Notes: generated by a model from the letters alone, not told the origin. A DNA stretch of 64,000 nucleotides from Candidatus Macondimonas diazotrophica (GCF_004684205.1 NZ_SRIO01000001.1:124001-188000), one strand, 5' to 3'. Counted from the stretch's first letter, positions 1-64,000 are shown. Numbers and translations: made by a program.

Positions 1-450
1 CAGAACCCGCTGGATGTGCTCCCACTCGAGTCGCCGGACCGACAGCGGTTCCGCCTCCGTGACCGGAACGGCTGTCTCGCCGCCACCTGGCGCGTGCCCG
101 AAAGCACGCACGATGGCATCGGCATCCACCGGCTTGGGCAGATAATACGCCGCGCCCAGCTTGATGGCATCGATCGCGGTCGCGATGCTGGCATATCCCG
201 TCAGGACGACGATACGGATGCTGGGATTGATCTCACGCAATGGCTCGATCAAATCGAGCCCAGACTCGCCTTCAAGCAGACGCAGGTCGAGTACCGCATG
301 GGTTGGATGGTGTTGACGCGCCAATTGCAGCGCCTGCGCCCCCTCCCGGGCCCAGTTCACCATGAACCCACGGCGAGCGAGCGCCCGGGCCATGACCGCC
401 CCGAAGACCTCGTCATCATCAACCAACAATAGGCGCGATTCCATGTCCAT
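1..450 (-). CDS. regA: RegA/PrrA-type response regulator (partial, 3' end beyond window)
   Basis: Cytoplasmic response regulator, partner of the adjacent RegB kinase in redox control of transcription. About 150 residues are visible, reading off the left edge. An acidic pocket (DDDE, residues 11-14), the phospho-acceptor D55 in AVLDLRL, T84 in LTGYAS and K106 in LPKPVD make a complete receiver domain. The sequence after the receiver continues toward the expected Fis-type helix-turn-helix but is cut off. The family is normally about 180 residues, so little is missing. ATG at 450 and ATG at 444 are both possible starts; either lies inside the 3' end of regB, giving a 26-32 bp overlap and likely translational coupling. 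The assignment rests on receiver sequence plus neighbour. Confidence 0.88.
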   Translation of the reverse strand, partial: MDMESRLLLVDDDEVFGAVMARALARRGFMVNWAREGAQALQLARQHHPTHAVLDLRLLEGESGLDLIEPLREINPSIRIVVLTGYASIATAIDAIKLGAAYYLPKPVDADAIVRAFGHAPGGGETAVPVTEAEPLSVRRLEWEHIQRVL

Positions 451-1750
451 CCTCGCTGGCATGACTCATTTCCCGCGCGGCAGCCGGCGCCAGCACCGGA
501 AGCGTCACCCGCGCACAACTGCCATGGCCACGGCTGAATTCCAGTGCCAACTCCCCGCCCATGCGCCGGATCACGCTCTGAGCCAGAAACAAGCCGAGAC
601 CATGACCGCTCGGCTTTCCGCTGACCCCGCGTCGTCCCAGGTGGGGAAGCAGATCGGCCGACACACCGGGGCCCTCGTCCCGTATCGACAGATGCAGCCA
701 CCGGACATCCCAATCGATCTCGATACCAATCGGTTGTGGACTTGCATCGGCTGCATTGTTGAGCAAACTGATCACCGATTGGATCAGCGTCTCCTCGATC
801 ACCAGATCGGGACCGGGCGGCGGTTTGGCCCAGGCAACCCGCACCGGATGATCCGACCGAAGCGCCTTGAAGCGTTCGAGCGTCTGACGCAGCAGATGTT
901 CGGTGTTTCCGACCCCCGCCCCTTCACCCCGCAGTTCGCCGCCGGCGGCAAGCACACGACCGAGGCTCTCGCGGCAACGCAGCACCTGGGACTTGAGCAG
1001 CGCCAAATCATCCTGAACCGCTGGCTCATCCGGACATCGCTCACTCAGTTCGTCGACCAATACGGTCATGGAGGACAGCGGCGTTCCGAGCTCGTGCGCC
1101 GCACCGGCAGCCAAAGCCCCCAAGGCGACGACTTGCTGATCGCGCAAAGCTGCCTCCCGCGCAAGTGCCAGAACCTCCTCTCGCTCACGCAGCTCCTCGG
1201 CCATGGCGGCGACAAAAAACGCCATCACGCCGGCAGCCAGCACGAAGCTGCCCCACATCCCGAACAAATGCAGATTGAACGAATCATGCGCCATCGCCGG
1301 CGAGTGAGCCAGGGGAATGTTCCAGAACATCAGCGCCGTATAACAAGCCACACTCGCCAGGGCGAGAGTTCCGGTGTCGCGCGCCGGCAAGGTCGACGCC
1401 GCAACCGCCAAGGGAAGCAGATAGAGCGATGCGAAAGGATTGGCATGCCCCCCCGTGACGTACAGCAGTGCCGTCAATCCCGCGATATCGACCAGCAGAT
1501 GACGCAGAAACCGCGGACGGCTGACCGAATCGATGTGTTGCGTCAGGCGCCACGCACTGGCGTTGTCGATAACCATGACGCCCAAAATGATCAGCGGCAG
1601 CCCCAGCGGCACCGCCAAGCCGAGCAACCAGTGCGCCACGACCACCACCGCGGCCAGACCAAAATGCGCCGTACCACGCAGCAGGACCAACCGGTGCAGA
1701 TTGTTGGCCGGGACGTGTGTCTGGCCGCGCAATGACTGGTGTGGATTCAT
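419..1750 (-). CDS. regB: RegB/PrrB-type redox sensor histidine kinase
   Basis: Membrane histidine kinase that in the RegB family senses quinone pool and thiol redox state and phosphorylates RegA. From the ATG at 1750 it is 443 residues. Several hydrophobic segments fill the N-terminal half. The family ubiquinone-site heptapeptide GGxxNPF appears as GGHANPF near residues 100-106. The H-box is AAHELGTPL with H about 219. The redox cysteine of the family is present in VLRCRESLG at about residue 259. N- and G-box ATPase motifs follow (NNAADA; DEGPGV; GHGLGLFLA). An in-frame TTG at 1792 is an alternative start but lies upstream of a TATAAT-like box. The order regB-regA is as in proteobacterial Reg systems. 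Confidence 0.9.
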   Translation of the reverse strand: MNPHQSLRGQTHVPANNLHRLVLLRGTAHFGLAAVVVVAHWLLGLAVPLGLPLIILGVMVIDNASAWRLTQHIDSVSRPRFLRHLLVDIAGLTALLYVTGGHANPFASLYLLPLAVAASTLPARDTGTLALASVACYTALMFWNIPLAHSPAMAHDSFNLHLFGMWGSFVLAAGVMAFFVAAMAEELREREEVLALAREAALRDQQVVALGALAAGAAHELGTPLSSMTVLVDELSERCPDEPAVQDDLALLKSQVLRCRESLGRVLAAGGELRGEGAGVGNTEHLLRQTLERFKALRSDHPVRVAWAKPPPGPDLVIEETLIQSVISLLNNAADASPQPIGIEIDWDVRWLHLSIRDEGPGVSADLLPHLGRRGVSGKPSGHGLGLFLAQSVIRRMGGELALEFSRGHGSCARVTLPVLAPAAAREMSHASEDGHGIAPIVG

Positions 1751-1756
1751 CTGGTG

Positions 1757-1762
1757 ATTATA
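1757..1762 (-). promoter_or_regulatory. Candidate -10 box for regB
   Basis: On the minus strand this reads TATAAT, a perfect -10 hexamer, six bases before the first ATG of regB. No -35 match is seen 16-18 bases upstream and no Shine-Dalgarno precedes the ATG. If real, transcription would begin at or next to the start codon, giving a leaderless mRNA. It could equally be a chance match. Confidence 0.35.
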
Positions 1763-1811
1763 CGGCGCCAGGCCGATCGCCCGCTGCGGCAAATGGCCGC
1801 ATCCAGAACCA

Positions 1812-2429
1812 TCAACGCATGACGCGAATCGCGATGCCCTCTGTCGCAGAGCTGTGATGTGTGGCAGGACGCTGCAAGCCAGCCTCGACCCGATCGCGGG
1901 TGGTCGGATCAGTGAGGTGCTCGATCAGGAAGAGGGCGAAATCCATTGCGGTGCCTGGCCCGCGAGAGGTGATGATGCGCCCATCCATGACCACACTGGC
2001 CGCTGCCTCGATCTCTACGCCGGGAATCTCAAGAGGTTCGAGAAACCCGGGATAGGCGGCAACACGGCGATGATCCAGCAGACCCAGCCGCCCCAACACG
2101 GTGGGTGCCGCACAGATCGCTGCCACGCAGCGTCCCTCCCGAATCTGCTGCATGAGGAGTTCGCCAATTCGGTCACTCTCGCTCAATCGTCGCGCGCCCT
2201 CGGCGCCGCCTGGAAGTACGATCAGATCGAAAGACTCGCCCCCGATCGAATCAAGCGCAATATCGGGCAGCAGCCGCACACCGCGGCTGGCAGTCACCGG
2301 GCCGGGCTCGAGACCTGCCACCGTGACTGCCACGTCCGCGCGGCGCAGCAGATCGATGATGGTGACGGCCTCAAGCTCTTCGCAGCCATCGGCCAACACC
2401 ACCAACACGCGAGGGATGCGATCGGACAT
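1812..2429 (-). CDS. DJ-1/PfpI family protein (YajL/ThiJ-like)
   Basis: Small cytoplasmic protein of the DJ-1 superfamily, whose members act as oxidative-stress chaperones or glyoxalase/deglycase-type enzymes; the substrate cannot be read from sequence. From ATG at 2429 it is 205 residues. The reactive cysteine is C106 in AAICAAP, and the conserved acid that tunes it is E18 in DGCEELE; both match the residue numbers of human DJ-1. The C-terminal half has the usual SRGPGTAMDFAL segment. A GTG at 2444 would overlap the upstream protease stop by four bases (GTGA) and is an alternative start. It is downstream of, and probably cotranscribed with, the S41 protease. Confidence 0.85.
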   Translation of the reverse strand: MSDRIPRVLVVLADGCEELEAVTIIDLLRRADVAVTVAGLEPGPVTASRGVRLLPDIALDSIGGESFDLIVLPGGAEGARRLSESDRIGELLMQQIREGRCVAAICAAPTVLGRLGLLDHRRVAAYPGFLEPLEIPGVEIEAAASVVMDGRIITSRGPGTAMDFALFLIEHLTDPTTRDRVEAGLQRPATHHSSATEGIAIRVMR

Positions 2430-2440
2430 GGCCTTCCCGC

Positions 2441-3748
2441 TCACCGCCGCGACTGCAGCAGCGTCATCCCCTTGAGCAGGTTGAGCGCTTCATACAGCTG
2501 ATAGTCCGCTGCGACCAAGCCCCCATCGGCTTCGTCCGCTTCCGCGGGCACACCGCCCGAAACCGGCTTGGCTTCCGGCGCCAAACGTCCACTGAGCTCG
2601 GACTCGCGCACCGGACCGATCGCTTGCTCTACCCTGCTCACCTTCACCGGCTGCAAGGGGATGTCCGGTTCGATGCCTTCAGCCTGAATCGAGCGCCCAT
2701 TGGGCGTGTAATACCGCGCGGTGGTGAGCTTGATTGCATCGCCGCTCGGCAAGGGCAAGACGGTCTGCACCGAACCCTTCCCAAAGCTGCGAGTCCCCAC
2801 GACCAGCGCCCGCTTGTTGTCCTGCAACGCACCGGCGACGATCTCGGAGGCCGATGCCGAACCGCCGTTGATCAGGACCACCATGGGGGCGCCCAGCAGA
2901 TCGTCACCGGGGCGAGCCTGGAAATTCTGACGACCGGCGCCATTTCGGCCCTGCGTATAGACCACCAATCCAGAATCCTGAAACACATCGGCGACTTCCA
3001 CCGCGGCCGTCAGCAGACCGCCCGGATTATTACGCAGATCCAATACCAGACCGCGCAGCGGGCCCTTGTTTTCGCTCACCAGTTTCTTCAGGGCGTCTTC
3101 CAAATCCTTGCCGGCATCATTGCGGAACTGCGTGATACGGACATAGCCGTATCCAGGTTCCAACACACGCCGCTTGATGCTTTGGACATTGATCACGTCC
3201 CGAGTCAGGGTCACGACAAACGGCGCATCCAGCTTTTCTCTCAGGATGGTGAGACGAATCGAGGTTCCCGGTTCGCCCCGCATGCGGTTGACCGCATCGT
3301 TGAGGGTCAAGCCTTTGACCTGGGTGTCATCGAGCTTGATGATGAGATCACCGGGCTGCAGACCGGCCTTGGCCGCCGGGGTATCGTCAATCGGTGCGAC
3401 GACCCGGACGAACCCGTCCTCCATCTGCACTTCGATACCCAAGCCGCCGAACCGGCCGCTGGTATTGATCTGCATTTCCTTGAACTCGGAGGCGTCGAGA
3501 TAGGCCGAGTGCGGATCAAGGCCGGAGAGCATGCCGCGGACAGCGTTCTGGATCAGCGTTCCTTCATCGATCGGTTCGACATATTCCTGCTTGACCCGCT
3601 CCAAGATCTCCACGAAATTGCGAATATCGTCGAGCGGGACTTTCTGCGTCCCAGCCCGATCCGCCAGGACGCCCTGGCCCACACTGAGACCGACACCCAG
3701 CAACAGTCCCAACAAAAGGAACCACCCACCGTGTCCTTTGGAATTCAT
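2441..3748 (-). CDS. ctpA: S41 family C-terminal processing peptidase (CtpA/Prc type)
   Basis: Periplasmic serine protease that trims or degrades exported proteins from the C-terminus. The 435 residues begin with a signal or anchor segment (hydrophobic residues 9-27). A PDZ domain lies around residues 95-180 (GGLGIEV; AGLQPGDLI). The S41 catalytic core follows, with nucleophile S299 in GGSASASE and general-base K324 in SFGKGSVQ, a spacing of 25 residues as in E. coli Prc. Length fits the short CtpA class rather than the 680-residue Prc. It follows envC on the same strand after about 150 bp. In many proteobacteria envC and ctpA are neighbours and both act in cell-wall turnover, so a shared envelope role is likely. 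Confidence 0.92.
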   Translation of the reverse strand: MNSKGHGGWFLLLGLLLGVGLSVGQGVLADRAGTQKVPLDDIRNFVEILERVKQEYVEPIDEGTLIQNAVRGMLSGLDPHSAYLDASEFKEMQINTSGRFGGLGIEVQMEDGFVRVVAPIDDTPAAKAGLQPGDLIIKLDDTQVKGLTLNDAVNRMRGEPGTSIRLTILREKLDAPFVVTLTRDVINVQSIKRRVLEPGYGYVRITQFRNDAGKDLEDALKKLVSENKGPLRGLVLDLRNNPGGLLTAAVEVADVFQDSGLVVYTQGRNGAGRQNFQARPGDDLLGAPMVVLINGGSASASEIVAGALQDNKRALVVGTRSFGKGSVQTVLPLPSGDAIKLTTARYYTPNGRSIQAEGIEPDIPLQPVKVSRVEQAIGPVRESELSGRLAPEAKPVSGGVPAEADEADGGLVAADYQLYEALNLLKGMTLLQSRR

Positions 3749-3898
3749 GGTACGCCCTTGATGACTTCAGAAAGACAAGTCCTTGGTCCTGTCCCACTTG
3801 ATGGATATCAAAATGCAGAGCCGCGGATCCGATCACACTATAACGCGATTTCTGGCTTTTACGACGGATTCACACCCTTCTCGCACGCGCGGTGAGCG

Positions 3899-5062
3899 CT
3901 ATTTCGTCGCCGCCAGCCAACGCTCGGGATTGACTGGATTTCCACCCTGCCGGATCTCGAAATACAGCGCCGGGGTCTGGCGCCCACCGCTGATCCCGAC
4001 CCGCCCCAGCATATCCCCAGCACGCACCCGCTCCCCGGGACGCCGCACCAAGGACTGGTTGTGACCATACAGGCTCAGAAAACCGCCCCCGTGGTCCACG
4101 ATTCCGACCAGTCCGTAATAGGGCATCCAGGCCGCAAACAAGACCTCGCCGTCCGCCACAGCGCGCACCGGGGTTCCCTCGGCTGCTCCAATCAACAGAC
4201 CTTGCCACTGCATGCGTCCTTCCTGCCGCTGCGTCCCGAAGCGCGCCTGCACCGTGCCGGGCACCGGCCAACCCAAGCGTCCCTTGAGGCGCCGAATCGG
4301 TCCTTTTGGGAAAAGCGCTGCGATTTCCGGCGCGGAAGCTGAACTGCCGGTGGCGCTGGATGCGAAGGGCTGTGCCGCTGCAGGCAAGGCAGTAACGACC
4401 GCCTCCAGGCGCGCCCGATCCTGGCGCAGCCGATCCAATGCCTCGGCCCGCCCGGCCACCGTCCCAGCCAGCCGCTTAACCGCGCGTTCGCGCTCGGCCC
4501 GCGCATGACGCAGATTTTCGGTGATCTCCCGTTGTTCCGCCACCAAACGCGCAGCCACCGCCTGGGTCTTGCGCGCGGCCTCATGAAGGCTCGTCAATTC
4601 CGCAAGTTGCGTGCGCGCGCCCTCGATCCGGCTGACTTGCGAATGCTGAAGGTACTGCAGGTAGGACAGCATGCGCCCGGTTTGCGCAGGGTCCGCCGGG
4701 CTCAGCAGCACCTTGAGCCATGGGTCGTCACCCATCGCCTGACGCGCCCGAAGCTGTGCTGCCAACATGGCGCGGTTGTCACGCAGACGAAGCTGTTGGC
4801 GGCGGATATCGGCGTTGATCTGTTCAAGCTCTCGGCGCGTCGCGTCCTGCTGGGCCTCCAGCTCGCTCTGCTTCCGAGCCGCGTCGGCCAAGGCCTGCTC
4901 CGAGCGCCGTAATGCGGCCACCGCTCGACCATGGGTGGACCGGTCCTTTTCGATCTGGCGTTCGAGCGTGGCCATACGTTTTTCGATGGTCGCAAGACGC
5001 GCTTCATCGGTATCCGCCATGCCGGAGGTCGATATTCCGAGACAGACGAGGCCTGCGATCAT
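3899..5062 (-). CDS. envC: EnvC-like murein hydrolase activator (degenerate LytM/M23 domain)
   Basis: Periplasmic activator of division amidases (EnvC/YibP family). From ATG at 5062 the product is 387 residues: a signal segment ending near SGMADT, a long coiled coil rich in E, R and Q (about residues 20-240), and a C-terminal LytM domain. The LytM zinc ligands are not conserved: the usual HxH (as in PHLHFE) reads ALYFE, and the first histidine site is Q in MQWQGLL. A hydrolase therefore looks inactive, as known for EnvC activators. The open frame extends to 5251, but that would overlap the divergent yibN. The 5062 start leaves few positive charges before the hydrophobic stretch, so the exact start is uncertain. 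Confidence 0.88.
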   Translation of the reverse strand: MIAGLVCLGISTSGMADTDEARLATIEKRMATLERQIEKDRSTHGRAVAALRRSEQALADAARKQSELEAQQDATRRELEQINADIRRQQLRLRDNRAMLAAQLRARQAMGDDPWLKVLLSPADPAQTGRMLSYLQYLQHSQVSRIEGARTQLAELTSLHEAARKTQAVAARLVAEQREITENLRHARAERERAVKRLAGTVAGRAEALDRLRQDRARLEAVVTALPAAAQPFASSATGSSASAPEIAALFPKGPIRRLKGRLGWPVPGTVQARFGTQRQEGRMQWQGLLIGAAEGTPVRAVADGEVLFAAWMPYYGLVGIVDHGGGFLSLYGHNQSLVRRPGERVRAGDMLGRVGISGGRQTPALYFEIRQGGNPVNPERWLAATK

Positions 5063-5106
5063 GATGATTCGAATGCGCCGGGTATCTGAGCGGATGGCGC
5101 CAAAGC

Positions 5107-5112
5107 TATAAT
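5107..5112 (+). promoter_or_regulatory. Candidate -10 box upstream of yibN-grxC-secB-gpsA
   Basis: TATAAT on the plus strand, 59 bases before the yibN-like start and inside the 109-bp gap to the divergent envC. No clear -35 hexamer is seen at 16-18 bases. Position and direction fit a promoter for the four-gene plus-strand operon. Confidence 0.35.
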
Positions 5113-5171
5113 GGTGCGACAAATGCCCGCCAAAGGGACCTCTTGCTTTTGCCATACGCCGGATAATCCGA

Positions 5172-5594
5172 ATGTCCATCATGTCTTTCATCATCGCCCA
5201 TCCCGTCCTTTTCGGCGCGCTCGGGCTTGTTCTAATCGCCATCGTTGTCATGGAGATCCAGCGGGCACGCCGAGTCGGGGGCGGCGTCGATCCCGCTACA
5301 GCGGTTCAGATGATCAATCGCGAAGACGCCTGGGTACTGGATGTACGGGATTCCGGCACATTCAAACAAGGCCACATCGTCGAGGCGAAAAATATACCTG
5401 AAGCGCGCCTGGATGAATCCCTGGCAAGTCTCGAGCCCCAAAAGGATCGACCGGTAATCGTTTGCTGCGAAGCCGGTATTCGCGCGGCCTCGGTGGTCAC
5501 CCGGCTGTCTCAGGCCGGATTCAGTCGGCCGGTGTTATTGCGCGGCGGGCTGCGGGCCTGGCGCGAAGCCGAGCTTCCACTGGAAAAGCGCTGA
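5172..5594 (+). CDS. yibN: Membrane-anchored rhodanese-like protein (YibN type)
   Basis: Single rhodanese domain with an N-terminal membrane anchor, 140 residues. The hydrophobic helix covers about residues 5-27. The sulfurtransferase core follows, with WVLDVRD, FKQGHI and the active-site loop VCCEAGIRA, whose cysteine carries the persulfide in this family. It heads the order yibN-grxC-secB-gpsA, the same as in E. coli, which makes this the YibN orthologue. The cysteine tandem (CC) means either residue may be the nucleophile. A second ATG nine bases downstream (5181) is an equally possible start. The physiological substrate is not known. Confidence 0.9.
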   Translation: MSIMSFIIAHPVLFGALGLVLIAIVVMEIQRARRVGGGVDPATAVQMINREDAWVLDVRDSGTFKQGHIVEAKNIPEARLDESLASLEPQKDRPVIVCCEAGIRAASVVTRLSQAGFSRPVLLRGGLRAWREAELPLEKR

Positions 5595-5601
5595 CACGAC
5601 C

Positions 5602-5856
5602 ATGAAGGTTGAGCTGTTCACATTATCTTGGTGTCCTTATTGCCTGAGGGCCCGCGCGTTACTCGACCGCTACGGCGTCGAGTATGAAGACATTCCCCTT
5701 GATGGCGATCCGGATCGGCGAAAAGCGATCCAAGCCCGCAGCGGCCGCACGACGCTGCCTCAGTTGTTCGTGGATGGTCGCCATATCGGGGATTGCGAAG
5801 AAATGCTCGCCTTGGATCGGTCCGGCCGATTGCACAAGATTCTGCGTCCTGAATGA
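5602..5856 (+). CDS. grxC: Glutaredoxin 3 (GrxC)
   Basis: Small cytoplasmic dithiol glutaredoxin, 84 residues, the usual length for GrxC. The redox motif CPYC is at residues 11-14 (SWCPYCLRAR). The glutathione-binding TLPQLFVDG loop with cis-proline and the GDCEEM segment are intact. It reduces protein disulfides and mixed glutathione disulfides. It starts seven bases after the rhodanese stop and precedes secB, so it belongs to the yibN-grxC-secB-gpsA operon. Confidence 0.95.
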   Translation: MKVELFTLSWCPYCLRARALLDRYGVEYEDIPLDGDPDRRKAIQARSGRTTLPQLFVDGRHIGDCEEMLALDRSGRLHKILRPE

Positions 5857-5910
5857 ACGGCGGCCTCCCGCAAGACCGGGCCTCCATTTTAAATATTCTT
5901 AAAGGAAACA

Positions 5911-6384
5911 ATGCCCATGCAACCGATCCAAGACAGTTCAAGTGCGCGCCAGCTACAGATCCTCAAGCTGTATCTGAAGGATGCTTCTTTCGAACTGCCG
6001 ATGGGCGCGGCGCTGTTCGGCCTGAACGCCCAACCGGCCATGAAAGTGGACATGGACCATAACGCCACTCAGATCAATGCGGAGCAGTATGAAGCGGTGC
6101 TTCGCGTTTCGGTGACCGCGCAGATCGAGGGCAAGACTGCTTTCATGGTGGAAGTCCATCAGGCAGGGTTGTTCCTGGTCAAAGGACTCAACACCATGGA
6201 GCTCGACGCGGTGACGAATGCCTTTTTCCCGAACGCCCTGTTTCCCTATGCCCGAGAAGCAGTCTCGGACCTGGTCGGCAAGGGTGGATTGCCGCAGCTG
6301 CTGCTGGCACCGGTGAATTTCGATCTGTTGTATGCCCAACGCCTGCAGCAGCGCCAGGCCGGCGCCGCGAAGCCCACGGCCTGA
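5911..6384 (+). CDS. secB: SecB protein-export chaperone
   Basis: Cytoplasmic tetrameric chaperone that holds presecretory proteins unfolded and hands them to SecA. The 157 residues align along the family's normal length. Visible hallmarks include the start of strand 1 (LKLYLKDASFELP), AGLFLVKG, and the conserved region NALFPYAREAVSDLVGKGG followed by LAPVNFDLLY. An AAAGGA Shine-Dalgarno sits a few bases before the ATG. It lies between grxC and gpsA as in E. coli. Confidence 0.97.
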   Translation: MPMQPIQDSSSARQLQILKLYLKDASFELPMGAALFGLNAQPAMKVDMDHNATQINAEQYEAVLRVSVTAQIEGKTAFMVEVHQAGLFLVKGLNTMELDAVTNAFFPNALFPYAREAVSDLVGKGGLPQLLLAPVNFDLLYAQRLQQRQAGAAKPTA

Positions 6385-6400
6385 GCGGTTCCAGCCGAGC

Positions 6401-7414
6401 ATGACGGAAACTCGTGCCCCACAGGCCATCGTGGTGCTGGGCGCCGGATCCTGGGGAACGGCCCTGGCCATCCACCTGGCCCGCCAGGGCCATCCGGTGA
6501 CGCTCTGGGCGCATCGCCCCGAACATGCCACCACCTTGGCCACCGCGCGGCGCAATACCCGCTACCTGCCCGACGCCGAGTTCCCCGATGGCCTCTCGGT
6601 GCAAGGCGATCTTGCGGCTGCGGTGTACGACCGTGATCTGCTGCTCGTCGCGGTGCCGAGCCATGCGCTGCGCGACGTGCTCCGCCGTCTCCAGCCCTTG
6701 ATTGGCACCGAAACCCGCCTAATCTGGGCCACTAAGGGGCTGGAACAGGGCAGTTGCCACCTCCCCCACCAGGTGGTGGAAGAAACACTGGGCGCCCGAT
6801 CCATGGCGGCACTCTCCGGACCGACGTTCGCCCGGGAAGTTGCGGCCGGCCTCCCGGCCGCCGTCGCCGTGGCCTCGCGCGACCAGCATTTCGCCCGGGA
6901 GGTCGCCGAGCTGTTCCATGACGGCCGCTTCCGTGCCTACACCAGCCCGGATCTGGTCGGCGTCGAAATCGGTGGCGCGGTCAAGAATGTCCTGGCCATC
7001 GCCACCGGCGCCGCCGATGGACTGCGTTTCGGCGCCAACAGCCGGGCGGCACTGATCACCCGCGGATTGGCCGAGATTATGCGCCTGGGACTGGCGCTGG
7101 GCGGACAAGCGTCGACCTTCATGGGCTTGGCGGGGTTGGGCGATCTGGTCCTCACCTGCACCGACGACCAGTCGCGCAACCGCCGCATGGGTCTGGCCCT
7201 GGCGCGCGGGCTGTCGAGCAGCCAGGCGCAGCAGGAAATCGGCCAGGTGGTCGAAGGAGTCCAGGCGGCCTCGGCGGTGTGGACAATGGCTCAGCGCGAA
7301 GGCGTGCGCATGCCCATCACCGAACAGGTTTATCGCATTCTTTATGAAGGGCTGAGCCCCCATGAGGCGGTGGAAATCCTGACTCAGGGCCCTGCCAAAC
7401 CGGAGTTTCTGTAA
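6401..7414 (+). CDS. gpsA: NAD(P)-dependent glycerol-3-phosphate dehydrogenase (GpsA)
   Basis: Reduces dihydroxyacetone phosphate to sn-glycerol-3-phosphate for phospholipid synthesis. From ATG at 6401 it is 337 residues. The Rossmann loop GAGSWGTALA is at the N-terminus. The family segments LSGPTFAREVA, EIGGAVKNVLAIATG (with the catalytic lysine) and GLAGLGDLVLTCT are intact. The open frame extends upstream into secB, but the ATG 16 bases after the secB stop gives a product starting at the conserved core. It is the last gene of the yibN operon and converges on trmL 50 bp away. Confidence 0.96.
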   Translation: MTETRAPQAIVVLGAGSWGTALAIHLARQGHPVTLWAHRPEHATTLATARRNTRYLPDAEFPDGLSVQGDLAAAVYDRDLLLVAVPSHALRDVLRRLQPLIGTETRLIWATKGLEQGSCHLPHQVVEETLGARSMAALSGPTFAREVAAGLPAAVAVASRDQHFAREVAELFHDGRFRAYTSPDLVGVEIGGAVKNVLAIATGAADGLRFGANSRAALITRGLAEIMRLGLALGGQASTFMGLAGLGDLVLTCTDDQSRNRRMGLALARGLSSSQAQQEIGQVVEGVQAASAVWTMAQREGVRMPITEQVYRILYEGLSPHEAVEILTQGPAKPEFL

Positions 7415-7465
7415 GCTCCTGCTCACCGGTGCCGACAGTCGTCGGTTGCCAGCCTCTGCACCGGA

Positions 7466-7984
7466 TCATTCGGCGCCTGGAAATCCCCACTGGCGCCAGG
7501 CTTCGAACACACTCACGGCCACGGCATTGGACAGGTTCAGGCTGCGATTTCCCGGCCGCATCGGCAGGCGAAGGATGCAATCTTGCGGCAACGTCGCCAG
7601 CACAGCTTCGGGCAGACCGCGGCTCTCCGGACCAAACAACAAGGCATCACCCGGCTCAAAGCGGGCATCGAACAGACTGCCCTTGCCCCGGGTCGACAGC
7701 GCAAATAGTCGCCTGGGCCGGACACGTTCCAGGCAGGCCGTCAGACCGGCATGTTCTTCGATGACGGTCAACTCCCGATAATCCAGTCCCGCCCGGCGCA
7801 GGCGCGCTTCGTCGAGCGTGAAGCCCAGCGGGTGAATCAGATGCAGGCGAGCCCCCGAATTGGCGCATAGTCGGATGACGTTGCCCGTATTGGGCGGAAT
7901 TTCCGGCTCATAGAGCAGGACATGCAGTGCCGATCCCGCTTCGTCCGTTTGAGTTGATAAGATGGCGCTCACCCTCGCATCCAT
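7466..7984 (-). CDS. trmL: tRNA (cytidine/uridine-34-2'-O)-methyltransferase TrmL
   Basis: SPOUT-class methyltransferase that 2'-O-methylates the wobble nucleotide of tRNA-Leu species. The conserved protein begins at HVLLYEPEIPPNTGN and shows the knotted SAM-binding segments LLFGPESRGLP and LRLPMRPGNRSLNLSNAVAV. From ATG at 7984 it has 172 residues, slightly longer than the usual ~155. A GTG at 7972 is another candidate. The open frame runs much further upstream but only as an antisense shadow of pyrD. The start is 22 bases from that of the divergent pyrD, so promoters must overlap coding sequence. In E. coli trmL is also near secB-gpsA. Confidence 0.9.
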   Translation of the reverse strand: MDARVSAILSTQTDEAGSALHVLLYEPEIPPNTGNVIRLCANSGARLHLIHPLGFTLDEARLRRAGLDYRELTVIEEHAGLTACLERVRPRRLFALSTRGKGSLFDARFEPGDALLFGPESRGLPEAVLATLPQDCILRLPMRPGNRSLNLSNAVAVSVFEAWRQWGFPGAE

Positions 7985-8006
7985 GTTGTTCTGGCAAGGA
8001 AAACCG

Positions 8007-8972
8007 ATGGCTCCAGTGCATCCCGAAAAAAACCCGTCCGCCGATCCCCTGAACATCGATTTTTGCGGATTGGCGTTTACAAATCCGATCGTCCTGTTAT
8101 CCGGCTGTGTTGGATTCGGAGAGGAGTATACGCGGGTGGCGGGGTTCTCCAACCGGGACGTGGGTGCGATCTGTCTGAAGGGCACCACGGCAACGGCCCG
8201 CTTGGGCAATGCGCCGCATCGCATCGCGGAAACCACGGGCGGCATGCTCAATGCGATCGGGCTGCAGAACCCTGGTGTGGAAGTGGTGGTGCGCGACATC
8301 CTGCCCACGCTCGATTTCTCTGAAACTCGATTCATCGCCAACGTATCGGGATCGACAGTGGAGGAATACGCCGAGGTCACGCGGCGATTCGATGATTCGC
8401 CCATTGATGCCATCGAAATCAACATTTCCTGCCCCAACGTCAAAGAAGGCGGTGTGGCCTTCGGTAACGACCCGGATATGTCCGCACGCGTGGTCGCCGC
8501 GTGCCGACGCGAAACCCGCAAACCCCTGATTACCAAGCTCTCCCCGAACCAGACGGACATCCAGGCCAATGCACGCCGCTGCATCGACGCGGGAACCGAT
8601 GCATTCGCTGTCATCAACACACTGCAAGGCATGGCCATCGATCTGCGCACACGCCAACCCATCCTCGGCAATGTGCAAGGCGGACTGTCGGGTCCGGCCA
8701 TCAAGCCAATCGCTCTGTTGCGGGTTTTCCAGGTCGCGCAGGTGGCACAGCCGCATGGAATTCCCATCATCGGCCAAGGCGGGATTTCCAGCGCCGAGGA
8801 TGCACTGGAGTTTCTCGCAGCGGGCGCCACCGCGATCGGCATCGGCACCGCGTTGTTCTACGATCCGCTCATCGCGCCCAAAATCACCGCTGGAATGCGC
8901 ACCTACCTCCAAATGCATGGCATGGCGAACATCTCCCAATTGGTTGGAAGCCTGCGATTATCACCCCCGTGA
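8007..8972 (+). CDS. pyrD: Dihydroorotate dehydrogenase, class 1B-like catalytic subunit
   Basis: Oxidises dihydroorotate to orotate in pyrimidine synthesis. From ATG at 8007, preceded by AAGGA, it is 321 residues. The active-site base is a cysteine, C142 in NISCPNVKEGG, which marks class 1; class 2 membrane enzymes use serine. FMN-site segments include CLKGTT near the N-terminus, KLSPNQTDI, GGLSGPAIKP and GQGGISSAEDALEF. The sequence resembles 1B enzymes, which normally pair with an FAD/2Fe-2S PyrK subunit. No pyrK-like gene lies in this window. An upstream ATG at 7962 would overlap trmL and has no clear ribosome site. Confidence 0.88.
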   Translation: MAPVHPEKNPSADPLNIDFCGLAFTNPIVLLSGCVGFGEEYTRVAGFSNRDVGAICLKGTTATARLGNAPHRIAETTGGMLNAIGLQNPGVEVVVRDILPTLDFSETRFIANVSGSTVEEYAEVTRRFDDSPIDAIEINISCPNVKEGGVAFGNDPDMSARVVAACRRETRKPLITKLSPNQTDIQANARRCIDAGTDAFAVINTLQGMAIDLRTRQPILGNVQGGLSGPAIKPIALLRVFQVAQVAQPHGIPIIGQGGISSAEDALEFLAAGATAIGIGTALFYDPLIAPKITAGMRTYLQMHGMANISQLVGSLRLSPP

Positions 8973-9205
8973 TCTCCCCCCGGGCGGGCGCCTCTTGACG
9001 CGGTCAGCCGTGTCGAAAATTTTTAATGTATTGCCGCATGAATAGGTGCATACTAACCGTACCGATTCGCTCCGGTGGCTCGGTTTCGTCGCTGCGCAGG
9101 TTTTCCGGCGCCGTGATTGTTCGGTGTGGCGAGGCGTTTCAGGTTTTCGCCACGGTCACAGGCGGCCGTTTGGGTCACCTGATTTTTTTGTTTAGGAATC
9201 TGTTT
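8973..9205 (+). other. Long leader or intergenic region ahead of the RRM gene
   Basis: These 233 bases carry no convincing gene. An open frame starting at 9026 runs in phase into the RRM gene, but its translation has no recognisable domain. A TTGACG hexamer at 8996-9001 resembles a -35, but no good -10 sits at the right spacing. A long untranslated leader would fit a cold-induced RNA-binding protein gene; that is inference. Confidence 0.4.
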
Positions 9206-9502
9206 ATGCCTAAGTCCATTTATGTCGGTAACCTGCCTTTTAATGCTACCGAAGACGAAGTCCGCAGCTTGTTCGAAGCACATGGCAGCGTGCTTTCCGT
9301 CAAGCTGATCTCGGATCGTGAAACGGGTCGTCCGCGCGGCTTCGGCTTCGTGGAAATGGAATCGTCCGATGCAGCCGCCGCCATCAGCGCCTTGGATGGG
9401 GCCGATATGAATGGCCGCAGCCTGCGCGTGAATGAAGCCATGGATCGGGCGGCTGGCCCAGGTGGTCCGCGTCGCGGTCCTGGCGGTCCCCGTCGTTTCT
9501 GA
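9206..9502 (+). CDS. Small RRM-domain RNA-binding protein
   Basis: Single RNA recognition motif protein of 98 residues, like the glycine-tailed Rbp proteins of cyanobacteria and proteobacteria. RNP2 is IYVGNL (residues 5-10) and RNP1 is RGFGFVEM (about 44-51), both intact. After the RRM comes a short Gly/Pro/Arg tail ending GGPRRF. It probably binds RNA, as chaperone or cold-response factor; targets are unknown. The ATG at 9206 is chosen because the RRM begins immediately, and AGGA lies about ten bases upstream. A strong terminator follows, so the gene is likely monocistronic. Confidence 0.93.
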   Translation: MPKSIYVGNLPFNATEDEVRSLFEAHGSVLSVKLISDRETGRPRGFGFVEMESSDAAAAISALDGADMNGRSLRVNEAMDRAAGPGGPRRGPGGPRRF

Positions 9503-9554
9503 TTCACGCGCCGCTCAGGCAATACAGCTCGATCGAATCGTCGATCTGTAAACT

Positions 9555-9584
9555 AAAAGGCCGGTCTTGCGACCGGCCTTTTTT
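9555..9584 (+). terminator. Rho-independent terminator after the RRM gene
   Basis: A perfect 12-bp stem (9555-9566 with 9571-9582) closes a TTGC loop and runs into six T residues. GC-rich stem plus T tract is the textbook form. The A-rich left arm means it may also work for transcripts arriving from the opposite strand. Confidence 0.93.
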
Positions 9585-9610
9585 GTGCTCGTTGATGCTC
9601 GGCGTGTCGA

Positions 9611-10894
9611 TTACAGCGCCGTCACCTGAGCCTTCACCGGCGTGCTGAGCTCCTTCATTGCGGCAGTCGGATCATTGCCTTTCCACAGATTGTCGCCAAA
9701 GTACAACTTGACGATCAGGTCCAGATCGACACCGGTCGGAATGTCGGTGAGCGCCCAGCCGACCTGCGGATGGCTGCCCTTGAAGCGCTCCGGCTCGTCC
9801 GGCTCATCGCCGTTGCCTGCATCTTTATACAGCGCGTCCAGATTCGCCTTCACGCCCGGCGTGACGGAAAAGAACGCGCCAATATCAAACCCATCGGGAT
9901 GGCTGCCACTTAGCCAGTTGTCCTTCAAAGAGGCCTTCAGGGGCTGGGCAGCCTTCTTGCCGGAGATGACCGGCTGGGGGGTCAGCGCGGTGCGAACCAT
10001 GGCGCCGTCGAGCTCATGGAAGTCCAACGAGATTTCGATGGCCAGATCGCTCAGCGCGGAAGCCGCCGACGGAATGGTTGCCAGGACCGGAACCTCGAAG
10101 GAATTCGCCGAGGCCACGAAGTCCGCAGCGGCAGACAGCAGCTGGATGCCCAGGATGGAAATGGAAGCGTCGGCCTCGACGATGCTGCGCACCGGCCCGT
10201 TTTTCACGGCGATGACCTTGTTCGGGACCATGTTGTTATTGATGGTGGCCCGGATGAAACCCAGCTTCGCCCGCACACGCAGTTTCATGGTATCGAGAAT
10301 GGTGCGATCTTCCTTGAAGGTCTTGACCTTCATATCGCTCCAACTCAGCGGTTTATTGGGATCGAGCTGCAGGCTCCAGTTTTCTGTCTTGACCAAGCCG
10401 GTCTTCTGATCATACCGGGCATAGACCTTGTCGCTGCGCTCGGCGTTGCCCTCGACTACATAAGCATAGCCGGTGACTCCGCCGTCGCTGAGCTTGAGCT
10501 CCGAAACGACCTTGCCTGCAGCCGACAGCATTTCCGGGCTGGCCTTGGGGCCGGTATCCTTCAGCATGAACACCAGCTCGTCCTTATCGTCGAGCTTACC
10601 TTCCGTACCATCGATCTTGAGCTTGCCACCCGGGACATAAGGGAAGCCACGCTCATTCATGTCATCGAACTGGAACGGGATGGCTGCGAGTTTGTCGCCG
10701 GATACCACCATGACCGAATAGTCGCTGAACGACTGCCCCTTGAGCGCAGCCAGATCGCTGCCTCGGACGGTCACGACTTCCATGGCCTGGGCAGCACTCA
10801 GGTTCCCTTCCGGAGCGGCATGCGCCAAGCCGGCGCAGGCCAGGACACCCAGTCCTGCCACCGCCTTGCGGGCGAACTGCTTGGATTTGTACAT
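9611..10894 (-). CDS. Exported protein of unknown function
   Basis: I do not recognise this family. From the ATG at 10894 it has 427 residues and a clean signal peptide: a positive start (MYKSKQFARK), a hydrophobic core and an AHA-A cleavage site near residue 23. The mature part has no further membrane helix and no cysteine motif, so it is probably periplasmic. It is rich in beta-type sequence, with segments such as IPFQFDDMNERGFPYVP and DDKDELVFMLKDTGP. GGAGG lies about 11 bases upstream of the start, with no better ATG. It is divergent from a QseBC-like two-component pair 283 bp away, so it may be that system's target. Confidence 0.75.
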   Translation of the reverse strand: MYKSKQFARKAVAGLGVLACAGLAHAAPEGNLSAAQAMEVVTVRGSDLAALKGQSFSDYSVMVVSGDKLAAIPFQFDDMNERGFPYVPGGKLKIDGTEGKLDDKDELVFMLKDTGPKASPEMLSAAGKVVSELKLSDGGVTGYAYVVEGNAERSDKVYARYDQKTGLVKTENWSLQLDPNKPLSWSDMKVKTFKEDRTILDTMKLRVRAKLGFIRATINNNMVPNKVIAVKNGPVRSIVEADASISILGIQLLSAAADFVASANSFEVPVLATIPSAASALSDLAIEISLDFHELDGAMVRTALTPQPVISGKKAAQPLKASLKDNWLSGSHPDGFDIGAFFSVTPGVKANLDALYKDAGNGDEPDEPERFKGSHPQVGWALTDIPTGVDLDLIVKLYFGDNLWKGNDPTAAMKELSTPVKAQVTAL

Positions 10895-11177
10895 GACGAA
10901 ATGATCCTCCTCGATCCATTGAGAAAACAGCTTGTATATCGCTTCTATATCACTTGTATGTTGAATGCCATCCCCGCTCCGTGGCTGATGCGTCCAGCCG
11001 GCCCAGTCGCTGGCGCAATCCTTGATGATCAGTCGGATGGGGCATTTCATTGTAGCCGACTCCGCTGGTCTTTGTTGCGCCGAAAGGCCGCCTGAATGGC
11101 TCCAGATCCAAGGCCATCAAGGATCCATCCAGGCGACGCGCTGAACAAGGCCTGTCCAGCAGGCTAACATACATCGC

Positions 11178-11843
11178 ATGCGGCTATTGATCGTTGAAGA
11201 TGATCTGGATCTTGGCGCGGCGTTGTCCAGTGCGCTGCGTCATACCGGGCATCAGCTGGGTTGGGCCCAGTCCGCTGGCCATGCACGTGACCTGCTGCAG
11301 GCCGAGGTCTATGACGCGCTGCTGCTTGATCTGGGGCTTCCGGGTGAGGATGGACTGCACTTCTTGAAGCGTCTGCGTGCAGCGGGGTACAGCGAACCGG
11401 TGATCATCCTGACGGCGCGTGATGCGATCGAGGAGCGCGTTCTCGGACTGGATGCCGGCGCGGATGACTATCTGGTCAAGCCCTTTTCGATCGACGAATT
11501 GTCTGCGCGTCTACGGGCCGTACAGCGTCGCCGCCAGGGGCAGCACCAAGGCCGGCTCGTCCATGGTGCCCTGACGCTGGATCCGGCCTCCATGCAGGTA
11601 TGCTACGACGACCGGACCATCGAGCTCAGCCGCCGCGAGTTTGCGCTGCTCCAGATCCTGCTGACCCACGTTGGGCGGGTATTGTCGCGCGCCGAACTGG
11701 AAGAAGCACTTTACGGCTGGGGGCAGGATGTCGAAAGCAACACCATCGAGGTGCATATCCACCATTTGCGTCGCAAGCTGAACCCGAGCTTGATTCGAAC
11801 CATCCGCGGCGTCGGCTACCTGATCGAACGCCCCTCGGCATGA
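11178..11843 (+). CDS. OmpR-family response regulator (QseB/PmrA-like)
   Basis: DNA-binding response regulator of 221 residues. The receiver domain has acidic residues VEDD (6-9), phospho-acceptor D51 in LLLDLGLPGEDG, T in ILTARDA and K in YLVKPF. The C-terminal winged helix shows LSRREFALLQILL, the recognition-helix region NTIEVHIHHLRRKL and IRGVGYLIE. It overlaps the kinase gene by four bases (ATGA), so the pair is translationally coupled. No Shine-Dalgarno precedes the ATG; a TAACAT-like hexamer sits seven bases upstream. The signal sensed and the regulon are unknown. Confidence 0.93.
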   Translation: MRLLIVEDDLDLGAALSSALRHTGHQLGWAQSAGHARDLLQAEVYDALLLDLGLPGEDGLHFLKRLRAAGYSEPVIILTARDAIEERVLGLDAGADDYLVKPFSIDELSARLRAVQRRRQGQHQGRLVHGALTLDPASMQVCYDDRTIELSRREFALLQILLTHVGRVLSRAELEEALYGWGQDVESNTIEVHIHHLRRKLNPSLIRTIRGVGYLIERPSA

Positions 11844-13201
11844 AAAGCATCCGCATACAGCTGCTGCTGGGCCTGCTGCTCATCCTGACCGGCCTCACAG
11901 TTCTGGACAGCGCCTGGAGCTATCGAGACACCTATCACGAAACCGAGGAAATCTTCGATGCACACCTCGCCCAGTACGCGCGCATCGTCCACAATCTGCT
12001 GGCTGACGCACTTCCCGCCGTCTCCCAGCCTCCTTTAGTCTGGTCCGCACCGATCGAACCCAAGGGAATCGGCCATGCCTATGAGCGAAAACTCAGCTTT
12101 CAGGTCTGGCGTGAAACCGAGCTGATCGCGCGATCCGCATCCGCACCGCCCGATCAGTCCTATGCGCCGCTGACACCGGGTTATCAGGATGCACGATGGG
12201 AAGCATCCGACTGGCGCGTGTTCACCCTGCCGGATCCCGATCATGGCCTGATGATCCAAGTTGCCGAACGGGGCGATGTCCGGGGCGAGATGGCCGAACT
12301 GATCGCGCGCCGCACGCTCAGCAAGAGCCTGGCATTGATTCCACTCGCCGCCCTGCTCATTACAGGGCTGGTTGGCTACCGGCTGTCGCCTCTGAAAACG
12401 CTGGGAATCGACATCACGCGACGCCGACCGAATCGGCTTGAGCCTTTGGCGACCTCGGGACTGCCCAGTGAACTGCGCCCGATCGTCGGCGCCATCAATG
12501 GCCTGATGCTGCGCCTGGACCAGGCCTTGGCCCAGGAGCGGCGCTTCACCAGCGACGCCGCCCATGAACTGCGCACCCCACTGGGCTTGGTCCGGCTTCA
12601 AATCGAAGCGTTTGATCCCCACGCCAGCGAAGCGGAACGCACCGCAGCCAAGAACGAACTGCTTCGCGGCATCGACCGGCTATCCCGGACCGTCACCCAG
12701 ATGCTTCAGCTCGCCCGACTCGAGCAGGGGCAAAATGGGCTCCCCATCGGCAGCGTCGATCTGACCGCACTGGTAACCTCCGCCATTGCGGAGATGGCAC
12801 CGGCTGCACTGGAAAAGAAACAGGAGCTGGGCCTCGACGCACCTGAAACACCCTGCCTGCTTCAGCATGCCCATGCTGACGCGCTGGCCGTGATGCTGCG
12901 CAACCTGCTCGACAATGCCATCCGCTACACTACCGCGGAAGGAACCATTAACGTCGCGCTCAGTGTTGAGAACGGCATGGCGCAGCTGGTCATTGAGGAT
13001 AACGGCCCGGGCATTCCGGAAACCTTGCGCCAACGGGTTTGGGAACGCTTCTTCCGCCCCCCCGGCATGCAAGCACCGGGCTCGGGACTGGGCCTTTCAA
13101 TCGTGCGTCGTGTTCTGGATCTGCATGGCGGTACCGCACATCTCGAGACCGGAACACACGGCCGCGGCCTGCGCGTTGCAATCCGGCTCCCAAGGGCCTG
13201 A
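11840..13201 (+). CDS. QseC-like sensor histidine kinase
   Basis: Inner-membrane kinase of 453 residues. The first transmembrane helix is about residues 7-23 and the second about 163-181, framing a periplasmic sensor domain of roughly 135 residues. Then come a HAMP-like linker, the H-box DAAHELRTPLG with H242, an N-box LLDNAIRYT, and G-boxes EDNGPGIP and GSGLGLSIV. The layout matches the QseC/TctE group. It begins inside the last codon of the regulator gene (ATGA overlap). The ligand cannot be inferred from the periplasmic part. Confidence 0.92.
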   Translation: MKSIRIQLLLGLLLILTGLTVLDSAWSYRDTYHETEEIFDAHLAQYARIVHNLLADALPAVSQPPLVWSAPIEPKGIGHAYERKLSFQVWRETELIARSASAPPDQSYAPLTPGYQDARWEASDWRVFTLPDPDHGLMIQVAERGDVRGEMAELIARRTLSKSLALIPLAALLITGLVGYRLSPLKTLGIDITRRRPNRLEPLATSGLPSELRPIVGAINGLMLRLDQALAQERRFTSDAAHELRTPLGLVRLQIEAFDPHASEAERTAAKNELLRGIDRLSRTVTQMLQLARLEQGQNGLPIGSVDLTALVTSAIAEMAPAALEKKQELGLDAPETPCLLQHAHADALAVMLRNLLDNAIRYTTAEGTINVALSVENGMAQLVIEDNGPGIPETLRQRVWERFFRPPGMQAPGSGLGLSIVRRVLDLHGGTAHLETGTHGRGLRVAIRLPRA

Positions 13202-13524
13202 CACAAGAAGCGCCGGCTCGAGGAGTCGCCTGTATCGATGTGAACGACGGGGAAACCGGCACATGCGCGAACCGCCATGCCGACGCGGTCGTGGCAGCCT
13301 CTGGGCGGCGCGCTCGCTGCGCACTCAGGCGAAGGTCCAGCGGGAACGACGACCCTGCACGGCCATGGTGGCGGCGCATCACCCGGAAGGCCGGCACGGC
13401 CAGGCACGTTTCCTGCGACGTTCTGGAGCCGGCCCCATGCTGAGCACGCGTCGCTTCCGGGCTTCACCCTGGCGCGAAATCCATCTTACGCCTGATCCGT
13501 GCTCCGCCTCATCTGATGCCTCGG
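13202..13524. other. Gene-free stretch between two convergent genes
   Basis: No open frame here has convincing domain or signal features. The frames that cross it are shadows or Arg-, Pro- and Gly-rich readings of GC-rich DNA. No tRNA and no hairpin with a T tract is seen. It may hold the 3' untranslated regions of the kinase gene and rhlE. Confidence 0.5.
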
Positions 13525-14793
13525 TTAGATGGGGCGGCGGCCGTTCCCGCTCCTTCTAGGGCGCTGACCGGGCACACTGTCGGACGCCGATCGCGGTGAT
13601 GGATGCTGACCCGGACGGCGCCCACGCGGCGGGCTTGGATGGGTCTGTTGCTCGCCGGCCAAGGGCGCCGATCCGGGCTCGAAACCGGCGATGACACTCG
13701 ACGGAATATCGCACCGCAACAGTCGCTGAATGTCCCGCAGCAAAGGCCGCTCATCCAGGCTGACCAGCGAAATCGCCTCGCCACAGCTGCCGGCACGGCC
13801 GGTACGCCCGATCCGGTGCACGTAATCCTCGGGCACGTTCGGCAGCTCGTGATTGATGACATAAGGCAGCCGATCGATATCGATGCCGCGCGCTGCAATA
13901 TCTGTAGCGACCAGCAACCGGACCTGTCCACTCTTGAAGTCCGCCAGGGCCTTGGTGCGTGCATTCTGGGATTTATTCCCATGGATGGCAGCGGTTTGGA
14001 TTCCGGCTCTGGCCAGCTGATCAGCCAAGCGATTCGCGCCATGTTTGGTGCGCGTGAACACCAGCACCTGATGCCAGTCGCCGGCGTGGACCAAATGGGC
14101 GATCAGCGCACTCTTGCGCGCCTTGTCGACCGGGTGCACGCGTTGGGCAATCTGCACCGCTGTCGTGTTGCGCGGTGTCACTTCCACCGTAGCCGGCTGT
14201 TTCAGCAGGTTGTGCGCCAGCGCGCGAATCGGGTCACTGAAAGTGGCCGAAAACAGTAAGGTTTGCCGCTGGCGGGGCAGGATGCCAATCAGTCGCCTGA
14301 TATCGTGGATGAAGCCCATGTCGAGCATGCGGTCGGCTTCGTCCAAAACCAGGGTCTCGATTCCGCTGAGATCGACGGTGCGCTGCTTGGCGTGATCCAG
14401 CAGGCGGCCCGGCGTCGCCACGATCAGATCGACCCCCCGACGCAGCCGCTCGATCTGCGGATTGATCCCGACGCCGCCAAAGATCACGGCGCTGCGCAGC
14501 CGCAGATGACGCCCGTAGGTATCCACTGATTCGGCCACCTGGGCCGCCAGCTCACGCGTTGGAACCAGAATCAACGCCCGCGGAGAATGCCCATGCCCGC
14601 TCGCCAGTCGATGCAGGATCGGCAGCACGAATGCCGCGGTCTTTCCCGTTCCGGTCTGCGCAGCGGCCAGCAGGTCGCGCCCTTCCAAAACCAAAGGAAT
14701 CGCCTGCGCCTGAATCGGCGTCGGCTCAGCGTAACCGGCCTCCGACAAAGCACGTAGCAGCTCGGCGCCAAGGCCCAGGGTTTGAAAACTCAT
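13525..14793 (-). CDS. rhlE: DEAD-box RNA helicase RhlE
   Basis: ATP-dependent RNA helicase of 422 residues. Motifs in order: the Q motif [10 protein letters not shown], Walker [25 protein letters not shown], the DEAD box [13 protein letters not shown] in LLFSATFS, and motif [12 protein letters not shown]. The basic tail, rich in R, P and G, is typical of RhlE. Two adjacent ATGs compete (14796 and 14793); AGGAG is four and seven bases upstream respectively, and I prefer the second. Proposed roles of the family are ribosome maturation and RNA turnover, often in the cold. Confidence 0.93.
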
Positions 14794-15026
14794 CATTATG
14801 CTCCTGAACGCCACCCCATCGCATGCACTGCGATGCCGGTTCAGGAGGCGGAAGAATCATCAGTCAAGCGAACACTGCAAACCCACCGAGCCTAGGCGCG
14901 ATGCAGGCCGGCACGAGGCTAACCATGAACCGGTGAGAATTCCCGGGTTTCATCCGGTCCAGCACTCCCACAGGGAACGCCAGTCTGGCTGATCCGGGTC
15001 AAGAACCCGGAGACCGGGGTTTAAAG

Positions 15027-15103
15027 TGGCGCGCCCGGAAGGATTCGAACCTCCGACCACCTGGTTCGTAGCCAGGTACTCTATCCAGCTGAGCTACGGG
15101 CGC
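15027..15103 (-). tRNA. tRNA-Arg (anticodon ACG)
   Basis: Complete cloverleaf on the minus strand, 77 bases including an encoded CCA (15027-15029). The acceptor stem GCGCCCG pairs with CGGGCGC, G is the discriminator, the D-arm contains AGCTCAGCTGGATAGAG, and the T-arm carries GGTTCGAATCC. The anticodon loop between CCTGG and CCAGG reads CTACGAA, giving anticodon ACG, wobble-edited to ICG in bacteria. Confidence 0.97.
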
Positions 15104-15173
15104 GTTGAACCGCGAATTATCGAGAGGCGGTCCCTTCCTGTCAAGGAGATTCTGCGAGAACCATCCACTCGGT

Positions 15174-15827
15174 CTAACGCGATCCTTTGATGAACTGGGT
15201 GGAAGCCTGTTTTTGACCCGCCATGACCGCTTGCACGCAGGGCCTTTCCTGCAAGCGCGCCAGATAGCCCGCGAGCTCGGGCAGAATAGCCAGCAGATTC
15301 TCCCCATAGACCCGGCGCGTCGCCAGCGAGACCACCGGCAGGTGAACGACCGCCGCCAAATCGGCCAAGGAGAGCGTCTCCCCCGAAAGATAGGCGTCAA
15401 AACGCGCCAGGTGGCCGAATGCGGCGCAGGCCTTTTCCAGCTGTGCACGCACCTCTCCGCTGATTTCCTCGCTCACCGAACCGCCGAAAAAGGCCGCCGG
15501 ATAAAGCCGCCGAGCCGGCAACTCGAGATACAGCTCGATGATCCGCATGAGTTCGCGCGTTTTGGCCCGGGTGAACGGATCGCCGGGATAGAGTGAAGGC
15601 TCCGGATGGGTTTCCTCCAGATACTCGAGGATCACCTGGGATTCACTGAGATAGCGTCCGTCATCGACCTCCAGACCGGGAATCTTCCCCATCGGACTTT
15701 TCAGGAGAAAGTCCGGCCGTGCCGGTGGGAATACCGGAATCTCCTCGAACGGCAAGCCTTTTTCAAGCAGCACGAGCTTGACGAGGTTGTAGTAATTGCT
15801 CAGCCCAAAACCGTAGATCTTGTACAT
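15174..15827 (-). CDS. Glutathione S-transferase family protein
   Basis: Cytoplasmic GST-fold protein of 217 residues. The N-terminal thioredoxin-like domain starts at MYKIYGFGLSNYYNLVKL. It includes SPMGKIPGLEVDDGRYLSES, with the cis-proline and the acidic-serine site that binds the gamma-glutamyl part of glutathione. The C-terminal helical domain holds LSLADLAAVVHLP with the conserved aspartate. The class cannot be fixed by eye. ATG at 15827 is chosen because the fold starts at once; the frame is open further upstream. It lies 13 bp after an SDR gene on the same strand, so the two are probably cotranscribed. Confidence 0.88.
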   Translation of the reverse strand: MYKIYGFGLSNYYNLVKLVLLEKGLPFEEIPVFPPARPDFLLKSPMGKIPGLEVDDGRYLSESQVILEYLEETHPEPSLYPGDPFTRAKTRELMRIIELYLELPARRLYPAAFFGGSVSEEISGEVRAQLEKACAAFGHLARFDAYLSGETLSLADLAAVVHLPVVSLATRRVYGENLLAILPELAGYLARLQERPCVQAVMAGQKQASTQFIKGSR

Positions 15828-15840
15828 CGCGCCTTCCGGG

Positions 15841-16614
15841 TCAGACCGTGAGACCGCCATCGGCCACAAATACCCCACCCGTGCAGTATGTCGAGGCCTC
15901 GGATGCCAGAAACACCGCCAGACCAGCCAGATCCTGGGGCATGCCGATCCGGCTGATGGGCGCCATCGCAAGCGCCTGCTTGAGCACTTGATCGTTTTGC
16001 CACAACGCCTGGCTGAACTTGGTCTTGATGAGACCTGGGCAGATCGCATTGGCCCGGATGCCCATGCCGCCCCACTCCTTGGCCATGACCTTGGTCAGAC
16101 TGATCAAGGCCGACTTGCTGACGCTGTAGAGGCCCAGCATGCGCTCCGGATTAAGGCCGCCAACGCTGGCGATATTGATGATCGAACCGCCCCCACGGCT
16201 GCGCATGATCGGCACCGCCCGTTTGCACAGCTCCAGCGGGCCTTGCACGTTGACCGCCATGATCTTCTGAAAGACCGATTCATCGGCATTCATCATCGGC
16301 CCGAAGACCGGATTGGTCGCCGCATTGTTGACGATGATGTCGACGCCGCCGTGACGGGCGACGACCTTGTCCACCAGCGTGCGCGCCTGCTCCATATCAC
16401 CCATGTGGGCCGCTTCGGCGCTGGCCTGCACACCCGCGCTGGTCAGTTGGTCGGCCACGGACTGTACGGCCTCGATGCGGCGGCTGGAGACCACGACCGT
16501 GGCACCGAATTCACCCAGTCCACGGGCAATCGCCTCCCCGATTCCCTTGCTGGCCCCGGTCACCACCGCGACCTTGCCGGTCAGATCGAATCGTTGTTTG
16601 AGATTTTCAGCCAT
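15841..16614 (-). CDS. SDR family oxidoreductase
   Basis: Classical short-chain dehydrogenase/reductase, 257 residues. The cofactor loop is TGASKGIG (19-26), followed by VNNAA (about 95-99). The catalytic set is S150 with Y163 and K167 in YSVSK. The C-terminus GGVFVADGGLTV is the usual SDR end. An arginine pair after the second strand (SSRR) suggests NADP preference. Family members reduce 3-keto acids, alcohols or sugars. Its setting, between a GST, a second SDR and an acyl-CoA dehydrogenase, hints at lipid or xenobiotic metabolism but does not fix the substrate. Confidence 0.9.
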   Translation of the reverse strand: MAENLKQRFDLTGKVAVVTGASKGIGEAIARGLGEFGATVVVSSRRIEAVQSVADQLTSAGVQASAEAAHMGDMEQARTLVDKVVARHGGVDIIVNNAATNPVFGPMMNADESVFQKIMAVNVQGPLELCKRAVPIMRSRGGGSIINIASVGGLNPERMLGLYSVSKSALISLTKVMAKEWGGMGIRANAICPGLIKTKFSQALWQNDQVLKQALAMAPISRIGMPQDLAGLAVFLASEASTYCTGGVFVADGGLTV

Positions 16615-16725
16615 GTTGAATCCCTATCCTTGGGACTGAACCGTGTTCATGGTCCCTCATTGCGCATCGGCCCGGACGGCCGGTCCTGCTGGACTGTCTG
16701 TGCAAACGGAACCCCGTCGTGCCGG

Positions 16726-17571
16726 TCAGTGACCCCGTGCCTTGCTCATGTCCGCCACTTTTTCCCATTGCTCAGCAACGGATTCCACGGTCGGCTCCTT
16801 GATGCTGGCCCCCTGGTTTTCCATCATCTGGGCACGGAAGAAACGGCCACCGCCTGCCTGCAGAATGAAGCCGTTGGGCGCATCGTCGGTACACAGGTAC
16901 ACCACCCCGGGCGTCACCAGTTCGGGCTTGAGCTGGTCGAGCATGGGTTTGGGCATCAGGCCCTCGGTCATGCGCGTACCCGCAATGGGCGCGATGGCAT
17001 TGGTGCGGATGTTCTTCTTGGCGCCTTCCTTGGCCAGCGTGTTCATGAAGCCGACGATGCCGAGCTTGGCCGCGCTGTAGTTGGTCTGGCCGAAGTTGCC
17101 CCACAGCCCCGAGGCGGAGGTGGTGACGACGATGCGGCCGTATTCCTGCTCGTTCATGATCGGCCAGGCTGCCTTGGTCACCAGCACGGTGCCCATGAGA
17201 TGGACCTCGAGCACCAAGCGGAAATCCTCCATGGTGACATTCTTGAAGCTCTTGTCACGCAGGATGCCGGCGTTGTTGATGAGCACATCGATACGCCCCC
17301 AGGCGTTCATGGCGTCGTCGATCATGCTCTGAGCGCCCTGCGGATCGGCCACCGAACCACCGTTGGCAATCGCCGCACCGCCCATCGCCTTGATCTCCTC
17401 GACAACGGCGGTTGCCGCTTCACTCGAGCCGCCGGTGCCGTCGACGCTGCCGCCAAGATCGTTGACCACGACCTTGGCGCCGCGCCGCGCCAGTTCCAGC
17501 GCATGCGAACGACCCAAGCCGTGGCCCGCGCCGGTGACGATGGCCACTTTCCCTTCGAATCCAAAGCTCAT
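16726..17571 (-). CDS. SDR family protein resembling 3-hydroxyacyl-CoA dehydrogenase of multifunctional enzyme type 2
   Basis: Dehydrogenase of 281 residues that begins MSFGFEGKVAIVTGAGHGLG and has VNDLGGSVDGTG after the second strand. This is a hallmark of the (3R)-hydroxyacyl-CoA dehydrogenase domain of peroxisomal MFE-2/HSD17B4 and its bacterial homologues. Y165 and K169 in NYSAAKLG are the catalytic pair, with serines at SAS (152-154). The ATG at 17571 has GGAGG upstream; the longer frame to 17640 has no such site. With the nearby acyl-CoA dehydrogenase it suggests a beta-oxidation-like or hydroxyacyl-CoA step. Confidence 0.87.
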   Translation of the reverse strand: MSFGFEGKVAIVTGAGHGLGRSHALELARRGAKVVVNDLGGSVDGTGGSSEAATAVVEEIKAMGGAAIANGGSVADPQGAQSMIDDAMNAWGRIDVLINNAGILRDKSFKNVTMEDFRLVLEVHLMGTVLVTKAAWPIMNEQEYGRIVVTTSASGLWGNFGQTNYSAAKLGIVGFMNTLAKEGAKKNIRTNAIAPIAGTRMTEGLMPKPMLDQLKPELVTPGVVYLCTDDAPNGFILQAGGGRFFRAQMMENQGASIKEPTVESVAEQWEKVADMSKARGH

Positions 17572-17661
17572 CGTCCATCCTCCCTGATGTAAACGAGCCA
17601 AATCATACGGCACACGCACCGCATCCCATGAACTTAGCACCGGCCGCAGCGAACCGCCAGG

Positions 17662-19242
17662 CTAAACCCGATGCACCTCCGGCAGGTACTGGAAGAGCCA
17701 GGTTTCGGTCAACGGCTGCTTGCGCAACGGGATGAAACAGCGCAGATCCACCGGCTGGGTGCCTTCGACATCGAGCAGGTCGAATACCGCGCGCCAGCGG
17801 TCGGTTCCGACCACCTTGAGCGTATAGCTGTCCACGATACGGCCGCGTGATGCCCAAATGGTCGGCAACAAGTCGAAACGCTGCGGCATTTCGGCCAGAT
17901 GCGGCCCGGCAAAGTCGATCACGAACTTGCGCGCGTTCTCCGGTCGGATGCCCTTTTCCTGCCCCGGAATCCCGGACCGGCCGATGCGGGTATCGACCAC
18001 ACGCCCGATGCCGTCCTGTGGATAGGGCTCCTGGTCCACCCAGTGCAAGCGATAGTCGAAGGCCCAACGCGATCCCGCCGTGACCGGCGCCTTGGGCAGC
18101 CAATAGGCCACGATGTTGTCGTGGATCTCATCGTTGGTGGGAATTTCAACCAGCTGAACGGTACCCTCCCCCCATTCACCCAGCGGCTCGATCCACAAGG
18201 CTGGCCGACGATCGTAATAGGCGCCGTCATCCTGATAGTGATCGAAGTCGCGATCGCGCTGCAGCAGACCGAAACCGCGCGGGTTGTTGTCGAAGAAACT
18301 GTTGGTCATCACGGACTGCGGGTTGTTGAGCGGCCGCCAAATGCGCTCGCCAGCCCCGGTCCACAAGGCCAGGCCGTCGTTGTCATGAATTTCGGGGCGC
18401 CAATCGGATCCCTGCCGATGATTGGACTCGGAATACCAGAACATGCTGGTCAATGGGGCGATGCCCATGCGGGTGATGGCGGTACGCGGGAACAGTGCCG
18501 CGGAAACGTCCATGGTGATGGTCTTTTCTTTCCGGCAGACGAACCGGTACGCCCCAGCGAGGCTGGGTCCGTCAAGCAGCGCGTAGATCGTGACGGTTTT
18601 TCCGCCCTCGGCTTGCTCCAGCCAGAATTGTGTGAACAGGGGGAATTCTTCGGGTTCGGGCAGCGCCGTATTGATCGCCACACCGCGCGCGGACAAGCCG
18701 TACTGGTCGAACGGCCCGCTGGTGCGGAAATAGCTCGCACCCTGGAAGGCCAGCCAGTCGGGCCCCTCCTTGCCTTCGTTGAGCACCCGAAATCCGGCAA
18801 AACCCAGATCCTTGGGCAGGATCTTGTCGAGGCCCGTGCCGCCATAGGTGAAATAATCCGGCCGATACATCAGCTCGCGGGCCTGGCCATCTTCCAGCAC
18901 ATGGATCTTCACGCCTTGGCGGACCCAGCGATGCAGATGAAAGAACTGTACTCCATGGGGGCGCTCGGCTCCCCCCCACAAGGCCTTGTCCTTGCGATAG
19001 CGCAGCTTCTGGTGCGTATCGAAATCGATCGATTCCAGCGTCGCATCCGCCTTGATTGGACGTGGCTGGAACCGGCGGCCCGCCAAGTCTCGCGCCTGCT
19101 GTTGCAGCGCTTCGAACGAAAAGGGCAATGCCGGCCCGAAGCTCAATCCCTCGGCCTGCGCCCATGCCGACTTGGCCAGCGGGGGCAAACCCGCCCACAG
19201 CATCACCGCCCCGAAACCCTGAAGAAAACCGCGTCGATTCAT
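17662..19242 (-). CDS. opgD: Periplasmic glucan biosynthesis protein, OpgD/MdoD type
   Basis: 526 residues of the MdoG/OpgG family, which acts on the backbone of osmoregulated periplasmic glucans. The N-terminus MNRRGFLQGFG followed by a hydrophobic stretch and AWA is a Tat signal, as in E. coli OpgD; OpgG uses Sec. Family segments are visible: FFHLHRW, the DYFTYGG region, FRTSGPFDQYGLSARG and WIEPLGEWGEG. OpgG/OpgD enzymes were recently described as glucan endo-hydrolases or transferases. No opgH glucosyltransferase is in the window. It stands alone between SDR and zinc-ribbon genes. Confidence 0.92.
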   Translation of the reverse strand: MNRRGFLQGFGAVMLWAGLPPLAKSAWAQAEGLSFGPALPFSFEALQQQARDLAGRRFQPRPIKADATLESIDFDTHQKLRYRKDKALWGGAERPHGVQFFHLHRWVRQGVKIHVLEDGQARELMYRPDYFTYGGTGLDKILPKDLGFAGFRVLNEGKEGPDWLAFQGASYFRTSGPFDQYGLSARGVAINTALPEPEEFPLFTQFWLEQAEGGKTVTIYALLDGPSLAGAYRFVCRKEKTITMDVSAALFPRTAITRMGIAPLTSMFWYSESNHRQGSDWRPEIHDNDGLALWTGAGERIWRPLNNPQSVMTNSFFDNNPRGFGLLQRDRDFDHYQDDGAYYDRRPALWIEPLGEWGEGTVQLVEIPTNDEIHDNIVAYWLPKAPVTAGSRWAFDYRLHWVDQEPYPQDGIGRVVDTRIGRSGIPGQEKGIRPENARKFVIDFAGPHLAEMPQRFDLLPTIWASRGRIVDSYTLKVVGTDRWRAVFDLLDVEGTQPVDLRCFIPLRKQPLTETWLFQYLPEVHRV

Positions 19243-19366
19243 TCTCGCTCCGATAGACTTGGAGAAACTGGAAAAGCGGCTACGCCAGCTGCGTCGCCTG
19301 GTTTACACTCAATGGCACAGATCGATGCACCGGCAGCGAACTGCACTCAACCTGCGAGGCCGAACC

Positions 19367-19606
19367 ATGCCGACCTATGATTATCACTGCCCCGCCAATG
19401 GACGCACGGCTGCCGTTTGGCACAGCATCAGCCGTGAACTCACGACCTGGGCGGAACTGTGTCAGGAAACCGGCGAACCCTTGGGCGATACCCCAGGTGA
19501 TGCCGCCATCGAGCGCCTGATCACCGGCGGCGGCGTAATCACCCGCAACAGCCCATCCGCACCGCTCATGCCCTGCGGCAAACACGCCTGCGGCTGCGCC
19601 CATTGA
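19367..19606 (+). CDS. Small FmdB-like putative zinc-ribbon protein
   Basis: 79-residue protein starting MPTYDYHC, the opening typical of FmdB/CxxC_CxxC_SSSS regulatory zinc ribbons. Unlike the family norm, the first knuckle has a single cysteine (YHCPANG) and the other cysteines are in the last ten residues (CGKHACGCAH). Zinc binding is plausible but not the canonical geometry. The function of such proteins is not established. It is divergent from opgD with 124 bp between the starts. A hairpin after the stop separates it from the convergent acyl-CoA dehydrogenase. Confidence 0.7.
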   Translation: MPTYDYHCPANGRTAAVWHSISRELTTWAELCQETGEPLGDTPGDAAIERLITGGGVITRNSPSAPLMPCGKHACGCAH

Positions 19607-19613
19607 TGAGGCG

Positions 19614-19642
19614 GCGTCCCGCGTCTCGGGCACGCGGGACGC
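19614..19642. terminator. Hairpin between convergent genes
   Basis: A perfect 10-bp stem, GCGTCCCGCG (19614-19623) with CGCGGGACGC (19633-19642), encloses a nine-base loop. It lies between the stops of the zinc-ribbon gene and the acyl-CoA dehydrogenase. There is no T tract, so it is a bidirectional terminator or mRNA 3'-end stabiliser by position. Confidence 0.5.
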
Positions 19643-19648
19643 AGGGCA

Positions 19649-20791
19649 TCACAGGAAGCTGCGGCTGATCAATTCCTTCATGATCTCGTTGGTGCCGCCG
19701 TAGATCTTCTGCACCCGACCGTCGACGAAGGCCTTGGCCACCGGATACTCCAGCATGTAGCCATAGCCGCCATGCAGCTGCAGGCATTCGTCGGTAAGTG
19801 CGCACTGCAGATCGGTGGTCCAGAGTTTGGCCATGGCTGCGGTCGTCACGTCCAGCTTCTTCTGCAGGTGCAGTTCGAGGCACCGATCCACGAAGATGCG
19901 GCCAATGGTCACCTGGGTCTTGAGCTCGGCCAGCTTGAACCGCGTGTTCTGGAACTTGGACAAAGGCTTGCCGAACACCTCACGCTGCTTGACGTAGTCG
20001 ATGGTGTGCTGGAGCACATGCTCGGAGGCGGTGATCGAGCCCATGGCGATGAGCAGGCGTTCCTGCACCAGCTCGCTCATGAGGTAGCCGAAGCCGCCGC
20101 CTTCCTTGCCCAGCAGATTGGCTGCCGGCACCTTGCAGTTGTCGAAGAACAGCTCGGCCGTATCCTGCGCCTTCATGCCGACTTTCTTGAGCTTGCGACC
20201 CTTGTCGAACCCGGGGGTTCCCGCCTCGACCACCAGCAGACTGACACCGGCCGCGCCCTTGCTGGGGTCGGTCTTGCAGATCACGATCACCAGATCCGAC
20301 ATATAGCCGTTGGTGATGAAGGTCTTCTGGCCGTTCAGGATGTAGTGGTCGCCTTCACGCCGGGCGTGGGTCTTGACCGCCTGCAGATCCGAACCCGTGC
20401 CGGGCTCGGTCATGGCGATGGCGCCGATCAGCTCGCCCTTGGCCATGCGCGGCAGCCAGCGCTGTTTCTGTTCGTCGTTGCCGTACTTGAAGATGTAGGG
20501 CGCGACGATTTCATTGTGCAGCATGAAGCCGGGCCCGGAGGCGCCGGCGCGGGTCTGTTCCTCGGCCTGCACCACGGTGAACAGGAAATCGGCCTCCGCG
20601 CCGCCATAGGCCTCCGGCAGCGACATGCACAGCAGGCCCGCCTCGCCGGCCTTGAGCCAGACCTCCCGGGACACCTGTCCGTCCTCTTCCCACTGATCGT
20701 GATAGGGCACCACTTCCTTTTCATAGAAGCGGCGACAGGTCTGGCGAAACATTTCGTGTTCTTCGCTGAAAATCGCACGCGGCTTGTGCAT
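19649..20791 (-). CDS. Acyl-CoA dehydrogenase, long-chain (LCAD)-like
   Basis: FAD flavoenzyme that makes trans-2-enoyl-CoA in fatty-acid beta-oxidation, 380 residues. FAD/substrate segments: AMTEPGTGSDLQAVKT, FITNG, and the C-terminal LQLHGGYGYMLEYPVAKAFVD followed by IYGGTNEIMKELI. The loop where MCAD has its catalytic Glu (YEGT) reads YGGT. The base is therefore probably on helix G, as in LCAD and isovaleryl-CoA dehydrogenase; E in LVQERLLIA is the candidate. The ATG at 20791 has GGAGGAG seven to eleven bases upstream; an ATG at 20812 is less well placed. Electron acceptor would be ETF, not seen in this window. Confidence 0.92.
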   Translation of the reverse strand: MHKPRAIFSEEHEMFRQTCRRFYEKEVVPYHDQWEEDGQVSREVWLKAGEAGLLCMSLPEAYGGAEADFLFTVVQAEEQTRAGASGPGFMLHNEIVAPYIFKYGNDEQKQRWLPRMAKGELIGAIAMTEPGTGSDLQAVKTHARREGDHYILNGQKTFITNGYMSDLVIVICKTDPSKGAAGVSLLVVEAGTPGFDKGRKLKKVGMKAQDTAELFFDNCKVPAANLLGKEGGGFGYLMSELVQERLLIAMGSITASEHVLQHTIDYVKQREVFGKPLSKFQNTRFKLAELKTQVTIGRIFVDRCLELHLQKKLDVTTAAMAKLWTTDLQCALTDECLQLHGGYGYMLEYPVAKAFVDGRVQKIYGGTNEIMKELISRSFL

Positions 20792-20945
20792 GAAGCTCCT
20801 CCAATCATCCATGTTATGAATTTGGTCCAGCGAGCATTATCGCGGCTCGTTGGGGCGCTGCACAGCCCCGCATAACACCCGGATCGATTAACATAACGCA
20901 CGTCTCCCGCGCTCAGCCCGCATGCTCTTTGATAAAGGATCCGCC

Positions 20946-22703
20946 ATGGATCATCGCCAGTCCCTGCCGTTTGCCCAGGCCCTGAAAGACACCCTGAACC
21001 GCGGCTATACGCGTCAGAACGTCATCAGCGACCTCACCGCCGGCGCCACCGTTGGTGTCGTCGCCCTGCCGCTGGCCATGGCATTGGCCATTGCCAGTGG
21101 CGTTGCCCCCCAGCACGGCCTCTATACGGCCATCGTGGCGGGCGCGATCATCGCGCTAACCGGGGGGTCGCGCGTCAATGTGTCGGGCCCCACTGCCGCC
21201 TTCGTCGTGGTCCTGCTTCCCATCGCCCAGCAATTCGGTCTCGGCGGCCTGCTCACCGCGGGTGCCATGGCGGGCGTGATCCTGCTGTTCATGGGCCTGG
21301 CGCGGCTGGGGCGGTTCATCGAACTGGTGCCCTATCCGGTGACGGTGGGCTTCACCAGCGGCATCGCTGTGGTGATCGCTACATTGCAGCTGAAGGATTT
21401 CCTGGGCCTGCCGGTGGGCGCCCTGGACGGCCACTACTGGGATCGGCTGGGCACGTTGCTGGCCGCCGTCCCGGAAATGCATGCCGCCAACGCACTCGTC
21501 GGGGCCACGACCCTGGCCATCATGGTGGCCTGGCCACGGCTGGGGCTACGCTTTCCGGGGCACCTCGTCGCCCTGCTGGCCGGCACCCTGCTGTCGCTGC
21601 TGCTGGCGCGACTCGGACCGGACTGGACCGTGGAGACCATCGGATCCCGATTCACCTGGACGACCGGCGGCCAGAACGGTCAGGGAATTCCGCCGTTTCT
21701 GCCGCAATGGCAATGGCCATGGCTGCAACCCGGCCCGGACGGCAAGCCATTGGGTCTGTCCTTTGGGTTGCTTCAGGACCTGCTGGGACCGGCATTCGCC
21801 ATCGCGATGCTGGGGGCCCTGGAATCACTGCTGTGCGCGGTGGTGGCCGACGGCATGGCCGGGACACGCCATGACCCCAACGCCGAATTGGTCGGGCAGG
21901 GCCTGGGCAACCTGATCGCGCCGTTCTTCGGCGGTGTGGCGGCTACCGCTGCCATCGCCCGCACCGCGACCAACATTCGCGCCGGCGCACACTCGCCGCT
22001 GGCGAGTGTCAGCCATGCCGGCATCGTACTCCTTGCGGTGGTTGCCCTGGCCGACCTGCTGGCCTATCTACCCATGGCCGCGCTGGCCGGCCTGCTGCTG
22101 ATGACGGCCTGGAACATGAGCGAAGCCCGGCACTTCGTGCGCGTACTGCGCCACGCGCCCCGCAGCGATGTGATGGTGTTGCTGACCTGCTTCAGCCTGA
22201 CCATCCTGTTCGACATGGTGGTTGCGGTGACCGTCGGCATGGGCCTGGCGGCGATCCTGTTCATCAAGCGCGTCATCGACCTTACCGAAGGTCGCCTGCT
22301 GAGCAACCACGAGATCGCCGGATCAGAGGGCCCGGAGTTACCCGGCCTCCTGATCTACGACATCAACGGCCCCTTGTTTTTCGGTGCCGCACAAAAGGCC
22401 TTGCGCACCCTGCACACCGTCGATCCGAGCCTGCGCGTGCTCATCCTGGACATGGCCGATGTGCAATTGATGGACATGACGGGGATGACGGCCCTGGAAG
22501 ACCTCATCCGGCAGGCGCATCGACGCCGCCAGACTGTCCTGCTGTGCGGCCTGTCTCCCCGGCTGGTTCTCAAGCTGCGGCGTGTGGGCATCCGCCGGCT
22601 CGTCGGCCGCCTGGAATACGCTCGCAATATGGGCGAAGCGCGGTTGCGCGCCGCCGAACTGCTCGACACGCCGCCGACCACATCGAGTCCGGCGGTTTCC
22701 TGA
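20946..22703 (+). CDS. SulP/SLC26 family anion transporter
   Basis: Inner-membrane transporter of 585 residues: about 12-14 hydrophobic segments, then a C-terminal cytoplasmic STAS domain (about 460-570). The SulP signature near the first helices is DLTAGATVGVVALPLAMALAIASG followed by GLYTAIVAG. The STAS part has LLIYDINGPLFFGAA and VLILDMADVQLMDMTGMTALE. Known substrates in the family include sulfate, bicarbonate and C4-dicarboxylates (DauA); the sequence does not decide between them. AAAGGA precedes the ATG at 20946. It is divergent from the acyl-CoA dehydrogenase. Confidence 0.92.
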   Translation: MDHRQSLPFAQALKDTLNRGYTRQNVISDLTAGATVGVVALPLAMALAIASGVAPQHGLYTAIVAGAIIALTGGSRVNVSGPTAAFVVVLLPIAQQFGLGGLLTAGAMAGVILLFMGLARLGRFIELVPYPVTVGFTSGIAVVIATLQLKDFLGLPVGALDGHYWDRLGTLLAAVPEMHAANALVGATTLAIMVAWPRLGLRFPGHLVALLAGTLLSLLLARLGPDWTVETIGSRFTWTTGGQNGQGIPPFLPQWQWPWLQPGPDGKPLGLSFGLLQDLLGPAFAIAMLGALESLLCAVVADGMAGTRHDPNAELVGQGLGNLIAPFFGGVAATAAIARTATNIRAGAHSPLASVSHAGIVLLAVVALADLLAYLPMAALAGLLLMTAWNMSEARHFVRVLRHAPRSDVMVLLTCFSLTILFDMVVAVTVGMGLAAILFIKRVIDLTEGRLLSNHEIAGSEGPELPGLLIYDINGPLFFGAAQKALRTLHTVDPSLRVLILDMADVQLMDMTGMTALEDLIRQAHRRRQTVLLCGLSPRLVLKLRRVGIRRLVGRLEYARNMGEARLRAAELLDTPPTTSSPAVS

Positions 22704-22737
22704 GCACCGCGTGCGAGGCCCGGTTGACGGGCGGTGC
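22704..22737. terminator. Nested hairpin between SulP gene and tamB
   Basis: GCACCGC (22704-22710) pairs with GCGGTGC (22731-22737), and inside it GCCCG pairs with CGGGC around a GTTGA loop. It fills the 36-bp gap between two convergent genes. No T tract follows, so its terminator role is inferred from position. Confidence 0.4.
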
Positions 22738-22739
22738 GT

Positions 22740-25700
22740 TCACCGTTCCAGGGTATAGATCGCGTCGATACTGGACTGAACGCCGCTTTCGGTTCGCAAT
22801 GTCCAGCGTCGGCTGAGTTCGTAGCGGGTGCGCAGGGTACTCACGGCATTGAAGACGCCCACGCCGTAGCTGATATACAGCCTGGGCGTGAGATAGCGCC
22901 CGAAACTCAACTCACTGGTTGCCACGTCGCCCGAATTGCGAATCTCGACATCCTGTACACCCAGACGACCACCGATACGCTGGGCGAGCAGCTCCCCCCC
23001 CGCCAGACCCAAGGCAGCGGCCGCCCGATTCATGGCGGCGCTGTCATCGCTGCTGGCCTGATTCAACGGCCGCCCGAGCACGAGGTAGGCCAGGGCGTCG
23101 GATTGGGGTAGCAGCGGCGCCGAGAATACCTTCACGTCAGGCTGCTGAAGTAGGCCTCGCACTTCGACGCCGACGGTCTGTTCCTGGAATTCGCGGCTGG
23201 CCCGCAAGTCGAGCCCCGGGCTGTCCAGCGGCACGCCGGTATAGAGAATCCGCCCCCGCTCGATCGTGAGATCCTGACCATAGGCTCGATAGCGCCCATC
23301 AAGCACCAGCTCACCGCTGGCCACCGGCAGGGTCCCTGGGCCTTCACGCAAGCCCAACTGACCGGTGATATCGGTCTTGAGGCCGAATCCTTCGAATCGC
23401 ACCCGATCGCCCAGGATCAGGCGTAGATCCAGATTCCAGGCCAGGGTTTCCGGTTCCGGTTCGGCCGCTGCTCCGACGATGATCTCATCGCTGCTGGGAC
23501 GAACGGTTCCCTCCAATTCCTTGGGCTTGAGCAGGGCCTGCGGCACGGTGAGCTGCCCCTGCACAGACAGGCCGGCCGGCGCGTAGCCCACCTGAATGTC
23601 CGGAGAGACCCACACCTCCGCTTCGGCCGTATTGGCCACCCGAACATCGCGGCCCTTCAGCTGCGCCAGCAATTGCGGTTGACCCGCCTGCAGCTTCAGC
23701 TGCCCCTGCAGCGACAGATCGCCGCCGCCGGATGTGAGTTGCCCGGCAAACTGGAGTTGATCCCCGGCGGTCGGACTCGCCTCCAGCGCGATGTCGCGCA
23801 GCTGCAGACCGGCGACCGGTACGTCGACCGACCCGCCGGCCAAACGTGCACCGCCGGAAAAGACTGGCGCTTGCCACGGACCGCGCCAGGCCAGATCGGC
23901 CGAGAAACGCCCCTGGGGTTGGTCGAGGTGGGGGCTCAGGAGAGTCAGCGCCGCAAGCTCGTCGGTTTCCAGCACCATGCGACCCTCGACCGGCAGACGG
24001 CTGAGCTCCCGCCAGCGCCCGGTGTAGCCCGGCATCGCCAACTGCGCTTCCAGCCGACCCTTCTTGCCCGGCACGCCACTCAACCCGGCGGTGAGCCCAT
24101 CATCTGTTGCTTCACCCGACAAACGCAGCTCGGGTATGGTCAGCAGCCGTTCGGGTGGCAATGAAGCGATGGGACTGCGCCGTTCCACCACCACGCCGTC
24201 CGCGCGCGCGCTCAGCGTCCCTGCAAGGCGCTCCGCATCACCCCGGGCATCCACCGTCGCGCCAATCGTTCCCGCAAGCGTCCATTCATTCCCCACAAGG
24301 ACCCGCCACGGCGCGAGATCCAGATCGGCCAGACGCAGCTGCGCCTGCCACCCGGCACCGCTCCACCGACCATCGGCACACAGCGACTGGCTTGATGCGC
24401 GCAGACAAAGACCCTCGAGGGCGGCGTCCCGCATACTCAGCTGCAACGGCGCCGGCCGATCCAGTTGCCACGGCGCACCGGCCGGGGGGCGAAGCGACAA
24501 CGCCGTCAGCCGCCCCACCCAGCGCTCCTGCGTCCAACCGCCGGCCGACGCCAACTGCAGCGCAAGGTCACGCCGATCGACGGTGAACGACAAGCGGTGG
24601 TCAGCCGGTCGCCCGCGCAGGTCAAGCGTGATCGAATCCACTGTGTTCGATCCCACCTCCAGTTGACGGATCGACGCATCAGCCTGGAGCGGTTCATTTT
24701 TCCCGCCCCAGCTGCCGGACAGATCCAGGACGCTCACCCGCAGCGATTCCATCCGAACCTCACGCGCGGAAGCCTCGAGCTCCACCTGCGGATCGTCCTG
24801 AGGCCCGTCGGCACGCGCATCGAGTTCGGCACGTCCACTTGCACCCGGCCACAGATCGGCAAGATCCGGTACCCGCAAACGAGCCTGCATCGCGATCTGC
24901 GGCCCCCATCGGCCGGTGGCGCGCATCCGCGCCTCACCCGAGCGGACATCCAATTGTTCCAGTGTCCATTCGGATCCCGCACCCTGCAGCGCCAGCCGAC
25001 CCTGAACCGCGCGTCCCCGCAATCGCCCCTGCACCGTGTCGACCTGCAGCTCAGCGGCCAGCCCTGCGTCGTCGCGCTGGCCACGGGTGGAAGCATCGAA
25101 CGCCAGTCGTCCAGGCCAGCGCGCGTCGAGCGCACCCGGATCGAATCCCTGCCCACGCAGGGCGAGATCCCAGGTCAGCTCCGGCGCCCACGCGACCTGG
25201 CCGCGTCCGTCCAGTCGACCCTTGAGCAGATTGCGCGCCTCGATCCGGCTGAACTCAAACGCCTGCCGATTCCCCTCGCCTGCCAGGGCGATGCTGGCCT
25301 GGCCGCCACCGGCCCAAGCGCCCGCCAGGCGCGCTTGCAGGCTCAGGTCATAGCGTGTCGGCTGGCCGCTGATCGAAAGCTTGCCTTCCGGACTGTCCAG
25401 CGCGGTGCCGGGCCAGCGCAGCGCCTCCCAGGACAAATCGGCCTGCAGCACGTCGGTGTCGGCGCCACTGAACACATACTGCCCCTGCCCCCGGACCCGA
25501 CCGATGGGCGCATCCAGCGTCAGACGGTCGATGCGTCCCGAACCGGCATCCACCATGCCGGTGAGTCGGGCATCCCACGGTCCCTCCGGCGCGCCATCGG
25601 CATGCAGTGCCGCCTCGACATCCGCGGCCTGCGCCGTGCCGTTTGCCTGAATGGTTCCGCTCAGCACGACTGCCTCCGGCACATCGGTGCGGAACGCATG

Positions 25701-26489
25701 GGGACGCAGCGCCTCCGTCATCCACTCGGCTTGCCAGCGCAGCGCTCCCAAGGGCTCACTCACCCGTACAGCGAGCTGATAGGCGTAAGGCGGTGCCGCG
25801 GCGTGCGCTACACCGAATTCGATCAGATCTCCGTCCAACGCGAACTCGCCGGTCCAAAGCGGCCAGTCCGGGATCTCGGTTTCAGCGCGCAAGCGCGCCG
25901 AAAACGGCCAGCGGCCAGCGGCCTCGCCGTTCCCGCGACCGCTCAGCTGCAGCCGCGGATGCGCCAGTGCCAACGCATCAACCGCCCACGCGCTGCCGTC
26001 CAGACGCAGATTCGTGATCTGGCCGTCGACGCATTCGGGTTCGGCGTCGCCCGCCTGGTAACACCCGTCATCGAGTTGGAACTGGTCCAAATGCACGGCC
26101 AGCGGCAAACGCAAAGGCGCCGGAAGTGTCGCCTCGCGTGGCGGTTCCGGTTCGGCGGGCGGTTCGTTGCGAAAGCGCATCTGCTGCACGGCCAGCCGTT
26201 CCACATGCAGCGTGCCCCGCAGCAGCGCTGCCGGATGCCAGGCCAGCTCGATCTGTTCAGCCGCCAGGTCCCAGCGATCGCTTCGAACGGTGAGCTGCTC
26301 GATGCGCCATGGCCCTCGCAGAGGACCCTCGAAGCGCACGTAATCAAAAGCGATCGGAGAATGGGGTTGCAGCCATCGAGCCAGACGGTCAGGGCCGTTA
26401 GGCAGCCCCCACAGTGCCAAAAGCAGCGCGACCAGTCCGAACAGCAGCCCGGCAAGCACAGCTGCTGCAATGCGCCATGCCCACCTCAT
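22740..26489 (-). CDS. tamB: TamB, translocation and assembly module subunit
   Basis: Large inner-membrane-anchored periplasmic protein of 1249 residues, similar to the usual 1250-1300. One N-terminal helix (about residues 6-28) is followed by a very long repetitive beta-rich AsmA/VPS13-like region and the conserved C-terminal DUF490 domain (ending ...RTESGVQSSIDAIYTLER). It spans the periplasm with TamA and works in outer-membrane protein insertion and phospholipid transport. The ATG overlaps the tamA stop by four bases (ATGA at 26486-26489). The open frame extends to 26522, but the overlap and the helix position favour 26489. Confidence 0.95.
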   Translation of the reverse strand: MRWAWRIAAAVLAGLLFGLVALLLALWGLPNGPDRLARWLQPHSPIAFDYVRFEGPLRGPWRIEQLTVRSDRWDLAAEQIELAWHPAALLRGTLHVERLAVQQMRFRNEPPAEPEPPREATLPAPLRLPLAVHLDQFQLDDGCYQAGDAEPECVDGQITNLRLDGSAWAVDALALAHPRLQLSGRGNGEAAGRWPFSARLRAETEIPDWPLWTGEFALDGDLIEFGVAHAAAPPYAYQLAVRVSEPLGALRWQAEWMTEALRPHAFRTDVPEAVVLSGTIQANGTAQAADVEAALHADGAPEGPWDARLTGMVDAGSGRIDRLTLDAPIGRVRGQGQYVFSGADTDVLQADLSWEALRWPGTALDSPEGKLSISGQPTRYDLSLQARLAGAWAGGGQASIALAGEGNRQAFEFSRIEARNLLKGRLDGRGQVAWAPELTWDLALRGQGFDPGALDARWPGRLAFDASTRGQRDDAGLAAELQVDTVQGRLRGRAVQGRLALQGAGSEWTLEQLDVRSGEARMRATGRWGPQIAMQARLRVPDLADLWPGASGRAELDARADGPQDDPQVELEASAREVRMESLRVSVLDLSGSWGGKNEPLQADASIRQLEVGSNTVDSITLDLRGRPADHRLSFTVDRRDLALQLASAGGWTQERWVGRLTALSLRPPAGAPWQLDRPAPLQLSMRDAALEGLCLRASSQSLCADGRWSGAGWQAQLRLADLDLAPWRVLVGNEWTLAGTIGATVDARGDAERLAGTLSARADGVVVERRSPIASLPPERLLTIPELRLSGEATDDGLTAGLSGVPGKKGRLEAQLAMPGYTGRWRELSRLPVEGRMVLETDELAALTLLSPHLDQPQGRFSADLAWRGPWQAPVFSGGARLAGGSVDVPVAGLQLRDIALEASPTAGDQLQFAGQLTSGGGDLSLQGQLKLQAGQPQLLAQLKGRDVRVANTAEAEVWVSPDIQVGYAPAGLSVQGQLTVPQALLKPKELEGTVRPSSDEIIVGAAAEPEPETLAWNLDLRLILGDRVRFEGFGLKTDITGQLGLREGPGTLPVASGELVLDGRYRAYGQDLTIERGRILYTGVPLDSPGLDLRASREFQEQTVGVEVRGLLQQPDVKVFSAPLLPQSDALAYLVLGRPLNQASSDDSAAMNRAAAALGLAGGELLAQRIGGRLGVQDVEIRNSGDVATSELSFGRYLTPRLYISYGVGVFNAVSTLRTRYELSRRWTLRTESGVQSSIDAIYTLER

Positions 26490-28228
26490 AGCTCCGATCC
26501 CAGACTCAGGTGAAGCCGCCACCCGGCATCCGGCTCATCCAGCGGCTGGGCGACATCCAGTTTCAACGGTCCGACCGGACTGCGCCAACGCAAACCCAAT
26601 CCCGCCGCTGTTTTCAGATCCATCTCGGTATCATCGAATGCGTTGCCGGCATCCACGAAGACCGCGGCGCCCCACTGCCGCCACAGCAACTGCTCGAATT
26701 CCGCGCTGGCCGTGACCAGGTAACGCCCACCCTGGACCAGCCCCGCTTCGTTGCGCGAGCCCAGCTCCTGGTAGTCGTAGCCGCGCACGCTGTTATCGCC
26801 GCCGGCGAAAAAGCGCTTGGACAACGGGACATCCGACAAGGTATCGGCCACGGTCGCACCGCTTTGCTGGCGCAGGATCCAGCGCCCCCGGCTTCCGGCC
26901 GGGTGCACCCAGCGAGTCTCCATCAACGCCTGGCCGTAGGGTGTCGCATCCGGGGACACCCCCGCGAGAAAATCGACACTCCAGCGCAAGCCGTCGCGGG
27001 GGTAAAGCGGATCGTCGGCACGGGTGTAGGTCCAGTTGGCGCCCGGCAGCAGTGACAGGATCGTCTCTTCTTCATCCGAGCCATCGAGCTGAAAACGCTC
27101 GTGTTCGAGATTGATGCGCAGGATGCGCATCCACGGTGCGTCGCGGTCGGTGCGGGCCACGCCGATGCTGGTGATCCGGCTGGTTCGGTCCTCGACGTTG
27201 GTTTCCCGCAAACCGCCGTTGAGATCCAGCGAATCGGTGGCCGGATTGTCGATCGGAATGAGATAGCTGAACTGGGCACTGGCATCGACCTGAGCCAGTT
27301 TCAGCTGGCTGCGCCAACGATGCCCCAAGGAATTGACGCGCCGATTGTCCCACCCCAGGGTCCCGCGCGGCCCAGTGTCCGTGCCGTAGCCGATGCCAAA
27401 GGTGTACTTGTGGCGCTTGTTCGGATCGAGCGCGACTTCGATCGGGACGGCCCCATCCACCGCCTGCTCCGGATGCGGAATGACCTCGACGCGCGAGAAA
27501 TACTCGGTGTCATCCAGAACATATTGAAGATCAAGCAGCTTGCGGATCTCGTAGTCATCCCCGGGCGCGAAGGGGATGAACCGAGTGAGGAACTGGGGCC
27601 GCAGGATATCCTGTTCCAGACTCACCGGCCCAAAGCGGTAGCGCTGGCCCGTATTGAGCGTCAGCAAGATCTCCGCCTGGCCGGCAGCGGGGTCGATGCG
27701 CAGCTCGGCAGGATCGAAGTCGGCATCCAGATAGCCGTTCGACAGCGCACGACGGCGCAGCCGGGTTTTCCCCTCTTCGTAGCGGCGATGATCCGCCACG
27801 TCCCCCGATTTGAGCGGAAAGGATTCGGCTACCTTGCGCAGCGCCGGATCATTCTGCCCCGCGCCAGCCAGCCGCACGGCCACATCGGCTACCCGAACCG
27901 GCTCGCCGGGATCGATCCGGTAGCGCGCCAGCCAGCCGGCTTGACGTGGTGTCAACGCACTGTCGATTCTGGGCGTGTAATAGCCGAACGGCCGCAGCGC
28001 CTGTTCGATGTCCGCCTCGGCCTGCAGATGCAGCCGGCGCAGCCGAGATTCCGACATCCGCTCGGCATTTTCCTGCAAGATGCCCAAGGTGGCCCGGACG
28101 TTCTTCTCGAGATCTCCGGAGAGGCCATCGACCTCGACCACGAGTTCGACGGCCCGCGCAGGCGACATCGATACCAGCAGGAACGCTAAGCCGGTGGCGA
28201 GTGCGCGCCAGGGCCTGGAGAACACCAT
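26486..28228 (-). CDS. tamA: TamA, Omp85-family outer-membrane protein
   Basis: 580-residue outer-membrane partner of TamB. It has a signal peptide cleaved near SPARA-VEL, POTRA-type domains over about residues 28-260 (for example GYYTPRIDSALT), and a C-terminal 16-strand barrel. The barrel includes the Omp85 RGYDYQELG motif (cf. R-G-Y/F) and the closing segment SPVGPLKLDVAQPL. AGG sits a few bases before the ATG. Coupled by ATGA to tamB, it forms the classic tamAB operon. Confidence 0.95.
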   Translation of the reverse strand: MVFSRPWRALATGLAFLLVSMSPARAVELVVEVDGLSGDLEKNVRATLGILQENAERMSESRLRRLHLQAEADIEQALRPFGYYTPRIDSALTPRQAGWLARYRIDPGEPVRVADVAVRLAGAGQNDPALRKVAESFPLKSGDVADHRRYEEGKTRLRRRALSNGYLDADFDPAELRIDPAAGQAEILLTLNTGQRYRFGPVSLEQDILRPQFLTRFIPFAPGDDYEIRKLLDLQYVLDDTEYFSRVEVIPHPEQAVDGAVPIEVALDPNKRHKYTFGIGYGTDTGPRGTLGWDNRRVNSLGHRWRSQLKLAQVDASAQFSYLIPIDNPATDSLDLNGGLRETNVEDRTSRITSIGVARTDRDAPWMRILRINLEHERFQLDGSDEEETILSLLPGANWTYTRADDPLYPRDGLRWSVDFLAGVSPDATPYGQALMETRWVHPAGSRGRWILRQQSGATVADTLSDVPLSKRFFAGGDNSVRGYDYQELGSRNEAGLVQGGRYLVTASAEFEQLLWRQWGAAVFVDAGNAFDDTEMDLKTAAGLGLRWRSPVGPLKLDVAQPLDEPDAGWRLHLSLGSEL

Positions 28229-28255
28229 CGAACCTCGCGGAGCTGACGAGCCGGA

Positions 28256-28822
28256 CTATCGTGCCTGCGAACAGTCCGGCGTCGGACGCGAAGGCGCGGG
28301 ATCCGGCAGCGCCGACAGGGTCTTGCCGATCATGGCCGCCCACGCCGGATCGCCCGTCTTGGTCCGCAGCCGGCCCAGGACATCCGCAGCGCTGCGATCT
28401 TCGGTCCACTCCAGACCATAGAAACGCTCGGTGATTTCGGGGCTCTTGCCTTCGATCAGACGATAACTACCAAGGAAGGCCACCTCACCGGCGCGCACGG
28501 TGACGCAGCGTGCCGCCCCCGTCTTGCGGTTGAACCAATACGGTCGCTGACCGTCACTGAAGCCCGCCAGCACGTACTGGCCCGGCGCCAGATCGGGAAG
28601 CAGGAAATCGCCGTCCTCATCCGGATAGGCCTTGGCACTGGTCCACGCCATGGCGAATCCTTGCCCAGCCGGCAGAATCAACACGGCATACGGCCGGGTG
28701 GCGTCGCCGGTCAGTTGGCCCGCCAGCGCGCCACTCCCCGCTGCGGGCGATTTGGCGAACGGGTCGGTCGCGCAAGCCGTCAGGGCCAACAAGCAGAGAA
28801 GGATAAGGCAACGTTTCAGCAT
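28256..28822 (-). CDS. Putative lipoprotein of unknown function
   Basis: 188 residues from ATG at 28822. The lipobox LTAC is at residues 14-17 after a short positively charged start and leucine-rich core; aspartate is at +3 rather than +2, so sorting to the outer membrane is plausible. The mature part has GDFLLPDLAPGQYVLAGFSD, typical of a small carboxypeptidase-regulatory-like beta sandwich. The frame is open far upstream, but there it is only a shadow of uvrD. It ends 27 bp before the tamA start on the same strand, so it may be cotranscribed with tamAB. Confidence 0.78.
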   Translation of the reverse strand: MLKRCLILLCLLALTACATDPFAKSPAAGSGALAGQLTGDATRPYAVLILPAGQGFAMAWTSAKAYPDEDGDFLLPDLAPGQYVLAGFSDGQRPYWFNRKTGAARCVTVRAGEVAFLGSYRLIEGKSPEITERFYGLEWTEDRSAADVLGRLRTKTGDPAWAAMIGKTLSALPDPAPSRPTPDCSQAR

Positions 28823-28972
28823 CTGAGGGGTCTCCCGCGGGTTTTCCAGCACTATAACCCGAGGCCGGGCCGAAATCCTGTCCGGTCGGGGCGGATCCGG
28901 CGGTCTCCTGCCCTCAAGTGGCCAGCGTGACGCATCATCGACCGGCATCGGCGTCGCCTCGGTCAGCTGGGT

Positions 28973-28978
28973 TAAAAT
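28973..28978 (+). promoter_or_regulatory. Candidate -10 box for uvrD
   Basis: TAAAAT lies exactly six bases before the uvrD ATG, and no Shine-Dalgarno is present. Transcription from it would start at the ATG, giving a leaderless message. No -35 match is seen at 17 bases. Confidence 0.35.
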
Positions 28979-28984
28979 GCCGCG

Positions 28985-31120
28985 ATGACCGACGTAACCG
29001 CTCTGCTTGACGAATTGAACCGCCCGCAACGCGAGGCGGTCTGCGCCCCGCCTGGGCCGGTCCTGGTACTGGCCGGTGCCGGCAGCGGCAAAACCCGGGT
29101 CCTGGTGCATCGCGCGGCCTGGCTGATGACCGTGGAAGGCGTCTCGCCCTACGGCATTCTGGCCGTGACCTTCACCAACAAGGCCGCCGGCGAGATGCGC
29201 GCGCGCCTGCAGCGCTGGGTGAACCTGCCGGCCGGCACACTCTGGATCGGCACCTTTCACGGGCTTTCGCACCGTCTGTTGCGCCAGCACGCACGCGAGG
29301 CGGGACTGCCCGACGGCTTCCAGATCCTCGACAGCGACGACCAACGCCGCCTGGTCAAGCGCGTGCTGCGCAATCTGGAACTCGACGAGACGCGCTGGCC
29401 GCCGCGGCAATGCCAGGCCTTCATCAACGCGCAGAAGGAAATCGGCCTGCGTGCGCGCGATGTCGACGCCGGGAACGACCCGGCCCATGCCCAGATGCAG
29501 CGTATCTATCTGGCCTATGAAGAAGCGTGCGAGCGTGCGGGACTGCTCGATTTCGCCGAGCTGTTGCTGCGCAGTTTCGAGTTGCTGCAGCGCAATCCCG
29601 CGCTGCTGGCCCACTATCGCCAGCGTTTCGGTCATCTACTGGTCGATGAGTTTCAGGATACCAACGCCCTGCAATACCGCTGGCTGCGCCAGCTGGCGGG
29701 TCCGCAGGGCCAGCTGTTCGTGGTGGGTGACGACGACCAGTCCATCTACGGCTGGCGCGGTGCCCGCGCGGACCACCTTCAGCATTTCCTGAAGGACTAT
29801 CCGCAGACCCTGGTCATCCGCCTGGAGCAGAACTACCGTTCCACCGCGACCATTCTGGATGCCGCCAATGCCCTGATTGCCCAGAACAGCGACCGGCTCG
29901 GCAAGACCCTGTGGACGGACGGCGCGCGTGGCGAACCCATCCGCTGCTATCGGGCCTTCAACGAGCGCGACGAGGCCGATTTCGTGGTCGAAACCCTGCG
30001 ACGTCAGGCGTCCGACGGGATGCCCCGACGCGAGATGGCTGTGCTGTATCGCTCCAATGCCCAGTCGCGGGTGCTGGAAGAGGCCCTGATCCAGTCCCGG
30101 ATTCCCTACCGCGTCTATGGTGGCCTGCGCTTTTTCGAGCGTGCGGAAATCAAGGACGCGCTGGCCTATCTGCGCCTGACCCAGAATCGTGATGACGATG
30201 CGGCCTTCGAGCGGGTGGTCAACACTCCGCCGCGCGGTATCGGTGTGCGCACCGTGGAGACGCTGCGCCAGCAAGCCCGTGCCGCAGACCTGACCCTATG
30301 GCAGGCTGCACGGCAGTTCACGGGCGGGCGGACCGCAGCCGCCCTGGCCACATTCGTGCGCCAAATCGACGCCTTGGCCCAGACCATCGTGGATCTGCCG
30401 TTGGGCGATCAGGTGGCCGAAGTCATCCAGCGCAGTGGCCTGATGGCGCATCACGGCGCCGAGAAAGGCGAACAGGGTCAGGGACGACAGGAGAACCTGC
30501 AGGAACTGGTCCGCGCGGCCGGCGGATTCACCACCGACCCCGAATCCGGCGTCTCGCCCCTGATCGAGTTTCTCACCCATGCGGCGCTCGAAGCAGGTGA
30601 AATGCAGGCCGGCAGCGGCGAGGACGGCGTTCAGCTCATGACCTTGCACGCGGCCAAGGGACTGGAATTCAAGGTCGTGTTCATCACGGGCCTGGAAGAA
30701 GGCCTGTTCCCACACCAGCGCGCCCTGGAGGACGCCTCCGGGCTGGCCGAAGAACGGCGGTTGTGTTACGTCGGCATGACCCGAGCCCGGCAGATCCTGT
30801 ATCTGAGCTATGCCGAAAAGCGCCGTCTCTACCAGAGCGAGCAGTACACCATTCCGTCGCGGTTCCTGGACGAGATTCCACCCGAATGCCTCGAGGCGAT
30901 CCGGCCACAGATCGAAGTTTCCCGACCCATCAGCCTGAGCACCGCAAGCGCTGCCGCGAACGGCTTTCGCCTGGGCCAGACCGTGCGCCATGCCCGTTTC
31001 GGCGAAGGCGTGGTGCTGGCCTTCGAAGGCGCCGGCGACTCGGCCCGCATCCACGTCAACTTCCGCGATGCGGGCGCCAAGTGGCTGGTCACCAGCTACG
31101 CCAAGCTCGAAGCGCTCTGA
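28985..31120 (+). CDS. uvrD: DNA helicase II UvrD
   Basis: Superfamily 1A 3'-5' helicase for nucleotide excision and mismatch repair, 711 residues (E. coli UvrD has 720). Motifs: Q motif LNRPQREAV, Walker A GAGSGKT (31-37), TFTNKAAGEMRAR, motif II LVDEFQDTN, motif III GDDDQSIYGWRGA, motif IV LEQNYRS, motif V LMTLHAAKGLEF and motif VI YVGMTRAR. The C-terminal GQTVRHARFGEGVVL region is the UvrD/PcrA Tudor-like domain that contacts RNA polymerase. It is divergent from the lipoprotein-tamAB block. Confidence 0.97.
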   Translation: MTDVTALLDELNRPQREAVCAPPGPVLVLAGAGSGKTRVLVHRAAWLMTVEGVSPYGILAVTFTNKAAGEMRARLQRWVNLPAGTLWIGTFHGLSHRLLRQHAREAGLPDGFQILDSDDQRRLVKRVLRNLELDETRWPPRQCQAFINAQKEIGLRARDVDAGNDPAHAQMQRIYLAYEEACERAGLLDFAELLLRSFELLQRNPALLAHYRQRFGHLLVDEFQDTNALQYRWLRQLAGPQGQLFVVGDDDQSIYGWRGARADHLQHFLKDYPQTLVIRLEQNYRSTATILDAANALIAQNSDRLGKTLWTDGARGEPIRCYRAFNERDEADFVVETLRRQASDGMPRREMAVLYRSNAQSRVLEEALIQSRIPYRVYGGLRFFERAEIKDALAYLRLTQNRDDDAAFERVVNTPPRGIGVRTVETLRQQARAADLTLWQAARQFTGGRTAAALATFVRQIDALAQTIVDLPLGDQVAEVIQRSGLMAHHGAEKGEQGQGRQENLQELVRAAGGFTTDPESGVSPLIEFLTHAALEAGEMQAGSGEDGVQLMTLHAAKGLEFKVVFITGLEEGLFPHQRALEDASGLAEERRLCYVGMTRARQILYLSYAEKRRLYQSEQYTIPSRFLDEIPPECLEAIRPQIEVSRPISLSTASAAANGFRLGQTVRHARFGEGVVLAFEGAGDSARIHVNFRDAGAKWLVTSYAKLEAL

Positions 31121-31277
31121 TCGCCGATCCCCCATGGGCGCGGCAATCATCCGCCCCTGCGCCGTCCTCTGACGTCATGGATCTGCACTTTGACGTGCGT
31201 CAATCCCCGCGTCCCACGCCGGCTTACACTGTCCGTCAAACGGGTGACCATCCCGAATCGCACGGGGAGTGCAGCGC

Positions 31278-31931
31278 ATGTCGAAAATTCACCAGATCCG
31301 CCAGAGCATCGAGCACAAACTGAACCAGTGGGAAGGCATGGCCGAAGCACTGGAGCTGCAGTTGACGCTCGGACGGGCCGAAGCGCTCCAGCGCTTTGAC
31401 GAACAGCGCGAGAATCTGCGCACTGCGACGACGGCGATGAAAACCCGCGTCGATGCCATGGCGTCATTGAGCGACGATGCCCGCAACCGCGTGCAGGGCG
31501 CGCTGGAACACCTCCAGATCCAACTGGCGCTGGGCCGCGCCGAAAGCCGCGATGCCTACCTCGAACAACGCGAGAAACTGCGCCAGGCCGTCCGCAGTGT
31601 CGAGGAGCAGCTCGCGGAAACCGCCGAATCGGGCAGCGCGGAAATCAGCCAGAAACTCACCGAGGAACTGCAGACCTTCGCGCGCGCGGCCGATCGGCTG
31701 TTGGCTGAACTCGAAGCGCTGGAGCTGCAATTCGAGATCCAGGCCGAAAGCGCCCGCAATCAGCTTACCGATGCCCGCCACAAGCTGACCCAGCAGATCC
31801 AGTCCTTTCGCAAACAGCTCGCCGAACAGCGCGCGAAGGCCAAGGACCGACTGACCCAGAGCGAGGCGGAACTGGGCGAAGCGGCCCGCCATGTGAAAGA
31901 AGCCTTCGGGCGGCTACTGGGGCGCAACTGA
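31278..31931 (+). CDS. Coiled-coil protein with three internal repeats
   Basis: I do not recognise this family. It is a 217-residue, highly charged, almost wholly helical protein without signal peptide or membrane segment. A unit beginning LELQLTLGRAEALQ recurs: at residue 25, at 79 (LQIQLALGRAES) and more loosely at 148 (LELQFEIQAESA). Each copy is followed by a Glu/Arg-rich helix containing EQREKLRQ- or ARHKLTQQ-type sequence. GGGGAG nine bases before the ATG at 31278 supports the start; an ATG at 31269 is less likely. It may be a structural or polar scaffold protein; this is a guess from shape only. Confidence 0.75.
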   Translation: MSKIHQIRQSIEHKLNQWEGMAEALELQLTLGRAEALQRFDEQRENLRTATTAMKTRVDAMASLSDDARNRVQGALEHLQIQLALGRAESRDAYLEQREKLRQAVRSVEEQLAETAESGSAEISQKLTEELQTFARAADRLLAELEALELQFEIQAESARNQLTDARHKLTQQIQSFRKQLAEQRAKAKDRLTQSEAELGEAARHVKEAFGRLLGRN

Positions 31932-31939
31932 GCCGCAAG

Positions 31940-31969
31940 CGCCGGGCGCCGCTGGACAGGCGCCCGGCG
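31940..31969. terminator. Hairpin between convergent genes
   Basis: A perfect 11-bp stem, CGCCGGGCGCC (31940-31950) with GGCGCCCGGCG (31959-31969), and an eight-base loop. It separates the coiled-coil gene from the convergent ACP gene. No T tract; bidirectional terminator by position. Confidence 0.5.
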
Positions 31970-31979
31970 ACATCAGGAT

Positions 31980-32222
31980 TCAGCGCCGCTCGGCGACGTA
32001 GTCGACACAGGCCGCAAGACTGGTGAGCCGGGGGTAATCCGCCTCGGGGATGTTGACGCCCAGTTGCTTGTGGATGGCGGTGATGAAATTGAGCAGATCC
32101 ATCGAATCGATGTCGAGCTGCTCGCGCAGATCCAGGGTCGGATCGAGCGCGGCCGGATCCATCTCCGGGGCGATGGTGGCGAGAATCTGCGTCAGACGGG
32201 ATTGAATGTCGTCACGATTCAT
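31980..32222 (-). CDS. Acyl carrier protein (last gene of the 2-oxoacid dehydrogenase operon)
   Basis: 80-residue acidic carrier protein. The phosphopantetheine attachment serine is S40 in LDIDSMDLLNF, matching the DSxx motif, in a four-helix-size protein. The ATG overlaps the E2 stop by four bases (ATGA, 32219-32222), so its synthesis is coupled to E2. It is not in a fatty-acid synthesis cluster, and its sequence (PEMDPAALDPTLDLREQLDIDS) differs from that of housekeeping AcpP. It probably carries an acyl group made by, or delivered to, the neighbouring enzymes; the acyl group is unknown. Confidence 0.88.
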   Translation of the reverse strand: MNRDDIQSRLTQILATIAPEMDPAALDPTLDLREQLDIDSMDLLNFITAIHKQLGVNIPEADYPRLTSLAACVDYVAERR

Positions 32223-33409
32223 AAAAGCTCCGGTTGTTGCAGCACATCGGCGATCGCGGCCAGAAACAATCCGCCCCGATGGCCATCGCTGGCACGGTGA
32301 TCGGCCGCCAGACTCGCGGTGAGCGCCTGACGCGCGATGAGGCGCCCATCCTGCACCCATGGCCGCTCGGTCACAGCGCCGAACCCGACGATCGCCACCT
32401 GTGGCGGGTAGATGATGGGGAAAACCGCCTCCACGCCACGTTCGCCCAGGCTGGTGACGGTGATCGTGGGGTCAGCCAGCTCCGAACTGCGCAAATGCCC
32501 ACTGCGGGCGCGCTGAACCAGATCGCGGAAGCCCTGCATGAGGGCATCCAAGTCCTGATCCCGGGCATCGTGCAGCGCCGGCGCCACGAGCCCGCCACCG
32601 CGCAGGGCGATAGCCATGCCCACATGCACCGCCTCGCTCGGCTCGAAACCACCATCGCGATAGAAGCCGTTGAACTCGGCAAAACGCGCCGTCGCCTTGG
32701 CCACCGCCTTGACCAGCAGGACCCCTAACAACAGCCGCTCATCAGGCGGGCGATCGGCATTGCGCTGCGCCAGCCAGGCGAGCGCAGGCGCCATGTCCAC
32801 CGGCATGGCGAGGTAGTAGTGCGGAATCTCGCGCTTGGCATGGGCCATCGCGGCCGCAATCGCCTGACGCATCGCGGCCAGATCGCGCGCGCCCGCGACC
32901 GTGCGGGGCGCGGGCGCGGCGGCACCTTCCACATCCGCCAGCGTGATCGCGCCATCGGGGCCTGATCCCCGCAGATCAGCCAGATCGATGCCCCGCTCCG
33001 CCGCCCGGCGACGTGCTGCCGGCGAGACCTTGAGCCGATCGCCGCGGGCTGGGGCCAAAGCGGCCGGCGCCACACCACCGGCGACAGCCGGTTCCGATGG
33101 CGCAGCTGCCGGGGTCGCAGCGATCGGGGCGGGCGAGGTCGATGGCTCGGGTGACTCGGGCGCTGCACGCGGCTGCGCGCTGCGAATGCGGGCCAGCGCC
33201 GTGCCGACCGGAACCTCCGCGCCCGGCACGACGAGCAGTTCGTCCACCACGCCGTCCTCGAAAATCTCGACGTCGATGGCACCCTTGACGGTCTCCACCA
33301 CTGCGACGATCTGGCCTCGGTGTACCGCGTCTCCCGGCTTGATCTGCCATTCGACCAGCGTGCCGGCCTCCATGTCCGAACCGAGCGAGGGCATGCGGAA
33401 CTCAGCCAT
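32219..33409 (-). CDS. Dihydrolipoamide acyltransferase (E2) of a 2-oxoacid dehydrogenase-like complex
   Basis: 396 residues with the full E2 layout: a lipoyl domain (1-76) with lysine K42 in VETVKGAID, an Ala/Pro linker (80-123), a peripheral subunit-binding domain (about 126-162, [16 protein letters not shown]) and a catalytic domain (175-396) with HRxxDG as DHRASDG (370-376). It moves acyl groups from E1 to CoA or possibly another thiol. The ATG at 33409 overlaps E1beta by eight bases; the open frame further upstream is a shadow. A binding domain for E3 is present, but no E3 gene is in the operon. Confidence 0.9.
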
Positions 33410-34406
33410 GGCCGAGCACCTGCCGGACCGCCTGCATGATGCGCTCGGGCTGGGGAACCGCGGCGTCCTCCAGATGTTTGGGATAGGGAATCGGCACCTC
33501 GGCGCCGCACACCCGTACCGGTGGCGCATCCAGCTCATAGAACCCCTGTTCCACGATGCGCGCCATGATCTCGGCCGAGATGCCGCCGCTGCGCCAGCCC
33601 TCGTCCACGATCACCACCCGATGGGTCTTGGACGCCGATGCCAGAATAGTGGCCTCGTCCAGTGGACGCAGGCTGCGCAGGTCGATCACCTCAGCCTCGA
33701 TCCCGTCGGCCGCGAGTTGATCGGCCGCGCGCATCGCCTTGTGAAAGCCGGCGCCGTAGGCCAGTACCGTCACATCCGCGCCCACGCGATGGACGCGAGC
33801 CTGATAAATCGGCGCTGCCTCCGCCTGGGTGGACATCCAGCCGTCCAGGTTGTAGAGCATCACGTGCTCGAAGATCAGGACCGGATCCGGATCGGCCAGC
33901 GCCGCGGCGAGCATGTGGCGCGCATCCTCCACCGTCGCCGGGGTCAGCACCTTGAGGCCGGGAATGTGGGCATACCAGCCTTCCAGGCTGTGGGAATGCT
34001 GGGCGGCGAGCTGCTTGCCCGCGCCGGTGGCCATGCGGATCACGATGGGCACGCTGAACTGCCCGCCCGACATGTGCCGCAGGGTAGCGGCGTTGTTCAT
34101 GATCTGGTCCAGCGCCAGCAGGCTGAAGTTGACCGTCATGATCTCGACGATGGGGCGCATGCCGCCGAGCGCTGCGCCGATGCCGGCACCCACGAAACCT
34201 GATTCCGACAGTGGCGTGTCGCGCACCCGCTCCTCGCCGAATTCCTCGAGCAGCCCCATGCTGACGGCATAGCAGCCGCCGTAGCGCCCCACGTCTTCGC
34301 CCATCAGAAATACGCGGGGGTCGTTGCGCAGCGCCTCGCGCAAGGCTTCGCGCATCGCCTCGCGGTAGGTGGTCTGGATCATGTGCGGCTTGGGCGCATC
34401 GCTCAT
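33402..34406 (-). CDS. 2-oxoacid dehydrogenase E1 beta subunit
   Basis: 334-residue pyruvate/branched-chain/acetoin-type E1 beta. Family segments: [50 protein letters not shown]-like [21 protein letters not shown] and DLRSLRPLD. It forms the alpha2beta2 thiamine-diphosphate enzyme with the next gene upstream. The ATG overlaps the E1alpha stop by four bases (34403-34406). Sequence alone does not tell pyruvate from other 2-oxoacids or acetoin. Confidence 0.92.
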
Positions 34407-35400
34407 GACATGGCCTCCGCAGAGGTGTAGACATCGCGCACCAGATCCTCGACCGGCTCCCAGCTGCCGGCCTCGGCGAACGCCACGGCCGCCTCGACCT
34501 CCACCGTCACCGCCGCCTCGATGTCGCTCAAGGCTTGCGCGTCGAGCAGGTCGGCCGCCTCGATCCGCTGGCGCAGGGCGTCGATGGGACAGCGCTGCAT
34601 CCATTCGGCCACCTCGGCCTTGTCACGATAGCGCTGGGCATCGAACATCGAATGGGCGCGAAAGCGGTAGGTGCGGCATTCCAGAAACTGCGGTCCGCCG
34701 CCGTCCCGAATCGCGGCCACCGCCGCGCGCGCCGCCGCCGCGACCGCCAGCACGTCCATGCCGTCCACGCTGGCGCACGGCACGTCGTAGGCTGAGAGTT
34801 TGCGGCACAACTCGGTCACCGACTCGGAACGGGCGATGTGGGTGCCCATGGCGTAGAGGTTGTTCTCGCACACGAACAGGACCGGCAACTGCCACAGCTC
34901 GGCCAGATTCATCGATTCGTGAAACTCGCCCTCGGCCACCGCCCCCTCGCCGAAGAAACACACGGTCACCCGCGGCCGGTTCTGCATCCGGTCGGCCAAG
35001 GCCAGCCCCACGGCGAGGGGAATGCCCCCGGCGACGATGGCACTGCCGCCATAGAAGCGCCGCGCCGCGTCGAACAGATGCATGGAACCGCCGCGCCCAC
35101 GGCTGCAGCCCTCCTGCTTGCCGTACATCTCCGCCATGATGGCGTTCATGGGCACTCCGCGCAGCAGCGCGTGGCCATGTTCGCGGTAAGTGGCAACGAC
35201 GGCATCCTCAGGCGCCAGCGCCTGATTGACGCCGGTTGCCACCGCCTCCTCGCCGATATACAGATGCAAAAAGCCGCGGATGCGGGTTTCGGTATAGAGC
35301 TGCGCGCAGCGCTCCTCGAGGCGGCGAATGCGCAGCATGTCCTTGAGCAGCGCTGCGGCATCAGCCGGCGACCGTTCCGCCAGGGGCGGCGTGACCGTGT

Positions 35401-35404
<4 letters not shown>
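34403..35404 (-). CDS. 2-oxoacid dehydrogenase E1 alpha subunit
   Basis: 333 residues, thiamine-diphosphate-binding subunit. Visible: [27 protein letters not shown], the [10 protein letters not shown] loop and the ThDP/Mg motif starting [17 protein letters not shown] and ending CENN. In that motif the classical GDG is GEG, as in many PdhA and AcoA proteins. Four-base ATGA overlaps at both ends link it to the ligase gene and E1beta. It decarboxylates a 2-oxoacid (or cleaves acetoin) and loads the lipoyl group of E2. Confidence 0.92.
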
Positions 35405-37164
<1,760 letters not shown>

Positions 37165-37297
37165 GGCGCACCTCCATTCTTCAGCGGAATGGGGCGCCTC
37201 TGACGATACCGATGCCACGACCCGCGGTCATGATGCACAGCGCCGACGCCCATGCGTTCAGTGTCGCCAGCCCGACCGCCCAGGCTCTTGATCCAGC

Positions 37298-38191
37298 TCA
37301 AGGAATCGATCCGGCTCCCGGATTCGTCTCCCGTCCCAGCCAGTCCTTGGCGAACTGCCAGGCCACCCGGCCGCTGCGCGACCCGCGTTCCAGCGCCCAC
37401 TGCAGGGCGGCGCAGGTGATCTCCTCGCGGCCGGGTTCCCGAACTCCGAAGCGAACCAGCCAATGGCGCGTGATGGCCAGGTATTGCGCCTGGTCGAAGG
37501 GATGAAACGACAGCCACAACCCGAAACGCTCGGAGAGGGAAATCTTTTCCTCGACCGCCTCGCCGGGATGGATCTCGCCATCCAGGATCCGCGTGTCACG
37601 ATTGTCGGCCATCGACTCCGGCATCAGGTGACGGCGATTGGACGTCGCCACAATCAGGACGTTGTCGGGCGGCGCGGTCACCGATCCTTCCAGAATCGCT
37701 TTCAGATGCTGGTAGCCCGGCTCTTCGTGGGTAAACGAGAGATCATCGCAAAACAGAAGGCAGCGCTCAGGCCGACCATACAGCAGCGCCAGCAGATCCG
37801 GCAGCTCTCCGAGCTGGGCCTTGCCGATCTCGATCAGACGCAGACCCTGATCGGCATAAGCGCCCGGCAGCGCCTTGATGAGCGAGGATTTGCCAGTCCC
37901 GCGCGCGCCCCAGAGCAGCACATTGTTGGCCGGCCGGCCGGCGATGAACTGGCGGACATTGCGTTCCAGCGCGGCGCGCTGGCGTTCAAGCCCCAGCAGA
38001 TCTTCGAGCGCAGCAGCCCGGTAGTGCATCACGGGCTCCAACATCCCCCGTCCCTGGCCGGTGCTACGCCAGCGCCAGACCGATGCCTGCGCGAGATCGA
38101 CGGGCATGAGGACCGGCGGCAGCCAGTCCTCCAGCCGATCGGCCAGCCGTTCCAATCGCTCGATCAGGTGCCCCCATTGCGGCTCAGACAT
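37298..38191 (-). CDS. P-loop ATPase of the DUF815 family
   Basis: 297-residue AAA-like ATP-binding protein. Walker A is WGARGTGKSSL, Walker B is LLFCDDLSF, followed by LIVATSNRRHLMPE (sensor 1) and an arginine-rich C-terminal helix region. The DUF815 group has no settled function. The ATG at 38191 overlaps the stop of the upstream DUF2939 gene by eight bases; a GTG at 38197 is the alternative. The coupling suggests that the two products work together. Confidence 0.85.
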   Translation of the reverse strand: MSEPQWGHLIERLERLADRLEDWLPPVLMPVDLAQASVWRWRSTGQGRGMLEPVMHYRAAALEDLLGLERQRAALERNVRQFIAGRPANNVLLWGARGTGKSSLIKALPGAYADQGLRLIEIGKAQLGELPDLLALLYGRPERCLLFCDDLSFTHEEPGYQHLKAILEGSVTAPPDNVLIVATSNRRHLMPESMADNRDTRILDGEIHPGEAVEEKISLSERFGLWLSFHPFDQAQYLAITRHWLVRFGVREPGREEITCAALQWALERGSRSGRVAWQFAKDWLGRETNPGAGSIP

Positions 38192-38768
38192 CGCCACCGC
38201 CTTGGGCCGAGTCGAGCAGCGAATCCGGCCATTCCGGCAGGATGAGGTTGGTCAGGCGCCACTTGAGATGCTGGCGACTCAGAACGACCCGGATCGGTTC
38301 ACCCTGTTCGGTAGTTGCCTCGACGCGCAGCCGACTCAAGCCCTCGAACCGGAACCGGGCTTCTCGGAAGCGGATCTCTCGTTCCGCCTCAGACAGCGTC
38401 CCGTCCGCTTCGGGATCAGCGGATGGTGATTCGGGCTGCAGGGTCCGCTCCTCGAGCAGACTGAGCAGGCCGCTTGGTGTGACCAGCGATTCGACCAGCC
38501 GATCCACCAGCTGGTTGGTCAGCCCCAGCGCCAGCCCCCCAAGCGGACTGTCCCTCCAGCGTGGCGGGGTCGCTTGCGCCGCACGCGCATTGAGCTGGAG
38601 CTTGATGTTGTCCCGCAACAGCGGGAAATCCACCTGGTTGTCCAGATAGGCGGCATCCTGTGTTTCAACGGCTGTCCGCAGCTGATGAAGCGTGTAGAAC
38701 GGGCCGCCAATCCAGACCGCAGCCAGACCCAGAAGGACCAGAAAACCCCAGATCGTGATGCGTTTCAC
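38184..38768 (-). CDS. DUF2939-type membrane-anchored protein
   Basis: 194 residues starting at a GTG (38768). The in-frame ATG at 38795 is less likely because a strong GGGGAGGAG lies eight to sixteen bases upstream of the GTG, inside the longer reading. A single N-terminal helix (ITIWGFLVLLGLAAVWIGGPF) anchors the protein, with the rest outside. The region YTLHQLRTAVETQDAAYLDNQVDFPLLRDNIK-like is typical of DUF2939 proteins, whose role is unknown. It is coupled to the DUF815 ATPase gene. Confidence 0.75.
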   Translation of the reverse strand: MKRITIWGFLVLLGLAAVWIGGPFYTLHQLRTAVETQDAAYLDNQVDFPLLRDNIKLQLNARAAQATPPRWRDSPLGGLALGLTNQLVDRLVESLVTPSGLLSLLEERTLQPESPSADPEADGTLSEAEREIRFREARFRFEGLSRLRVEATTEQGEPIRVVLSRQHLKWRLTNLILPEWPDSLLDSAQGGGDV

Positions 38769-39089
38769 AAGGCGCTCCTCCCCATCATCGAACACCTGAA
38801 CATATCATGGTGCAGCGCCTTGCGGGTGAGACCCACAGCTGACGATTGGGGGCATGGCCACATCCGATTTTTCGTGAAACAATTCCCAGCGGTCATCGAG
38901 ACACCACGAACCGGAACAGGGTTCGACCGGTGCATTTGCGATGATCGAACCAGTTGGCTGCATATTTCCGGGACCAAGTGCCCGTTACCCGCGCCATGCA
39001 GCCCGGAGATGAAAATTAGAATGACTCCGCATAATGGCAAACGACATGTTCCCAGCGGGTTTTCCTGTTTACTAACATGTGAGGTGCCC
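38769..39089. other. 321-bp divergent intergenic region
   Basis: It lies between the DUF2939 gene (minus) and the barrel gene (plus). Frames through it are open but show no protein features. It should hold both promoters; I see no clear hexamer pair. Local GC falls near 39000-39080 (AAAATTAGAATGACTCCGCA region), which may be promoter DNA for the barrel gene. Confidence 0.45.
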
Positions 39090-39671
39090 ATGAAGCGTAA
39101 GTTGAGCCTACTCACCCTATTGAGCTTCGGTAGTCTGCTCCCCCTGACTGCCCAGGCCGATGACATGTACCTGCGCCCCTATATTGGGATCAGCTACGTG
39201 TACGCCACCGCTCAGGACCTGGAGATCGGCGATCAGGAAATCGAGCTGCCCGAGGACGTCACCGACTTCGATGACGATGTCTCGACCGGCAAAGGATTCA
39301 TCGGCGTCGAACTGCTGCCTTGGCTGGGACTCGAAGGTCAATACATCGAGCTTGGCGAAACCGAAGAAGCCGGCTTCGAACTGTCCGGTGACGTGTATAC
39401 CGCCGCGGTGGTGCTGGCCCTGCCACTGGCGAACGACTTTTTCACCATCTTCGCGAAGGGCGGCATGGCCTGGTGGGATGTGGAACTCGACGGCCCCGGC
39501 CCGCTCGACAAGGGCTGGGACGGCGATAACGTCTTCTACGGCGCCGGTGTGAAGTTCAAGATCCTGCCCCATCTTTATGTGCGGGCGGAATACGAACGTA
39601 TCCCGGTCGACAAGGACAACTTCGAAGTCAACTTCGACTTGGCATCCGCCGGGTTGCAGTTCACCTTCTGA
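39090..39671 (+). CDS. Small outer-membrane beta-barrel protein
   Basis: 193 residues. Signal peptide with KRK and a leucine-rich core, cleaved at AQA-DD near residue 23. The mature part alternates polar and aromatic residues in short strands (LRPYIGISYVYA, GFIGVELLPWLGLEGQYIEL, YVRAEYERI) and ends in LQFTF, with the terminal phenylalanine that BamA recognises. This fits an eight-stranded OmpA/OmpW-like or OprF N-terminal barrel. The ligand is unknown. A large hairpin follows the stop. Confidence 0.85.
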   Translation: MKRKLSLLTLLSFGSLLPLTAQADDMYLRPYIGISYVYATAQDLEIGDQEIELPEDVTDFDDDVSTGKGFIGVELLPWLGLEGQYIELGETEEAGFELSGDVYTAAVVLALPLANDFFTIFAKGGMAWWDVELDGPGPLDKGWDGDNVFYGAGVKFKILPHLYVRAEYERIPVDKDNFEVNFDLASAGLQFTF

Positions 39672-39677
39672 CGCTTC

Positions 39678-39714
39678 GGTCCTTTGGTCCGGGCAAGCCC
39701 CGGACCAAAGGACC
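39678..39714 (+). terminator. Very long perfect hairpin after the barrel gene
   Basis: GGTCCTTTGGTCCGGG (39678-39693) is the exact reverse complement of 39699-39714, a 16-bp perfect stem with a five-base loop, seven bases past the stop codon. It is followed by CTTTCCCCC, not a true T tract. It is either a terminator or a 3'-end protecting structure. Confidence 0.6.
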
Positions 39715-39934
39715 CTTTCCCCCGCCGAACCCTCTCCCGATCGGACTGCGCCCCTTCCGGACGCATCCGCACCGAAGCACATCGCGACGCGCCGGCCTTT
39801 CTGCATTTCGGCGCATGGCCCAGCATCTGGCCAAGTCAGCGACTGTGAACCCCACATCAGGCCACTACTGAAACCGGGGGCATCGAGCGGTATTGGTCAA
39901 CTAAGCCATCAAGCTTCATCGGCGCTCTTTGAGA

Positions 39935-40004
39935 TTCCAACGCCTGAGCTCAGCCGATCAAAACTGCGAAGCGGTTTGGGGTCGGCTGCAGCGAATTGTT
40001 ATCC
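39935..40004 (-). repeat. attC site of the alpha/beta-hydrolase cassette
   Basis: Read on minus: R'' GGATAAC, then AATTCGCTGCAGCCGA (L''), a central AAACCGCTTCGCAGTTT hairpin, TCGGCTGAGCTCAGGC (L') and R' GTTGGAA. CAGCCGA and TCGGCTG pair perfectly. This is the form of common 59-base elements of the aadB type. R'' GGATAAC is the exact complement of GTTATCC at 40768-40774, the core at the other end of the same cassette. The total length is 70 bp. Confidence 0.8.
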
Positions 40005-40043
40005 GTCTTGCTTGCATTCCCTCCCCTGAAGCGCACAGAGCCA

Positions 40044-40733
40044 TCAACTCGTAACGAATTGGCAAAGTGCACTGGAATGCTCCTGAAGAAATGCCTGTTT
40101 ATTAGCCAGCACCTCAACAGATTGCGGTGGCCGTTGGTCCATGAATGAGAAATGATCCGCTCCGTTAGTAATGCAAACATCCACCGCTTGCCAATCACGC
40201 ATGGTGTCAGCCAGCCATATGGTTTGGGCGGGAGGTGTGATTCGGTCTTCGGAACCTACCCAGGCAAGAACCGGGATACGCACCTCAGCAAGTGCGCCTG
40301 GCGCCTGAAAAAACCCCATTGCCGGCGCGAGCAGCCCCAGGCGGGTCAGCCGTTCATCTGGCGTGATTTCGACAGGCTGACCAGGCCCTAGCCATATTTG
40401 GCCTCCGCCTAGCGCAACCAGCGTGGTCGCACCGATAGAATGTCCCACACCCGCCACGGTTGCGCCGGGTTGGACGAAAGCATCAAGCGCGAGTGACAAG
40501 CGTCTGGCTCGCAGAGTCAACTCAGTTTCGGTTGGGGTTGAAGAGACGAGCCGCTCGAAATATGGCGCCACGACCGTACAGCCTGACTCAGCCAATGTAT
40601 CCAGCAGCGTATGGTGTCGCTCAGGGTTGCCACCCGCTCCTACCGCGAAGATCACTACGATGGACGAACCCGTACTTTCACGAACCGAAACATCAAACGG
40701 CTGTGCGCGATCTGGCAGTGTCCGTGTTTGCAC
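40044..40733 (-). CDS. Alpha/beta hydrolase (dienelactone-hydrolase-like), integron cassette gene
   Basis: 229-residue soluble hydrolase. Nucleophile elbow GVGHSIG with S99. A later acid in WVGSEDRITPP and histidine in NGADHFSF complete a Ser-Asp-His triad in the right order. An early AVGAGGNPERHH supplies the oxyanion region. No signal peptide. Substrate unknown; the fold serves esterases and dienelactone hydrolases. It is the sole gene between the core sites at 40768-40774 and 39998-40004, so it fills one cassette, with its start about 35 bp from the cassette edge. Confidence 0.82.
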   Translation of the reverse strand: MQTRTLPDRAQPFDVSVRESTGSSIVVIFAVGAGGNPERHHTLLDTLAESGCTVVAPYFERLVSSTPTETELTLRARRLSLALDAFVQPGATVAGVGHSIGATTLVALGGGQIWLGPGQPVEITPDERLTRLGLLAPAMGFFQAPGALAEVRIPVLAWVGSEDRITPPAQTIWLADTMRDWQAVDVCITNGADHFSFMDQRPPQSVEVLANKQAFLQEHSSALCQFVTS

Positions 40734-40767
40734 CCAAACCTCTCTCTCGTGTGATTACATCCGATAG

Positions 40768-40861
40768 GGATAACGGCGGGAGTTGAGCGGCACCTGCGCG
40801 TGGGTGGAGCGCACATCGTGCGCGCAACCCAAGCGGGCGAGCGGCTGAAGTCGTGTTACTC
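40768..40861 (-). repeat. attC-like site upstream of the hydrolase cassette
   Basis: On minus: R'' GAGTAAC (40855-40861), ACGACTTCAGCCGC, a long GC-rich middle, GCCGCTCAACTCCCGCC and R' GTTATCC (40768-40774). The AACTC-before-core layout is attC-like. L' and L'' pair with a mismatch. It marks the end of a short unit lying between this site and the one at 40939-41013. Confidence 0.55.
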
Positions 40862-40938
40862 GAACGCCGTGATGGACAGCGCTTTGCGCCGGACAGCACG
40901 CGTTCATCGACTCCGACCGACGGTCGGCGCGAAGCGCT

Positions 40939-41013
40939 GCCCATCGTTCAAATCCACCCGACCACGGAAGGGGCGACGCCCGCTGTAGCGAGTCGGGTGG
41001 AATGCAGTTCTAG
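40939..41013 (-). repeat. Degenerate attC site of the peroxiredoxin cassette
   Basis: On minus: CTAGAAC, then TGCATTCCACCCGAC, a GGGCGTCGCCC-containing middle, GTCGGGTGGATTTGAAC and GATGGGC. TCCACCCGAC (40992-41001 on minus) pairs perfectly with GTCGGGTGGA (40953-40962), a 10-bp stem. The outer cores deviate from RYYYAAC and GTTRRRY by one or two bases. The peroxiredoxin stop codon (TAG) lies inside the first core. Confidence 0.5.
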
Positions 41014-41576
41014 ACATTATTGTTCTGAAGCCAAACGATGACATTGATGGCATTTTCATTTGGTGGAAAAACTGGATAAAACACTCTTCGTATTGAGCCG
41101 TCTTTAATAATGAGGGTAAGCCTTTTGATGAGACGTAACGAGTTGTATGTGAACGTAGGCAATCTCATTACCGTGGTCAAATGAAAACTGCTGTCACTCA
41201 ACAACTCAAAGGGCAAATGGAGGCGTTGAACGGCTTCTTTCTGGTCTTCCGAAGATTGCGCGCTCACGCCATACACCTTAGCCCCTAATTCGAGCAAATC
41301 GGCGTGATGATCACGAAATGAACAAGACTGTAGTGTGCATCCCCTTGCGCCAGGGATCTCGTTCCAACCAATCATTGGAGGGGCGTCCGGTCTTCCGGTC
41401 ATAGGGTAGAAGTAGACCACGGATATCCCACTCTCGAGCCCGAGATTAACCTTGATGCCCGAAGTGCTCCCTAGAGCGATGGTTGGCATATCCGCACCTT
41501 CCAAATGGGCGCATGCGTTATCGTCTTCAGGGACCGGCAAATCATCAGGCAGGACGAGCAGATTTCGGGTGATCAT
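41010..41576 (-). CDS. PrxQ/BCP-like peroxiredoxin, integron cassette gene
   Basis: 188 residues with thioredoxin fold. The active site GCTLQSCSFRDH has the peroxidatic cysteine C80 and a second cysteine C85 five residues on, the spacing of atypical two-cysteine PrxQ/BCP enzymes. Preceding VVYFYPMTGRP is the usual strand. FELLSDSSFHLTTVMRLPTF replaces the typical LLSD..G..A..YGV.. segment. It would reduce peroxides at the expense of thioredoxin or glutaredoxin. No signal peptide. Codon use is AT-richer than the flanking chromosome. Its stop sits in an attC-like core. Confidence 0.85.
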   Translation of the reverse strand: MITRNLLVLPDDLPVPEDDNACAHLEGADMPTIALGSTSGIKVNLGLESGISVVYFYPMTGRPDAPPMIGWNEIPGARGCTLQSCSFRDHHADLLELGAKVYGVSAQSSEDQKEAVQRLHLPFELLSDSSFHLTTVMRLPTFTYNSLRLIKRLTLIIKDGSIRRVFYPVFPPNENAINVIVWLQNNNV

Positions 41577-41594
41577 CTCTTTTCCTTATGTTCG

Positions 41595-41693
41595 GCCTAA
41601 TGCCTGAGCTCAGATGCGTTTGAGGCGACGCCCGCTTATGCGGCAGAAAAAGCGGGTGGCAGGTAAAACGTTGCCCGAAGCGATTTGTTGGGC
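41595..41693 (-). repeat. attC site of the MarC-family cassette
   Basis: On minus: R'' GCCCAAC (41687-41693), AAATCGCTTCGGGC, a middle with CCCGCTT/AAGCGGG pairing, CATCTGAGCTCAGGC and R' ATTAGGC (41595-41601; G to A at the first base). The GAGCTCAGGC segment is shared with the site at 39935-40004. It lies 36 bp beyond the MarC stop. Confidence 0.65.
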
Positions 41694-41728
41694 GTCAACA
41701 TCTTGAAGCCAAACTAAAGTAGTTACCT

Positions 41729-42349
41729 TTAACCGACCACCCCTAGCCAACGTTCTGCACCCAGCGCATCCATAACGAGCTCGACCGAAAACGCCGCCAG
41801 AATCATACCCATAATGCGAGTGAGAATAGAGGCGCCTCCTTGACCAAGAACACGCATAATTTGTGTAGACAAAAGCAACAGAATGAGCGTCACGACCATA
41901 ACCGCAATCATCACCGCAGCAGTGGCCGCCTGTGCAGGGATGGTATAGAGGCTGTTATCGGTCAAAAGAATAACCGCCAGAATCGCGCCAGGTGTGGCCG
42001 TAGCTGGAATAGCCAACGGAAAAACAGCCAAATCATGTCCGGGCTCCTGCTCACCACTACTTAAACCCGAACCAAATATCATCTGCAGCCCAAACAGAAA
42101 CAGAATGATTCCTCCTCCTAACTGGAAGGAAATGAGCCTAATACCCATGGCTGTAAGCAGCAATTGACCAACAACGATCGCGCCAATAAGCACGGCAGTT
42201 GCATACGCAACCGCACGAATAGCGGTACACCGCCTTTGGGCGGCGTCCAGACCACTCGTCAAGCCGGTAAATATTGCCAGTGTGCCGATCGGATCTACCG
42301 TGGCCCAAATGATCAGTGCATCTTGAAGTAGTTTATCGATATTGACCAC
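41729..42349 (-). CDS. MarC/UPF0056 family inner-membrane protein, integron cassette gene
   Basis: 206-residue polytopic membrane protein with about six hydrophobic helices. Family features: an early ATVDPIGTLAIFTGLT, RAVAYATAVLIGAIVVGQLLL, FQLGGGIILFLFGLQMIFG, and the second half beginning FPLAIPATATPGAILAVILLTD, the PLAxPxxxGPGA-like repeat of MarC proteins. Despite the name, MarC has no proven role in drug resistance; function is unknown. The ORF is full length, ending at DALGAERWLGVVG, flanked by attC sites on both sides. Confidence 0.9.
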   Translation of the reverse strand: MVNIDKLLQDALIIWATVDPIGTLAIFTGLTSGLDAAQRRCTAIRAVAYATAVLIGAIVVGQLLLTAMGIRLISFQLGGGIILFLFGLQMIFGSGLSSGEQEPGHDLAVFPLAIPATATPGAILAVILLTDNSLYTIPAQAATAAVMIAVMVVTLILLLLSTQIMRVLGQGGASILTRIMGMILAAFSVELVMDALGAERWLGVVG

Positions 42350-42436
42350 GGGCTCTCCGAATCCTAAACCTTAAAATCTGGGGACTAATTTTCGGTATTC
42401 AACGTATTGGGGGCAGAGACAAGGAGCAATCACTCT

Positions 42437-43426
42437 TTACGCCCGACGTTGGAGCTCAGCCGCGCCACTTTCGGGATCCGGCTGTAGCGCTCTGTTGGGT
42501 GCTACATTACGAATACCGAACGGAATATGTACAGATGGTATATTTCCAGCCACGGATGTTAAGTGCCGCATCTGATCGTCGAAAAATATATGCGGCTTCA
42601 TTATCTCTAGAATATGGTGCTTTTCAATTCCTCCAAGAAAGAACACCTCATCTGGTGTCACTCCCCATTCATTGAGCGTTGTAACAACTCGTTCATTCGC
42701 GGGGGCATTTCTAGCTGTTACTATCGCCGTTCTTAAGATACGTTGATACCCCGCTTCTTCCAGCTCTCTTTTCGATTCTATCTTTTGTAGAAATGAAAGC
42801 TTCTTAAATAGGTCACCAAGCGGTCCTGGTTTGTGAGGAATATTTGCCCTGCTTAGTTCGTGACTCTGAAATTCCTCCACATCCTCATTTTGATGATAAA
42901 CGGATTCAGCCTCATCGTCTGCGATAACTCCATCAAAGTCGAATGCCACTCTTAACTCATGATCATCTTCGTCATCATTGACCTCAGAAGGAACAATCGT
43001 ACCTGCCGGAAACCCGGCCTCAATAGCTTGTTTTACATCATCTTCATTTGCTGATAAGAATAGCGAAGCATTAAAAGCTGGTATGTATTTATAGGGTGAT
43101 TTTCCGCTAAGAAATCCAGCCCGACTGATATCCAAACCATAACTCTTAATCGTGTTAAATACTCTCTGGCCTGTATCTGGGTCATTTCTTGAAAGAAGGA
43201 CTACTTCTACAGGCAAGTCCTCAGGGTACGCTTTATTTATATTCAGAAACCTACGAATAAATGGAAACGCCACGCCTCTAGGCAAATAGTTATTTGTGTT
43301 TTTTCTTTGATAGTCACGATATTCTTCTTCACCTTTATCCATAAATACAGCGTGTGATTCACTTAAATCAAAAAGCGCACTAGAAGCAACCGCAATGACT
43401 AGCTTCCTATGGATTGGATATACCAT
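42437..43426 (-). CDS. Cytosolic 5'-nucleotidase (cN-I type), integron cassette gene
   Basis: 329-residue protein of the 5'-nucleotidase family with N-terminal VIAVASSALFDLSES and the HAD-like catalytic RVAFDFDGVIADDEAE (D163/D165). Later segments AIVTARNAPANERVV and FFLGGIEKHHILE, with IFFDDQ, supply the remaining acidic and lysine residues. It probably dephosphorylates nucleoside monophosphates. The last codons (PNRALQPDPESGAAELQRRA) are encoded by the attC site itself, so the C-terminal tail is cassette-derived. Low GC compared with the neighbouring nrdJ genes. It is the first cassette after the integrase remnant. Confidence 0.85.
   Translation of the reverse strand: MVYPIHRKLVIAVASSALFDLSESHAVFMDKGEEEYRDYQRKNTNNYLPRGVAFPFIRRFLNINKAYPEDLPVEVVLLSRNDPDTGQRVFNTIKSYGLDISRAGFLSGKSPYKYIPAFNASLFLSANEDDVKQAIEAGFPAGTIVPSEVNDDEDDHELRVAFDFDGVIADDEAESVYHQNEDVEEFQSHELSRANIPHKPGPLGDLFKKLSFLQKIESKRELEEAGYQRILRTAIVTARNAPANERVVTTLNEWGVTPDEVFFLGGIEKHHILEIMKPHIFFDDQMRHLTSVAGNIPSVHIPFGIRNVAPNRALQPDPESGAAELQRRA
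42441..42500 (-). repeat. attC site of the 5'-nucleotidase cassette
   Basis: 60 bp, the length of a classic 59-base element. On minus: R'' ACCCAAC (42494-42500, exact RYYYAAC), AGAGCGCTACAGCCG, GATCCCGAAAGTGGCG, CGGCTGAGCTC and R' GTCGGGC (42441-42447; one base off GTTRRRY). CAGCCG and CGGCTG form the stem. R' differs by one base from GTTGGGC, the complement of the next cassette's R'' GCCCAAC, as expected for a cassette junction. Confidence 0.72.
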
Positions 43427-43560
43427 TACTCATTCCCTGACTCCCCACTAGAATTAGACGACCCAGACCCGACCAAATCGATTCGTCCAAGTCAACGACA
43501 GCCTTCAAGATCAGTCTGATATTCTTAGTGTACCCATTTGGTCGACCCAAATTTTTCCGA

Positions 43561-43763
43561 ATGGACAGTCTCGCTCTCGCCAACCGCCAAAGCTGCTGGA
43601 CCGGTTGCGCGACGGGCTGCGGGTGCGGCATTACTACTACCGCGCCGAGCGGACGTCCCTCGACCGGGCGCGGCGTTTCATCCTGTTTCACGGCAAGCGT
43701 CACCCGGCAGCATGGGCGCGGTCGAGGTCGGGGCACTCCTGACGCCAGATCAAGAAAAAAACC
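43561..43763 (+). pseudogene. intI: Truncated, frameshifted integron integrase (intI)
   Basis: Three reading frames join into the N-terminal 60 or so residues of an integron tyrosine recombinase. The frame at 43561 opens with ATG (MDSLAL). The frame from 43563 carries PPKLLDRLRDGLRVRHY (from 43584) and then RRFILFHGKRHP. After a further shift near 43710 comes MGAVEVGALLT. IntI proteins typically read PxLLDxxRxxxRxxHYSxRTE...FIxFHGKRHPxEMGxxEVxAFLT. The rest, about 260 residues including the catalytic R, H, R and Y, is missing. The remnant ends at the stop codon of nrdJb (43764). Confidence 0.85.
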
Positions 43764-44468
43764 TCACCCGCACTTCGAGTCGCCGCAGTTGAGACAGGTC
43801 ATGCAGCCGTCCATGAGCACCACAGCCTTGGTATGGCACTTGGCGCAAAGCTGCGCGCCCGCGGGGAAGGCGCCCTTGCCGGTGCTGACTTCGCTGGTGC
43901 GAGCTTCGTACTGGGCGCGCTTTTCCTCGATCAGCTTGAGCTGGCGTTCGTCGAGTTCGGTATCGGGCAGCATGCCGATGAAGCGCAGATGGCGTTCGAT
44001 GACATCGCCGATCTCGGCCACGAGCGAGGGCATGTAGCGGCCGCCCGGCCGCCAGTAGCCGCCGCGCGGATCGAACACGGCTTTCAACTCCTCGGCGAGG
44101 AAGGTGATGTCGCCGCCCTTGCGGAACACGGCGGAGATGATGCGCGTGAGCGCGACGATCCACTGGAAATGTTCCATGTTCTTCGAGTTGATGAAGATCT
44201 CGAAGGGACGGCGGTGTTCGTGTTCGGTGCCTTCGTTGAGCACGATGTCGTTGATGGTGATGTACATCGCGTTGTCGGCGACGGGCGGCTTGATCTTGTA
44301 GGTGGCGCCGACCAACATGTCGGGCCGCTCCAGCCGCTCGTGCATCTGGATGACGTTGTCGCTGCGGGCCGGCTGCGCCGGGGCGGCGGCGGGTGCGGGC
44401 GTGGCGGGCTTGTCATCCTCGCGCAGGACCTGATAGCCGGTGATGGGTTGGGTGATTTTGATGGCCAT
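43764..44468 (-). CDS. nrdJb: NrdJb, C-terminal part of split class II ribonucleotide reductase
   Basis: 234 residues. The central TSCPD-like region (MYITINDIVLNEGTEHEHRRPFEIFIN and VALTRIISAVFRKGGD) matches the C-terminal domain of B12-dependent NrdJ. The extreme C-terminus has CAKCHT and CMTCLNCGDSKCG, the cysteines that shuttle electrons from thioredoxin to the active site. As in Pseudomonas aeruginosa, the enzyme is split into two genes; this one lies 91 bp downstream of nrdJa. Seven T residues follow the stop on this strand, possibly part of its terminator, next to the integron remnant. Confidence 0.93.
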   Translation of the reverse strand: MAIKITQPITGYQVLREDDKPATPAPAAAPAQPARSDNVIQMHERLERPDMLVGATYKIKPPVADNAMYITINDIVLNEGTEHEHRRPFEIFINSKNMEHFQWIVALTRIISAVFRKGGDITFLAEELKAVFDPRGGYWRPGGRYMPSLVAEIGDVIERHLRFIGMLPDTELDERQLKLIEEKRAQYEARTSEVSTGKGAFPAGAQLCAKCHTKAVVLMDGCMTCLNCGDSKCG

Positions 44469-44559
44469 GTGCGGACTCCGGGCGCCACGTTCGGGCGCGC
44501 ATGTCGATTCAATGATTCGGTGACGCTCGCTCCCGACCTCACGGCCGGGCCGGCGCGGC

Positions 44560-46710
44560 TCAGAAGCGGCCGTAATAACCTTCCTTCAGGGCGTCGAACA
44601 GGTTGGCAGCGCTATGCACTTCGCCGTCGTATTCCACCTCCTCGTTGCCGCGCGCTTCCACCACCGTGCCGTCGGACAGGGTGAAAACGTAAGTTGTGTT
44701 GGCCAGATCCTTTTCCTTCACCAGCACGCCCTGGAAGGCGGCGGGGTTGAAGCGGAAGGTGGTGCAGCCCTTCAGGCCCTTTTCGTGAGCGTAGAGGTAG
44801 ATTTCCTTGAAATCGGCGAACGGGTAGTCGGTCGGGACGTTCGCGGTCTTGGAGATCGAGGAATCGACCCACTTCTGCGCCGCGGCCTGGATGTCGACGT
44901 GCTGGCGCGGGGAGATGTCGTCGGCCGTGATGAAGTATTCGGGCAGATGTGCCTCGGCCGCCTCGGCATTGGGGTCCGCCTCGGGATTGACCAGGCTGCG
45001 GTAGGCCAGCAGCTCGTAGGAGAACACATCGATCTTCTCCTTGGTCTTGCGCCCCTCGCGGATCACGTTGCGGAAATAGTGGTGCGCGAAACTGGGCTCG
45101 ATGCCGTTGCTGGCGTTGTTGGCGAGCGAGAGCGAGATGGTGCCGGTGGGCGCGATCGAGCTGTGATGCGTGAAGCGCCCGCCACGCTCGGCCAGGGCAT
45201 CGATGAGCTCGGGCCGCGCCTCACCGATGCGCTGCATGTAGCGGCTGTAGCGCGCCCACAGCACACGACCCGGCAGGCGGTCGCCGGCCTTGAGGCCGTC
45301 TTCGGCCATTTCCGGACGCTTGTGAAGCATCTCGGCGGTGATTTCGAATTCCTCGTCCATGATGGGCGCGGCGCCTTTTTCCTCGGCCAGCGCCAAGGCG
45401 ACCTCCCAGCCCGCCAGCGCCATCTCGCGCGCCACCTGTTCGGTGAAGGCAATGGATTCGGGCGCGCCGTAGCGCAGGCGCAGCAGCGTGAGCGTCGAGC
45501 CCAGTCCCAGAAAACCCATGCCGTGGCGGCGCTTGCGGCGAATCTCATCCTGCTGCTGCGGCAGGGGCAGCCCACTGATCTCGACCACGTTGTCCAGCAT
45601 GCGGGTGAAGACGCGCACCACTTCGCGGTACTCGTCCCAGTCGAAGCGGGCCTGATCGGTGAAGGGATCGCGCACGAACTTGGTCAGGTTGACCGAGCCC
45701 AAGAGGCAGGCGCCGTAGGGCGGCAATGGTTGTTCGCCGCAGGGGTTGGTCGCGCGGATGTGCTCGCAGAACCAGTTGTTGTTGTCCTCGTTGACCCGGT
45801 CGATGAGGATGAAGCCGGGCTCGGCGAAGTCGTAGGTGGAGCTCATGATGAGATCCCACAGCCGCTGCGCCTTGATGTGCTTGTAGATGCGGCAAGCCAC
45901 CAGCCCGGCTGCGTCGGTGATGTAATCGTCGTGCGTGGGCCATTCGCGCCACAGGATGTGCTCGTCGTGATGCACGTCGATGCCATCCACCTCGGCTTCC
46001 TTGCGCTTGATGGGAAAGGCGAGCGGCCAGTCGGCGTCGTTCTTCACGGCCTGGATGAATTCGTCGGTGATGAGCAGCGACAGGTTGAACTGGCGCAGGC
46101 GGCCGTCCTGGCGCTTGGCGCGGATGAAGTCGACCACGTCCGGATGACCCACGTCGAAGGTGCCCATCTGCGCGCCGCGGCGCCCGCCGGCCGAGGACAC
46201 GGTGAAGCACATGGCGTCGTAGATGTCCATGAAGGACAGCGGACCCGAGGTGTGGGCACCGGCGCCCGAGACATAGGCCCCGCGCGGTCGCAGGGTCGAG
46301 AATTCATAGCCGATGCCGCAGCCGGCCTTGAGCGTAAGCCCCGCTTCGTGGACCTTGTCCAGGATGTCGTCCATCGAATCACGGATCGTGCCGGAGACCG
46401 TGCAGTTGATGGTGGAGGTGGCCGGTTTATGTTCGAGCGCGCCGGCGTTGGAGGTGATGCGCCCGGCGGGAATGGCGCCGCGCCGCAGCGCCCACAGAAA
46501 TCGGGCATACCATTCGTCGCGCATGGCGGGCAGTTCGACATCGGCCAGCGCGCGCGCCACGCGCTGGTAGGTGTGATCGACCGTCACATCCAGCACCTTG
46601 CCGGACTTGGTCTTGAGGCGATATTTCTTGTCCCAGATGTCTTCCGAGGCAGGTTGCAGCGGCAGATCGGCGGCGGAATCGAGGCTCAGGTTCATCGGCA
46701 CGGTGCTCAC
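44560..46710 (-). CDS. nrdJa: NrdJa, adenosylcobalamin-dependent ribonucleotide reductase catalytic part
   Basis: 716 residues. Reduces ribonucleotides to deoxyribonucleotides without oxygen dependence, using a cobalamin-generated thiyl radical. Active-site elements: C103 in TINCTVSG (one of the redox pair), the finger loop NPCGEQPL with N322, C324 and E326, and substrate loops GIGYEFSTLRPRG and PTGTISLSLANNASNGIEP. The frame starts at ATG 46710. A sigma70-type promoter and an NrdR-like box lie directly upstream. No class I or III reductase gene is in the window. Together with nrdJb it forms the complete enzyme. Confidence 0.95.
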   Translation of the reverse strand: MSTVPMNLSLDSAADLPLQPASEDIWDKKYRLKTKSGKVLDVTVDHTYQRVARALADVELPAMRDEWYARFLWALRRGAIPAGRITSNAGALEHKPATSTINCTVSGTIRDSMDDILDKVHEAGLTLKAGCGIGYEFSTLRPRGAYVSGAGAHTSGPLSFMDIYDAMCFTVSSAGGRRGAQMGTFDVGHPDVVDFIRAKRQDGRLRQFNLSLLITDEFIQAVKNDADWPLAFPIKRKEAEVDGIDVHHDEHILWREWPTHDDYITDAAGLVACRIYKHIKAQRLWDLIMSSTYDFAEPGFILIDRVNEDNNNWFCEHIRATNPCGEQPLPPYGACLLGSVNLTKFVRDPFTDQARFDWDEYREVVRVFTRMLDNVVEISGLPLPQQQDEIRRKRRHGMGFLGLGSTLTLLRLRYGAPESIAFTEQVAREMALAGWEVALALAEEKGAAPIMDEEFEITAEMLHKRPEMAEDGLKAGDRLPGRVLWARYSRYMQRIGEARPELIDALAERGGRFTHHSSIAPTGTISLSLANNASNGIEPSFAHHYFRNVIREGRKTKEKIDVFSYELLAYRSLVNPEADPNAEAAEAHLPEYFITADDISPRQHVDIQAAAQKWVDSSISKTANVPTDYPFADFKEIYLYAHEKGLKGCTTFRFNPAAFQGVLVKEKDLANTTYVFTLSDGTVVEARGNEEVEYDGEVHSAANLFDALKEGYYGRF

Positions 46711-46735
46711 GAAAGATGCTCCTTGCGGCGGATTT

Positions 46736-46751
46736 ACACAACATCTTGTAG
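46736..46751. promoter_or_regulatory. NrdR-box-like palindrome, proximal
   Basis: ACACAACATCTTGTAG, close to the NrdR consensus acaCwAtATaTwGtgt. It lies between the -10 box and the nrdJa start, about 6-21 bases after the predicted transcription start, a position suited to repression by NrdR. It shares 13 consecutive bases with the distal copy at 46905. Confidence 0.7.
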
Positions 46752-46763
46752 TTGATCCAGGAA

Positions 46764-46792
46764 AGACTAGGCCCCGACAAGCCTGCTGTCAA
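46764..46792 (-). promoter_or_regulatory. Sigma70-type promoter of nrdJa-nrdJb
   Basis: On minus: TTGACA (46792-46787), a 17-base spacer, and TAGTCT (46769-46764). The DNA just upstream of the -35 is A/T-rich (AATTAAATGGA), like an UP element. The predicted start is near 46757, giving a leader of about 47 bases. Confidence 0.75.
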
Positions 46793-46904
46793 TCCATTTA
46801 ATTACAATAGCTTAGATAAAAATAGCTTTGTATTCAATGAATTAGATTAAGGCCTCGCCGTCGGACTCGCTCCTCCGATTTCACGTGTATCGCTCGGACC
46901 GTAA

Positions 46905-46920
46905 CCACAACATCTTGTGT
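46905..46920. promoter_or_regulatory. NrdR-box-like palindrome, distal
   Basis: CCACAACATCTTGTGT, with ACAAcatcTTGT as near-palindromic core. It is 169 bp from the proximal copy, far more than the 30-odd bp usual for paired NrdR boxes. It sits in the region shared with the divergent degQ. Confidence 0.6.
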
Positions 46921-47082
46921 CTTCCTCTTTTCTCGCCGGTTCCCTCCCGAGCCCGGCCACATGGGCTATAGTTCTGGGCTTGGGAACGAAACCCGGGGGT
47001 CATGGTCCCATCGACATTCGAAATCTGGCCCGCCCATGGCACACGCCAGATTCCCCGGTTGAATCCGAAGGAGATGACGCAC

Positions 47083-48498
47083 ATGAAAATGGCTCGCTGG
47101 ACACGGCGTGGTATTCGGCAGCAATGGATGATTCCGGGCTTCGTTCTCGCAGCCGGACTGCTTTGCACCATCCCCGTCCAGGCGCCCGCCGCCCTGCCCT
47201 GGCAGGCCTCCGATGCCCAGGGTGTTCCGTCTCTCGCACCATTGCTCGAAAAAATCAATCCCGCCGTGGTCAATATCGCGACGCGGGGAACCACCGAGGT
47301 GCGCAATCCGTTGATGGACCACCCGATGTTCGAGGATCCGTTCTTCCGGCGCTTCTTCGGCATGCCGGACGGGCCTCAGGTCCAGGAAACCCAGAGCCTG
47401 GGCTCGGGGGTGATCGTCGATGCGCGCAAGGGCTACATCCTCACCAACGCCCATGTCATCAAGGGCGCCGATGAAATCAAGGTCAATCTGATCGACGAGC
47501 GGGAGTTCACCGCCAAAGTCATCGGCGCGGATGAAGAAACCGACGTGGCGCTGATCCAGATCAGCGCCAAGAATCTGACCGAGCTGGCACTGGCGGATTC
47601 CGACAAGGCGCGACCGGGCGATTTCGTCGTGGCGATCGGTAATCCCTTTGGGCTACGCCATACCGTCACCTCCGGCATCGTCAGCGCCACCGGCCGTTCG
47701 GGCATCGGCGATCCGGACAGCTTCCAGGACTACATTCAGACCGATGCCTCGATCAACCCCGGCAACTCGGGCGGCGCTCTGGTCAATTTTCAGGGTGAAC
47801 TGATCGGGCTCAACTCCGCGATCCTCTCCCGCAGCGGCGGCAACATCGGCATCGGCTTTGCCATTCCATCGAATATCGCCCGCCAGGTCATGCAACAGCT
47901 GATCCAGTACGGGGAAGTCAAACGCGGCCGCCTGGGCGTCGTGGTCCAGAACATTACACCGGATCTGGCGAAAGCCTTTGGCCTGAACAGCAACTCGGGT
48001 GTGCTGGTCGCTCAGGTCCAGCCGGGCTCGGCCGCCGATAAGGCCGGCATCAAGGCGGAGGATGTCATCCTCAGCGTCAACGGCCGCAGCGTGCAGAGCT
48101 ATCGCGATCTGCGCAACACTATCGGCCTGCTGCGCGTGGGCGACAAGCTGACGCTGGAAATCGTGCGCGACGGCAAGCGCCAGGTGGTCAATGCCGCCGT
48201 TGGCGAAGCCATCGAACTCGCCGAGTCCGCCGGTGCCGCCAGCACCGCCATCGCGCATCCCAAGCTCGAAGGCGCCCAGTTTGCGCCGGCCGAAGAAGGG
48301 GCCGGTGTCGAGGTCAGCGACATCAAGCCGCAATCCCCGGCCGCCCGAACCGGGTTGCGTCCCGGCGATGTCATCACGGCTGTCAATCGCCGACCGATCC
48401 GCACCGTGGACGAATTGAAGCGCGCTGTGAACGGTCAGGACACGCTGCTGCTGACTCTCAAGCGAGGGCCCGGCCGCCTGTTCCTGGTCATTAAGTAA
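47083..48498 (+). CDS. degQ: DegQ/DegP-type periplasmic serine protease (Do family)
   Basis: 471 residues. Signal peptide (MARWTRRGIRQQW, a hydrophobic stretch, then QAPAA). Trypsin-like domain with the triad H124 (TNAHVIKG), D154 (EETDVALIQ) and S229 (PGNSGGAL). Two PDZ domains follow, about residues 265-355 (GRLGVVVQNI...GSAADKAGIKAEDVI) and 395-471 (SPAARTGLRPGDVI). The short Q-linker near residue 80 (FEDPFFRRFFG) is typical. It degrades or chaperones misfolded envelope proteins. AAGGAG nine bases upstream selects the ATG at 47083 over 47074. Confidence 0.94.
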   Translation: MKMARWTRRGIRQQWMIPGFVLAAGLLCTIPVQAPAALPWQASDAQGVPSLAPLLEKINPAVVNIATRGTTEVRNPLMDHPMFEDPFFRRFFGMPDGPQVQETQSLGSGVIVDARKGYILTNAHVIKGADEIKVNLIDEREFTAKVIGADEETDVALIQISAKNLTELALADSDKARPGDFVVAIGNPFGLRHTVTSGIVSATGRSGIGDPDSFQDYIQTDASINPGNSGGALVNFQGELIGLNSAILSRSGGNIGIGFAIPSNIARQVMQQLIQYGEVKRGRLGVVVQNITPDLAKAFGLNSNSGVLVAQVQPGSAADKAGIKAEDVILSVNGRSVQSYRDLRNTIGLLRVGDKLTLEIVRDGKRQVVNAAVGEAIELAESAGAASTAIAHPKLEGAQFAPAEEGAGVEVSDIKPQSPAARTGLRPGDVITAVNRRPIRTVDELKRAVNGQDTLLLTLKRGPGRLFLVIK

Positions 48499-48573
48499 GG
48501 CGGGTTCATGGGCGTGGGCTACGGATGGCGGGGCCGGGCCTACCCCGAGCAGGCGGCGCGTGGAATCGTGATC

Positions 48574-49362
48574 TCAGGCCAGGACCATGCGCAAGCCGAC
48601 CAGAACGCAAAATCCGGCAAAGATGGCGCGTACCCCGCGCTCGGGCAAGCGATGCGCCAGGCGCGCGCCATAAGGGGCGCACCACAGCGTCGCGATGCCC
48701 ATGCCCGCCACCGCAGGCCAGTAGATGAAGCCGCTACTGCCTGGGGCCAACCCAGCCGCGGTGCGCCCGGCAATCAGGTAGCTGATCGTTCCGGAAATGG
48801 CGATGGGCAGCCCGCATGCCGCGGCGCCTCCGATGGCCGACTTCAGATCCAGTCCACGACGGGACAGGTAGGGCATGGTGAGCGAACCGCCGCCGATTCC
48901 GGTCAAGCCGGACAGCAGGCCGATGCCGCCGCCCGCGCCCATGAGCCGCCACGTACCGGGCAGCGCCCGGCCTGGATCGCGGCGCGGCGGGCGCAGGCTG
49001 CGCAGAGCGACGAACAGCAGGAATGCGCCAAACCCGCGGCGCAGCAGGGCGCCGGGCAGAACGGCAGCCAGACTGCCCGCCAGCAGCGTGCCCAGCACGA
49101 TTCCCGGCGTCATCCGACTGACCACATGCCAGGGCACACTGCCACGCCGGTGATGGGCGAGAATCGAGGACACAGCGGTCAAGGCAATGGTGGCAAGCGA
49201 CGTGCCGAGGGCTGTCTGCATGAGGACAGCCGAATCCACGCCCTGCGCGGGCAGCGTATAGACCAGGACCGGCACGAGAATCATGCCGCCCCCAATGCCC
49301 AGCAGGCCGCCCAGCAGCCCGGCGATGGCCCCGGCAATGACATAGAACACGAGAATTTCCAA
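48574..49362 (-). CDS. TauE/SafE family membrane permease
   Basis: 262 residues from a TTG at 49362, which has GAGGTG upstream and gives MEILVFYVIAGAIAGLLGGLLGIGGG at once. Two halves each carry the family repeat: GLLGIGGGMILVPVL near the start and GLTGIGGGSLTMPYLS in the middle, with about seven to eight helices. Such proteins export or import sulfite, sulfoacetate, taurine-derived or other organosulfur anions; the substrate is not evident. The longer open frame (to 49479) lacks hydrophobic or conserved sequence before this point and overlaps the M16 gene. Confidence 0.87.
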   Translation of the reverse strand: MEILVFYVIAGAIAGLLGGLLGIGGGMILVPVLVYTLPAQGVDSAVLMQTALGTSLATIALTAVSSILAHHRRGSVPWHVVSRMTPGIVLGTLLAGSLAAVLPGALLRRGFGAFLLFVALRSLRPPRRDPGRALPGTWRLMGAGGGIGLLSGLTGIGGGSLTMPYLSRRGLDLKSAIGGAAACGLPIAISGTISYLIAGRTAAGLAPGSSGFIYWPAVAGMGIATLWCAPYGARLAHRLPERGVRAIFAGFCVLVGLRMVLA

Positions 49363-49468
49363 AACACCTCGCTTTGGGCCGATCTTCCGGCTGCATGGCG
49401 CCACAGCGAATGAATTGTCCCATGAGTCGGCATGCGAATGGACGGGTGCCCACACAGGAGCAGATTGG

Positions 49469-52318
49469 ATGAGCAGCAATTGGCACGGACGGACGAAAGT
49501 AGCTCTGGCAGCATTGCTGCTGGGAATCGCGGGATGTGCTCAGGAAGCGCCCGAACCACCGGTCACACCGGAGCCCGCCAACCCACAGGCCCAGGAAGCG
49601 CCAACCGGGCTTCCTCTGCAGGAGATTGCCGACGTGGATATCCCTTACCACAAAACGGTACTCGAAAACGGTTTGACCGTCATCGTTCATGAAGATCACA
49701 AGACCCCCATCGTCAGCGTCACGGTGTGGTACCACGTCGGATCGAAGAACGAAGTGGCCGGAAAGACCGGCTTCGCGCATCTGTTCGAACACCTCATGTT
49801 CAACGGCACCGAGCATTTCAATGACGACTACTTCCGCCCCCTGGAACAGGTCGGCGCCACGGAAATGAACGGCACCACCAGTCGTGACCGCACCAACTAC
49901 TTCCAGAACGTCCCCACCCCGGCGCTGGATCTTGCTCTGTGGATGGAATCCGACCGCATGGGGCATCTGCTCGGGGCGATCGATCAGGGCAAGCTCGACG
50001 AACAACGCGCGGTGGTCAAGAACGAAAAGCGCCAGCGTGAAAGTGCACCGTACGGCAAGGTCTGGGAACAAATCGCCCAGAACACCTACCCGGCGGGCCA
50101 TCCGTATTCCTGGACCACCATCGGCTCGATGGAGGATCTCGATAGAGCCACCGTCGAGGATGTCCACGAATGGTTCAAGACCTACTACGGTCCCAGCAAT
50201 GCCGTGCTCGTGATCGCGGGCGACGTGGATACGGAAACCGCCATCGCCAAGGCACGTCAGGCCTTCGGCGCCATCCCGCCCGGCCCGCCGGTGACCCGGC
50301 CTGCCAAGAATTTCGCGCCGCTCGCCCAGCCACGCCGGATAACGCTGCAGGATCGGGTCGCCCAGGGCCGGCTTTATGCGGTCTGGAATGTGCCCGAATG
50401 GGGCCATGCGGACCTGCCCGCGCTCGATCTGGCGACCACGGTGCTCGGGGCCGGAAAAACATCCCGGCTGCACCGGCGGCTGGTGGAACAGGAACAGCTG
50501 GCCACCGATGTGAGCCTGGGGGTCGGCTCGGGCGAGCTGGGTTCGCAAATCTACCTCGTCGTGACCGCACGCCCGGATGTCGATCTCGCCCGCATCGAAG
50601 CGGTTGCGAACGAGGAACTGAGCCGGTTTGCCCAGGAAGGCCCCAGCCCGGATGAGCTCGAGCGCGCCCGCATGCGCGCACTGTCCGGCTTCCTGCGCGG
50701 CATCGAAAAGGTCGGCGGCTTCGCCGGCAAGGCGCAGATCCTCGCCGAAAGCCAAACCTTCAGCGGCAATCCGGAGTTCTGGAAGACCGACCTGACCCGG
50801 CTGCGCGAAGCAACACCCGGGCAATTGCAGGCGACGGTTCAAAAATGGCTGGGCGACAATCGTCTGACCATTACCGTCGAGCCGTATCCAGCCTATGCCG
50901 CGCTCGGTGAGGATGTGGATCGCGCCACATTACCCGCAACCGCCGCGCCACCGGACCTGGATTTCCCGGCGCTCGAACGCACGCGTCTGGATAACGGGCT
51001 GCAGATCGTTCTGGCGCGCCGACCCAACGCGCCGACCGTGGAGCTGGACCTGCTGGTCCCTGCCGGTTTTGCCAGCGACGATCCCAGCCGATCTGGATTG
51101 GCGGGTTTGACGCTGGACATGCTGGAAGAAGGCAGTAGTCGGCGCGACGCCCAGCAGATTGCTGCCGAAACGGAGCGCCTTGGTGCCACGATCGGTGTTT
51201 CGGCCACCCTGGATGCAGGGATCATCAGCCTGTCGTCCTTGCGCGAAACGCTCGAACCGTCGCTGGCGCTGTTCGCGGAAATCGTGCGTGACCCGGCATT
51301 CCCGGAAGACCGCCTGGCACTGCTGAAACAACAGCGGCTGGCCGACATCGCACAGGAAAAGACCCAGCCTTCGAGCATGGCACAACGCGTGTTGCCACCC
51401 CTGCTCTATGGCCCCGAGCATCCCTATGGCCAACCCCTGACCGGTAGTGGCTATGAGTCAGTGGTCCAGGATGCGACGGTGGAAAGCTTGCGGGATTTCT
51501 ACAAACGGCATGTTCACCCCAAAGAGGCGGTGCTGGTCGCGGTGGGTGATATCGATCTGGACACCCTGCGACAGCAGGTGGAACAGGCGCTGGGCAGCTG
51601 GACGGCACCGGAGGATGCGGTAGTCGCCACGACGCTGCCCACGCCACCGTCGCCGGACAAGCCGCGTATTTTCCTCATCGACCGGCCGGACTACAGTCAG
51701 TCCATGATCATGGCCGGCGAACTGGTTCCGCCCACCGGCGCACCGGAGGATCTGGCCTTCCGCGCGGTCAATGCGGTACTCGGCGGCATGTTCACCTCCC
51801 GACTCAATTTCAACCTGCGGGAACAGAAGGGCTGGGCCTATGGCGCCGGCTCGAGACTGATCGATGCCAAGGGCCACCGACCCTGGATGCTCCACGCCCC
51901 GGTACAGCAGGACAAGACCGCTGCCGCGATGCGCGAGATATCCCGTGAAATCCATGGCATCATCAAATCCAGCCCCATAAGCAGCGATGAGCTGGACAAG
52001 GCACAGAAAAACATGACCTTGAAGCTGCCCGGTCAGTTCGAAACCGCTGCCCAGGTGGCCAGCGGCATCCAGAACATCACGCTCTATGATCTGTCCGATG
52101 ACTACTATGATCGCTTCGTGCAGGACATCCGCGCGCTGACGCCAGATCAGACCAGCCAGGTTGCCCGTGACTGGATCGACCCGTCCCGCCTGACCTGGGT
52201 CGTGGTCGGCGATCTGCGGAAAATCGAGCCCGAGATCCGGGCGCTGGGCTGGGGCGAGGTAGAGATTGTGGATGCGGACGGCCGTCCCCGGAACGACGCT
52301 GCAGCGCCTGCCGAATAA
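49469..52318 (+). CDS. Two-domain M16 family zinc metallopeptidase, lipoprotein
   Basis: 949 residues. Lipobox-like LLGIAGC near residue 23 followed by a Pro/Glu-rich linker predicts a membrane-anchored periplasmic protein. The first M16 unit has the inverted zinc motif HLFEH (HXXEH) and downstream Glu in VVKNEKRQRE. The second M16 unit (from about residue 500, RLDNGLQIVLARRP) lacks HXXEH and is the usual inactive partner; it has LREQKGWAYGAGS. Processes or degrades peptides in the envelope. CAGGAG precedes the ATG at 49469. The start is divergent from the TauE gene. Confidence 0.92.
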   Translation: MSSNWHGRTKVALAALLLGIAGCAQEAPEPPVTPEPANPQAQEAPTGLPLQEIADVDIPYHKTVLENGLTVIVHEDHKTPIVSVTVWYHVGSKNEVAGKTGFAHLFEHLMFNGTEHFNDDYFRPLEQVGATEMNGTTSRDRTNYFQNVPTPALDLALWMESDRMGHLLGAIDQGKLDEQRAVVKNEKRQRESAPYGKVWEQIAQNTYPAGHPYSWTTIGSMEDLDRATVEDVHEWFKTYYGPSNAVLVIAGDVDTETAIAKARQAFGAIPPGPPVTRPAKNFAPLAQPRRITLQDRVAQGRLYAVWNVPEWGHADLPALDLATTVLGAGKTSRLHRRLVEQEQLATDVSLGVGSGELGSQIYLVVTARPDVDLARIEAVANEELSRFAQEGPSPDELERARMRALSGFLRGIEKVGGFAGKAQILAESQTFSGNPEFWKTDLTRLREATPGQLQATVQKWLGDNRLTITVEPYPAYAALGEDVDRATLPATAAPPDLDFPALERTRLDNGLQIVLARRPNAPTVELDLLVPAGFASDDPSRSGLAGLTLDMLEEGSSRRDAQQIAAETERLGATIGVSATLDAGIISLSSLRETLEPSLALFAEIVRDPAFPEDRLALLKQQRLADIAQEKTQPSSMAQRVLPPLLYGPEHPYGQPLTGSGYESVVQDATVESLRDFYKRHVHPKEAVLVAVGDIDLDTLRQQVEQALGSWTAPEDAVVATTLPTPPSPDKPRIFLIDRPDYSQSMIMAGELVPPTGAPEDLAFRAVNAVLGGMFTSRLNFNLREQKGWAYGAGSRLIDAKGHRPWMLHAPVQQDKTAAAMREISREIHGIIKSSPISSDELDKAQKNMTLKLPGQFETAAQVASGIQNITLYDLSDDYYDRFVQDIRALTPDQTSQVARDWIDPSRLTWVVVGDLRKIEPEIRALGWGEVEIVDADGRPRNDAAAPAE

Positions 52319-52332
52319 CCGTCGGCGCCGCT

Positions 52333-53109
52333 TCAGGAGGTGCGGGAATCCCGGCGCTGCGCTTCGACCTCGAGCGCGCCGGGAACCATGACCCGCGCCA
52401 GAACGATGCCCAGCTCATAGAGCAGATAGGTCGGCAAAGCCAGTAGTGATTGCGAAAACACATCCGGCGGTGTCAACAGCATCCCCGCAGCGAAAGCGCC
52501 GACCAGCACGTAAGGCCGGGCGCGGGTCATGGCCTGCGGCGTGGTGATCCCCGCCCAGGCCAACAGCACGGTGAGCACCGGAATCTGGAATGCGAGCCCG
52601 AACGCAAAAAACACCGTCAGGGTGAAATCCAGGTACGCGGCGATGTCGGTCATGACCGCCACCCCCTGCGGTGCCGTGCGCGTGATGAAACCGAACGTAA
52701 TGGGCAACGCGACGAAGTACGCAAACGCGACCCCGGCGTAGAACAGCAGGATGCTCATCACCAGCATGGGATAGGCAAAGCGCTTCTCATGCTGATACAG
52801 CCCTGGCGCGACGAAAGACCAGATCTGCCAAAGCAGAACGGGCATGGCCAGAAAGATCGCGGTCACGGCGGCGAGCTTGAAGGGCGTGAGAAATGGGGTG
52901 ACCACCTGCGTGGCAATCAGACTGTTGCCGGCGGGCAGTTTCGCCAGCAGCGGCGCGGCCAGCAGGGAAAACAGGTCATTGGCAAAAAACGCCAACGGCA
53001 CCAACAAAATACCCACGACCCACAGGCAGCGCAACAGACGGCTGCGCAGCTCGATCAAGTGGCTCAGCAGCGGCTGATCGGTCAACCCCTGGGGATCGTC
53101 TGGGTTCAT
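52333..53109 (-). CDS. tatC: TatC, twin-arginine translocase core subunit
   Basis: 258 residues, six transmembrane helices. Start segment LLSHLIELRSRLLRCLW is the signal-peptide-binding cytoplasmic N-terminus of TatC. FVAPGLYQHEKRFAYPML contains the conserved F-x-x-P-G-L and E. Forms the receptor complex with TatB for folded proteins with RR signals; OpgD and the molybdenum hydroxylase large subunit in this window carry such signals. The ATG overlaps the tatB stop by four bases (53106-53109). Confidence 0.97.
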   Translation of the reverse strand: MNPDDPQGLTDQPLLSHLIELRSRLLRCLWVVGILLVPLAFFANDLFSLLAAPLLAKLPAGNSLIATQVVTPFLTPFKLAAVTAIFLAMPVLLWQIWSFVAPGLYQHEKRFAYPMLVMSILLFYAGVAFAYFVALPITFGFITRTAPQGVAVMTDIAAYLDFTLTVFFAFGLAFQIPVLTVLLAWAGITTPQAMTRARPYVLVGAFAAGMLLTPPDVFSQSLLALPTYLLYELGIVLARVMVPGALEVEAQRRDSRTS

Positions 53110-53462
53110 GGACGTGAATCCTGGTTCGCCGCATCCGGTGCGGAAGCGGCCGGGATTTCGGCTTCCTCGGCGGCGGACACAGCTGGCGGCTGAATCGAAC
53201 GGCCCGCCATGGCATCGAGACTGCGCAACTCATCGCGGATGCCACGCAGATTGTGCAGGTCGGGATTATCCTTCAATTGCTGGCGCAGCTCGCTGACCTT
53301 GAGCTCACGCTCCAGCTCCTGCTGCGCCACGTGGGCCAAGCCCCGGATGCGCCGAACCCAGTAGCCCATCTGCCGGGCAGCCGCGGGCAGCCGCTCCGGG
53401 CCGAGGACCACCAGAGCCATTACGAAAACGAGGACCAGCTCCCAAAAGCCGATATCGAACAT
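53106..53462 (-). CDS. tatB: TatB
   Basis: 118 residues: N-terminal helix starting MFDIGFWELVLVFVMALVVLGPERLP with the TatB glutamate and GPERLP hinge, then an amphipathic helix and an acidic, disordered tail. Partner of TatC in substrate recognition. Coupled to tatC by an ATGA overlap; 60 bp after tatA. Confidence 0.96.
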   Translation of the reverse strand: MFDIGFWELVLVFVMALVVLGPERLPAAARQMGYWVRRIRGLAHVAQQELERELKVSELRQQLKDNPDLHNLRGIRDELRSLDAMAGRSIQPPAVSAAEEAEIPAASAPDAANQDSRP

Positions 53463-53522
53463 CCCGGCACTCCCCGATGGGTGCGCGCGACCCGCGGTTT
53501 CGGCGGGGTTACGCGAGCGGAA

Positions 53523-53768
53523 TCAACCGGAGTGTGTCTCGTCCCGAACCCGGTCGGCCGTCTGGTCTGACGGACTCGACGAACCGGGCAAGGTGCCCGT
53601 GGACTTGGCGGTCGATTTTGCGCTCTCCTCGTCGGACATCGCCGATCTGAAGTTGCGGATGGCCGCACCCAAATCGCCACCCATGCTGCCCAAGCGCCGG
53701 GTCCCGAAGATCAGCACCACGATCACCAATAGAATCAGAAGCTGCCAAATACTGACGCCACCCAACAT
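53523..53768 (-). CDS. tatA: TatA
   Basis: 81 residues: short helix [21 protein letters not shown] with the FG-T hinge, amphipathic helix [18 protein letters not shown], then a Ser/Thr/Glu-rich tail. Forms the pore-like part of the Tat translocase. The start lies four bases after the hisE stop, so the tat genes read on from the his operon. Confidence 0.96.
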
Positions 53769-53772
53769 CGCC

Positions 53773-54123
53773 TTACTCCTTGCGCTGGGCGCTGTTGCCC
53801 CGCGCGGCCTTTTCCGTCAATCCTGAGACCCCGCTGCGCCGGGCCAGTTCAACCCACACGGCATCCGGATCCAGATCCAGATGTACCAAGAGCACCAGAC
53901 TATGAAACCACAAGTCAGCGACTTCACGAATGACAGCATCGGGAACACCGTCCTTCGCCGCCATCACCGTCTCGGTCGCTTCCTCTCCGATTTTCTTGAG
54001 GATCGCGTCCAACCCCTTGGCATAGAGCTGGGCGACATACGACGTTTCCGGACTGGCCCCGCGCCGCGCTCGCAAGACCTCCACCAGCTCGTGATAATGC
54101 TGGAGCGCCGCCTCAGTCGCCAT
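53773..54123 (-). CDS. hisE: Phosphoribosyl-ATP pyrophosphatase HisE
   Basis: 116 residues of the all-alpha MazG-like HisE fold with the metal-binding [16 protein letters not shown] and the downstream [14 protein letters not shown]. Second step of histidine synthesis. The ATG at 54123 overlaps the hisI end by 11 bases, so the two activities are on separate but coupled genes. Confidence 0.95.
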
Positions 54124-54502
54124 AGATTTCCTCTGGATCCTTGAGCACCGGGTCGACCGGCACCCAGCCCTGCCCCTCGGCCCAGCGGTGGTAGAAACAG
54201 CTGGCACGCCCGGTATGACAGGCGATCTCGCCCCTTTGGGTCACGCGCAGCAGCACGGCATCCCGATCACAATCGAGCCGCACCTCATGCACCTGTTGGA
54301 CATGCCCGGAGCGCTCGCCTTTATGCCAAAGCCGCTGACGCGATCGCGACCAGTACACGGCTTCGCCCCGAGTCAGCGTCTCGCGCAGCGCATCACGGTT
54401 CATCCAGGCCAGCATCAACACCTGCCCCGTGGCGGCGTCCTGAGCGATCGCCGGCACCAGGCCATCCGGGTTCCAAGCGACGGACTCGACATCGATGCCC
54501 AT
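54113..54502 (-). CDS. hisI: Phosphoribosyl-AMP cyclohydrolase HisI
   Basis: 129 residues. Zinc and magnesium site: [13 protein letters not shown] and [10 protein letters not shown], with LAWMN and [14 protein letters not shown]. Third step of histidine synthesis. The ATG shares one base with the hisF stop (TGATG); a TTG three bases earlier is possible. Confidence 0.95.
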
Positions 54503-55293
54503 CAAACGGCTTCCTTTGATTCGAGGCGTACCTCGATTCCCGACTCGGCGAGAAACCGCTTGGCTTCGGGAATCGTGTGCGTGCCGAAATGAAAGATACT
54601 GGCGGCCAGCACGGCATCGGCATGACCGACCAGAACGCCATCACGCAGGTGTTCAAGCCCCCCGACACCGCCTGACGCGATGATGGGAACTTCAACACGA
54701 TGGGCAATGGCCTCATTGAGCGCATTGTCGAAACCCAACCCGGTTCCATCACGATCCATGCTGGTCACCAACAACTCACCAGCGCCGAGCTCAGCCATCC
54801 GTTCGGCCCAGGCCACGGCATCAAGACCGGTCGGCCGACGCCCACCGTGGGTGTAGATTTCCCACCGCGGAGCGGCCTCGGTGCCGGGTACGCGACGCGC
54901 ATCGATGGCCACCACGATGCATTGGGAACCGAAATGATCGGCAGCCTCGCGGATGAAATCCGCACGCGCCACGGCGGCGCTATTGATCGAAACCTTATCC
55001 GCCCCGGCATTGAGCAGCCGCCGCACGTCGGCGCAGTGACGCACCCCGCCGCCGACAGTGAGCGGAATGAACACCTGCGCCGCAACGGCTTCCACCATAT
55101 GAATCAGCGTGTCGCGTTCCTGGTGACTGGCCGTGATATCGAGGAAAGCGAGTTCGTCCGCACCCTGCTCATCGTAGCGACGCGCAATTTCCACCGGATC
55201 CCCGGCATCACGCAGTCCTTCGAAGCGCACACCCTTGACGACGCGCCCGCCGTCCACATCGAGACAGGGAATGATGCGCTTGGCAAGGGCCAC
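54502..55293 (-). CDS. hisF: Imidazole glycerol phosphate synthase cyclase subunit HisF
   Basis: 263 residues, TIM barrel. Begins [21 protein letters not shown] from a GTG at 55293, which matches the family start; the open frame further upstream does not. Catalytic aspartates: D in PCLDVDGG and in [16 protein letters not shown] precedes the GTG and one base separates it from the hisA stop. Uses ammonia from HisH. Confidence 0.95.
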
Positions 55294-55294
55294 T

Positions 55295-56032
55295 TCAGCC
55301 CCCCAGGCCGACGACGAGCCGCTGGGCAGCAGCCAGATCAAGAGACCCTTCATACAGCGCACGACCGATCACGGCGCCGATGACGCCTTCATCGGTCACG
55401 GCACACAATGCGCGAATGTCGTCCAGGCAGTGCACGCCACCCGAGGCGATCACCGGGACACGCACACTGCGCGCCAGCTCGACGGTGGCGTCCACGTTGA
55501 CCCCGTCCATCATCCCGTCCCGACCGATGTCGGTGTAGATGATCGCTTCCACGCCATCGTCCTCCAGACGCCGGGCGACATCGATGACATCGTGGTGGGA
55601 CAGCTTGGACCAGCCATCGATAGCGACCTTGCCGTTGCGGGCATCCAGGCCGACGATGATGTGTCCCGGAAACTCCATGCACAGATCGTTGATGAAATGG
55701 GGTGTGTTGACCGCCTTGGTACCGATGATGACGTAGCGTGCACCGGCATCCAGGTAGTCCTGAACCGTTTCCTCATCCCGAATTCCGCCCCCGATCTGCA
55801 CCGGGACATCGGGATGGGCCGCACAGATGCGCGAGACGATCTCGCGGCTGACCGGCCGACCCTGCACTGCGCCATCCAGATCGACCAAATGCAGGCGCTT
55901 GGCACCCGTCTTGACCCAACGATCGGCGACCGCGACGGGATCATCGGAAAAAACGGTGACATCGTCCATTCGGCCCTGACGCAGGCGAACGCATTGACCG
56001 TCTTTGATGTCGATGGCGGGAATGAGCAGCAT
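55295..56032 (-). CDS. hisA: Phosphoribosylformimino-AICAR-P isomerase HisA
   Basis: 245 residues, half-barrel-duplicated TIM fold. Starts [20 protein letters not shown] with the catalytic aspartate, and has the partner aspartate in [11 protein letters not shown]. Amadori isomerisation step between HisI and HisHF. Tightly spaced to hisF and 13 bp after hisH. Confidence 0.96.
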
Positions 56033-56045
56033 GACAGACCTCGGA

Positions 56046-56705
56046 TCAGGAAACAGGCGCCGGAGTGGAACCATCCCAGCGGCTGAAATTGGCCAACAGG
56101 CGCAAGCCGGCATGCTGGCTTTTCTCTGGATGAAACTGTACCGCAAAAAAACTGCCCCGACCCATGGCAGCGGCGAACGGCACGCCATAATGGCTGACCG
56201 CCGCCACCTCGGCGGTTCCCGCCGGGGCATAGTAACTGTGCACGAAGTAAAACCGCGTTCCCGGTGGGATTCCTTCAAACAGGGGATGCGGTCGGGTGGG
56301 GTCGACGCGGTTCCACCCCATGTGCGGAATACGGATCGGGAGAAGCCCCGGCCCTTCCGGGATGCCAGCCGGGAACCGCTGCACCCGACCCGAAAACAGC
56401 CCCAGTCCCGGAGTGCCGCCGTTTTCCTCGCTAAACTCGAGCGCGGCCTGCAAGCCGAGGCAAACGCCCAGCGTGGGTTTCTCGCGGGCGAGCTCGGGGA
56501 GCAGCCCCAGCAGATCGCGCTGGGCCAGCTCGACCCGGCAATGGCCGATGGCGCCTTGGCCCGGAAAGACGATGCGATCGGCTGCGCGCAGTTCGGCAGC
56601 AGATTGGGTAATCAGAATCCGGGTATCGGGCGCGACGCGCTCCAAGGCCTTGGCCATGGAATGCAGGTTGCCCATTCCGTAATCCAGGATCGCGAGGGTC
56701 GGCAT
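56046..56705 (-). CDS. hisH: Imidazole glycerol phosphate synthase glutaminase subunit HisH
   Basis: 219 residues, class I amidotransferase. Nucleophile C82 in LGVCLGLQ (usual form GICLGMQ), with H and E in [11 protein letters not shown]-terminal [11 protein letters not shown] is the family start. Supplies ammonia to HisF. Confidence 0.95.
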
Positions 56706-56723
56706 CGCGGTAATCCGATGAGG

Positions 56724-57317
56724 TTAAAGACTTCCCTTCGTGGAGGGGATGACCTGTGCCTGGCGTTCATCAAAGGCCGCAGCTTGGCGCAGCGCGCGAC
56801 CAAAGGCCTTGAAAATGGTCTCGGCAATATGATGGGCGTTGCGCCCTTTCAGATTGTCGATGTGAACCGTGGCTTGGGCGTGGTTGACGAATCCCTGAAA
56901 AAACTCGCGGATCAGATCCACATCGAATGCACCAATCCGCGCGCGGGGATAATCCGCCGTGTACTCGAGGCCCGGCCGCCCGGAAAAATCAATCACCACC
57001 CGCGACAGCGCCTCATCCAGCGGAACATAGGCATGCCCGTAACGCACGATGCCTTTCTTGTCCCCCAGTGCCTGGGCCAGCGCCTGGCCGAGCGTGATGC
57101 CGACGTCCTCGACGGTGTGATGGGCGTCGACTTCAAGGTCACCCTGCGCCGCGATACTGAGATCGAGCGCTCCATGGCGGGCAATCTGGTCGAGCATGTG
57201 GTCGAAAAACGGCAAGCCAGTGGCCAAGCGCGAAACGCCACTGCCGTCCAGATTCAACTCGACACTGATCCGGGTTTCAAGCGTGCCTCGTTCAACACGG
57301 GCGATACGGGCGGACAT
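56724..57317 (-). CDS. hisB: Imidazoleglycerol-phosphate dehydratase HisB (monofunctional)
   Basis: 197 residues, single dehydratase domain; the N-terminal phosphatase found in enteric HisB is absent, so histidinol-phosphatase must be elsewhere. Manganese-site histidine clusters: [24 protein letters not shown] and GRNAHHIAE. First gene of the hisBHAFIE-tatABC run. No Shine-Dalgarno is obvious. Divergent from ureE over 206 bp. Confidence 0.96.
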
Positions 57318-57425
57318 GATGTGACAAAACTAGGTCATCGGGGGAGGATCCTCGAGTTTGAACAATTCGCATCGGCACGTCAACGAACACCGAGCGGAAC
57401 ATCCTCCTGCCGACCGGGAGCGGCG

Positions 57426-57453
57426 CTGACTTTCACAGTGGAGATGGGATAAT
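57426..57453 (+). promoter_or_regulatory. Candidate promoter of ureE-ureF
   Basis: CTGACT (57426-57431), a 16-base spacer and GATAAT (57448-57453), followed by about 65 bases to the ureE ATG. Two mismatches in total from the sigma70 consensus hexamers besides the spacing. Confidence 0.45.
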
Positions 57454-57523
57454 CCTGCTCTCGCCCCCAGCGGCACCGCCAAACGCGCGGGGCCGCACCA
57501 CTACATCCGGAGAGTGCGCGATC

Positions 57524-58009
57524 ATGCTGGAAATCCGCGAACGCCTGGCGCCCGATGAGTCGACAGGCGAATGCCCCGCAGGAGGCACCCTCACGTTGGC
57601 GTTCGATGCGCGCCAGCGCAGCCGTCAGCGCGTGCGCCTGGACGATGGCCGGGAATATGCCTTGCTATTGCCGCGCGGGACGGTCTTGCAACACGGCGAT
57701 CGGCTGCGCGACGCACACGGCCGGATCGTAACCGTGTGCGCTGCCAAGGAAGCGGTGTCGACCGTGCACACGGCCGATCCGCTGCAATTGGCGCGGGCCT
57801 GCTACCACCTGGGCAATCGCCATGTCCCGCTGCAGATCACCGCCCACTGGCTCCGTTACCGGCATGATCATGTGCTGGATGATCTGGCCATTCGGCTGGG
57901 ACTCACCGTCACTCATGAGCAGGCCCGATTCGAACCAGAATCCGGCGCCTACGACGAGGGGGGCGGTCACGCGCATCACCACCACCCGGCGATGCACCCC
58001 AGCCCATGA
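57524..58009 (+). CDS. ureE: Urease accessory protein UreE (nickel chaperone)
   Basis: 161 residues. N-terminal peptide-binding domain and C-terminal nickel-binding domain with ACYHLGNRHVPLQI, whose histidine is at the conserved metal site, and DDLAIRLGLTV. The His-rich tail HAHHHHPAMH near the C-terminus stores nickel. It would hand nickel to UreG for urease maturation. The ureF start overlaps its stop (ATGA). Confidence 0.94.
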   Translation: MLEIRERLAPDESTGECPAGGTLTLAFDARQRSRQRVRLDDGREYALLLPRGTVLQHGDRLRDAHGRIVTVCAAKEAVSTVHTADPLQLARACYHLGNRHVPLQITAHWLRYRHDHVLDDLAIRLGLTVTHEQARFEPESGAYDEGGGHAHHHHPAMHPSP

Positions 58010-58698
58010 CCAGCGGGCTGGACGAGACTGGCTTGCTGCGCCTCATGCAGCTGACCAGCCCGAGCCTGCCGATCGGCGCCTTTGCCTGGTCGCAGGGCCT
58101 CGAATCAGCCGTTGACCAAGGCTGGATCCGTACCGAAGCCCAGGCCGCCGCATGGCTGGATGGCGTCCTGACGCATGGCCTGGCCTATCTGGATATCCCG
58201 GTACTCCGGCGGCTGCACGAGGCCCTGACGATCGAACGCTTTGAGCTCGCCGCATCATGGAACGCGTGGCTGCTGGCATGCCGCGAAAGCCGTGAACTGT
58301 GGGAGGAAGACACCCAGATCGGCGCGGCACTGGGCCGATTGCTGGTCAGTCTGGACGCACCGGTGATGCAGCAATGGCAAACCCGGCACGGCCAAGCGCC
58401 TCTGAGCTACGCCGCGGCCTTCGCACTGGCCGCAGTGCACGCAAGACTGACCGCTCGCACGACCGCGGTGGGCTACCTCTGGGCCTTCAGCGAGAACCAG
58501 GCTGCTGCACTCATCAAACTGGGCGTATTGGGCCAGACCGGCGCCCAGCGTCTACTGGGCCGACTGCACGCCGTCATCGGCGCCGGCGTGGAACAAGCGT
58601 GGTCGCTTCCCGACGATGCGTTGGGCGCCAGCCTGTCTGGCCAGGCCCTGGCCAGCGCCTGGCATGAACACCAGCACAGCCGATTGTTCCGGTCCTGA
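58006..58698 (+). CDS. ureF: Urease accessory protein UreF
   Basis: 230 residues, all-helical. Family segments LMQLTSPSLPIGAFAWSQGLESAVDQG at the start and YLWAFSENQAAALIKLGVLGQTGAQRLL in the C-terminal half. Part of the UreF-UreD/H-UreG activation complex. In most gammaproteobacteria ureG follows directly; here the next gene is on the opposite strand and unrelated. Confidence 0.94.
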   Translation: MTSGLDETGLLRLMQLTSPSLPIGAFAWSQGLESAVDQGWIRTEAQAAAWLDGVLTHGLAYLDIPVLRRLHEALTIERFELAASWNAWLLACRESRELWEEDTQIGAALGRLLVSLDAPVMQQWQTRHGQAPLSYAAAFALAAVHARLTARTTAVGYLWAFSENQAAALIKLGVLGQTGAQRLLGRLHAVIGAGVEQAWSLPDDALGASLSGQALASAWHEHQHSRLFRS

Positions 58699-58731
58699 CC
58701 GGCGGCCGCGTGATCGTGCGCCGCTGCCCGA

Positions 58732-59034
58732 TCACCGATTTGCCGCCGGCTTTCCCTGCTGCAAAGCGCGTGCGACCCGCTTGCCCGCTGCATCGCTCAG
58801 CACAATGGCCCGCAGGGCGCCGGGGTATAGCCGACCCGCCTCGCGCAACCGTGCAAAGGCCGCGCTGTCCACATCCGGGTGCAGCACGCGATAGTCCACG
58901 CCATCGCGCAATGCGAGCGCCTTGAAGGCGCGAAACGCGCTGCCCTTGGCCAATCCCGCCTGCTCATCGAGCTCCCGCAGCGTATGCCCGCCTTTGGGAT
59001 CGAACGGAAGCTGCTCGGATAGCGGGACCGGCAA
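58732..59034 (-). CDS. Small conserved-looking protein, probable TTG start
   Basis: About 100 residues if it starts at TTG 59034. I do not recognise the family. GGAG sits six bases before that TTG. The open frame extends to 59187, but there it overlaps the DUF3617 gene and reads as low-complexity Gly/Arg. The protein is helical and basic, with LRELDEQAGLAKGSAFRAFKAL-like sequence resembling a DNA-binding helix-turn-helix opening (T-x-x-E-L-x-x-x-x-G-x-x-x-G-x-x-F). A role as a small DNA-binding protein is a guess. Confidence 0.5.
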   Translation of the reverse strand: MPVPLSEQLPFDPKGGHTLRELDEQAGLAKGSAFRAFKALALRDGVDYRVLHPDVDSAAFARLREAGRLYPGALRAIVLSDAAGKRVARALQQGKPAANR

Positions 59035-59066
59035 GTTCGGCTCCGGACACTGGGCAGCGCCGGGCC

Positions 59067-59579
59067 TTACCGTTCGGCTCCCGCCCCCCATTCCTCGGCC
59101 ATTCGCTTCAGCTGGTCCATATCCATCTGCCCCATTCCGGGGATATCGACGGTATTCTTGCCTTGCGCCGGGCATTGTCCCAACCATCGTCCCGAGACTT
59201 CCGTGATCGCGACGACCTGATTTCCTTCCAGGGTCTCGACGCGTGACTCGAACGCATCCTCGCTGACGCGGCGCCCCTGGCCTCGCAGGTGCACCGTTTT
59301 GCCATCCTCCTCACACGCATACTCGAAGCGCGTGGTTGCACCGGTGGCCTTTTGTGAAATTACCTTGCATTCGGATGGAACGTCCGAACTGGCAAGATTC
59401 CTTTCGGCCTTGGCAGCGGTTTCCTCATCCACGCAGGTGCGGATCACAGGCAGGGCCTGTCCGTTGTGGCGGGTCGTCATCTCCCATTGACCGGCCTTGG
59501 TCGCGTAAGGAGACAACTCGGCCGCCGTCGCGGGCAAAGTCACGATCCCCATCAGAGCGAACAGCACTCTCGGTTTCAT
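59067..59579 (-). CDS. Periplasmic DUF3617 family protein
   Basis: 170 residues. Signal peptide with ATA-A cleavage near residue 19. The mature part GQWEMTTRHNGQALP, then CVDEETAAKA and later CKVISQKATGATTRFEYACEEDG, is the cysteine-bearing pattern of DUF3617 proteins, which have no known function. It precedes the small TTG-start gene by 32 bp on the same strand, so the two may be cotranscribed. Confidence 0.82.
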   Translation of the reverse strand: MKPRVLFALMGIVTLPATAAELSPYATKAGQWEMTTRHNGQALPVIRTCVDEETAAKAERNLASSDVPSECKVISQKATGATTRFEYACEEDGKTVHLRGQGRRVSEDAFESRVETLEGNQVVAITEVSGRWLGQCPAQGKNTVDIPGMGQMDMDQLKRMAEEWGAGAER

Positions 59580-59661
59580 AAAGCCCTCATTGGATCAATC
59601 CGATTGATGGGGGCATTCTACCCGCGAACTGCGGAATCGCCAGCCGGTATGCCGGCCCCGC

Positions 59662-60804
59662 TCAGCCCGCTGGAACGAATCGGCGCGACGGGTCGCCATC
59701 TGGCGGAGCCTCCACCTGAACGCAGTTTCGCCCGGCCGCCTTTGCGCGGTAGAGCGCGCGGTCTGCGCGATCCAGAGCCGTCTCGATTGATTCGCCGGGG
59801 ACGTATTCGGTCACCCCGATGGATGCCGTCACGCTCACGTTGACCGGCATCGAGCGGGCGCCGTCCAACTCGATCTGCAGGCGCAACCGCTCCGCCGTGT
59901 CGGCGGCACGCGCCAGCGGTGTTTCGCTCAACAGAACCAGAAACTCCTCGCCGCCGTAACGCCCGAGAATATCGCCGACCCGGATCTGCTGGCGCAGCAC
60001 CTCCGCCACCACCTGCAAGGCACGATCCCCAACCAGATGGCCGTGCTGGTCGTTAATGCGCTTGAAATAGTCGAGGTCCAGCATGCACAGACTGAATCGA
60101 TACTGCCCGCGATCGGCAATCGCCTTTTGATGCATCAGCAGATCGATCAGATGCCGGCGATTGAACGTGCCGGTCAGATCATCCTGAATGGCGATTTGGC
60201 GAATTTGCTCCAGCGCGTGTTCCAGACGCCGATTGCCCTCAACCAGTCGCCGCCGCAAGGTGCTGATGTGTCCGCCCAGAACCGCAAACCACGGCAGCAA
60301 TCCCCCGAGCACCAACAATTGGGCAAACAGATCCATGAAGGCGATCGATTCGGGATGATTCAACTTGAGAAGCACCGCCATGGCGCTGAAGCAAGCCACC
60401 GTATAGGCACTCAGGCCGAGCAGCTGGCGAGTATTGAGATGAAACAGGCCGAATGTCATGACGGCCAGATAGAAAATCGACATGAGGCCGCGATAAGATC
60501 CCGCGAAGTACATCAGAAACGTGATCAATGCGATGCCGGAAGCCATTTGGGGAATGGTCAGGCTGGGGTCGGCGAAGCGCAGATTGGCGCCGCTACGGAA
60601 CAGCAGGTAGAAAACGCTGTTGGTTCCGAGAGCCAGCGCCATGAACATCAGCACCACATCGGCCGTTACCGGAATGATGCCGCCGCCAAGCACACTGACG
60701 GCCAGCAGCAGAAGGCCACCGATAAGATAGGAAGCGGCCGCCAGAGAATAACGCTGAATCCGGAGCTGCTGCGCTTTTTGTTCGAATTGTTGGTTCTTCG
60801 ACAT
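59662..60804 (-). CDS. Membrane-bound diguanylate cyclase (GGDEF domain)
   Basis: 380 residues from ATG at 60804. About six membrane helices (residues 15-200) resemble a 7TM-type or MASE-like sensor. A short coiled linker (RRRLVEGNRRLEHALEQIRQIA) leads to a GGDEF domain with active site RYGGEEF and the DDLTGTFNRRHL start, so it should make c-di-GMP. The inhibitory site reads LQIELD upstream of ARSM rather than a clear RxxD. ATGs at 60822 and 60840 are alternative starts. Confidence 0.9.
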   Translation of the reverse strand: MSKNQQFEQKAQQLRIQRYSLAAASYLIGGLLLLAVSVLGGGIIPVTADVVLMFMALALGTNSVFYLLFRSGANLRFADPSLTIPQMASGIALITFLMYFAGSYRGLMSIFYLAVMTFGLFHLNTRQLLGLSAYTVACFSAMAVLLKLNHPESIAFMDLFAQLLVLGGLLPWFAVLGGHISTLRRRLVEGNRRLEHALEQIRQIAIQDDLTGTFNRRHLIDLLMHQKAIADRGQYRFSLCMLDLDYFKRINDQHGHLVGDRALQVVAEVLRQQIRVGDILGRYGGEEFLVLLSETPLARAADTAERLRLQIELDGARSMPVNVSVTASIGVTEYVPGESIETALDRADRALYRAKAAGRNCVQVEAPPDGDPSRRFVPAG

Positions 60805-60904
60805 GAACAGCGCCGCCTCCATGCGACGCACCACGTGCATTGGCAAGTCTATTGAATATGCTACTTTAACAGCCCACTGACCGATCGCCCAACGCAGGTC
60901 CCCC

Positions 60905-61366
60905 ATGATTGCCTTCGAGCTGAATGGAAAGCCCGTCGAAATCGCGGCAGATTCACAAAAACCGCTGCTTTGGGTGTTGCGGGAAGATTGCAAATCGACC
61001 GGCACCAAATTTGGCTGCGGCATGGCGCTGTGCGGCGCATGTACCGTTCACCTAAACGGCTCACCGATTCGATCGTGCGTGACACCGCTCGCCGTTGTTG
61101 CGGGACAAAGCGTTACAACGATCGAAGGACTCGCGGGATCCAATCTCCATCCTGTCCAGCGCGCCTGGCTGGAAACGGACGTGCCCCAATGCGGCTACTG
61201 CCAATCCGGGCAGATCATGTCGGCCGCCGCTCTGCTCGCCGGCAACCCGGATCCCAGCGATGCCGAAATCGACCAGGCCATGGCGGGCAACATCTGCCGC
61301 TGCGGAACCTACCACCGAATCCGCCAAGCCATCCGTCGGGCCGCCGCGCTGACACGGGAGGGCTGA
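60905..61366 (+). CDS. iorA: (2Fe-2S) small subunit of a molybdenum hydroxylase (IorA-like)
   Basis: 153 residues. Plant-ferredoxin-type cluster: C-x4-C-x2-C pattern in [18 protein letters not shown] with a later C. The second, alpha-helical cluster uses QCGYCQSGQ and GNICRCGTY. This is the CoxS/IorA electron-transfer subunit. It is four bases upstream of the large subunit; no separate FAD (CoxM) subunit is present, which matches isoquinoline 1-oxidoreductase-type two-subunit enzymes. Probably transfers electrons to a membrane or periplasmic acceptor. Confidence 0.92.
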
Positions 61367-61369
61367 GCC

Positions 61370-63595
61370 ATGAGCGCGCCGACGGACCTCAACCGCCGCC
61401 AGTTCCTGCAGCTCACAGCCGCGACCGGCGGCGCGCTGGTACTGGGCCTGCAACTCACCGGCTGTGGTCCGGAACCGGTGGTGGACGCGCAGGGCCGCTT
61501 CGCGCCCAATGCCTGGATCCGCATCGATCCAGATGACACCATCACTTTGCTGGTGGGCCGCTCAGAGATGGGACAAGGCGTTCTCACCGCGCTGTCCATG
61601 CTGATCGCCGAGGAACTGGAAGTCGACCTCGCAGCGGTCTCCGTCGCCTTTGCCCCGGCCGATCGCGCCTATGACAACCCCATGATGTTCATTCAGGCCA
61701 CCGGTGGCAGTACCTCGGTCATGACCTCCTGGGAGCCGCTGCGGCAGGCCGGCGCCACCGCGCGGGAGATGCTGCGGGCTGCCGCCGCGGCGCGCTGGCA
61801 GGTGCCGGTGGCGGAATGTCGCGCCGAGGCCGGGGCCATCCATCATGACGCCAGCGGTCGCTCGGTCCGCTATGGCACACTCACTGCGGATGCCGCACGC
61901 CAACCCGTCCCGCGCCAAGTCGCACTGAAAGCGCGGGATGCGTTCCGCCTCATCGGCCACGACCAACGCCGGCTCGACGCCTTGGAAAAGGTCACCGGCC
62001 GGGCGCAGTTTGGAATCGATGTCGACCTGCCGGATCTGCTCGTCGCCTGTATCGCCCGCCCACCGGTCTTCGGCGCCCGCCTGCAACACTTCGATGCCAC
62101 TGCTGCGCAGGCCGTGCCCGGTGTTCGGGAAGTGTTCACCATTCCCGCGGGAGTCGCCGTGCTGGCCGAGGGCTACTGGGCCGCGCGCACGGGTCGCGAC
62201 GCATTGAGGATCACCTGGGAACCGCCGGCCGCCGCGGCCGCCGACAGCCCCGAGGTCAGTACCGCACTGCGCGCACTCGTCGCCGAATCCGGCCTGCGCG
62301 TCCGCCAGGATGGCAATCCGCTGGAGGTGCTGGCGCAGGCGCCGCAAACGCTCGAGGCGCACTACGAAGTGCCGCTGCTGGCGCATGCCACCATGGAGCC
62401 GATGAACGCCACGGCCTGGGTGCATGACGGCCGCTGCGAGGTGTGGGCGCCGACGCAGAACCAAGGCGGCGCGCGCGACACCGCCGCAGCACTGACCGGT
62501 CTTGCCGTGGCCGATGTCACCGTGCACACCACGCATCTCGGCGGCGGATTCGGTCGCCGGGTGGCGAACGACTTCATCGCCGAAGCCGTGGCCTGCGCAC
62601 TCAAGACCCCGCACCCCGTCAAAGTGATCTGGACGCGCGAAGACGACACCGCACACGATTACTACCGTCCGCCGGTCATCCATCACTTCACCGCCGGATT
62701 GGATGGAGAGGGCGAGCCCCTCGCCTGGCGGCACCGCGTGGCCGGGCCCTCGATCATCGCCCAGGCCGTGCCTGATCTGGCGCCGGCGGCGCTGCCGAAT
62801 CGGGCGCCGCGCCTGATCAAGAATGTCGTCGCCCGCAGCATGGCGCTGGCCACAGGAATGATTCCCGATTTCGTCGGCTTTGAAGGCGCGCGCGAGAACC
62901 CCTATGCCATCCCCAATCTGCGCGTCGAGTTCGCGACCCTGCGGCCCTACACGGTGCCGCTCGGCTTCTGGCGCTCGGTGGGCCATTCCCACAGCGCGTT
63001 TGCGGTGGAAAGCTTCATCGACGAGCTGGCTGCGCAGCGCGGAGCGGACCCGGTCACGTTCCGGCGACGGCTGCTGCGCGATCACCCCCGGCACCGGGCC
63101 GTGCTGGAACAGCTGGCCACGGCCAGCAACTGGGAAGCGTCACTTCCGCCGGGACAGGGACGGGGAATCGCGCTGCACGAGTCGTTCGGCAGCATCGTCG
63201 GTGAGGTTGCCGAGGTCGTGGTCGCGCCGGATGGTGCGGTGCGCGTCCAGCGCGTGGTGATCGCCGTCGACTGTGGCCAGGTCGTCAATCCGCTCACGGT
63301 GCGCGCGCAGATGGAAGGCGGCATGGCCTATGGCCTCAGCGCTGCACTGTTCGGTGCCATTACCATCCGGGACGGCGCCGTGGTCGAAGGCAATTTCGAC
63401 CGCTACCGAGTGTTGCGCATGAACGAGATGCCGCAGGTGGAGGTCCACATCGTGGACAGCGGCGCGGCGCCGGGCGGTGTGGGTGAACCGGCAACACCAC
63501 CGATTGCGCCCGCCGTCTGCAACGCGATCTTCGCCGCCACCGGCGTGCGCATCCGCCGTCTGCCCATTGATCCTGCCCTGCTCAAATCAGCCTGA
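61370..63595 (+). CDS. iorB: Molybdopterin-binding large subunit of a molybdenum hydroxylase (IorB-like)
   Basis: 741 residues. Tat-type signal [18 protein letters not shown] at the start indicates periplasmic export of the assembled enzyme. Xanthine-dehydrogenase-family molybdenum-cofactor segments: GRSEMGQG, the HLGGGFGRR loop, [12 protein letters not shown], and [19 protein letters not shown] near the end, with the conserved glutamate in GEPATP. The substrate could be an N-heterocycle or aldehyde; isoquinoline oxidase is the nearest recognised pattern. The adjacent Tat genes would provide the export route. Confidence 0.9.
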
Positions 63596-63620
63596 GCCCG
63601 TTCCCTGCCGGAGGCGCGCC

Positions 63621-64000
63621 ATGCAAGCCATTCGCATGCACCAGACCGGGGGCCCGGAAGTCTTTGCCCTCGAAACGCTGCCCGATCCTGCCCCTGTGCC
63701 AGGGGAGGTGCTCATTGACGTCGAGGCCGTCGGCGTCAATTTCATCGACTGTTATCACCGGAGCGGCCTGTATCCCCAGCCACTGCCGTTCACGCCCGGC
63801 GTGGAAGGGGCGGGGACCGTGTGCGCCCTCGGCACCGGCGTCACTGATTGGCAGATCGGGGATCGCGTGGCCTGGGCAGGCGTGCCGGGCAGCTACGCCG
63901 AACGGATCGTCGTGCCCACCGATCGGTTGGTGCCGATCCCGGCCACGCTGACCGCCGAGCAGGCAGCTGCCGCGCTGCTGCAGGGCCTCACTGCGCGCGT
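63621..64000 (+). CDS. Quinone oxidoreductase, zeta-crystallin type (partial, runs off window)
   Basis: About 126 residues visible, starting [18 protein letters not shown] after [20 protein letters not shown], then [10 protein letters not shown] and [10 protein letters not shown], are the opening of the MDR family NADPH:quinone reductase (QorA). The nucleotide-binding domain lies beyond the window. It is on the same strand 25 bp after the molybdenum hydroxylase genes. Confidence 0.9.

Follow-up and report, generated by a model that had tools for sequence, protein, structure and literature searches.

A decayed sedentary chromosomal integron beside nrdJ, with an integrase stub and a short array of captured cassettes

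INTRODUCTION

The closest described systems are the sedentary integrons of Xanthomonas, in which the integrase seems to be no longer active in the majority of strains, and CALINs are present at other loci in roughly half of the genomes (PMC12444791). The locus described here occupies approximately positions 39935-43744 of a 64-kb stretch of DNA (G000:C1:124001-188000, hereafter the window) from a 2.8-Mb genome. It resembles the sedentary integrons of Xanthomonas in its truncated or absent intI, its short chromosomal attC array and its non-resistance cargo, as well as in the presence of further attC clusters at other loci of the genome (PMC12444791). It differs in its position, given that the Xanthomonas integrons are associated with ilvD (PMC12444791), whereas this locus lies beside nrdJ and its TSCPD-domain partner and has no conserved site across the genus. 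The locus also resembles CALINs, in which two or more attC sites occur and a functional integrase is lacking; unlike in these, an integrase stub is still present, so that an origin from a full integron can be seen and need not be assumed. One of its cassettes, cassette 4, is similar to the gene-less cassettes of Vibrionaceae in having an attC-like site and no gene, and, as far as PMC11014356 describes those, it differs from them in its length of 171 bp, in its 21-bp inverted repeat and in having GAT/ATC in place of GTT/AAC.

The locus is an ordinary decayed sedentary integron of a kind already known. A dead integron with its captured genes intact is a common fate of integrons, and the understanding of these elements is unchanged by this one. 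Less ordinary are the attC sites found at several other loci of the same genome and the integrase remnants found at five or more loci of a congener. An intact homologous cassette exists elsewhere, which makes the decay of the attC cores directly readable while the cargo genes stay intact. The locus also illustrates that identifiable non-resistance genes, such as those of a peroxiredoxin and an alpha/beta hydrolase, move as cassettes between distant bacteria.

RESULTS

The block lies within a 315-kb contig of a 94-contig assembly that is estimated to be 96% complete. It is flanked on one side by the gene of an outer-membrane beta-barrel protein (39090-39671, plus strand) and on the other by a TSCPD-domain gene (43764-44468, minus strand), which is paired with nrdJ (44560-46710, minus strand). 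The context is not of the class 1 type, since all three flanking genes are chromosomal, and the Pfam and NCBIfam profile matches revealed no resistance-gene family among the cassette genes. The G+C content is 0.47-0.51 at 41-44 kb versus 0.59-0.69 nearby, in agreement with the lower local GC remarked upon in an earlier note on this DNA.

The attC sites were explored using two models, both built without anything from the window. For training, integrons of other genomes supplied 21 distinct attC sites, most of them adjoining full-length integrase genes. Model 1, implemented in Python, evaluates the R'' and R' blocks, the L' arm, and the L'' arm including its extra-helical base, and leaves the length of the loop free. 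Model 2 is the covariance model R1, obtained from 12 independent attC sites. Applied to positions 39000-44500, model 1 found exactly five attC sites, all on the minus strand. The maximum obtained with 20 shuffles of this 5.5-kb region was 16.4, the remaining approximately 58 kb of the window gave no score of 14 or more, and none of ten control loci without expected or known attC sites (L022, L033, L034, L038, L039, L040, L041, L042, L045 and L050) reached 17. These are the same five sites that the earlier note had placed on this strand. Its coordinates were right within a few bases for four of them, including the site of cassette 3, which runs to 41015, but the remaining one ends at 40877 and not at 40861. 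A search with a covariance model, the kind of check that it had named beforehand, bore it out, with the independent model recovering four of the five sites (E values of 8e-10 to 0.02). The covariance model also matched 43737-43804 (11.5 bits, E=1.5), and this fifth match was taken as chance. At gathering thresholds, Rfam reported tRNA alone in the window and no attC.

The best-preserved site is the attC of cassette 5 (39935-40004, minus strand; score 60.1; covariance model 51.8 bits, E=7.8e-10), with R'' GGATAAC and R' GTTGGAA; it is the sole site of the five with both cores intact. In the other four, the cores are damaged on at least one side. The attC of cassette 1 (42441-42500, minus strand; score 34.9; 35.8 bits, E=3.9e-6) and that of cassette 2 (41595-41693, minus strand; score 30.5; 19.4 bits) retain an intact R'' (ACCCAAC and GCCCAAC, respectively) and have R' cores of GTC and ATT, respectively, in place of GTT. 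For the attC of cassette 3 (40939-41015, minus strand; score 37.5; 27.9 bits), the R'' has decayed to GTCTAGA and the R' core is GAT. The attC of cassette 4 (40768-40877, minus strand; score 17.2; 9.5 bits with filters off) has R'' GTCCATC, in which the ATC end is damaged, and R' GTTATCC. This last site is weak when taken alone, and its recognition comes mainly from the cassette boundaries verified on both sides. Overall, each of the five attC-like sites is either real or very probably so. The segment CTGAGCTC, or the near form GAGCTC(A), is common to three of the five, which corresponds to the shared segment that had been pointed out previously.

An N-terminal remnant of intI is located on the plus strand at 43584-43744. 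It retains 54 of about 315 codons, with about 260 missing, and contains a frameshift near 43710. Positions 43584-43709 translate as PPKLLDRLRDGLRVRHYYYRAERTSLDRARRFILFHGKRHPA, and past the frameshift, positions 43712-43744 translate as MGAVEVGALLT. The remnant displays up to 62% amino acid identity over 53 residues with the best of the full-length IntI sequences fetched from other genomes, and matches Pfam Phage_int_SAM_4 (E=1e-4) and positions 1-40 of TIGR02249. A search of the 94 contigs with the TIGR02249 profile recognized no other integron integrase; the remaining matches, of tyrosine recombinases, are far under the family cut-off, and matches of the same kind occur in 14 of 14 control genomes. 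The locus has no functional intI, as a complete integron would have, and its four to five attC sites within 2.6 kb make it a CALIN or decayed chromosomal integron. The dead integrase described in the earlier note, on the strand opposite to the cassette genes, is therefore what the locus holds. The former attI and promoter region (43427-43583, minus strand) was inspected against the R'' ACCCAAC of the cassette 1 attC. This gave two candidates for where cassette 1 begins, TTTGGGT at 43545-43551 and GTCGGGT at 43469-43475, and the placement of attI is uncertain.

Cassettes are delimited by convention at G^TT. With this convention, the minus strand divides into five cassettes with four genes. Each gene has at its 3' side an attC of the same orientation, and intI points the other way, which is the layout of integron cassettes. 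Four cassette genes had been counted before, and this number stands, but the cassettes are five, with one of them gene-less. Cassette 1 carries a 5'-nucleotidase gene (PF06189; 42437-43426, minus strand; Pfam E=1.4e-126, profile positions 1-301 of 302) that codes for 329 amino acids, is apparently intact and overlaps the attC with its 3' end. Cassette 2 (41601-42446, minus strand; 846 bp) contains the gene of a MarC/NAAT-family membrane protein at 41729-42349 (Pfam MarC E=7.7e-40; NCBIfam TIGR00427 over cut-off), and cassette 3 (40945-41600, minus strand; 656 bp) contains that of an AhpC/TSA-Redoxin (PrxQ-like) peroxiredoxin at 41010-41576 (Pfam E=9.4e-12), in which the GCTLQSC motif is retained. 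Cassette 4 (40774-40944, minus strand) holds no gene, and its boundaries are fixed by its neighbors. Cassette 5 (39941-40773, minus strand; 833 bp) carries an alpha/beta hydrolase gene at 40044-40733 (Abhydrolase_6 E=8.6e-6) with a GHSIG motif. The cargo was correctly anticipated as redox, membrane and nucleotide-metabolism genes, to which the hydrolase has to be added. Judging from their sequences, the cassette genes are still open and look functional.

The two arms of the inverted repeat in cassette 4 (40871-40891 and 40925-40945) are 90% complementary, and their outer ends coincide with both core positions of the cassette (GATGGGC and GTCCATC). The possibility that this repeat is a multicopy MITE was rejected, given that it is present as a single copy in the genome.

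When a cassette is in circular form, its first bases pair with the R'' of its own attC. Comparison of the cassette starts with their own R'' gave a pairing of 27.5 versus a mean of 20.0, the best of all 120 possible assignments. The start of cassette 1 was picked for its match, and cassettes 2 to 5 alone therefore provide the fairer test; for these, the assignment to the own R'' is also the best, out of 24. For the attC at 40768-40877, the R'' pairs with the start of cassette 4 itself, GATGGGC. Such pairing would be expected of cassettes that had each existed as a circle.

A cassette homologous to cassette 3 was found in another genome (G163), where the peroxiredoxin is 86-87% identical at the amino acid level. 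The alignment of the two DNAs spans the peroxiredoxin gene together with its attC and ends at the core. The attC is intact in G163 (GCCTAAC...GTT, score 64.7) versus GTCTAGA...GAT in the window, so that the recombination site has decayed relative to an intact homologue. This core damage relative to one homologue is a direct observation, as are the attC sites, the integrase stub, the cassette boundaries and the homologous cassettes. The description of the captured genes as old in the earlier note is supported in part: the damage to the cores points to time elapsed after inactivation, but the peroxiredoxin retains about 86% identity to the intact copy. Homologues of the peroxiredoxin abut an attC of their own in five other genomes (L116, L119, L120, L128 and L132), and two more are located beside an attC (L117 and L133).

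For the hydrolase of cassette 5, a gene with 72% amino acid identity is present in a cassette array of Gallionella, in a cassette that likewise starts with GTTATCC(x)TATCGG and has GGATAAC as its R''. No homologue of this hydrolase was found at the cut-off among 350 genomes of the class. A copy of the 5'-nucleotidase with 64% identity is present in a cassette array of genome G185, and no MarC homologue was seen in a cassette among the homologue loci scanned for attC. Pairwise comparison of the peroxiredoxin with the copy in G163 gave a dN of 0.083, a dS of 0.88 and a dN/dS of about 0.09, and the pairwise dN/dS of the hydrolase is about 0.13; these values indicate that the two proteins have been under purifying selection overall and do not date this selection to after the inactivation.

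In the congener G002, nrdJ and the TSCPD-domain gene are found without an adjoining integron. In the congener G003, the outer-membrane gene is followed by unrelated DNA and the TSCPD-domain gene by other genes, on separate contigs. The absence of the block beside these flanks in both genomes shows that its presence at this position is not a conserved feature of the genus. Both genomes were also searched for a clean empty site, and none was found; the neighbors differ on each flank and only absence is visible. The region had no match in G001. A conserved block of the four genes was not found elsewhere, and two of them sit in unrelated arrays of other bacteria. Conserved order of the four genes in relatives without attC sites, which the earlier note had named as the observation that would tell against an integron, was thus not encountered.

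Further attC sites were detected at other loci of the same genome (L099-L103 and L105), with counts that are lower bounds obtained from the model search and the fetched stretches. There is at least one at C9:2638-2697, at least two at C14:25932-27033, five or more at C22:131-4851, at least four at C33:428-2719, at least two at C36:4124-4531 and at least one at C1:105367-105430. Most of these sites have intact cores. Several are on short contigs or near contig ends, which indicates that a larger array may be unassembled.

DISCUSSION

The block is almost certainly what remains of a sedentary chromosomal integron in which intI was deleted to a stub and the attC cores drifted, leaving an array that is immobile to its own enzyme. 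An integron integrase encoded on the plus strand would have captured circular cassettes at the attI beside its own gene, and the array would have grown on the minus strand with the 5'-nucleotidase, MarC, peroxiredoxin, gene-less and alpha/beta hydrolase cassettes. Later, all of the integrase gene but its first 54 codons would have been deleted, and the cores would have drifted to GTC, ATT and GAT and, in the R'' blocks, to AGA and ATC. With this deletion and the drift of the cores, the array would have lost the capacity to be rearranged by its own integrase. We infer the order of these events, the loss of activity and any selection on the genes after inactivation.

It is also conceivable, albeit unlikely, that the block is a dormant reservoir of cassettes (CALIN) that is not dead and that another integrase of the cell could still mobilize in trans. 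The distal attC at 39935-40004 has canonical geometry and GTT/AAC cores, and the intact-core sites on contigs C9, C14, C22, C33 and C36 indicate that an integrase once acted in this lineage. Given an assembly of 94 contigs and 96% completeness, a full-length intI might be unassembled and act in trans on one or two intact-core sites. However, four of the five attC sites have cores damaged on at least one side, and the only IntI-like match of the genome is the 54-codon stub, which argues for a dead integron.

Far less probable is an assembly chimera, in which an intact integron was misjoined to the nrdJ region and the truncated intI was created by the join. The end of the stub and the stop of the adjoining minus-strand gene are indeed approximately 20 bp apart, and no relative has both flanks joined. 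Nevertheless, the locus is inside a 315-kb contig, the frameshift of the stub is upstream of the truncation, and comparable IntI stubs exist at five loci in G002; a misjoin also leaves the decayed attC cores unexplained. That the block is no integron but an ordinary cluster of genes with palindromes between them has practically no chance of being correct and is refuted, since, although intergenic inverted repeats are common and the 21-bp one here is without explanation, the attC geometry fits an independent model far beyond chance, the IntI N terminus is where it is expected, and the same cassettes are present in other arrays.

The residue of a sedentary integron in the window has counterparts in the genus. 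In G002, at least five loci contain N-terminal fragments of intI (L035 9048-9741, L036 9255-9732, L037 9733-10193, L107 7120-7435 and L109 4454-5033) with mutual identities of 76-85%. The same 1-nucleotide deletion, in a T-run near codon 74, occurs in four of them, in four the homology breaks off at points within about 60 nucleotides of each other, and several are near a near-fixed attC subtype, GACGGGCCGCGGCCTGAGCTCAAACGTT. It might be proposed, with little confidence, that remnants of integrons spread in this genus in the manner of a dispersed repeat, perhaps carried by a mobile element. Should intI-attI units have been copied round the genome after their truncation, the relic in the window could belong to this family as an older member. 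The fragments of G002, a draft assembly with 7% contamination, may reflect either the repeated decay of several integrons or the copying of a dead unit.

A full-length integron integrase gene was observed near the start of a contig in a genome of the same family (G004:C45:556-1494, L038). No attC was found on this contig, and the cassettes of this integrase may be on another one.

The GACGGGCCGCGGCCTGAGCTCAAACGTT subtype is scattered at single places in the genus. In G002 it is present at C62:5575-5602, C1:95327-95354, C12:58534-58561, C18:37705-37732 and on C22 (L107 9680-9740, a copy that came from the attC model), and in the genome of the window at C1:105371-105398. With up to 3 mismatches, it is absent from seven other relatives. 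Several of the intI fragments of G002 are directly beside housekeeping genes, such as trp genes, as judged by eye from translations. Also by eye, a possible REP-associated (RAYT-like) transposase gene was observed in G002 at L036 6737-7606, directly past a distal attC of the relic at that locus.
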